Positions 1-32,546 of a stretch of 32,546 nucleotides of DNA are shown in pieces (position 1 is the stretch's first letter; every line of letters starts with the position of its first letter). Source of the DNA: Nitrospira sp. (GTDB lineage Bacteria > Nitrospirota > Nitrospiria > Nitrospirales > Nitrospiraceae); NCBI GenBank assembly GCA_023248215.1, contig JAHFEW010000049.1, forward strand, positions 1-32,546, written 5' to 3'. Made by a program: the position numbers and the translations under genes. The notes below the pieces were generated by a model, which searched no databases, had not been told where the DNA came from, and saw only the letters and a list, made by a program, of their open reading frames with translations.

Positions 1-245
1 TCCACGATCCTCTCGCGGAACCGGAAGAAGCGGTCGGTGAATATGGTTTGCGGCTGTCTTCCTGGGATCAACTGAAGCAACTAGATGGGATCGTGTTGGC
101 CGTCGCGCATCGGGAATACTTGCAGATGGGTCTGCCCGAGTTGCTCAAACCTCTGCGCAAGCAACGCAACAATGTCGTCGTCGACGTGAAGAGTGTGTTG
201 AACCCGGACGCGCTGCCGGGTTCGGTGAAGTATTGGCGGTTGTAA
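1..245 (+). CDS. Nucleotide-sugar dehydrogenase, C-terminal end (partial)
   Basis: The frame is open from the window edge (first full codon at 3) to a TAA at 243-245, leaving about 80 residues. It opens with DPLAEPEEAVGEYGLRL, the signature of the C-terminal UDP-binding domain of the UDP-glucose/GDP-mannose dehydrogenase family. The D-x-L-A-x-x-E-E-A-x-x-E-Y-G pattern is commonest in the WbpO/TviB branch, which oxidises UDP-N-acetylhexosamines to uronic acids for surface polysaccharide. It ends in a typical VVVDVKSVLNP...YWRL tail. The NAD-binding and catalytic-Cys domains lie outside the window, so substrate cannot be decided. The TTG at 48 is internal and not a real start. Confidence 0.85.
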   Translation, partial: HDPLAEPEEAVGEYGLRLSSWDQLKQLDGIVLAVAHREYLQMGLPELLKPLRKQRNNVVVDVKSVLNPDALPGSVKYWRL

Positions 246-469
246 GTTGTCGTTGGTGTGATCAGAGAGAATATCCGCGTCTCTCCTCCGACTCTTCTCC
301 CCAAGATTGTCTGAATCGGTCTCCTCGTGCCGTGGTTGCAGCTATTGTACCGTTCCTCTGTCGCTTATTTCCTCGGTGATGCTCTGAGCGGTCAAGCCCT
401 CGCCTCGTAGGTACGGAACGCTGTTCGAGACGAGGGGCATGACCCGTGCCGTGGAAAGCGAGAAACTGA

Positions 470-498
470 TTGTCCCGTTTGGTTCAGTTTGATATACC
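470..498 (+). promoter_or_regulatory. Possible sigma70-type promoter of the secretion operon
   Basis: TTGTCC (470-475) and TATACC (493-498) are separated by 17 bases. Each hexamer matches the sigma70 consensus at four of six positions. It sits just ahead of the secretin gene in the 268-base space after the dehydrogenase. A start point near 505 would leave a very short leader for the TTG start at 514, and a more normal one for the ATG at 547. Nothing else was recognised in 246-469. Confidence 0.3.
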
Positions 499-513
499 AA
501 AGAGGTTGTCACC

Positions 514-2907
514 TTGTTGATCCGATCTATGCGTTCATCCCTCCGTATGACACACATCGAAGTTACATGTTATCCGCTCCGTCGGCCATTCCTTATGGCC
601 GTCGGCCTAGTTTGCTGTCTTGTCATGACGGCCTGTGGAACTTTCACGTCTCCTGACATCAAGCGAGGGGATCAACATCTCGCAGCTGGAAACTGGGAAG
701 AAGCCACCGTCGCCTATCGGCAGGCTCTCAAGGAAGATCCCTTTGAACCGTCGCTTCAAAACAAGTATGCGATTGCCAGGGAGCGGGCAGCCGCCATGCA
801 TGAAGAGCGTGGGCGGCAGCTCCTGAAGGATCGCCAGCTGGATCAGGCTGCCGAAGAATTCAAACGTGCCTTGACGATCGAGCCGACGAGCAAGGATCAC
901 GAATCTGGCCTGACTGAGGCGTTGCGGTTGAAAGAGGCTCGCGATCGCTATCGGGAGGCAGAACGTCTGGTGCAGCTAGGCCGAGCGAGTGAGGCCATGG
1001 AGCTGTATCTGCGGGCCGTGGAACTGGATCCCTCGTATAAGGAAGCACTGGAAGGTGTGGCACGGCTCTCGGAAGAACAACATGCCTTGGGCCGGGACGA
1101 CCGGCAGAAACAACCTGTGACGTTGCAGTTCCGTAACGCCGGATTGAAGGAAGTACTGGAAGCGTTGGGCAAGGCCGCGCGCGTCAATTTTGTGTTCGAT
1201 AAGGATGTGCGAAATGATCCGGTGACAGTCTCATTGGAAGACAAACCATTCGACGAAGCTCTGACGTTGCTGTTGAACAGCAATAGTCTCTTTGCGCAAA
1301 AGGCCGGGCCGTCCCTGTTTATCATCAGTCCAAGCACGAAGCAGAAGCAGGAACAGTATCAAGACCTGATCATCCGGACGTTCTACTTGTCCACAGCCAA
1401 GGCCAAAGACATGGTCGCGCTGTTGAAGACCATGTTGGACGTGAAGCACATCCATGGGAATGAGCCGCTCAATACCATTGTCATTCGTGATCAGCCTGAG
1501 AAAGTGGAATTAGCGGAAAAAATCATTCAGGCCAATGACCGCGAAGATTCCGAGGTCCTGTTCGATGTGGAGGTATTGGAGGTTAACCGGACCGTTGATC
1601 AGACGTATGGGCTATCTTATCCGAAGCAGGTTGCTGCGGCGCTGGTCCCGCCCGGGTTTACGGGGTTGATTACCGGGGATATCGCGCAGCAGTTTACCTA
1701 TCGGCAACTTGCCAGCTTGGGACAAGACAGTTACCTGTTCAAGCTCCCGACGAATGTGCAGCTGGATTTCTTCAAGCAAATCACAGACGCCAAGACTCTG
1801 GCGGCGCCGAAGGTGCGGGTGCTCAATAACAAAAAGGCCGAGGTCAATATCGGCGACAAGCAACCGATCCTGTTATCGACGACCAACGTGTTACCAGGAC
1901 AGGCCGCAACCGGTGCTGTTCCCACGACCTCCACGGTGACCTCCATCGAGTTTCGCGACACCGGTGTGAAGTTGACGGTCGAACCCAACATTCATTTGGG
2001 AAGCGAGCTCTCCCTAAAGATGAAGATCGAGGTCATTCGCCTGGGAGATGTCGTGTTGTTGCAAGCCTCTCCACCGATCACCCAGTTCAAGTTCGGCAAC
2101 CGGTCGGCCGAGACGATGTTAAACGTGCGTGACGGGGAAACCATCGTGCTGGGAGGCCTCTTGCAGGAAGAAGACCGTCGAACCAAAGTCACGATTCCTT
2201 GGATCGGCGACATTCCCTTCCTCGGTAACCTCTTGAGTTCGTTCAAGACCCAGCGGGTCACGACGGAAGTGATCCTCACGCTCACGCCGCATATCGTAAA
2301 CTCGGTGCGCCTACCTGGACCGCAGGGACAGGCATTCTGGTCGGGGACCGAGTCCGTCTATTCCACGTCGCCGTTGTTTGCGATGCAGCCGAAGAAAGTA
2401 TCGGCTCGCGCTTCGACCTCCAGTGATTCGGCCACGGTCTATCAAAAAAGTTCCTCGAAGAAGGCCAAGGGAGAAGCCTCGGTATTGGAAGTGGTTCCGA
2501 CCGGACTGCAGTTGTCCATTCAGCCTGCGGACGCGGTCGTTCAGGTGGGAAAAGAATTTCAGGTGGATGTCCTGGCGAAGCAGGTGCAGGGACTGGATAC
2601 CGAGACCTTCACCTTGGAATTTGACCCGCAGATCATCGAGTTTCGGGATGCCGCCCTAGGCGAGGTGTTGGGGACCGAAGCCGGCAAAGCCGCGGTAACA
2701 GTTGCACCGCATTCAACCGATGGAGTCGTCGAGTTGCGCCTCCATCGGTCTACGAGTGCGACCAAGGACGACGGTCGTCTGTTACGGCTGACGTTTCTCG
2801 CGAAGGCTCCTGGCGTGTCGCCTTTGCATCTGCAGGTGGCGAAGCACGGAGGCGTCGAGGGACCGGAGGGCACGGGCGAAGCCAAAGGAGTGGTGAGAGT
2901 GCGGTGA
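514..2907 (+). CDS. gspD: Secretin (GspD/PilQ/MshL-like) lipoprotein with C-terminal cohesin domain
   Basis: This should form the outer-membrane ring of a type II secretion/type IV pilus-like machine. From the TTG start there are 797 residues: a lipoprotein signal ending in LVMTAC (Cys41), TPR-like helices about 50-185, an STN/N0 domain about 200-255, N1-type repeats, and a secretin core about 400-600 with the hallmark WIGDIPFLGNLLSS. An unusual C-terminal part (about 665-797) reads as a cohesin-type beta domain. The TTG at 514 has AGAGG eight bases upstream. ATG 547 would give a more typical 30-residue signal peptide, so the start is open. It is the first gene of the operon and its stop overlaps the next gene's GTG. 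The secretin call is firm; choosing between GspD, PilQ and MshL is not possible here. Confidence 0.93.
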   Translation: MLIRSMRSSLRMTHIEVTCYPLRRPFLMAVGLVCCLVMTACGTFTSPDIKRGDQHLAAGNWEEATVAYRQALKEDPFEPSLQNKYAIARERAAAMHEERGRQLLKDRQLDQAAEEFKRALTIEPTSKDHESGLTEALRLKEARDRYREAERLVQLGRASEAMELYLRAVELDPSYKEALEGVARLSEEQHALGRDDRQKQPVTLQFRNAGLKEVLEALGKAARVNFVFDKDVRNDPVTVSLEDKPFDEALTLLLNSNSLFAQKAGPSLFIISPSTKQKQEQYQDLIIRTFYLSTAKAKDMVALLKTMLDVKHIHGNEPLNTIVIRDQPEKVELAEKIIQANDREDSEVLFDVEVLEVNRTVDQTYGLSYPKQVAAALVPPGFTGLITGDIAQQFTYRQLASLGQDSYLFKLPTNVQLDFFKQITDAKTLAAPKVRVLNNKKAEVNIGDKQPILLSTTNVLPGQAATGAVPTTSTVTSIEFRDTGVKLTVEPNIHLGSELSLKMKIEVIRLGDVVLLQASPPITQFKFGNRSAETMLNVRDGETIVLGGLLQEEDRRTKVTIPWIGDIPFLGNLLSSFKTQRVTTEVILTLTPHIVNSVRLPGPQGQAFWSGTESVYSTSPLFAMQPKKVSARASTSSDSATVYQKSSSKKAKGEASVLEVVPTGLQLSIQPADAVVQVGKEFQVDVLAKQVQGLDTETFTLEFDPQIIEFRDAALGEVLGTEAGKAAVTVAPHSTDGVVELRLHRSTSATKDDGRLLRLTFLAKAPGVSPLHLQVAKHGGVEGPEGTGEAKGVVRVR

Positions 2908-3410
2908 AACAGTCCGGCGTCACGTTGCTCGAATTGCTCGTTACCCTGACCATTCTCACCATCTTAGCCTCGGTTGCGCTGCCGTTCACCAAGGTGTCAT
3001 CCAAACGGACCAAGGAAATCGAGCTGCGGCAGAATCTGCGGGTGATCCGAGCGGCCATCGATACGTTTCGTCTCGAATGGTCGCGTGACGGCGACACCTT
3101 GACCGGACCCGCCTGCGTCAAGAATCGGTTAAGCTGTAAGGATGTGACCGGACCTTTTGGCTATCCGAAGTCACTGGACGTGTTGCTGGGAGTGAAGCTG
3201 ACGGGCGAGCAAGCCAACGTGCGCGGAACGACGGTCAAGCGGTACCTCCGATCGATTCCTCCGGATCCCATGACCGGAGCCGCCGACTGGCGCTTGCGCT
3301 GTTATCGAGATCCCGCCAGCGTTAAAGATTGGTGTGGAGAAGACGTGTACGATGTCACGACTCACAGTCAAGAGCTCGCGCTGGATGGGACCAAATACCG
3401 AGAGTGGTAG
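2904..3410 (+). CDS. Type II secretion/type IV pilus prepilin-like protein
   Basis: A 168-residue prepilin. The N-terminus is MKQSG|VTLLELLVTLTIL: a short basic leader, a prepilin-peptidase cleavage Gly, Glu at mature position 5, and a hydrophobic helix of about 20 residues. The globular part has regularly placed cysteines (ACVKNRLSC, RCYRDP, WCGED), which could form disulfides. The motif SIPPDPMTGAADW resembles the C-terminal region of GspG-like pseudopilins. It starts at GTG 2904, overlapping the secretin stop by four bases (GTGA), so translation is probably coupled. Position and sequence suggest a minor pseudopilin of the machine encoded by this operon; the exact slot (GspG/H/I/J) is not clear. 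Confidence 0.88.
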   Translation: MKQSGVTLLELLVTLTILTILASVALPFTKVSSKRTKEIELRQNLRVIRAAIDTFRLEWSRDGDTLTGPACVKNRLSCKDVTGPFGYPKSLDVLLGVKLTGEQANVRGTTVKRYLRSIPPDPMTGAADWRLRCYRDPASVKDWCGEDVYDVTTHSQELALDGTKYREW

Positions 3411-3792
3411 AGACGTATGGCCGGTCTCGTCATCGCAGGGATTTACGATTATCGAATTGATGATTGTCGTGACGATCGTCGGAATTCTCGCGACCTTGGC
3501 GGTGCCTTCCTATCACGCCGCTATCGTCAAGGCGAAGGAAGGGGCTCTGCGCCAGGACCTGTTTTCCCTGCGCGATGTCATCGACCAGCATCGGGCCGAC
3601 AAAGGGAAGTATCCTGAGACCATTCAGGCCCTGGTATCAGCCGGGTATCTTCGACGGGTTCCCGCCGATCCGATTACTGGGGCGACTTCGACGTGGCAGG
3701 AGATGGTCGATCAGGCGGAAGGCGGCATGGTCGATGTGTTTTCCGGGTCCGAGCTTGTCGGCACCAACGGAGTGCCCTATAACCAATGGTAA
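3385..3792 (+). CDS. Second prepilin-like protein (GspG-like)
   Basis: About 135 residues with a prepilin signature: SSSQG|FTIIELMIVVTIVGILA, with cleavage after Gly and Glu5 present, followed by a long hydrophobic helix. The body has HRADKGKYPETIQALV and RVPADPITGATS, both typical of short GspG/PilE-like pseudopilins. The frame is open from GTG 3334. ATG 3385 is the most reasonable start because it keeps the overlap with the preceding prepilin to 26 bases and leaves a leader of about 18 residues; the start is not certain. The preceding gene encodes a related prepilin, so the pair may be an old duplication. Confidence 0.85.
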   Translation: MGPNTESGRDVWPVSSSQGFTIIELMIVVTIVGILATLAVPSYHAAIVKAKEGALRQDLFSLRDVIDQHRADKGKYPETIQALVSAGYLRRVPADPITGATSTWQEMVDQAEGGMVDVFSGSELVGTNGVPYNQW

Positions 3793-3796
3793 GGCT

Positions 3797-4633
3797 ATGA
3801 ACACCGTGATCCAACGAAATATTCGGGAGCGTCGGATGGCTGTCGGTGTGAGAATCGGGTGTTGGATGGCGAGTGTGCTGATCGTCCCGCTCTGGGCAGG
3901 GTGCGCGCCTTTGGAACCGATCGCGGAATCCGCCCACGCTGATGTGCAGGTGGCGGCGGATTCCCTCAAGATGGCGGTACGCGAAGCGCAACGCACGGCA
4001 GCCGAATTACGGGCTGAGCTCGATCAGCAGCGGAAGGACCTGGCCGATGCTCAAGTAGCACGGGCGCAACTTGAAGGCATGTTGCGCGAGACGGAGCGAC
4101 GTTTGGGGGATGCTCGGCAGATCATCGAGTTGCAGCGAGAGGAGTTGGCCTCGGCCCGCATCGAACGGGAGCGGCTCGCTCAGACGGTCCGCCCGCTGCA
4201 CAGCCGGCTCCGGCAATCGGCGTTGATGGTGCCCTATCAGGGCAAGACAACCCAATCTGGTCCGGACGGTGTCGTGCCGGCTTCGGCGGGTCTGCGGGAA
4301 AAGGCGGTCGTGTGGCCGCTTCCCAAGGAGGAGGAATCTGCTTCGCAATCCGTGCCCGTTGCGGCTGATGCCGGACCGGTTTCAGAGGAATCGAAGCCGG
4401 CGCCATCTCCTACGCCAGAGGTAGCCGCTGTGGTCCCGGTTCGAACCATTGTCATCCAGGACGGGGACACGTTATGGCGGCTTTCGCGCCGCCATAAGGT
4501 AGCCCTCGAAACTCTTCGATCGCTCAACGGTTTGCCGAACAATCTCATCGTGGCTGGTCGGACGCTCCGGTTGCCGGAGCCTCGGTTATCCCGGACGGGC
4601 TCGTCGACGTTTATCGACGTCCCCGTCCGATAA
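3797..4633 (+). CDS. Coiled-coil lipoprotein with C-terminal LysM domain
   Basis: A 278-residue protein starting at ATG 3797, four bases after the preceding stop. The N-terminal signal ends in a lipobox (LWAGC, Cys36). It is followed by a long Glu/Arg/Ala/Leu-rich segment, about 45-145, with heptad-like spacing that should form a coiled coil. A Pro/Ser/Ala-rich linker runs about 150-215. A LysM module, about 218-265, contains QDGDTLWRLSRRHKV and LNGLPNNLIVAGRTLRLP. LysM domains bind peptidoglycan glycans. Its place inside the secretion operon suggests it anchors or aligns the machine at the cell wall, as LysM-bearing FimV/TsaP-type proteins do in pilus systems. That role is inference; the domains are visible. 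Confidence 0.82.
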   Translation: MNTVIQRNIRERRMAVGVRIGCWMASVLIVPLWAGCAPLEPIAESAHADVQVAADSLKMAVREAQRTAAELRAELDQQRKDLADAQVARAQLEGMLRETERRLGDARQIIELQREELASARIERERLAQTVRPLHSRLRQSALMVPYQGKTTQSGPDGVVPASAGLREKAVVWPLPKEEESASQSVPVAADAGPVSEESKPAPSPTPEVAAVVPVRTIVIQDGDTLWRLSRRHKVALETLRSLNGLPNNLIVAGRTLRLPEPRLSRTGSSTFIDVPVR

Positions 4634-4676
4634 GGGCCGGCGGGCTCCCTTGTGATGTGTCGATCCGAATGATCCC

Positions 4677-5891
4677 ATGGCTGTGTTCGCATACAGAGCG
4701 GCTCGCGCGGATGGAACCACCTTCGAGGGGCACATCGAAGGTGAGGACGAGCACTTGGTGCGCGCCAAGCTTGAATCCGACGGCCTCTTGGTGTTTCGCC
4801 TTACCAAGCGGGGAGCAGGCTTTGGCGTGCCGGGACTTACCGCGGGGCGTTGGGGCAAACTTCCCCTTCAAGATTTCCTCGTCTTCAACCAAGAGCTGCT
4901 GGCATTGATCAAGGCCGGGTTACCGGTCCTACGAGTGTGGGATCTTCTCATCGACCGCACCCAACGGGCTCCCTTTCGAGAAGCGCTCAAAGCCATTCGG
5001 CAGGACATTCGTGGAGGGGCTTCGGCTTCCGAAGCCCTGGCCAAACATTCCACCTATTTTTCGGATCTGTATCTTGCCACGATTCGTGCCGGCGAGCAGT
5101 CGGGAAATCTGTCGGAGGTGTTACAACGGTATATTGCCTATCTCAAGCTAATGATCGCTCTGCGCCAGAAGGTGACCAAGGCGCTGGCCTATCCGGCCTT
5201 CCTGGTGGTCGTCGGCATCGCAGTGGTTGGATTCCTCTTGAGCTATGTGATGCCGACATTCGTCTCGGTGTATGGAGAATCGTCGGCCAATTTGCCGACC
5301 CCGACCCGTGTGCTCATCGCGGCGATCCACATCGGGGAGTCGCAACTTATTCCCGTGGCGATCGTGATCGCTGCGGCGACCATTATGGGACGGACATGGT
5401 ATCAAACGTCCGCCGGACGATTGTCGGTGGACCGACAGTTGCTGCGATTGCCGCTTCTTGGGGTGATCCTCGTGCAACACCACACCATCCAGTTGACGCG
5501 CACGCTGGCCACGGTGCTGGCCGGAGGCACGCCGCTGGTTGAAGCGCTCGAAATCGCCCGCGGCGCTGTGTCCAACCGATTCGTATCGCGCGGATTGGTC
5601 TCGGCCGTGAATGAAATTCGGGAAGGAAGTACCCTGGCCGCGGCGATTGAGCGACCTCAAATCCTGCCGAAACTCGCGATTGAAATGTTATCGGTCGGGG
5701 AAGAGACGGGATCATTAGAACCCATGCTCCGAGATGTGGCCGAGTTTTACGAAGGTGATCTCGATGTGCGGTTGAGCCAGTTGACCACCTGGATCGAACC
5801 GGTCCTGTTGTTGGTCATGGGGCTCCTCGTCGGTGGCATCGTCATCATCATGTATTTGCCGATTTTTCAAATGGCTGGGACGGTTCAATAA
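4677..5891 (+). CDS. gspF: Inner-membrane platform protein (GspF/PilC family)
   Basis: A 404-residue type II secretion F-domain protein. The N-terminus MAVFAYRAARADGTTFEG is the usual GspF/PilC opening. Two F domains (about 65-190 and 270-390) each carry the repeated pattern around RAGEQSGNLSEVL and SVGEETGSLEPML. Hydrophobic segments lie near 170-195, 210-235 and the C-terminus (VLLLVMGLLVGGIVIIMYLPIF), the expected topology for a polytopic membrane platform. It should couple the GspE ATPase to pseudopilin extraction. Length is normal for the family. It starts 43 bases after the LysM lipoprotein, without a strong ribosome binding site. Confidence 0.95.
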   Translation: MAVFAYRAARADGTTFEGHIEGEDEHLVRAKLESDGLLVFRLTKRGAGFGVPGLTAGRWGKLPLQDFLVFNQELLALIKAGLPVLRVWDLLIDRTQRAPFREALKAIRQDIRGGASASEALAKHSTYFSDLYLATIRAGEQSGNLSEVLQRYIAYLKLMIALRQKVTKALAYPAFLVVVGIAVVGFLLSYVMPTFVSVYGESSANLPTPTRVLIAAIHIGESQLIPVAIVIAAATIMGRTWYQTSAGRLSVDRQLLRLPLLGVILVQHHTIQLTRTLATVLAGGTPLVEALEIARGAVSNRFVSRGLVSAVNEIREGSTLAAAIERPQILPKLAIEMLSVGEETGSLEPMLRDVAEFYEGDLDVRLSQLTTWIEPVLLLVMGLLVGGIVIIMYLPIFQMAGTVQ

Positions 5892-5960
5892 TCCAACGGC
5901 GCTACGGCGGGCAAGCCCCACAGGGTGCCGCGACCCGCGCCAGGTTCGGAGGGACTCAGG

Positions 5961-7694
5961 ATGCTCATGCAACGTCATCTCACTCGCCCGTCGCTTGCCG
6001 ATGTGATGGTGCGCGAGGGGATCTTGCCGAAGCGGACTGTCGATCAGGTCGTGGCTCGCCTGGGAGGTAGTACCACCGCCTTGGGACAGACGCTTGTCGA
6101 AGAAGGCACGATTTCAGAAGCCCAATTGGCCCAGGCGTTAGCGTCGCAGTACGGACTCCCTTACGACCCGCTCACCGCCTTCCGTGTCGACTCGGAGTTT
6201 TATCACACCATCTCGGTGAAGCTGATGCGACGCCACCCCTTCGTGCCGATGAAGGACGAGGCCGGCGCCTTGACCATTGCGATTTCCGATCCCCAGAACC
6301 TCCTGGCATTGGATGAACTGGAAATCCTCCTGAATCGCACCCTGCACTACGTTGTCAGTTCCCGATCGGCCATTCAAGCTGCCCTAGAGCGTAGCGAAGG
6401 GTCGAGTCAGGCCCTGCGCGAATTGGAGGCAGAGTACCGGTCGGTCCTCGTGAAGGAGGATGAGCGGGGCGAGGAAGTCTTGACCGTCGATCATTTCGGC
6501 GAAGACCAGAATCCTGTGGTCAAGCTGCTCGACACGATTCTGTTAAGTGCCATGCAACGCCGGGCCAGTGACATTCACATTGAGGCGACGGATCGTGCCA
6601 CCACGGTTAAGTTTCGCGTGGACGGCATTTTGGTGTCGGCCATGGATCCGCTCGATGTGAAGCTGCATCCGCCCCTCGTGTCCCGCCTGAAGGTCATGTC
6701 CGACCTCGACATCGCCGAACGCCGGGTGCCGCAGGATGGAAGTTTCCGTATGCGGCTCGATCGTAAGACGGTCGATTTTCGTGTCTCGATTTTGCCGAGC
6801 GTATTCGGCGAATCCGTCGTCATCAGAATTCTGGACCGGGAGGCGATTACCACCGGGGTGTCCACCCTGCGGCTGGACCGCCTGGGATTCAATCCCGAAG
6901 ACCTCAAGCGGTTTCGGCGCGCCATTACGAGACCCTACGGAATGGTCCTTGTCACCGGTCCGACCGGCAGCGGAAAGACCACCACGCTCTATGCGGCCAT
7001 CAGTGAAATGAACATTCAGGAAGACAAGTTGATCACCATTGAAGACCCAGTCGAATACCAGCTGCCGGGGGTGGTACAGATTCCAGTGAATGAGAAGAAA
7101 GGTCTCACGTTTGCCCGGGGGTTGCGGTCCATTCTGCGGCACGATCCGGACAAGATCATGGTCGGTGAAATTCGGGATGCCGAAACGGCGCAGATTGCCA
7201 TTCAATCGGCCTTGACCGGCCATTTGGTGTTGACGACCGTGCATGCCAACAACGTGTTCGACGTGATCGGGCGGTTCGCATCGATGGGAATCGATTCCTA
7301 CAACTTTCTGGCGGCGTTGACCTGCGTCTTGGCGCAACGGTTGATTCGGATCATTTGCCCCAATTGCCGGCATCAGGTGGTACTCGATCCGGCACTGGCC
7401 GAGGAATCCGGCCTCGACTACGACCAATATAAAAGCGCGCCGTTCTATGAGGCGAAAGGCTGCTCCGAATGCCATGATACGGGCTACCGCGGCAGGAAGT
7501 GCATCACCGAATTCCTGGATCTGACGGACGAAATCAAGGAAATGATTCTGGCCGATCGCGCGCTGTCCGAAATTCGCTACCGCGCGGTGACGGACGGCAT
7601 GATCACCTTGCGGCAGTCCGCGGTGAAGAAAGTGCTGGCGGGAGAGACCACGCTTCGCGAGATCAACCGCGTGACCTTTAGTGAAGAGCGATAG
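5961..7694 (+). CDS. gspE: Assembly ATPase (GspE/PilB family)
   Basis: A hexameric ATPase driving pilus/pseudopilus assembly. ATG 5961 is chosen because GGAGGG lies seven bases upstream (5948-5953); a GTG at 5925 is less likely. It gives 577 residues. The N-terminus (about 10-150) is an MshEN/GspE-N domain with VMVREGILPKRTVDQVV. The ATPase core has Walker A GPTGSGKT (333-340), an Asp box (IEDPVEYQLPGV), Walker B (DKIMVGEIRDAETA) and the His box (GHLVLTTVHANN). A tetracysteine zinc site is complete: CPNC at 466-469 and CSEC at 501-504, as in GspE and PilB. The MshEN domain binds c-di-GMP in some relatives; whether it does here cannot be told. Confidence 0.96.
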   Translation: MLMQRHLTRPSLADVMVREGILPKRTVDQVVARLGGSTTALGQTLVEEGTISEAQLAQALASQYGLPYDPLTAFRVDSEFYHTISVKLMRRHPFVPMKDEAGALTIAISDPQNLLALDELEILLNRTLHYVVSSRSAIQAALERSEGSSQALRELEAEYRSVLVKEDERGEEVLTVDHFGEDQNPVVKLLDTILLSAMQRRASDIHIEATDRATTVKFRVDGILVSAMDPLDVKLHPPLVSRLKVMSDLDIAERRVPQDGSFRMRLDRKTVDFRVSILPSVFGESVVIRILDREAITTGVSTLRLDRLGFNPEDLKRFRRAITRPYGMVLVTGPTGSGKTTTLYAAISEMNIQEDKLITIEDPVEYQLPGVVQIPVNEKKGLTFARGLRSILRHDPDKIMVGEIRDAETAQIAIQSALTGHLVLTTVHANNVFDVIGRFASMGIDSYNFLAALTCVLAQRLIRIICPNCRHQVVLDPALAEESGLDYDQYKSAPFYEAKGCSECHDTGYRGRKCITEFLDLTDEIKEMILADRALSEIRYRAVTDGMITLRQSAVKKVLAGETTLREINRVTFSEER

Positions 7695-7697
7695 CCG

Positions 7698-8705
7698 ATG
7701 TGGGATTGGATCACCAGCCGTCCGCAGTACTGTCTGAAAATCGGCGCGCACGATTTGGCCTGGGCGGAGGTGCATCGGAACTGGCGTGGGCGGCCGCGCT
7801 ACCAGTGCGTGGTGTCGGCCCTTCCCGAAGGGGTCATGCGATTGTCGCCGTTAGAGCCGAACATAGTCTTGCCGCATGAGCTGGAATCTCATATCCGTGC
7901 GATTGCCGGTTCCGCCACCTCCCAGGCCGCCGATCGACCCTCCGCTGCAGGGGTGCCACGGGCGGCCACCGTGATTCTCCCCGACCTCGCCGTACGCTTG
8001 GCAGTGCTGCGTCTCCAGGATCTTCCGTGGAGTTCCGAAGAACGCGAGGCATTGGTGCGTTGGCGGTTAGGGCAGGAACAGTTGCTGTCGCTCAGCGGCG
8101 CCAAGGTATTCTCCCATGTGTTATCCGATCCGGGGGGATCCGGTGACGGCCCCTGCACGGTGCTGGCCGTCGTGGTGCAGGAAGCCGTGCTGGCCCAGTA
8201 TGAAGCCGTCTGTGAAGCGGCGGGATTGATCCCTCAGGAAGTGGATGTCTCGAGCTTGCGCCTGTTCAATTTATGGGCGCAGGGATCGTGGCGCACAGGC
8301 CGACTGACGGCTGATTTTTTGTGGGTGAATGCGACGGACGGCGGGGTGACGGCCTTTATATTTCACCAGGGCACACTGGTGTTTCTCCGCTCGAAACTGC
8401 AGGGCGGGATCGGTTCGGGAGGTTCATGGGCGCCGGGTTCTGAACAGGCGGGCCTCGATCGTATCGTCCAGGAGTGCGCAGACTCTATTTATGCGTGCCA
8501 GCAGCAGACGCCGGATTTGGCCATCAGCCAGACGGTCCTTATTGCCGATGAAGCGATGGGGCCTGGTTTGCAACAGCAGTTGGAAAAGGGGTTGGGGGTT
8601 CCTGTGAAGGGGTTGGATTGGGAGTGCATTCGACAGTATGGAGGGGGAACCATCGTGGGACCGCAGACGAGTGCCGCACTGCCGGCGATCGCAGGGGTGG
8701 TGTAG
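7698..8705 (+). CDS. PilM/MshI-like cytoplasmic assembly protein
   Basis: A 335-residue protein starting at ATG 7698, three bases after the ATPase stop. It has no signal peptide or membrane segment. The opening DWITSRPQYCLKIGAHDLAWAEV is a PilM/MshI-type actin-like fold start, and the middle (VLRLQDLPWSSEEREALVRW) matches the PilM/GspL cytoplasmic domain pattern. ATP-binding residues are not conserved enough to point to, which is common in the MshI branch. In known systems it docks on the cytoplasmic tail of PilN to form the inner-membrane alignment complex. The gene immediately downstream encodes such a PilN-like protein, which supports the assignment. Confidence 0.75.
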   Translation: MWDWITSRPQYCLKIGAHDLAWAEVHRNWRGRPRYQCVVSALPEGVMRLSPLEPNIVLPHELESHIRAIAGSATSQAADRPSAAGVPRAATVILPDLAVRLAVLRLQDLPWSSEEREALVRWRLGQEQLLSLSGAKVFSHVLSDPGGSGDGPCTVLAVVVQEAVLAQYEAVCEAAGLIPQEVDVSSLRLFNLWAQGSWRTGRLTADFLWVNATDGGVTAFIFHQGTLVFLRSKLQGGIGSGGSWAPGSEQAGLDRIVQECADSIYACQQQTPDLAISQTVLIADEAMGPGLQQQLEKGLGVPVKGLDWECIRQYGGGTIVGPQTSAALPAIAGVV

Positions 8706-8708
8706 GCC

Positions 8709-9335
8709 ATGTCGGTGGGCAATCTGATCTCGGGGCTCCGTGATGTGGTGATGCGTGTTGGGCAGCCGTCAGCCCGCAACGGCGCGTTTGCCATCAATCT
8801 GAGCAGCCGGTATCGCTGGTACCTTGCCCCGGCTCGGCTGGTTATCATGTTGTTGGCAGGGGCGATCGGTGTGGCCATGTTGTGGGACATCTCACAAGCG
8901 TGGTTGGTCTGGCAGGATGTCCAATCCATGGAATCGGCCTTGATCCAAGTTCAGGATCGAGACCGAGACTTGTTGAAGGAAGCGCAGCAGGAAGGTATTG
9001 ATCTGTCGGAGGCGGCCCTGCTGGTCTTGCCCAAGGAGGTCGAGTTTGCCAATCAGTTGATCGAGAAGCGTAGTTTTTCCTGGACCCGGTTTTTGACGGA
9101 GTTGGAGCGCGCCATTCCCCAGCGGATTGCCGTCAACAGCATCCGGCTCGACCCTGCCAACGCCACGATCATGCTGACCGGCTCTGCCAAAGCGCTGGAA
9201 GATGTCACCACCTTGACCGTGACCTTTCAGGATCATCCTCAATTCAAGGAGCCCGTGCTCGGACAGCACCGTGATATGGGCAATGGATTGGTGGAGTTCG
9301 ACCTGTCTTTACGGTATCGGAACCGCAACCCATGA
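8709..9335 (+). CDS. pilN: PilN-like inner-membrane assembly protein
   Basis: A 208-residue bitopic protein. It has a short cytoplasmic N-terminus containing FAINLSSRYRWY (the PilN-type 'INL' motif that contacts PilM), one transmembrane helix about residues 38-62, then a coiled coil (VQSMESALIQVQDRDRDLL) and a small alpha/beta periplasmic domain. That domain contains FLTELERAIPQRIAVNSI and ends in VEFDLSLRYRN, both standard for PilN/GspL periplasmic domains. It starts three bases after the PilM-like gene and its stop overlaps the next start (ATGA). It would link the cytoplasmic PilM-like protein to the periplasmic partner PilO. Confidence 0.85.
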   Translation: MSVGNLISGLRDVVMRVGQPSARNGAFAINLSSRYRWYLAPARLVIMLLAGAIGVAMLWDISQAWLVWQDVQSMESALIQVQDRDRDLLKEAQQEGIDLSEAALLVLPKEVEFANQLIEKRSFSWTRFLTELERAIPQRIAVNSIRLDPANATIMLTGSAKALEDVTTLTVTFQDHPQFKEPVLGQHRDMGNGLVEFDLSLRYRNRNP

Positions 9336-9904
9336 TGTTCCCAGGACTGGACCGCCTCCAACACACGCTGCGCCAACCCTATGCGCCTATCCTCCCGTGG
9401 GTCGCATTTGTCGCGGGGTTGTTTGTGCTGAGTTATGGGATCCATACCTTGGTATTGGGGGCAGCCGCGCAGGAACAGGTCAGGCTCGAAGCCGAATGGG
9501 TGAAGGCGCGGCAGCAACTCAGCCGGCACAAGGAGGCGAAGAAGGCTAAGGCCGATCTCCAGCGCGTATGGGCGGTCCTGCCGTTGTTTCGTGATTTTGC
9601 GCCGCTCGCCCTCGGCGTGACGGAAGAGGCGAAGCGGGACCGGGTCACGTTGCCGGCGCTCTCCTATAAGACGGAGAAGACCGCGGTGCCCGATGCGACC
9701 AAGGCGGTCCTGCAGGGCACGGTGACCGGTCACTATGAGGACCTCAGGCGGTTTCTCTATAACCTGGAATCGGCAGAGGAGTTGTTGTTCATTGAGGACC
9801 TGAACCTGGTCCGTTCGGGCAATGTCCAGGACCAGCAGTTGACCTTCAATATTCGGATTTCGACCTATCTGCGGGGGGCGCATCTCGAATCTCCGGCCCC
9901 GTAA
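9332..9904 (+). CDS. pilO: PilO-like inner-membrane assembly protein
   Basis: A 190-residue bitopic protein that starts at ATG 9332, overlapping the PilN-like stop by four bases. A transmembrane helix (PWVAFVAGLFVLSYGIHTLVL, about 20-42) is followed by a helical stretch rich in Lys/Gln/Glu and a ferredoxin-like periplasmic domain. That domain includes VTGHYEDLRRFLYNLES and LTFNIRISTYLRG. The 'G.Y..L..F...LE' pattern is diagnostic of PilO/GspM-type proteins. It should heterodimerise with the PilN-like protein and hold the PilP-like protein and the secretin in register. Confidence 0.85.
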   Translation: MMFPGLDRLQHTLRQPYAPILPWVAFVAGLFVLSYGIHTLVLGAAAQEQVRLEAEWVKARQQLSRHKEAKKAKADLQRVWAVLPLFRDFAPLALGVTEEAKRDRVTLPALSYKTEKTAVPDATKAVLQGTVTGHYEDLRRFLYNLESAEELLFIEDLNLVRSGNVQDQQLTFNIRISTYLRGAHLESPAP

Positions 9905-9909
9905 TTCGT

Positions 9910-10581
9910 ATGAATCGAGTCAGCAAGAATCAAATGCTGTTGTTATTGAGCCTCGTGGCGCTCTGGGCCGGACTGCTCATGTGGCAATTCGGCCATTCCA
10001 CTGAGCAAGAGCGGGTGCCATTGACGCACGTCAGCGGGCCGAAAGCTGGAGGTCGCACGTCCGTGACTCCCGTGAGTGGCGGCCTGCAGGTTCACTTGGA
10101 ACGGCTTGCCGCCATTAAAGGGCAGCGCGAGGCGACGTTTTCCACGCCACGCAACATTTTTGCCAGCCTCCTGCCCCCTGTGGAGCCGGTCGCTGTTCCG
10201 GATCCAGCCCCTCGTCGAGGCCGTTCCCGTGGTTCCGCCAAACCTGCGGCTCCGCCTCCGGACACAGCAGAGCCGCTCGCTGAAGAGGAGAAGGGGCCGA
10301 CGGCGGAAGAAATTGAACGGCTGCGGATTGCGACTGAGCTCAATCTGTTCCGGTATGTGGGGTTCATGGCGGTGGGGGACGGTCCGCAGAAGAAAAAGAC
10401 CATGGCAGTCGTGGTCAAGAACGAAGAGATGCATTTGCTCCAGGTCGGGGACACCATTGCCGGTGAGGTGTTGGTCAAGGCCGTCTCGCCGGCCGAGATC
10501 ACGCTGCAGGATCTGGCTTCAAAAATCACCCAGGTCATTCCAGTCACGGATGAACCGGGAACGGAGGGACCGCCCAACTAG
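9910..10581 (+). CDS. PilP-like protein (GspC/PilP homology-region domain)
   Basis: A 223-residue protein with one N-terminal membrane segment (about 8-25), a Pro/Ala-rich linker (about 85-125) and a C-terminal beta domain. The latter has LNLFRYVGFMAVGDG, VVVKNEEMHLLQVGDTIAGEV and VKAVSPAEITLQD, the pattern of the PilP/GspC homology region that binds the secretin N0 domain. Canonical PilP is a lipoprotein; this one has a membrane anchor and no lipobox, which is closer to GspC. It starts five bases after the PilO-like gene and would connect the inner-membrane complex to the secretin. Confidence 0.78.
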   Translation: MNRVSKNQMLLLLSLVALWAGLLMWQFGHSTEQERVPLTHVSGPKAGGRTSVTPVSGGLQVHLERLAAIKGQREATFSTPRNIFASLLPPVEPVAVPDPAPRRGRSRGSAKPAAPPPDTAEPLAEEEKGPTAEEIERLRIATELNLFRYVGFMAVGDGPQKKKTMAVVVKNEEMHLLQVGDTIAGEVLVKAVSPAEITLQDLASKITQVIPVTDEPGTEGPPN

Positions 10582-10582
10582 G

Positions 10583-11194
10583 ATGGTGATGGGGTTTCCT
10601 GTTCATATTGGGAATAACCGGGGCGTCACCTATCTGGCCTTGATGTTCTCGATCGTCTTAATCGGCATTTCGGCTTCCGCAACGGCGCGCCAATGGACTG
10701 TCATGGTTCAGCGTGAAAAAGAAGCCGACCTCATGGCGAAGGGGATCGAGATTCAAAATGCCTTGTCGCTCTATTCGGCCACGATGAAGATTGGGCGAGT
10801 CATGAGCACCGAAGTCTACCCTCAATCGTTGGCGGAGCTGACACGGACGCCCAAGCCGTACTTGCGGAAAGTCTATCAAGATCCAATGGGCGGGGAAGAC
10901 TGGGAATATTTGCGCGCGCCGACCGGAGGCATTATGGGGGTGCGGAGTAAAAGTAAAGCCAAACCGATCAAAGAGCGGGATTTCCCCCTTGCCATACGTC
11001 ACTTCGAAGGTCGGAAGTCCTATCATGACTGGATGTTTCAGCATCCCAATCCCTCCTCGCTCTCCATGTTGATGCCGCCGATGATGGGTGTGCCTCTTGG
11101 AAGCATGCCTTCGCAAGCGGGAGTTCCTGGTGCCGTCCCCGGCGCTCCGGTGCCGGGCGCACCTACAGTGCCGGGCCCTGCTCGGAACCCTTGA
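10583..11194 (+). CDS. Atypical pseudopilin with Pro/Gly-rich tail
   Basis: A 203-residue protein, last of the operon. The opening VHIGNNRG|VTYLALMFSIVLIG resembles a prepilin signal: basic leader, Gly cleavage site, long hydrophobic helix. Mature position 5 is Ala rather than Glu. The body (YPQSLAELTRTPKPYLRKVY, QDPMGGEDWEYL, GGIMGVRSKSKAKPI) matches a recognised group of 'FTYL' pseudopilins found in secretin operons of delta- and betaproteobacteria. The last 40 residues are unusual: MLMPPMMGVPLGSMP, then repeated PGA/PVPGAP units. ATG 10583 is one base after the previous stop; ATG 10589 is an alternative. Lack of Glu5 recalls GspK-type tip subunits, but similarity in size is to GspG-like proteins. 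Confidence 0.8.
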   Translation: MVMGFPVHIGNNRGVTYLALMFSIVLIGISASATARQWTVMVQREKEADLMAKGIEIQNALSLYSATMKIGRVMSTEVYPQSLAELTRTPKPYLRKVYQDPMGGEDWEYLRAPTGGIMGVRSKSKAKPIKERDFPLAIRHFEGRKSYHDWMFQHPNPSSLSMLMPPMMGVPLGSMPSQAGVPGAVPGAPVPGAPTVPGPARNP

Positions 11195-11525
11195 CCCGAC
11201 TCCAAATCCCACAGTATCCTATCTTGCTCTAGCAGACTGCGTAAAAACTATTTCGGCGCCCCTGAAATTCGATGGTCCGCGGATCTGGGTTCATAGGATA
11301 CGATCCAGCAGGATGCTCAAAAGGGCCGTCCAGCAAGGCCGCAGCGAATGAAGGGCCGAGGGCATACCCTCTGGGGTGCGTTGAGGCTCTGAACGATGCG
11401 AGAACGCAGCTGGCGGACGTTTTCAGCATCCAGTGAGATCGCCGCAACGACGTTCACAATCTTGAATCGGCCGATGCGTCGGGGCTCCAGGCCTGATACG
11501 TCGCCAGGCAGCAGGAATTCATTAC
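11195..11525. other. Intergenic region between the secretion operon and proA
   Basis: No credible gene lies in these 331 bases. The right half holds the long palindromic repeat listed separately. A CTAGCAG-ACTGC motif at 11229-11240 resembles the usual outer end of such repeats and may be a fragment of a second copy. No clear proA promoter was seen. Confidence 0.6.
11309..11433. repeat. About 125 bp imperfect palindrome, probable dispersed intergenic repeat
   Basis: The left arm begins CAGGATGCTCAAAA and the right arm ends TTTTCAGCATCCAG, so the outer ends are inverted copies with one mismatch each side of the AAAA/TTTT step. Inside, GTCCAGC (11328-11334) faces GCTGGCGGAC (11408-11417), and a central ACCCTCTGGGGT (about 11366-11377) forms the tip. 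The whole element could fold into a long cruciform or RNA hairpin. I recall near-identical sequence between genes of Nitrospira genomes; that is memory and not checked. Only one full copy is in the window. Confidence 0.7.
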
Positions 11526-12839
11526 ATGGAACAAGACCTCACCGAATCCCCGGCCACGGAGCAGGAGGCTCCCGCTGAAATACTGTCCCCGGAAGACTAT
11601 ATGGCGGCCTTGGTCAGGAAAGCCAAGGGCGCAGCAGGTCGGCTCTCGACTCTACCGACGGCGGTGAAGAACCAGGCATTACAAGCCATGGCCGATGGTC
11701 TCGAAGAGCATGCGACCGAGCTGCTGGCCGAGAATGAAAAAGATCTCGAACAGTTCGATGCTACGCCGGAACGCCAGGCCATGTCCGACCGGTTGCGGCT
11801 GACGACGGAGCGGATCCAAGAAATGGCGGCGGGGATGCGCGACATCGCCCGGTTGCCGGATCCGCTCGGAGACATGCCGAAGATGTGGACCAGACCGAAC
11901 GGGATGCAGGTCGGCCGGATGCGAGTGCCCATCGGAGTGATCGGCATCATCTATGAAGCACGCCCCAATGTCACGGCGGACTCAGCGGCCCTGTGCCTCA
12001 AATCGGGGAATGTCTGTATCCTGCGCGGGGGGTCGGAAGCGATCCATTCGAATACAGCCATCGCCAAGGTCTTGTGCGACTCCGCCGAGAAGGCCGGCGT
12101 GCCGGCGGGAGCGATCACCTTTGTCGATCGCCCGGAGCGGGAAATCGTCCAGCTGTTGCTCAAGCAGGATCAGTTCATCGACCTCATCATTCCCAGAGGC
12201 GGCGAATCCCTGATGAAGACGATCGCTGAGCATGCGACAATACCGGTGCTCAAGCATGACAAGGGGGTCTGCCATACGTATGTCGATGCGGATGCCGATC
12301 CCAAGGTCGCTGAGCGGATCTGTTTGAATGCGAAGGTGCAACGCCCCTCCACCTGCAATGCGATGGAAACCCTGTTGGTCCATCAGAGTATCGCGCGGAC
12401 CTGGCTTCCACTTCTGGTGCAACAACTCACAGCGGCCAAGGTGGAGGTCCGCGGATGCGCAAAGACCTGTCAGCTGTGTCCGGAAGCCACGCCGGCCGCC
12501 GATGAAGATTTCGGGAAAGAATTCCTGGACCTTATCTTGGCGATCAAAGTAGTCAAGCACATGGATGAAGCCATGGACCACATCGCGACCTACGGGTCTC
12601 GGCACACAGAAGCGATTGTGACGAAGGATTACGCCCACGCGATGCGATTTATGCGTGAAGTTGATGCCGGCGCTGTCCTCGTGAATGCCTCGACCCGGCT
12701 CAATGACGGCTACCAGTTTGGCCTGGGGGCGGAAATCGGCATCAGCACGTCGCGGCTGCATGCTCGAGGTCCCATGGGGCTTGAGGAATTGACCTGCTCA
12801 AAATTCGTGGTGCTCGGGAGCGGCCAGATCCGCGAGTAG
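11526..12839 (+). CDS. proA: Gamma-glutamyl phosphate reductase
   Basis: ProA reduces gamma-glutamyl phosphate to glutamate-5-semialdehyde with NADPH, the second step of proline synthesis in the cytoplasm. The 437 residues include a 20-residue acidic N-terminal extension beyond the usual ~417. The family landmarks are present: PIGVIGIIYEARPNVTADSA, GGSEAIHSN, the nucleotide-binding region, and catalytic Cys277 in RPSTCNAMETLLVH. The C-terminus contains GLGAEIGISTSRLHARGPMGLEELT, which is near-invariant in ProA. The glutamate kinase gene proB is not beside it. The stop codon is followed immediately by the ATG of the next gene. Confidence 0.97.
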   Translation: MEQDLTESPATEQEAPAEILSPEDYMAALVRKAKGAAGRLSTLPTAVKNQALQAMADGLEEHATELLAENEKDLEQFDATPERQAMSDRLRLTTERIQEMAAGMRDIARLPDPLGDMPKMWTRPNGMQVGRMRVPIGVIGIIYEARPNVTADSAALCLKSGNVCILRGGSEAIHSNTAIAKVLCDSAEKAGVPAGAITFVDRPEREIVQLLLKQDQFIDLIIPRGGESLMKTIAEHATIPVLKHDKGVCHTYVDADADPKVAERICLNAKVQRPSTCNAMETLLVHQSIARTWLPLLVQQLTAAKVEVRGCAKTCQLCPEATPAADEDFGKEFLDLILAIKVVKHMDEAMDHIATYGSRHTEAIVTKDYAHAMRFMREVDAGAVLVNASTRLNDGYQFGLGAEIGISTSRLHARGPMGLEELTCSKFVVLGSGQIRE

Positions 12840-14624
12840 ATGCTGCCCGACCCCGTGATAGAGGAAATCCTTAGGCGTTCAGGTACGCTCGTCTTTCCCT
12901 CCAACCTCGCAGTCTCGCCACATGTGCTGGCTACCCCAGCTTCTTCCACGCGCCGACCGACCGGCCATCTCGTGGTCTATGGGAGCCATGGCCGCCGGGT
13001 GCTCGCGACCGATCCGGACGGCCATCCGCTGCATGAATGTGAATGGGGGACGGTCGGTGGAGCGCTTCGACTCCTGCGTGCACGGGTGCATCTCGACTGG
13101 GGCGCCTGGGTCGGTCTGACGCCCAGCGGCCTGGTCAATACCATGACCCTGGATCTCTCCCGAAGACCGGGATGGCAGCGTCTGCGGACCGACGATCTTC
13201 GTGGCATGGCGGCGCAGGCGATGCAGGTGCCGCTGGAGGAAGTGCGCTTTTTCTACGACGATCGTGACATGACGATCGATGCGAAGGGCATTGCCACAAT
13301 CCGGCATCGCAAGGATGCGATCTATATGTTGCCGGATGGGACCTTCGACCAGAAGCAGTTCATGGCCTGCATGGGAGCCATGCATTGGGAGAACATCGAT
13401 TTCCTCCCGGTCGTCGAGTTGTTCCTCTCGCTGTTGCCCGGCACGGGCTCGGCGATGTTTGAACTGATTCGCGGGCTGTATGACGATCAGAATAGAGAGA
13501 AGCCGGCCCCGCGGCCGCTGCGCTACCGAGGCATTCCTACCTATCCATCTGAGGCAGCCTACCGGCTCTTTAGCGGCTCCTTTCGTCCGCAGGTTCCGGA
13601 CGGCGGCGATCCGTTTCCGGTCTTCATGGATCCACCCCGATCACATCTGGTGACATGGCTGCCGGCGCCCGATCCGCCGAGACGCCATTTTGATGTGACG
13701 CATAAACTCTGCGTAACAATCCAAGGGCAGCGAGTTGTGAAGGCCACCTGCTGGGACGATCCGGCAGGGTTGTCCTATCAACCGTTCGATCAGCGAGGAA
13801 CGGCGCCTTGCCAACGCGGGGTGGCGGTTGATCAAGAAAATCTTGTGTTGATGGATCGAGGGGCCAGGCAGGTCGTTCCATTGAAGCCCAACTGGGGGAA
13901 GGTGACCGAACCTCAATCGATCAGGGCTGCTCAGACCGTCGTTGAGTGGACCTCTGTGTTTGGAGGGGTTGCACCGTCGGTCAGTCCGGAGCAGGCGTTT
14001 GGCGCCGTGCTTCTCTATCCTGACGATGATCGAGAAATCGGGGAGCTGGAAACGCAACCCTTCGTGGCCGACTATCTACAGGACCTCATCGAGCAGGACC
14101 GGCCATTGGCCGCACAGGTGGGACGGGCTGGTCGTCTCTTGATCAGCGGTTTCGATGTCGCGATCACCACCTGTATCGGCAGCGACCACCCTCGTGCCTG
14201 TACGGTGTTCTACGACTATCCAGCGTTTGCGCAACGGCAGGCACAGATGTTGTGGAACACGTGGTCTCGTGCACAACGATTGGAGTGGTTGCCCCAAGTG
14301 CGCATGAGGTCTCGCGCAGACAAGGATGGGGAGGGAAGCAACCAGAGGTACGATCTCGTCTACGAGTGGACGCCATTCAGGCTCTATGACAAGCCGGATG
14401 CAATCATGACACGCATTCAACTGGTGGCGCAGATGCTGCTGCCCGGGGGGGTGGCGTTCGTCGTTGGCCCGCCGACGGTCGCAGATGGGTGCAGAGCTGC
14501 CGGGGTGCAAGTCCAGGCCATCACGCCGGTGGCGACCCTTCCAACCTTTCGTATGCATCAGAGTATCTTGCCTCGGGCACAGCTCAAACCGGGCGTGATG
14601 CTCTATCAGATCGCACAGCGCTGA
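12840..14624 (+). CDS. Conserved-looking protein of unknown function, coupled to proA
   Basis: A 594-residue protein that I do not recognise. Its ATG directly follows the proA TAG with no ribosome binding site of its own, so translation probably depends on proA ribosomes. There is no signal peptide or clear membrane segment. The N-terminal half has VVYGSHGRRVLATDPDG and several His/Asp/Trp-rich turns. The last ~90 residues (from about 503) read YDLVYEWTPFRLYDKPDAI, QMLLPGGVAFVVGP and PGVMLYQIAQR. That layout resembles the C-terminal half of a class I methyltransferase ('D.V....L......LLPGG....VGP'), but no SAM-binding glycine loop was found ahead of it. Codon usage looks like the neighbours, so it is probably resident. 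Function is open. Confidence 0.8.
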   Translation: MLPDPVIEEILRRSGTLVFPSNLAVSPHVLATPASSTRRPTGHLVVYGSHGRRVLATDPDGHPLHECEWGTVGGALRLLRARVHLDWGAWVGLTPSGLVNTMTLDLSRRPGWQRLRTDDLRGMAAQAMQVPLEEVRFFYDDRDMTIDAKGIATIRHRKDAIYMLPDGTFDQKQFMACMGAMHWENIDFLPVVELFLSLLPGTGSAMFELIRGLYDDQNREKPAPRPLRYRGIPTYPSEAAYRLFSGSFRPQVPDGGDPFPVFMDPPRSHLVTWLPAPDPPRRHFDVTHKLCVTIQGQRVVKATCWDDPAGLSYQPFDQRGTAPCQRGVAVDQENLVLMDRGARQVVPLKPNWGKVTEPQSIRAAQTVVEWTSVFGGVAPSVSPEQAFGAVLLYPDDDREIGELETQPFVADYLQDLIEQDRPLAAQVGRAGRLLISGFDVAITTCIGSDHPRACTVFYDYPAFAQRQAQMLWNTWSRAQRLEWLPQVRMRSRADKDGEGSNQRYDLVYEWTPFRLYDKPDAIMTRIQLVAQMLLPGGVAFVVGPPTVADGCRAAGVQVQAITPVATLPTFRMHQSILPRAQLKPGVMLYQIAQR

Positions 14625-14843
14625 CAGGCAGATGACACGACGCTGACCGGTCACGTGGATGTGCCTGGTTCCTGGGGTGACTGAGTGGCCATGGATGAGT
14701 CGTGGGCGTCTGCCGTCATGGCTATGAATGAAAGGTAGTGGGCGGGGAATTGACAACAGTCTTGTCGAGGAGTCTGTTACAATCCGTCGTCGATCTGAAC
14801 GTTGAGGCAACGGTAGAGTACGGACAGAAGGAGCATCCGGCAC

Positions 14844-15365
14844 ATGGGTTGGCGTCAATATCAGAAGCCTCCGGTCAGCGGCAGCGATAAGCGGGCGATG
14901 GTGAGTCATCCGTACCTTCACATCGACAGGCTGCGGCGCTGCGGGGGATTCTCCTTCATCGAGGTGATGATCGTCGTGGTGATCTTGGCCATTCTGGCCA
15001 CCCTCCTGATTCCTCGGGTGATGGGGCGAACGGAAGATGCCAAGCGGGCCGCCACCAAAGCTCAAATCGCCAATATTGAAAGCGCCTTGCAACTCTACAA
15101 GCTCGATAATGGCAACGTGCCCTCGACTGAGCAAGGACTGAAGGCTCTCGTCGAACGCCCCTCGTCAGGTCCCTCCGCCCCCAATTGGAAAGCCGGCGGC
15201 TATCTCCCCAAGGTACCCGCCGACCCCTGGGGCTTCCCCTACAAGTACACGACCCCCTCGACTCAGGGCGGAGAATTCGAGATCATCTCCTTCGGGGCAG
15301 ATGGGACGCCAGGGGGCGAGGGGAAAAATGCCGACATCGTCAGTTGGGATCTGGACCGCAATTGA
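14844..15365 (+). CDS. gspG: Major pseudopilin, GspG type
   Basis: A 173-residue type II secretion major pseudopilin. The long leader ends in RRCGG|FSFIEVMIVVVILAILATL, with Glu5 present. It is followed by AKRAATKAQIANIESALQLY and the classic GspG stretch YKLDNGNVPSTEQGLKALVE. The C-terminal part has GGYLPKVPADPWGFPYKY and FGADGTPGGEGKNADIVSWD, where the acidic residues form the calcium site of GspG. ATG 14844 has AAGGAG ten bases upstream (14828-14833); ATG 14898 would give a more usual leader length. It lies 3.6 kb downstream of the secretion operon, with proA and an unknown gene between. It probably supplies that machine's main pseudopilus subunit, which is inference. Confidence 0.94.
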   Translation: MGWRQYQKPPVSGSDKRAMVSHPYLHIDRLRRCGGFSFIEVMIVVVILAILATLLIPRVMGRTEDAKRAATKAQIANIESALQLYKLDNGNVPSTEQGLKALVERPSSGPSAPNWKAGGYLPKVPADPWGFPYKYTTPSTQGGEFEIISFGADGTPGGEGKNADIVSWDLDRN

Positions 15366-15514
15366 TCCTCTCGGAGTTGCTTCATAACCGTCTCCGTTCC
15401 TGTCTCGCCGTTCTCGTTCCGCGTGCATTTCTGCCCAGCTTCTTCCGAATCGACTCAAGAAGGGTGTGCTGCCAACCGATGAGGAAGAGGGGAAGGTCTT
15501 GTCGGAAGGAGGGT

Positions 15515-16711
15515 ATGATGCGACGTGTGGTGTTTGTCGACGATGCACCGGAGATCTTGCAGCACTTGCGTCGGATTTTGGCCCCCATGCAAACCGAGTG
15601 GGAGATGCAGTTCTTTGCCTCAGCCACGCAGGCCTTGGCGGCGATTCAGGAGACGTCGTGCGATGTGGTGGTCTCTGATATGACCATGCCGGGAATGGAT
15701 GGCGCCAAATTTCTGGGAGAGGTGTGCAAGGCCTGCCCTCAGACCATCCGTATCGTCCTTTCCGGAGACCAGAGCCCCTATAACTATGTGCGGTCCGCCT
15801 CCGTCGCCCATCGGTTTCTGCAGAAGCCGTTCGATGTGGCGACGCTGAAATCAACCATTGAGCAGGCCGAGGCCTTACGGACCGTGCTGGGCAATCCGGC
15901 GCTCCGAAACCTGGTCAACGAGATCAAGGCACTCCCAAGTCTGCCGTCGATCTACCAAGACTTGATGCAGGAAATGCAGGCACCGCAAGCCTCGTTGAAG
16001 AAAGCGGCCCGCATCGTAGCGAAAGATCTCGGGATGGTCACGAAGATTCTTCAGTTGGTGAACTCCGCCTTCTTCGGTCTCCGTACCCATGTATCTGATC
16101 CGGAACAGGCCGTGGCGCTGCTCGGGTTCGATACGATCAAGTCGCTGGTGCTCTCCAGCCAGGTGTTCGCGCAGTTCGATCAGGCTAAGCTGCCGTCGTT
16201 TTCGTTGGATGAGTTGTGGCGCCATGCGATGCTCACCGGTACCTGCGCGCGTCGCATTGCGAAGGAGGAAGGCGCGAGCCAACAGGTCATGGACGAGGCC
16301 TTCACCGCCGCACTCCTGCATGACGTCGGCGTGTTGGTGTTGGTAGCCAACAGGCCCAGTGACTATGCACGCGTCCTTGATCTGGTGCGCACCACACAGA
16401 TGCCGGATTGGGCGGCCGAACGAGAAGTCTTTGGAGCCGACCATGCCCATGTGGGCGCCTATCTGCTCGGGATCTGGGGGCTCAGCGACGGAATTGTGGA
16501 GGCGGTGGCCTTTCACCACCATCCTGCTGACTATATGGCATCGAGTTTTTGCGCGGTCACTGCCGTTCATGTCGGAAACGCCATGGCCGAGACACAGGCG
16601 CGCCTGGGCGATGGCGCGGGTGAAGTCACCGGGCTTGATCAGACTTACATCACGCGTGAGAGTCTTCTTCCGCGACTCACCCGCTGGCGTGAACTCTGTG
16701 CGGCGGGCTAG
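15515..16711 (+). CDS. Response regulator receiver-HDOD protein
   Basis: About 398 residues. An N-terminal CheY-like receiver (1-120) has the acidic pair D9-D10, phospho-acceptor Asp55 (VVVSDMTMPGMDG), the switch Ser (IVLSGDQS) and Lys (FLQKPFD). An HDOD domain follows (about 130-330), beginning RNLVNEIKALPSLPSIYQDL. It retains HD-like residues near 268 (ALLHDVG) and later HAHVGAYLLGIWGL and AVAFHHHPAD, so some metal-site residues remain. HDOD proteins act as signalling adaptors or, rarely, phosphodiesterases. AGGAGG at 15507-15512 is five bases from ATG 15518 and two from ATG 15515, so either may be used. No kinase gene is adjacent. Confidence 0.92.
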   Translation: MMRRVVFVDDAPEILQHLRRILAPMQTEWEMQFFASATQALAAIQETSCDVVVSDMTMPGMDGAKFLGEVCKACPQTIRIVLSGDQSPYNYVRSASVAHRFLQKPFDVATLKSTIEQAEALRTVLGNPALRNLVNEIKALPSLPSIYQDLMQEMQAPQASLKKAARIVAKDLGMVTKILQLVNSAFFGLRTHVSDPEQAVALLGFDTIKSLVLSSQVFAQFDQAKLPSFSLDELWRHAMLTGTCARRIAKEEGASQQVMDEAFTAALLHDVGVLVLVANRPSDYARVLDLVRTTQMPDWAAEREVFGADHAHVGAYLLGIWGLSDGIVEAVAFHHHPADYMASSFCAVTAVHVGNAMAETQARLGDGAGEVTGLDQTYITRESLLPRLTRWRELCAAG

Positions 16712-16719
16712 CCCGCCGC
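16700..16719. terminator. Perfect 20 bp palindrome spanning the HDOD gene stop codon
   Basis: GCGGCGGGC-TA-GCCCGCCGC is self-complementary over all 20 bases and includes the TAG stop (16709-16711). As RNA it would fold into a GC stem with a four-to-six-base loop. No T-run follows, so it is not a textbook intrinsic terminator. It may slow or end transcription, or protect the 3' end. Confidence 0.4.
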
Positions 16720-16791
16720 GCCCGTCTTGACCATCGCTCTCCTCCCACAGTACAACCACCTCGTTGCTGGTCCCACTCCCCGTGAGGCATC

Positions 16792-18138
16792 ATGGTACGA
16801 CTTTCGACATCGAGCTCTGTTGCTTTCTCTTCTGCCATCAGCCTGTTGACGTTCGGAACGGTGCTGTTGTGTGCAGCCTGGAGCCCGGCCGGCACGATTA
16901 CGGTCGATCTTGCTGTCGAACAAGGAGCGATGAACCATCGTGCCAACGGCTATCTGGTCAGCATCGATCCGACCCAGCCATCGATGGATCTGATCCTTCC
17001 GTTGAAACCGACCAGCTTTCGAGGGAATGCTGGTTATGTCCTCTACAATTATGATCGGTTGAAGGAGGCCGGGGTAGAGGAGTTTCAACTCACCCTCGGG
17101 TTGGTGTTTCACCATCTCGCGCAGCAGATTTTTGACATCAATCGGATCGGGCTCGACGGAAACTTTGCGCCATGGCTGGCCCATGTGGACCACATCATCG
17201 ATCAGGTGATTGCACGCAAGCTCTCTGTCTTGTGGGATATCTACAACGAGCCTGATCTCGCTATGCTGCCGATGAACGAAAACGATCGGCTGAAAAAAGG
17301 CTGGCAGCTGGCCTATCAGCGCATCAAGCAGCGGATTCCTGGCGCCGTGATCGTAGGCCCCAGTGTGAGCCGCTACAGACTGCTCAAGCCCTTCCTGGAA
17401 TGGAGTCAGGCACACGAAGTGTTTCCGGATGTCGTGGCCTATCACGAATATGGAGATCCGTCCGGGGCCATTGCCTATGTGGACGATTTGCGCGGCTATC
17501 TGACGGCTCGGGGCCTCGCGAGGCCGATTTCGGTCAACGAGATCCTGGGGCAAGAGTCCTGGACCATTGCCGGATATACAGCCGGCGTGGTCGCCGCGTA
17601 CGAGCGGGCCGATATTTTGAGCGCGATGCGTGCCTGTTGGCCGGATCCGCAGGATACCAGTCGCGACAATGTGGAAAATACCTGCGACAATCCCACGCTG
17701 GACGGACTGCTGTATGTCGATCGACAGACGAAGCGGCCGGGGTGGCACATCTATCAGACCTATGCTGAGATGCAGGGGATGAGGGTCGCTGCCACGACCG
17801 ACAGCCCAGGCCTCCATGCCCTCGCGGCATTAGACAAGACGTCCGGCACTCTGCGGTTGTTGCTGGGAAAGTATGAAGACTATTCGACGGAAGAGACCAG
17901 GGTCATCCTCAAGAATGTCGGGCGAGTGTCCTTCCTGCGGCAAGGGGGAATGGTGCACCTCTGTGCCGAACAAATTCCCGACGTGGGATCAGGCCCACTT
18001 GATGCGCCGGTCCTGACGCTTGATCGTGACCTACCGATTGTGGACGAGGAGCTTACTTTCACGTTGCCGCAATTTTACCATTCCGATGCCTATCGAGTTG
18101 TCCTAGGGCCTTTCGAGAATTGTCAGATTCGTCGTTGA
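16792..18138 (+). CDS. Exported glycoside-hydrolase-like TIM-barrel protein
   Basis: A 448-residue protein. The N-terminus has a signal peptide (about 1-33, hydrophobic SSAISLLTFGTVLLCAAW followed by SPAG). The body fits a clan GH-A barrel: WDIYNEPD places a candidate acid/base Glu at 153 after the 'NEP' pattern of strand 4, and RPISVNEILGQE offers a candidate nucleophile Glu at 250 in strand 7. DVVAYHEYGDP lies between them as expected. The C-terminal ~110 residues are beta-rich and resemble the small sandwich domain of GH39/GH30-type enzymes. The substrate cannot be named. It stands alone, 80 bases after the HDOD gene. A barrel that has lost activity is possible but both Glu are there. Confidence 0.75.
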   Translation: MVRLSTSSSVAFSSAISLLTFGTVLLCAAWSPAGTITVDLAVEQGAMNHRANGYLVSIDPTQPSMDLILPLKPTSFRGNAGYVLYNYDRLKEAGVEEFQLTLGLVFHHLAQQIFDINRIGLDGNFAPWLAHVDHIIDQVIARKLSVLWDIYNEPDLAMLPMNENDRLKKGWQLAYQRIKQRIPGAVIVGPSVSRYRLLKPFLEWSQAHEVFPDVVAYHEYGDPSGAIAYVDDLRGYLTARGLARPISVNEILGQESWTIAGYTAGVVAAYERADILSAMRACWPDPQDTSRDNVENTCDNPTLDGLLYVDRQTKRPGWHIYQTYAEMQGMRVAATTDSPGLHALAALDKTSGTLRLLLGKYEDYSTEETRVILKNVGRVSFLRQGGMVHLCAEQIPDVGSGPLDAPVLTLDRDLPIVDEELTFTLPQFYHSDAYRVVLGPFENCQIRR

Positions 18139-18226
18139 AGGAAGCGGTCCGTCCCGTCGACCCACCTGCAAGTCTGCTGCTTCCAAGACGATCGTTGTTT
18201 TAATGCGGCTCTTCCTCGTGAGGATG

Positions 18227-18332
18227 TGCACGAGTTCAGTGCATTGTGGCGGAAGCGAGGCCACGTTCTATGCGTGGAACAAGCAAGGTGGACGAGCGAG
18301 CAAACTCCGTCGGCTGGGGCAGCTTGTGATAT
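18227..18332 (+). pseudogene. Relic of an IS3-family transposase OrfA
   Basis: The translated piece CGGSEATFYAWNKQGG followed by SKLRRLGQL matches the helix-turn-helix of IS3-family OrfA proteins, where the usual reading is G(I/V)SEATFYAWKKQYGGL...ELRRLRQL. Here about three residues are missing after the Gln, and similarity stops soon after on both sides. No OrfB, terminal repeats or target duplication were seen. It is a dead fragment, and the larger open frame around it (18203-18430) is not a real gene. Confidence 0.6.
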
Positions 18333-18493
18333 TCGACTGGGGAACATGTGGAACGGGTTTTGTTGCTGCAGTTGACGGATGGCCGCGAGACTTCGTGACG
18401 TGGTTGGAATCGTTCACTGATCTATCCTGAGCGCCGAAACAGTGGCTCAGGTGCCACCATCCTACCTAGAACAATCTCCAAGTGGGCGAAAGA

Positions 18494-18538
18494 TGGTGCC
18501 GAGGGACAGAATCGAACTGTCGACACCAGCCTTTTCAG
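18494..18538 (-). tRNA. 3' fragment of tRNA-Phe (anticodon GAA), probable attachment-site scar
   Basis: Read on the minus strand, it has the anticodon loop CTGAAAA, stem half GGCTG, variable loop GTGTC, T arm GACAG-TTCGATT-CTGTC with a perfect 5-bp stem, acceptor strand CCTCGGC, then ACCA. Every segment from position 32 to the CCA end has the right length. The 5' half (acceptor strand GCCGAGG, D arm, first anticodon-stem half) is absent; the sequence beyond 18539 diverges. It cannot make a tRNA. Such 3' copies are left when elements integrate at tRNA 3' ends. Confidence 0.85.
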
Positions 18539-18747
18539 GACGTGGCCGTGTTTTGTAACGAACTGGAATTATGCATGATGTTCCGCCGTGGTGATTCTGG
18601 ACCGCCAGATGGACAACCGATCACTTCCGATCGACCGATCTGAGTTCTTCACCGCGTGCCCCATTTCGAGATTTGTATTGAGAGTGAACTCAGTTGATCC
18701 GTCTTGCATGACCAAGCCGCTTCGGACATGAGCAAGTGGCTCTGCGC

Positions 18748-18882
18748 CTAATCGGTTTGAGCCGGCTCTGCGGCATTGTGAGCCTCATACAGCTCATGTA
18801 AGTGACGCCAGCCGTCCGTACAATTCCTGAGGGGTCCCTGTGCCTGCAGAGCGGCGAGCCACGACGGGGGCTGGGGCCTCAT
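18748..18882 (-). CDS. Possible 44-residue protein, function unknown
   Basis: The minus-strand frame runs from ATG (18880-18882) to TAG (18748-18750). It begins MRPQPPSWLAALQAQG and ends WRHLHELYEAHNAAEPAQTD, a composition like a real helical C-terminus. Protein-like sequence continues upstream of the ATG for about eight codons to a stop, so it may be the tail of a broken gene. There is no good ribosome binding site and no family I can name. It lies in the debris region next to the tRNA fragment. Confidence 0.3.
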   Translation of the reverse strand: MRPQPPSWLAALQAQGPLRNCTDGWRHLHELYEAHNAAEPAQTD

Positions 18883-19239
18883 CCTAAAGCGCGCAGTCTG
18901 GTCCTGTCAGATGGTCGTCCTGCCGCCGGCCAGTGAGCTTCTCTCACCCATCTGGCCGCCTAATTCCTTCGTCGGCGGTGGGGGGCTCTCGGCTCATGGC
19001 TCGATGACACCTTATCTAGAGGGGAGCGCAACGTTTCTTTCTGCAATGCGGCCCAACCCTGCTATCGGTAGAAGCCGCTCTTGTGGGACAGTCCGTGAGA
19101 GAACTCCCACGCTCGTTCGCTGAGACCGTGAAGATAACACTTGATCAGGAGTCGTTGGCGGTTCTTAATGACACTCTCTGGAGGTCATTCCGGTCAGACC
19201 TCGAGTAGGTATATGAATTGGCAGAAGGATACACACATA

Positions 19240-20307
19240 ATGATTCGCTCTTTCCGAAACCATCTCGCGATAACAATGCTGGCGCTGGTATTGCTCTTCT
19301 CCGGATGCGCGTCGAAGCGCCCGCAGGAGCTTTCCGCAGCCTGTCCCGACATTGCCAAGACCGGACAACTGAATGTCCTGACCCTGAATACATTATATGA
19401 TGCACCGGCCGCTGTACGAACGAAGAGCTGGGCCGACATCACGCAGTTCGCCGTGTCGAACAATGTCCATGTGCTGTTGCTGCAGGAAGCCCTGTTGACC
19501 GATGTCGATCAGATCCAACGGCTGCTGGGCACGTCCGACAGTGCCAGGGACCTTCAGCGAATCCTGAACGAGCGCAGCCCCGAGCCGTACGAGCTGCGTG
19601 AAGCCTGGGAAACCGGGGTGCCTCTGGTCTTGACCACGGCCAATGCGAAGCTGAGTCGCTGTAAGATCACGCGGCATTTTTCAACGTTCTTACCCATCGA
19701 GTCCGAGGAGGCCTTCGAAGGCATCGAACTCAAGATCACACGCAATGTCCAAGTGGCCCAGATGAATATCCCGGGCTATGGGAATCTCCATGTCTATAAC
19801 ATGCACCTCTGCGCGGCCTGTTCGGTCGAAGGGCTCCGACAGCAAATGGATGCGCTCTTGGCGTTCGTGCAACAGGTCGAAGCGAAGCTCCAGGGCAACC
19901 ATGTGGTCCTCGGCGGAGACTTGAATCTCGACCTGGCGAAAGGAGCGGCAGAGCAGGCTGCGTATGAGACCGTGACGAGAGCCGGCTTTCGAGATGTGTA
20001 CGCGGAGTATCGAAGAACGCAATTCGGCGAGACGCCTACGCCTCAGGCCCTCTGCTGGAATGGGGTGCCGGATATACACTGCACGGCCGGGGTGAGCCCT
20101 GTACAAGGACTCATCGATAAGCAAACAGGAGCAGCTCTCCCAAGGCCGGCACGGATTGATTACCTATTCCTTCGAGGCGCGGACAGCGTGCAGACGAGCA
20201 GAGTCGTCTTCAACCCCGGCAATGCTGCGACCGGTCCTCTCAATCCTGACGAATCAGCGGTGTCGGATCATAGTGGCGTGTTTGCCCAGATTATGCTTGG
20301 TCGCTAA
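19240..20307 (+). CDS. Endonuclease/exonuclease/phosphatase-family lipoprotein
   Basis: A 355-residue protein from ATG 19240 (AGAAGG at 19223-19228). The signal peptide ends in the lipobox LFSGC (Cys23), so it should be anchored in the envelope. The DNase I-like fold is complete: LNVLTLNT, metal-binding Glu83 (LLLQEAL), catalytic-His region (VYNMHLCA), Asp227 and Asn229 (GGDLNLD), DYLFLRG, and the final Asp343-His344 (VSDHSG). This superfamily includes nucleases, sphingomyelinases and inositol phosphatases. The extracytoplasmic location fits a phosphodiesterase acting on lipid or extracellular nucleic acid. The frame is open upstream to 19141 but those residues do not look like a signal peptide. 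It is the first intact gene right of the tRNA-Phe fragment. Confidence 0.85.
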   Translation: MIRSFRNHLAITMLALVLLFSGCASKRPQELSAACPDIAKTGQLNVLTLNTLYDAPAAVRTKSWADITQFAVSNNVHVLLLQEALLTDVDQIQRLLGTSDSARDLQRILNERSPEPYELREAWETGVPLVLTTANAKLSRCKITRHFSTFLPIESEEAFEGIELKITRNVQVAQMNIPGYGNLHVYNMHLCAACSVEGLRQQMDALLAFVQQVEAKLQGNHVVLGGDLNLDLAKGAAEQAAYETVTRAGFRDVYAEYRRTQFGETPTPQALCWNGVPDIHCTAGVSPVQGLIDKQTGAALPRPARIDYLFLRGADSVQTSRVVFNPGNAATGPLNPDESAVSDHSGVFAQIMLGR

Positions 20308-20939
20308 CAGAGGGATGAGTCGCCGTGGCTAGCAGAGCGTATTGAGATTATCACGGTCGACGCTAGGCTGACGGCTGTAACGCCGCCGAGGCTCCTTCAA
20401 TCGCCCAACCACGTGGGTCTTTCCTCTCTATCGAATTGCACAGATCAAGTGGCGCTTCTAACGGCTGCTCCTGCTGGGAAGGCTAACTCGGATATAACCT
20501 ATCCATAGAGGTTTGCAATTTTCATTACGAGCTGAGGGGCTACGAGTGAAACCTGTGCTTTGTGGCTCCCTCATGAGTATGTGCGGGGATCGAGTGTGCG
20601 GGGGCGTTTGGGGACAGCATGGCAAGATCGGTAGTGGTGAAATGCTTCAGTAGATGTGTTTTCTGCTGCAGGTTGAGCTTAACTCAAATACTCATAGTGG
20701 CGCCTTAATGCGCGAGAGACCCTTGAAGATGGTGGCATGCGCCATGCACAAAGCTTTCATTGTGAGGACGGACGGCTCGCTTGTTGGGATCACGCTGCGC
20801 TGCGGGAGAGGGTCGAAATGGTCATGTGCGATCGGGAAGAGCAGTCTCCCGGCCGGTCGAGGGACGCAATGAATTGAATCAGGCACTTCGGTCATGGACG
20901 AAATTGAGCCCGGATCTTCAAAGGGAGGAATCGCCACCC
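20308..20939. other. Intergenic region upstream of prs
   Basis: These 632 bases contain no credible gene. A small inverted repeat TTGAG-N5-CTCAA lies at 20673-20687 and could be an operator. No strong promoter pair was recognised. The short open frame at 20654-20872 has no ribosome binding site and no protein-like features. Confidence 0.5.
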
Positions 20940-21875
20940 ATGCCACGTGACTTCGTCATCTTCGCAGGAACAGCGAACCTTGAATTAGCGGCCGCGATCG
21001 CGGCGGATCTAGGGGTGCCTCTAGGCGCCTGTGCAATCGACCGCTTCCCGGACGGGGAGACTTCTATCCAGCTTCAGGAGTCGGTACGGCGAAAAGAAGT
21101 CTTTCTCGTGCAACCACTCTCACCACCTGCGAATGACCATTTGGTCGAGTTGTTGGCTTTGGCGGATGCTTGTCGCCGGGCGGCGGCTGCGCGCATCACG
21201 GCGGTGGTGCCCTATTTGGGCTATGCGCGATCTGACAAGCGCCATGGACGGCGCGAGCCGATCATGGGACGGATGGTCGCGGATGTCCTCGAGGCCATTG
21301 GGGTTCATCACGTGGTGACGGTTGATCTCCATGCCCCGCAGATCGAAGGGTTCTTTGGTATCCCCGTTGACATGCTGACAGCTGTGCCGCACCTGTCGAC
21401 ATACCTGCGCGAAGAGACGTCACCAGGGGTTGTGGTGGTCGCACCGGATGCCGGGGCGCTTCGCATGGCGACCGAATATGCGCACCGCCTGGACGGAACG
21501 GTTGCGGTTCTTCACAAGCGACGAGAGAGCGGAACGGGAACTCAGGTCACGCATCTGGTTGGCGATGTCGCCGGCAAGACCTGCCTCATTGTGGATGACA
21601 TGATTTCGACCGGAGGGACTCTGGCGTCGGGGATTGAGGCGCTTCTCAAGGCGGGTGCCCGCCCGGAACTCACGATTGCCGCCACACATGGGCTGCTTCT
21701 TGCTGGAGCTCGTCAGAAGCTTGCGCAAGAGCCCGTCAAGAAAGTCTTGATCACTGATACCGTTGGTGGAGCCCACAAAGATTGGCCTCATCTGCAAATT
21801 ATTTCGATCGCCCCGGTCATTGCCGGGGCGCTCAAACGGCTCGTGGAACATCGGTCACTGGGTGATCTGTACTGA
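20940..21875 (+). CDS. prs: Ribose-phosphate pyrophosphokinase (PRPP synthetase)
   Basis: It makes PRPP from ribose 5-phosphate and ATP for nucleotide, His and Trp synthesis. The 311 residues begin [17 protein letters not shown] (ATG 20940, GGAGG at 20924-20928). Visible landmarks are [17 protein letters not shown], the flexible loop [17 protein letters not shown], the metal/ribose signature [15 protein letters not shown], and the PRPP loop [13 protein letters not shown]. The flexible-loop Lys and Arg needed for catalysis are present. It differs in detail from the housekeeping enzyme and heads an operon with archease and rtcB, so it is likely a second, specialised copy. That is inference, since the rest of the genome is not visible. 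Confidence 0.93.
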
Positions 21876-21886
21876 GCTCTGTGATC

Positions 21887-22339
21887 ATGTCGTATGCTGG
21901 CACCAACGTTGAGAGCCCACTGCAGCCAAATTGGGAGCACTTCCCGCATGAAGCCGACATGGGCGTTCGAGGTATCGGCCCGACAAAGGAGGCCGCATTT
22001 GCAGGCGCGGCTCTGGCGTTGACGGCGGTAATTACGGATCCGGCCGAGGTCATTCCGACGCAGCCTGTGACCGTGAGCTGTGACGCTCCTGATGATGAGC
22101 TGCTCCTCGTCGATCGGCTGAATGCGCTGGTCTACGAAATGGCAACCCGGAAGGTACTGTTCAGTCGTTTTGAAGTGCACCTCAACGCTCATGCGTTACA
22201 GGCTACGGCCTGGGGGGAACCGGTGGAGGTCGCCCGGCATCGACCCGCCGTCGAGGTCAAAGGCGCCACCTACACGGATCTCCTCGTCAAGCAAGACCAG
22301 AAGGGATCCTGGATTGCGCAGTGCGTGGTGGATGTGTAG
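21887..22339 (+). CDS. Archease, RtcB cofactor
   Basis: Archease promotes guanylylation and multiple turnover of the RNA ligase RtcB. The protein is 150 residues from ATG 21887 (GTG 21881 is an alternative), 11 bases after prs. It has the family opening [16 protein letters not shown], with the metal-binding Asp of the 'H.AD.G' motif. It also has [24 protein letters not shown] and [15 protein letters not shown], and ends in a conserved acidic tail (QCVVDV). Length matches archaeal and bacterial archeases. The next gene is rtcB, the known partner. Confidence 0.93.
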
Positions 22340-22361
22340 CCCGAGCCGCTCTGAGGGTGTC

Positions 22362-23792
22362 ATGGATCTCAGTCTGCTGAAACAACAGTCGCGGTTCGAA
22401 TGGCATATCCCTCCCTTCGGTAAGATGCGGGTGCCCGGCGTGATCTATGCCAACGAGATGCTGATTCGCGACATGGACATGAAGGTGTATGAGCAAGTCA
22501 CCAATGTTGCAACCTTACCGGGAATCGTCAGGGCCTCCTATGCCATGCCTGATGCGCATTGGGGCTATGGGTTTCCGATTGGTGGGGTCGCCGCCTTCGA
22601 TCCTCATGTCGGGGGCGTCGTCTCTGCCGGTGGTGTCGGCTTCGACATCTCCTGCGGGGTCCGGTTACTCCGAACCGGGCTCACCGTGGATGATCTTCAG
22701 CCGGTGAAAGAGCAACTGGCTGAGGCTCTTTTTCATCGGGTACCTGCCGGCGTCGGGAGCACCGGCACATTGCATTTGGATCGGAACGACATGGATGCCA
22801 TGCTCGCAGGGGGAGCCCGGTGGGCGATTGCGAAAGGCTACGGGCTGCCGATCGACCTGGAATGTATCGAGGAGCGCGGCTGCATGGCGGGAGCCAAGCC
22901 GGAATGTGTGTCGGATCATGCCAAGAAGCGCCAACAGGATGAGATGGGCACACTCGGCTCCGGCAACCATTACCTTGAAGTGCAACAGGTGGTGAATGTC
23001 TTCGCGACCGATGCCGCTTCGGTATTTGACCTTCACGAAGGGGACATTGTGGTGAGCGTTCACTGCGGCTCTCGGGGACTGGGGCACCAGATCGGGACGG
23101 AGTTCCTCAAGAGGATGGCGATCACTGCGGCCGGTCACAAGATCGAGCTGCGGGATCGCGAACTGGCCTGTGCCCCGATCAACTCGGAGGTAGGACAGGA
23201 GTATCTCGGTGCGATGCGAGCGGCTATCAATTGTGCTCTCGCGAACCGCCAGATCATCACCCATCTGGTCCGGAAGACGTTTGCCGACATACTGCCACAA
23301 GCCAGCCTCTCGCTGCTCTACGACGTTTCGCATAACACCTGCAAAGTAGAGGAACATCTCATTGACGGAAACGCTACCAGCCTCTTCGTTCACCGCAAGG
23401 GTGCGACGCGGGCCTTTGGTCCAGGGCATCCAGACCTCCCGCCATCGCTTCGGACAGTCGGTCAGCCCGTATTGATCGGTGGGACAATGGGAACCGCCTC
23501 CTACGTGCTCGCGGGCACGCGCGACAGCATGTCGCTGGCGTTCGGGTCCGCCTGTCATGGGGCCGGTCGCAGCATGAGCCGGCATCAAGCGACCAGGCAG
23601 TGGCATGGCCGGGACGTGGTTCGCGAATTGGCCGCTCGTGGCATTCTCATCCGCAGCCCATCGTTTCGTGGCGTGGCCGAGGAAGCGCCCGGTGCCTACA
23701 AAGAGGTGAGCGAAGTGGTGGACGCAGCGGACAGAGCGAAACTGGCTCGTAAAGTGGCGAGGCTCGAACCGCTCGTTTGTGTGAAGGGGTAG
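22362..23792 (+). CDS. rtcB: RNA-splicing ligase RtcB
   Basis: RtcB joins 2',3'-cyclic phosphate (or 3'-phosphate) and 5'-OH RNA ends using GTP and Mn2+. ATG 22362 has GAGGG four to five bases ahead and gives 476 residues. This is the long form, close to Pyrococcus/animal RtcB and longer than E. coli RtcB (408). Metal ligands are complete: Asp95 and Cys98 (GFDISCGVRL), His203 (GSGNHYLE), His234 (VHCGSRGLG) and His324 (YDVSHNTCK). The guanylylated His is His399 in GSACHGAGRSMSR. The first four share numbering with the P. horikoshii enzyme as I remember it. The adjacent archease fits this archease-dependent type. Confidence 0.97.
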   Translation: MDLSLLKQQSRFEWHIPPFGKMRVPGVIYANEMLIRDMDMKVYEQVTNVATLPGIVRASYAMPDAHWGYGFPIGGVAAFDPHVGGVVSAGGVGFDISCGVRLLRTGLTVDDLQPVKEQLAEALFHRVPAGVGSTGTLHLDRNDMDAMLAGGARWAIAKGYGLPIDLECIEERGCMAGAKPECVSDHAKKRQQDEMGTLGSGNHYLEVQQVVNVFATDAASVFDLHEGDIVVSVHCGSRGLGHQIGTEFLKRMAITAAGHKIELRDRELACAPINSEVGQEYLGAMRAAINCALANRQIITHLVRKTFADILPQASLSLLYDVSHNTCKVEEHLIDGNATSLFVHRKGATRAFGPGHPDLPPSLRTVGQPVLIGGTMGTASYVLAGTRDSMSLAFGSACHGAGRSMSRHQATRQWHGRDVVRELAARGILIRSPSFRGVAEEAPGAYKEVSEVVDAADRAKLARKVARLEPLVCVKG

Positions 23793-23847
23793 GAGAAAGA
23801 GGTCAGGGCATCACACCATGACCGCCTGGGATACGACGGAGGCTACG

Positions 23848-24060
23848 ATGGTGAAGTCAGAGAAAACGGAACAGAACCCGGAAGGGAAACGAGAGGAGAC
23901 ACCGCCGTTCGAAGAGCCCAGCCATTGTCTTCTCTGCGGACGGGTGGGGCCGGCGCTGTTGTATGGCCACTGGGTTTGTGAGCATTGCAAGAACGTCGTG
24001 CAGGCAGAAGCGCTGTCCAAAAAGCGCAAGATCGAGAAGGAAGGCGGTGGGCCGCCTTAG
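23848..24060 (+). CDS. Small zinc-ribbon-like protein
   Basis: A 70-residue protein. ATG 23848 is supported by GGAGG at 23838-23842, five bases upstream; ATG 23818 lacks a well-placed site. It has a charged N-terminus, then CLLCGRVGPALLYGHWVCEHC, a C-x2-C...C-x2-C pair with 14 residues between the inner cysteines, as in a zinc ribbon or treble clef. The tail is Lys/Glu-rich (KKRKIEKEGGG). I cannot name a family. It sits 55 bases after rtcB in the same direction and could be an RNA- or protein-binding accessory of the repair genes; that is inference. Confidence 0.75.
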   Translation: MVKSEKTEQNPEGKREETPPFEEPSHCLLCGRVGPALLYGHWVCEHCKNVVQAEALSKKRKIEKEGGGPP

Positions 24061-24087
24061 GCTTGGTTGTCGCCGAATACCGTTCGG

Positions 24088-25182
24088 ATGGGCTCCTCTC
24101 ATTTCATGCACAGCACGAGTCTCACAGCAGCGGTCCCGCCCGGACGGGGAAGCTGTTCGCTCCCGGTCGGCAAGGTCCCGGTCACATTGCTGCGCAGCAT
24201 GCTGGCCCGCTATGCCAGAAACCGCGACCCGCGCGTGGTCGTGGGTGCCGGGATCGGTCTTGATGCTGCGGCTCTCGACGTGGGTGGCGAGTATGTGATT
24301 GTCAAAACAGATCCCATCACCTTCGTGACGGAGGAGATCGGCGCGTACGCGCTCGCCATCAATGCCAACGATCTTGCCACGATGGGTGTCCTGCCTTGCT
24401 GGTTCTTGGCTACGATTTTGCTGCCGGCCGGGACGACCACGAGAGCGGGCGTATCCCGTATCTTTTCGCAGATCGGAAGGGCTTGCCGCAGATTAAAGAT
24501 CTCACTGTGTGGTGGTCATACGGAGGTGACCGCCGCTGTGACTCGACCCGTGGTCGTCGGCTGCCTTCTGGGACAATGCCCCAAAAACCGACTGATCACC
24601 ACAGCAGGGGCCCGTATGGGAGACGCCCTGTTGCTCACGAAAGGCATCCCCATCGAAGCCGTGTCGATCCTGGCGCGTGAGAAGAGCGAAGAGCTCCGGC
24701 AACGCTACTCGGCGCGATTCGTGGCCCGGTGCCGACGGTATTTTACAGACCCCGGCGTGAGCATCGTCCGTGACGCCGCCATTGCCCTGGCAGTCGGCGG
24801 AGTGCATGCGATGCATGATCCGACAGAAGGCGGCCTGAGCGCGGCCCTCTATGAGCTCGCCGAGGCGGCACAGGTTGGAGTACAGGTTGACGAACGGGCG
24901 ATCCCCATTCTGCCTGAGGGACGCCGACTCTGCGACGACTTGGGTATGAATCCCCTCGGGGCCATTGCGTCAGGTGCCCTGATCATCTGTGCGGACCCAA
25001 GCCGGGCGCAGGCGATCCTCCGGCGTTTAACCAGATCAGGGATTGCAGCGGCACGCATCGGCACCATTGTTCCGGCTCGGAAGGGAGTTACCATCGTAAC
25101 TGATGGGAGACGGGTCGGCCCGGTTCCCCGCTTCCCCGTGGATGAAATGGCACGTGTGCTGAATCCTTCTTTCAAACCATAG
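24088..25182 (+). CDS. AIR-synthase-related protein (HypE/PurM/ThiL superfamily)
   Basis: About 364 residues from ATG 24088 (TTG 24067 and ATG 24106 are other options). It has the two-domain AIR synthase layout. The ATP-binding N-domain has VVVGAGIGLDAAALDVG, VKTDPITFVTEEIGAYAL and INANDLATMGVLPCWFLATILLP. The C-domain has GDALLLTKGIPIEAVSILA, AMHDPTEGGLSAALYEL and NPLGAIASGALII. These are HypE-like motifs. The C-terminal Cys that HypE uses to carry the cyano group (usual ending PRIC) is missing; this protein ends LNPSFKP, like the archaeal 'HypE-like' group. No hydrogenase genes are nearby. It probably phosphorylates or cyclises another substrate with ATP, possibly linked to the RNA-repair genes. 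Confidence 0.88.
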   Translation: MGSSHFMHSTSLTAAVPPGRGSCSLPVGKVPVTLLRSMLARYARNRDPRVVVGAGIGLDAAALDVGGEYVIVKTDPITFVTEEIGAYALAINANDLATMGVLPCWFLATILLPAGTTTRAGVSRIFSQIGRACRRLKISLCGGHTEVTAAVTRPVVVGCLLGQCPKNRLITTAGARMGDALLLTKGIPIEAVSILAREKSEELRQRYSARFVARCRRYFTDPGVSIVRDAAIALAVGGVHAMHDPTEGGLSAALYELAEAAQVGVQVDERAIPILPEGRRLCDDLGMNPLGAIASGALIICADPSRAQAILRRLTRSGIAAARIGTIVPARKGVTIVTDGRRVGPVPRFPVDEMARVLNPSFKP

Positions 25183-25236
25183 CTCTAACCACTTAGAGAG
25201 GACAAAACGTCACCAAGCGCACGAAGGAGGTGCACC

Positions 25237-25446
25237 CTGACTACTACAGTAGCCCCGCTCACTCATGACGAACTTAAAGCTGCCGAAGCCGCGTTCCGTG
25301 CTCTCCCTCTGGACCCCAGGTGGTCACGTAACGCCCAGCAGATCTATCTCAGGATTCTGGCGGTGACCAATGGTCGGGGCATTGTCACGGACATGGAGAT
25401 CCCAACCCTGGCTGTCGGCGCCGAACTCGGATCACAAGTCAAATAG
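25237..25446 (+). CDS. Small protein with apparent CTG start codon
   Basis: A 69-residue frame with clearly protein-like sequence: an N-terminus of TTTVAPLTHDELKAAEAAFRA, then PLDPRWSRNAQQIYLRILAV and TDMEIPTLAVGAEL. AAGGAGG at 25224-25230 sits six bases before CTG 25237. No ATG, GTG or TTG lies in frame between the upstream in-frame stop (25186-25188) and that point, and the first in-frame ATG is far inside. CTG is therefore the best start, read as Met. I do not recognise a family. It follows the AIR-synthase-like gene by 54 bases. A single-base error or mutation turning ATG into CTG would give the same picture. Confidence 0.6.
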   Translation: MTTTVAPLTHDELKAAEAAFRALPLDPRWSRNAQQIYLRILAVTNGRGIVTDMEIPTLAVGAELGSQVK

Positions 25447-25668
25447 TGTTTTTGCGTCGAGGTATGTTGTTGGCTGGTGTTCAAGCCGAAGGGGTATGTA
25501 CCGTCGTGAGTCAAAACCGACCAGCCCTGAAAGCAAAGAGATGGGCCTCTGCCCTTCGGCCGTCCTGATGCGCTTTGCCACAACCTGTCGATTCCTGATC
25601 TGCCCCGATCTGCCTCAATAACCTCGCTAGTCCAAATCCTGCCGCTAATCGTCGCTCTCTCAGAAGTG

Positions 25669-25694
25669 CTTGAGAGTGCTCAGATATCCCATCT
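25669..25694 (+). promoter_or_regulatory. Possible sigma32-like heat-shock promoter
   Basis: CTTGAG (25669-25674), a 12-base spacer, and TCCCATCT (25687-25694) resemble the sigma32 elements CTTGAA and CCCCATNT. The spacer is one or two bases shorter than usual. It lies about 265 bases ahead of clpB, a typical heat-shock gene. No CIRCE or HAIR operator was seen. Confidence 0.25.
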
Positions 25695-25730
25695 GGTGCT
25701 CTCCAGTTATTATCTGGCATCGGGGATGCT

Positions 25731-25779
25731 TGATCATGAGCAAGCCCGTTCAAACGGCGAACGGGGGAGTTCATGATCA
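25731..25779. repeat. 49 bp two-tier palindrome upstream of clpB
   Basis: Outer arms TGATCATGA (25731-25739) and TCATGATCA (25771-25779) and inner arms CCCGTTC (25745-25751) and GAACGGG (25759-25765) are all perfect inverted pairs. Both pairs centre exactly on 25755, with five-base gaps between tiers and a seven-base loop. It could be a regulator-binding site, or an RNA hairpin in the clpB leader. No T-run follows. Confidence 0.75.
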
Positions 25780-25959
25780 GAGGACAATAGAGCTCACGGC
25801 GTCTGAAGCCGCCGTTACACAGGTGTGTGGAAGGGACACAGAAAGGTCACGCAGGCATGAGCATGCGGCGCTGACGTGTCGTGCGATCGAATACAGGATG
25901 GCAGGACCGGATGGATGCGCGCTCTGCATAGAGAAAGCGAGTAGCGTGGGGAGGGATGT

Positions 25960-28563
25960 ATGGATATGAACCGCATGACGCTGAAGCTCCAGGAGGCACT
26001 GCAGGCCGCCTCAGCCCACGCGATGCGCCGAAGCCATCAAGGCATTGATATCGAACACCTGCTGCTGGCGCTGATGGAACAGGAAACAGGTCTGACCGGT
26101 CCGTTGTTTGAACAAGCGGGTGTCTCTCCGGCCGCGGTGCAGAAGGCCGCCGAGGCGGCCTTGGAGAAGATTCCACAGGTCCAGGGGTCGGGATCAGCGC
26201 CTGGACAGATCTATGTGACCCAGCGCTTGTCGCACGTGCTGACCCAGGCCGAACAGGAGATGCGAGGACTGCACGATGAGTACGTGAGCGTTGAGCATGT
26301 CCTTCTCGCGATGGTGGTCAAAGGGGGCATTCTGAGACAGCTCGGATTAACCCGTGATCGGCTGTTATCGGCGCTTCAACAAGTACGGGGGAATCAACGA
26401 GTGACAAGTCAAGACCCCGAAAGCACCTATCAAGCGCTTGAGAAGTACGGTCGTGACCTCACCAGACTCGCCGGGCAGGGCAAACTGGACCCGGTTATCG
26501 GACGGGACGAGGAAATCAGGCGGGTGATTCAGATTTTGTCCCGCCGGACCAAAAACAATCCGGTGCTCATCGGTGAGCCAGGCGTAGGAAAGACGGCGAT
26601 CGTGGAGGGATTAGCCCAGCGAATTGTCAAAGGAGATGTGCCCGAAGGCCTGAAGCGCAAACGCGTTATCGTGCTGGACATGGGAGCCTTGATCGCCGGA
26701 GCCAAGTATCGGGGTGAATTCGAGGAGCGTCTCAAGGCGGTCCTCAAGGAAGTGCAGGCGGGACATGGAAAGATTTTGATGTTCATCGATGAGTTGCACA
26801 CAGTCGTTGGGGCGGGTGCGGCCGAAGGAGCGATGGATGCGGCCAACATGCTCAAGCCCATGCTGGCCCGCGGCGAACTGCACATGATTGGGGCGACCAC
26901 ACTCGATGAGTACCGCAAGCATATTGAAAAGGATGCTGCGCTCGAACGTCGGTTTCAGCCGGTCCTCATCGGTGAACCGACGGTTGAGGACACGATCTCG
27001 ATCCTACGAGGACTCAAAGAACGATACGAAATCCACCACGGTGTGCGTATCAAGGATGCCGCACTGATCGCCGCCGCCAAACTCTCGCACCGATACATCG
27101 CGGACCGCTTCTTGCCGGACAAGGCCATTGATCTGGTGGATGAGGGAGCCGCTCGCCTCCGGACTGAGATTGACAGTCTCCCGGCAGAGCTGGATGAGAT
27201 CTCGCGGAAGGTCCTGCAGCTGGAGATTGAGCGCGAAGCCCTCCGCAAGGAAAGCGACCCCGCCAGCCGCACACGATTAACGGCGCTAGAAGAGGAGTTG
27301 GCGGAAAAGGTACGCGATCGGGATGTGCTGAAGACCCACTGGGAAACCGAGAAACTGTCTGTCGGTCGTCTGCATAAGCTTCGCCAACAGATCGAAGCCA
27401 TGAAACAGGAGATGGAACGGGCCGAGCGGGCCTACGACCTGAATCGGGTCGCGGAGTTGCGGTATGGCGAATTGCCCAAGTTGGAGCGGCAACTCGCCGC
27501 AGAGGAACAGCACCTGGTGAAGAAGCAAAACGGGCATCGGTTGCTGAAAGAGGAAGTGGATGAAGATGACATCGCGGAGGTCGTCAGCCGCTGGACGGGC
27601 ATTCCCGTGGCTCGTTTGGTGCAAGGTGAGATGGAGAAACTGCTGCATCTGCAGGACCTCTTGCACAAGCGTGTGGTCGGTCAGGAAGAGGCGGTTCGGG
27701 CCGTGGCCGATGCTGTGATACGCGCTCGGGCTGGAATCAAGGATCCCTCCCGGCCGATCGGCTCGTTCCTGTTCCTGGGGCCAACCGGCGTGGGGAAAAC
27801 AGAACTCGCGCGCGCCTTGGCTGCAACACTCTTCGATGATGAAGCGAATCTCATTCGCATCGATATGTCGGAATATATGGAGAAACACACGGTCGCTCGG
27901 CTTATCGGCGCTCCACCCGGTTATGTGGGGTACGAGGAAGGCGGTCAGCTCACGGAGGCGGTCCGGCGTCGTCCGTTTTCCGTGATTCTGTTCGATGAAA
28001 TCGAAAAGGCACACCATGACGTGTTTAATGTATTGCTTCAAGTGATGGATGACGGCCGCCTCACCGATTCGCATGGTCGCACCGTGGACTTTAAGAATAC
28101 GGTGCTGATCATGACCTCGAATATCGGAAGTCAGGACATCCTGGAGGCCCAGCAGCGACAGATGCCTTACGAAGAGATGAAGCAGGTGGCCGTGACCGAC
28201 CTCCACCGGCACTTCCGGCCGGAGTTTTTGAACCGCGTTGACGAGACGGTCGTATTTCATCCGCTCTCCACGGCGCAGTTGGTTACCATTGTGGATATTC
28301 AGCTGACTCGTCTGAAGGAGCGTCTGGTCGAGCGGAGGATGGCTCTTGAACTCACGGCGCAGGCGAAGGCTGATCTCGCTCAACGTGGCTATGATCCCGT
28401 GTACGGCGCGCGTCCACTCAAGCGATTGATCCAGCAGGATCTTGAAACACCGATCGCCTATGCGCTCGTGAAAGGGGAGCTACGAGACGGCGATACGACT
28501 CATGTGGAACTCAAAGACGGGAAAATCGTTGTGATTCCGACAATCCGGGCCCAAGTCGCGTAA
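25960..28563 (+). CDS. clpB: ATP-dependent disaggregase ClpB
   Basis: ClpB extracts polypeptides from aggregates together with DnaK in the cytoplasm. The 867 residues are full length. In order: Clp N-domain repeats (1-150), first AAA+ module with Walker A GEPGVGKT (205-212) and ILMFIDELH, coiled-coil middle domain (about 400-525), second AAA+ module with Walker A GPTGVGKT (607-614) and [10 protein letters not shown], sensor NIGSQDI, and a D2-small domain with [15 protein letters not shown]. The coiled-coil middle domain and lack of a ClpP-binding IGF loop mark it as ClpB rather than ClpA/C. ATG 25960 is preceded by GGAGGG (25950-25955). It starts a second transcription unit of the stress locus. 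Confidence 0.98.
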
Positions 28564-28781
28564 AGGAAGCGTGGTGGGACTGTCTCCCCCTACGATACGT
28601 ACCAGGGATTATTCCACGGGAGTGCGAAAACCAGAATCTCCGACTTCGTACCGGAAACATTGGCCTATAACGCGTGCGTTGCAAGGCACATCGTTTGCGA
28701 TGTCCTCCTTCAGGCGAGGTGAACAACTCGACATTCAATCAGAGCACTCTCTGAACTACGTGCCACATTGTGAGGTGACCT

Positions 28782-31199
28782 ATGGCATCGGTTACACAAG
28801 GCCTATCCTCGATCCGTTGGTTCGAAGAAATCGGCATTGAGGACATCCCGCTCGTCGGAGGGAAGAATGCCTCGCTGGGAGACATGTATCGCGAGTTGGC
28901 GTCAAAAGGAGTGAAGGTGCCGAACGGTTTTGCCATTACCGCGGACGCCTATCGCGGGTTTCTCCGTGCGACCAAGCTGGATCAGAAAATCCAAGAAATT
29001 CTTCAAAGCCTGAATACGCAGGATCTCGGAAATTTGCGGCAGCGAGGTCGGCACGTGCGGGAAGCGATTTTGGCAGCGACTCTCCCGGCGCACCTCCAAC
29101 AGGCGATCACCGAAGCCTACGATCGGCTCAGCGACGGCAGTCACGATCTTGTGGACGTGGCGGTCCGGAGCAGTGCGACGGCCGAAGATCTCCCAGATGC
29201 GAGCTTCGCCGGCCAGCAGGAGACCTACCTCAATGTCCAAGGACATCAGGCCCTGTTGGACGCGTGCAAACGATGCTTTGCTTCGTTGTTTACCGATCGC
29301 GCCATTTCGTACCGAGTGGACAAGAGATTCGACCATCTGAAGATCGCCTTGTCGATCGGCGTCCAGCGCATGGTGCGCTCTGATTTGGCGACGTCAGGCG
29401 TGATGTTTTCCATCGATACCGAAACGGGATTCAAGGATGCCGTCTTGATCAACGCATCCTATGGATTGGGGGAAAATGTCGTCCAGGGTGCGGTGAATCC
29501 GGACGAGTACTACGTGTTCAAGCCGACGCTGAACAAAGGCTTCCGTCCGATTCTGCAGAAGATGATGGGAAGCAAGGAGTTCAAGCTCATCTATGATGTG
29601 GGAGGCGGCAAGATGGTCAAGAACGTCCCGGTGCCTCCGCATGATCGGGCTCGGTTTGCCATGAGTGATGACGACATTCTCACGCTCGCGCGGTGGGCCT
29701 GCCTGATTGAGGACCACTATAGCGCGAAGAAAGGCCGGCCGAGTCCTATGGACATGGAGTGGGCCAAGGATGGACACACCGGCGACCTCTTCATCCTTCA
29801 GGCGCGACCGGAAACCGTGCAATCGCAGAAAGACCGTCACACGATGGAGACCTACCGCCTGACCGAACGGGGGCGAGTACTGGTAAAGGGACGAAGTGTC
29901 GGGGAGAAGATTGCGTCTGGTCCCGTCCGGGTGATCAAGAGCGCCCAGTACCTCCAGCAGTTCAAGGAGGGCGAAGTGTTGGTCACCGACAAGACCGATC
30001 CGGACTGGGAGCCCATCATGAAGAAAGCCGCCGCCATTGTCACTAACCGCGGAGGCCGCACCTGTCACGCGGCGATTGTCAGTCGTGAGCTGGATTTGCC
30101 CGCCGTAGTGGGGACCGAGCACGGCACGGAGGCCTTGCAGGATGGTCAAATTGTCACCGTGTCAGCGGCCGAGGGGGATGTCGGGGTCGTGTATGAAGGA
30201 CAGCTGTCCTTTGAGGTCAAACGTATCAACCTGAAGGGGCTGCAACGTCCCAGGACGAAGATCATGATGAACCTCGGGAACCCGGAGGAAGCCTTCGGCC
30301 TGTCGTCTATCCCCAACGATGGCGTAGGCCTCGCCCGGGAAGAGTTCATCATCAGCACCTATATCAAGATCCATCCCCTGGCATTGCTGGACTTCGACCG
30401 TCTCGATGACCCTGAAGTGAAGTCGGAGATCGCGCGCCTGACGGCCGGGTATGCCGACAAGCCGCAGTTCTTTGTCGAGAAACTGGCGCAAGGGGTTGCG
30501 ATGATTGCCGCCGCCTTCTATCCGAACGATGTCATCGTGCGGCTCAGCGACTTCAAATCGAATGAGTACGCGAACCTAATCGGCGGCAAACAATATGAAC
30601 CGACCGAGGAGAACCCCATGCTGGGCTTTCGCGGTGCGTCGCGCTATTACGACCCGCGCTACCGGGCCGGCTTTGCATTGGAGTGCCGAGCCATGAAGCG
30701 GGTGCGAGATGACATGGGATTGACCAACGTGAAGCTCATGATTCCGTTTTGCCGGACGGTGGAGGAGGCGAAGCTGGTCCAGGCGGAGATGGCGAAACAG
30801 GGCCTCACGCGAGGCGAGAACGGTCTTGAGGTTTACGTGATGTGCGAAATCCCCAGCAACGTCATTCTGGCCGAGCAGTTTGCCGAGGTGTTCGACGGCT
30901 TTTCCATCGGCTCGAATGACCTGACACAACTGATCCTGGGGGTGGATCGGGATTCGGAAATCGTCGCGCATCTCTTTGATGAACGGAATCAGGCGGTGCA
31001 GTCGATGATTGCCACGGTTATCAAGGTGGCCAAGGCGAACAAGAAAAAGATCGGGATCTGCGGGCAGGCGCCCAGTGACTATCCGGAATTCGCCAAGTTC
31101 CTGGTGGAGCAGGGTATCGACAGCATCTCGCTCAACCCTGATGCGGTGATGAAAACTACCGCGCTGGTCCTTGAGACGGAACAGGCAACGCGGAGATAG
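28782..31199 (+). CDS. ppsA: Phosphoenolpyruvate synthase
   Basis: It converts pyruvate, ATP and water to phosphoenolpyruvate, AMP and phosphate. The 805 residues contain the ATP-grasp N-domain (GGKNASLGDMYREL, VAVRSSATAEDLPDASFAGQ), the swivelling phosphohistidine domain with catalytic His429 in GGRTCHAAIVSRELDLPAV, and the PEP/pyruvate barrel with FSIGSNDLTQL and catalytic Cys760 (GICGQAPSD). These are all the key residues of PpsA. The layout differs from pyruvate phosphate dikinase, which is longer. ATG 28782 has GAGGTG four bases ahead. It follows clpB by 218 bases, the same pairing of a chaperone and PEP synthase seen in stress clusters of other bacteria (from memory). Confidence 0.97.
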   Translation: MASVTQGLSSIRWFEEIGIEDIPLVGGKNASLGDMYRELASKGVKVPNGFAITADAYRGFLRATKLDQKIQEILQSLNTQDLGNLRQRGRHVREAILAATLPAHLQQAITEAYDRLSDGSHDLVDVAVRSSATAEDLPDASFAGQQETYLNVQGHQALLDACKRCFASLFTDRAISYRVDKRFDHLKIALSIGVQRMVRSDLATSGVMFSIDTETGFKDAVLINASYGLGENVVQGAVNPDEYYVFKPTLNKGFRPILQKMMGSKEFKLIYDVGGGKMVKNVPVPPHDRARFAMSDDDILTLARWACLIEDHYSAKKGRPSPMDMEWAKDGHTGDLFILQARPETVQSQKDRHTMETYRLTERGRVLVKGRSVGEKIASGPVRVIKSAQYLQQFKEGEVLVTDKTDPDWEPIMKKAAAIVTNRGGRTCHAAIVSRELDLPAVVGTEHGTEALQDGQIVTVSAAEGDVGVVYEGQLSFEVKRINLKGLQRPRTKIMMNLGNPEEAFGLSSIPNDGVGLAREEFIISTYIKIHPLALLDFDRLDDPEVKSEIARLTAGYADKPQFFVEKLAQGVAMIAAAFYPNDVIVRLSDFKSNEYANLIGGKQYEPTEENPMLGFRGASRYYDPRYRAGFALECRAMKRVRDDMGLTNVKLMIPFCRTVEEAKLVQAEMAKQGLTRGENGLEVYVMCEIPSNVILAEQFAEVFDGFSIGSNDLTQLILGVDRDSEIVAHLFDERNQAVQSMIATVIKVAKANKKKIGICGQAPSDYPEFAKFLVEQGIDSISLNPDAVMKTTALVLETEQATRR

Positions 31200-31203
31200 C
31201 CGA

Positions 31204-31410
31204 GTGGGTGAACCGTGGCGCGAGATGCGCAACGGCGAAGTTCACCTGGTTCCTTCAGGGAGTGGGTGGCGCTTGTTGATGGCAGGTCCGTGGGAAACGC
31301 TCACGAGTCATGACGAGGTGGACGCAGCTTTATTGGGCATCCATCATGCTCATAGATCTTCTCGAAGGAGTACGTTGTTGAGAAACCCGCCGAGATCGGG
31401 ATTGGCGTAG
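31204..31410 (+). CDS. Possible small DUF2188-like protein
   Basis: A 68-residue frame from GTG 31204, four bases after the ppsA stop, with GGAG at 31192-31195. The part MRNGEVHLVPSGSGWRLLM followed by SHDEVDAALLGIHHAH resembles the short 'VHV.P...GW.V' proteins grouped as DUF2188. The last ~20 residues overlap, tail to tail, the end of the minus-strand gene and are Arg/Ser-rich, so the true protein may have lost its natural end. ATG 31225 is another start. Confidence 0.45.
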   Translation: MGEPWREMRNGEVHLVPSGSGWRLLMAGPWETLTSHDEVDAALLGIHHAHRSSRRSTLLRNPPRSGLA

Positions 31411-31664
31411 ACCCCAAAGGCATCCGCGACGATCCCTCGCGTGCCGTCTTTACTCTCGATGGCATAGACGATGGACATGTCCTCTGGATCGCTGGCTCCT
31501 TCGAACCGATAGTGTTCCACGATGGTCAGTTCGTCCGCCATAAAGGTCTTCTCGCTGTCGACGTCTCGGAACTCCTGATCGAGAAACTCGAAATTCGCTG
31601 TGAATCCTCTCTTCCTTAATTCCTGAATGGCTTCGGTCATATTCATGTAGGATGTGACGCTCAT
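31350..31664 (-). CDS. Small protein of the family often annotated 'phosphoribosylpyrophosphate synthetase'
   Basis: A 104-residue protein. ATG (31662-31664) is chosen because GGGAGGT lies five bases upstream on the minus strand; the longer frame to 31718 lacks that support. Landmarks are MTEAIQELRKRGFTANFEF, IVEHYRFEGASDPEDMSIVY and AIESKDGTRGIVADAFGVY. I recall the same layout in ~100-residue proteins from many Bacteroidetes and Nitrospirota labelled 'phosphoribosylpyrophosphate synthetase'. It has none of the PRPP-synthetase motifs and is far too short, so that label is probably a propagated error. Function is unknown. It converges on the ppsA unit. Confidence 0.8.
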   Translation of the reverse strand: MSVTSYMNMTEAIQELRKRGFTANFEFLDQEFRDVDSEKTFMADELTIVEHYRFEGASDPEDMSIVYAIESKDGTRGIVADAFGVYANPDLGGFLNNVLLREDL

Positions 31665-31822
31665 GGTGGACCTCCCGCTTTCGAAGCAGCTGGCATCCTT
31701 CTCCTCTGAGAATCTCAACGGTACTCGTCTGCCTCAATGCAGGGAGACCAGTCTAAGGCCGTTCTCCCCGCATGAGGCTGTGCACTGCGTCGAAGAGTCA
31801 ACTGACAGGATACGAGCCGACC

Positions 31823-32329
31823 TTATTGGCCCCAATGGATGTCCACCATGACGTTATCCGCGTCTAGCTCAATGGTGACCGGCGTGCCTTCCTGCAACGT
31901 GGAGAGTTTGCTTCCTGCCAGTGGATCCACGTCAAAACTTGTCGGCCCTTCGGGGGTCGAAAGCTGAATGGCGCCCCAAAAAGGATCCGTATAGTTGAGC
32001 CGGCCTGCAATAAAGTGATGCTCAGGAAAGAACTGGTCTGTCCGTGAGACATCCATCAGGACGTTTCCCGAATCCACGAGCATATTCACGGTTTCTCCGA
32101 CCTTGGCGTCATAGAGCCCGACACGCTCCGCCTTCGTGGGGCTGATCACGCGCGCCTGCAAGCTGGTGTCGGTCTTGACGAAGAGCATGCCGGATTCGAT
32201 CTTGGTGATCACCCCGCTGAAGCCGTAATGCGCGCTCTGCACAAAGAGCGTCGGCTGCTCAGCACCAGCTGGGGCAACAACCAGCACCATCATCGCTACC
32301 ATCAGAAAGAGGGAAAATAGAGGCCTCAT
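31823..32329 (-). CDS. Exported protein of unknown function
   Basis: A 168-residue protein from ATG (32327-32329), with AAGGAAGGTG about six bases upstream on the minus strand. The signal peptide is clear: MRPLFSLFLMVAMMVLVV followed by APAGAEQ, cleaved after an A-x-A site. The mature part is beta-rich with short repeated strands: SGVITKIESGMLFVKTD, VGETVNMLVDSGNVLMDV and VTIELDADNVMVDIHWG. The two related segments ('G..V.....D..NV..D') suggest a small-barrel duplication. No family can be named with confidence. It should act in the periplasm. It is separated from the preceding minus-strand gene by 158 bases. Confidence 0.78.
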   Translation of the reverse strand: MRPLFSLFLMVAMMVLVVAPAGAEQPTLFVQSAHYGFSGVITKIESGMLFVKTDTSLQARVISPTKAERVGLYDAKVGETVNMLVDSGNVLMDVSRTDQFFPEHHFIAGRLNYTDPFWGAIQLSTPEGPTSFDVDPLAGSKLSTLQEGTPVTIELDADNVMVDIHWGQ

Positions 32330-32384
32330 AGGGTTCACCTTCCTTTCACGCAGCCATTGGAGAACAATCACTGAATCACAGGAA

Positions 32385-32413
32385 ACTATAGACAGCTTGA
32401 TGCCCCCTGACCA
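32385..32413 (-). promoter_or_regulatory. Possible sigma70-type promoter of the exported-protein gene
   Basis: On the minus strand TGGTCA (32408-32413) and TATAGT (32385-32390) are 17 bases apart. They match the consensus hexamers at four and five of six positions. The start point would be about 50 bases before the gene's ATG. Confidence 0.35.
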
Positions 32414-32536
32414 TCACCCGAAGGATTGATTTTGCTGGTGACCGGCCAATTTCCATCGACGCCAAAGTTCCGCTTTCTGCGCGGCAGCAAGCTCGGCCGC
32501 TTCGTATATGCCATCACGATCAGCCTCCACCTTCAC
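32414..32536 (-). CDS. Possible 40-residue protein at the window edge
   Basis: The minus-strand frame runs from GTG (32534-32536) to TGA (32414-32416). It reads KVEADRDGIYEAAELAAAQ and ends KLAGHQQNQSFG, a plausible amphipathic helix. An in-frame stop lies just upstream (32543-32545). The ribosome binding region is at the very edge and shows nothing convincing. No family recognised. Confidence 0.3.
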   Translation of the reverse strand: MKVEADRDGIYEAAELAAAQKAELWRRWKLAGHQQNQSFG

Positions 32537-32546
32537 CGCATACTAG

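Follow-up and report, generated by a model that had tools for sequence, protein, structure and literature searches.

The reading frame described here is probably a functional small-protein gene whose start codon mutated to CTG before its lineage parted from that of the syntenic sister copy in genome G152. It lies in the window, the whole stretch of 32,546 nucleotides that was analysed, which comes from a metagenome assembly (Table 1). The gene truly belongs to an uncatalogued family of small proteins of the Nitrospirales, the order of nitrite-oxidising and comammox Nitrospira, and carries the DExKAAEAAF motif of that family. Comparison of sequences suggests that its CTG most plausibly serves as a start codon that works, probably weakly, with help from the strongest Shine-Dalgarno sequence of 22 relatives.

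Table 1. Features at and around the CTG-started gene (window coordinates)
Feature	Position	Strand	Basis
AIR-synthase-fold gene (PurM/HypE/SelD/ThiL-like), the final gene conserved in the archease-rtcB-zinc-ribbon unit	24067..25182	+	
Shine-Dalgarno sequence AAGGAGGTG (9 nt able to pair with the usual 16S 3' tail; 4 nt between its end and the CTG)	25224..25232	+	
CTG start codon	25237..25239	+	aligned with ATG/GTG/TTG of relatives; CTG also in the broken syntenic G152 copy
Small gene, 69 codons, stop TAG 25444-25446	25237..25446	+	translation, homologues
Conserved core L8-Y37 (LTHDExKAAEAAFRxLPLDPxWSxxAQxIY)	25258..25347	+	two alignments
Predicted two-helix hairpin, residues 10-20 and 31-44	25264..25368	+	structure prediction

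The initial annotation had described a CTG-led frame of 69 residues six bases 3' of AAGGAGG, and position and translation agree with this: AAGGAGG occupies 25,224-25,230 and is followed by TGCACC and then by the CTG at 25,237. The absence of any upstream in-frame ATG, GTG or TTG, also claimed there, holds across the 16 open codons that precede the CTG (PLREDKTSPSARRRCT). So does the expectation that gene finders limited to these three starts would miss the gene, the best alternative start being an internal GTG at 25,363 that opens 27 codons without the conserved core; ordinary gene finders probably miss the gene because its start has changed to the rare CTG. An open frame of 85 codons is weak evidence when taken alone and is raised above chance by the existence of homologues. 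AAGGAGG occurs 11 times on the two strands of the window and the 9-mer AAGGAGGTG once, before the CTG gene, the pairing partner being taken to be the usual bacterial 16S 3' tail. The codon usage of the gene is gene-like: its log-likelihood per codon is -4.03, where Markov shuffles give -4.28 +/- 0.09 (0.14% of them do as well) and the neighbouring genes -3.88 +/- 0.09, which puts it near the bottom of the range of real genes.

Homologues were identified in 160 of the 175 genomes of the window genome's family, and with them fell the earlier doubt that the frame might prove to have no homologue and random-like codon usage. When 295 genomes of the phylum were searched with a profile, 95 matched, all from the same order (95 of 98 Nitrospirales, three listed genomes of the order being without a match); the 197 genomes sampled outside it gave none. 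In a scan of 84,980 named species nearly all of the 80 best loci carry a Nitrospira, Nitrospirales or Nitrospirota label. One family member (L135) is found on a contig labelled Nitrospinota, which may be a misbinned Nitrospirales contig. The family alignment shows D11, E12, K14, A15, E17, A18, A19 and Y37 to be invariant and L8, A16, F20, P24, W29 and A33 to be nearly so, and the window copy keeps every one of these residues, with the DExKAAEAAF core motif complete. Several paralogues per genome are possible, and the window genome holds three others with common starts. Searches of Pfam, NCBIfam and PHROGs gave no match to the window protein, and none of the short relatives tried in Pfam rose above the cut-off. 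A phage or plasmid gene was considered and rejected, as neither the phage nor the plasmid collection holds a match to the window protein.

The window protein is short and stands alone, ending soon after the second helix with no continuation downstream. In this it differs from long Nitrospirales proteins of 220-280 residues, whose N-terminal 40 residues are homologous to it and which carry a DUF6573-like C-terminal part (PF20213); the window protein has no DUF6573 domain, nor does one lie downstream. Such long proteins, with the core joined to the DUF6573-like part, were observed across the Nitrospirales, as at L050 (4390-5085) and L051 (5190-5879). The suggestion that the frame is the inside of a longer, frameshifted gene was rejected, given that nothing downstream is homologous to the C-terminal part of these long proteins. 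The structure of the window protein is predicted with block mean pLDDT values of 94-96 for residues 11-40, with an overall value of 78.5 and a tail of low confidence. Comparison with solved structures in the PDB, by sequence and by fold, returned nothing significant. On the basis of size and fold alone, the protein is probably a small binding or adaptor module.

How the homologues start had been put forward as the check on the gene, and they were found to have ATG, GTG or TTG at the position of the CTG, and CTG in G152. The nearest relatives use TTG (G110, G112), GTG (G062, G036) or ATG (G049 and other genus copies), and the leader GAGGTGCACC that precedes the window CTG also precedes the starts of several genus copies. 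A common start stands ahead of the core in 97 of 99 distinct copies, the only exceptions being the window copy and its G152 sister, both of which have CTG at the start position; in the window the CUG occupies the homologues' start position with no common start in frame. It might be argued that the true start lies elsewhere, either at the internal GTG (25,363) or at an out-of-frame GTG at 25,230 that overlaps the Shine-Dalgarno sequence and is followed by a frameshift, these being the nearest common starts. This is extremely improbable for three reasons: first, the internal GTG would lose the whole conserved core; second, the GTG at 25,230 has no Shine-Dalgarno spacing and needs the frameshift; and third, the relatives' starts align with the CTG. 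A sequencing error in the start codon is likewise unlikely because the same CTG is present in G152, which is a separate assembly.

The pairing energy of the window Shine-Dalgarno sequence, -16.1 kcal/mol, is the strongest of the 22 copies compared, and the mean is -13.0 in non-ATG copies as against -10.4 in ATG copies (one-sided p 0.014), a difference that is indicative only, the sequences being related. The amount of structure in the start region of the window gene is unremarkable (z +1.1). Across prokaryotes at large, weak starts are coupled with stronger Shine-Dalgarno sequences (PMC5622118). A switch from ATG to CUG is exceedingly uncommon (2 of 61,358), with four switches to CUG reported among about 69,000 starts (PMC5622118), and in E. 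coli CUG is a poor initiator, its first position pairing poorly with the initiator anticodon and its initiation complexes being less stable (PMC11497404). Given this poor initiation and the rarity of such switches, the prior possibility of a gene in the course of losing its start has to be taken seriously.

The syntenic sister copy in G152 (REEB81) has nearly the same Shine-Dalgarno sequence and the same CTG, and contains two frameshifts and a change of the near-invariant Trp29 to Gly. This raises the possibility that the window gene is itself dying, the CTG being a start loss with negligible translation, the frame still intact for want of time and G152 showing the next stage; the CTG common to both copies, the three paralogues with common starts that remain in the genome and the poor initiation at CUG would all be in keeping with it. 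Against this, the window copy retains all conserved residues, sits on a short branch and shows slow nonsynonymous change. Relative to intact relatives its dN/dS is 0.17-0.27, a range that spans time before the CTG arose as well, and the changes fall mostly at third codon positions. Since the split, the window copy has accumulated 2 nonsynonymous and 3 synonymous changes and the G152 copy 6 and 0 (Fisher p 0.06), and the end branches of the tree measure 0.049 and 0.16, respectively. The AIR-synthase gene differs between the two genomes by a dS of 0.30. In a neutral simulation that placed half of this dS on the window branch and counted as intact a gene with no stop, indel or core change, the window gene stayed intact with a probability of about 0.001, rising to 0.01 and 0.11 at shorter branches of 0.10 and 0.05; two premises underlie these figures, a CTG already in place when the lineages divided and a neutral rate given by the AIR-synthase dS. 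Decay of the window gene is on balance unlikely. The simplest history is that the CTG arose before the two lineages parted and that the G152 copy then decayed, whereas the window copy did not. Given its complete set of conserved residues, its slow evolution and its low probability of neutral survival, the CTG is read as a working start, and we hold with moderate confidence that the window copy is functional.

The CTG gene and the AIR-synthase gene share a strand, the former lying 54 nt 3' of the latter, and because no promoter or terminator was found between them on that strand, read-through is plausible. The initial annotation had seen in it a missing partner of the prs-rtcB system, a role in which it would be conserved alongside the prs-archease-rtcB-AIR-synthase unit and take part in RNA ligation or repair. 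Strand, distance and the lack of an intervening promoter or terminator speak for such a role, but the comparison of loci makes it very improbable. The prs, archease, rtcB, zinc-ribbon and AIR-synthase genes occur together again in G152, where the copy is broken; in G153, the third syntenic cluster, all of the unit except prs was found, and no copy of the family stands beside it. Nor does a copy adjoin any of 14 other AIR-synthase gene loci, including a second one in the window genome, and most family copies lie elsewhere, near MazG-like, dapAB, transporter or other genes. In short, the gene is not conserved with the unit in related genomes and is not a standard part of the rtcB cluster, and the proposal of a missing partner is not supported. 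Three further observations concern the unit itself. The AIR-synthase gene is patchy, being present in 16 of 172 family genomes, and its protein matched the models for HypE, ThiL and SelD, in each case below the cut-off. Between rtcB and this gene, the window (23,818-24,060) encodes a zinc-ribbon-like protein of 80 residues with four cysteines (CLLC...CEHC), which is conserved in G152, G153 and G008. In G153 the gene 3' of the AIR-synthase gene encodes a P-loop ATPase, Mrp/ApbC-like as named from its sequence.

The usual genus copy adjoins a MazG-like gene and lies behind a conserved small ORF of 59 residues. These copies (e.g. L038, 6163-6321, in G032) belong to the same family, with about 50-65% identity to the window copy, and resemble it in length and leader; they differ in having an ATG or GTG start, another locus and the 59-residue ORF upstream. 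At the window genome's own MazG-side site the MazG-like gene and the small ORF are both present, but a family copy is not: about 125 bases (L195, reverse complement, 510-635) stand where G032 has 303 including the gene (L038, 6070-6373). The ORF, termed REFMK (MQKQIERPIRRTE...WPLSAREFMKLPVSGLL), was observed at L195, 2869-3045 (G000 contig 73), and at L038, 6375-6551. It is present in 23 of 29 genus genomes and directly upstream of the genus copy in 12; an obligatory functional linkage with the family was rejected because 10 of the 23 have no close family copy. The window copy may stand in for the missing MazG-side copy, and in the family tree (126 columns), where support is weak, it fits both as an acquired gene and as an old paralogue. 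A bolder version, offered tentatively and held to be rather unlikely, is that selection keeps the CUG start weak so that a small, lineage-specific regulator is made at a low dose, the strong Shine-Dalgarno sequence being tuned against this start and the window copy replacing the missing genus-locus copy in trans.

Returning to the preferred reading of a functional gene with a mutated start, we infer that initiation at the CUG by fMet-tRNA would be weak, as expected for this codon, and probably offset by the strong Shine-Dalgarno sequence AAGGAGGTG and a start region without unusual structure. Expression of the gene would be low and would most likely arise by read-through from the upstream AIR-synthase gene. 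Its product, from a Nitrospirales-specific family, would fold as a hairpin of two helices and probably serve as a small binding or adaptor module. The gene offers a worked case, with comparative evidence, of a CTG-started bacterial gene, a class left out by pipelines that accept ATG, GTG and TTG only. The family to which it belongs is near universal in the Nitrospirales, is absent from Pfam, NCBIfam and PHROGs and is open to genetic tests. Compared with the rare bacterial genes known to start at CUG (PMC5622118), the window gene shows the same change from a common start with the remainder of the gene intact and the same pairing of a weak start with a strong Shine-Dalgarno sequence; it differs from them in being short, in belonging to an uncatalogued family and in having a sister copy that shares the CTG but is broken.
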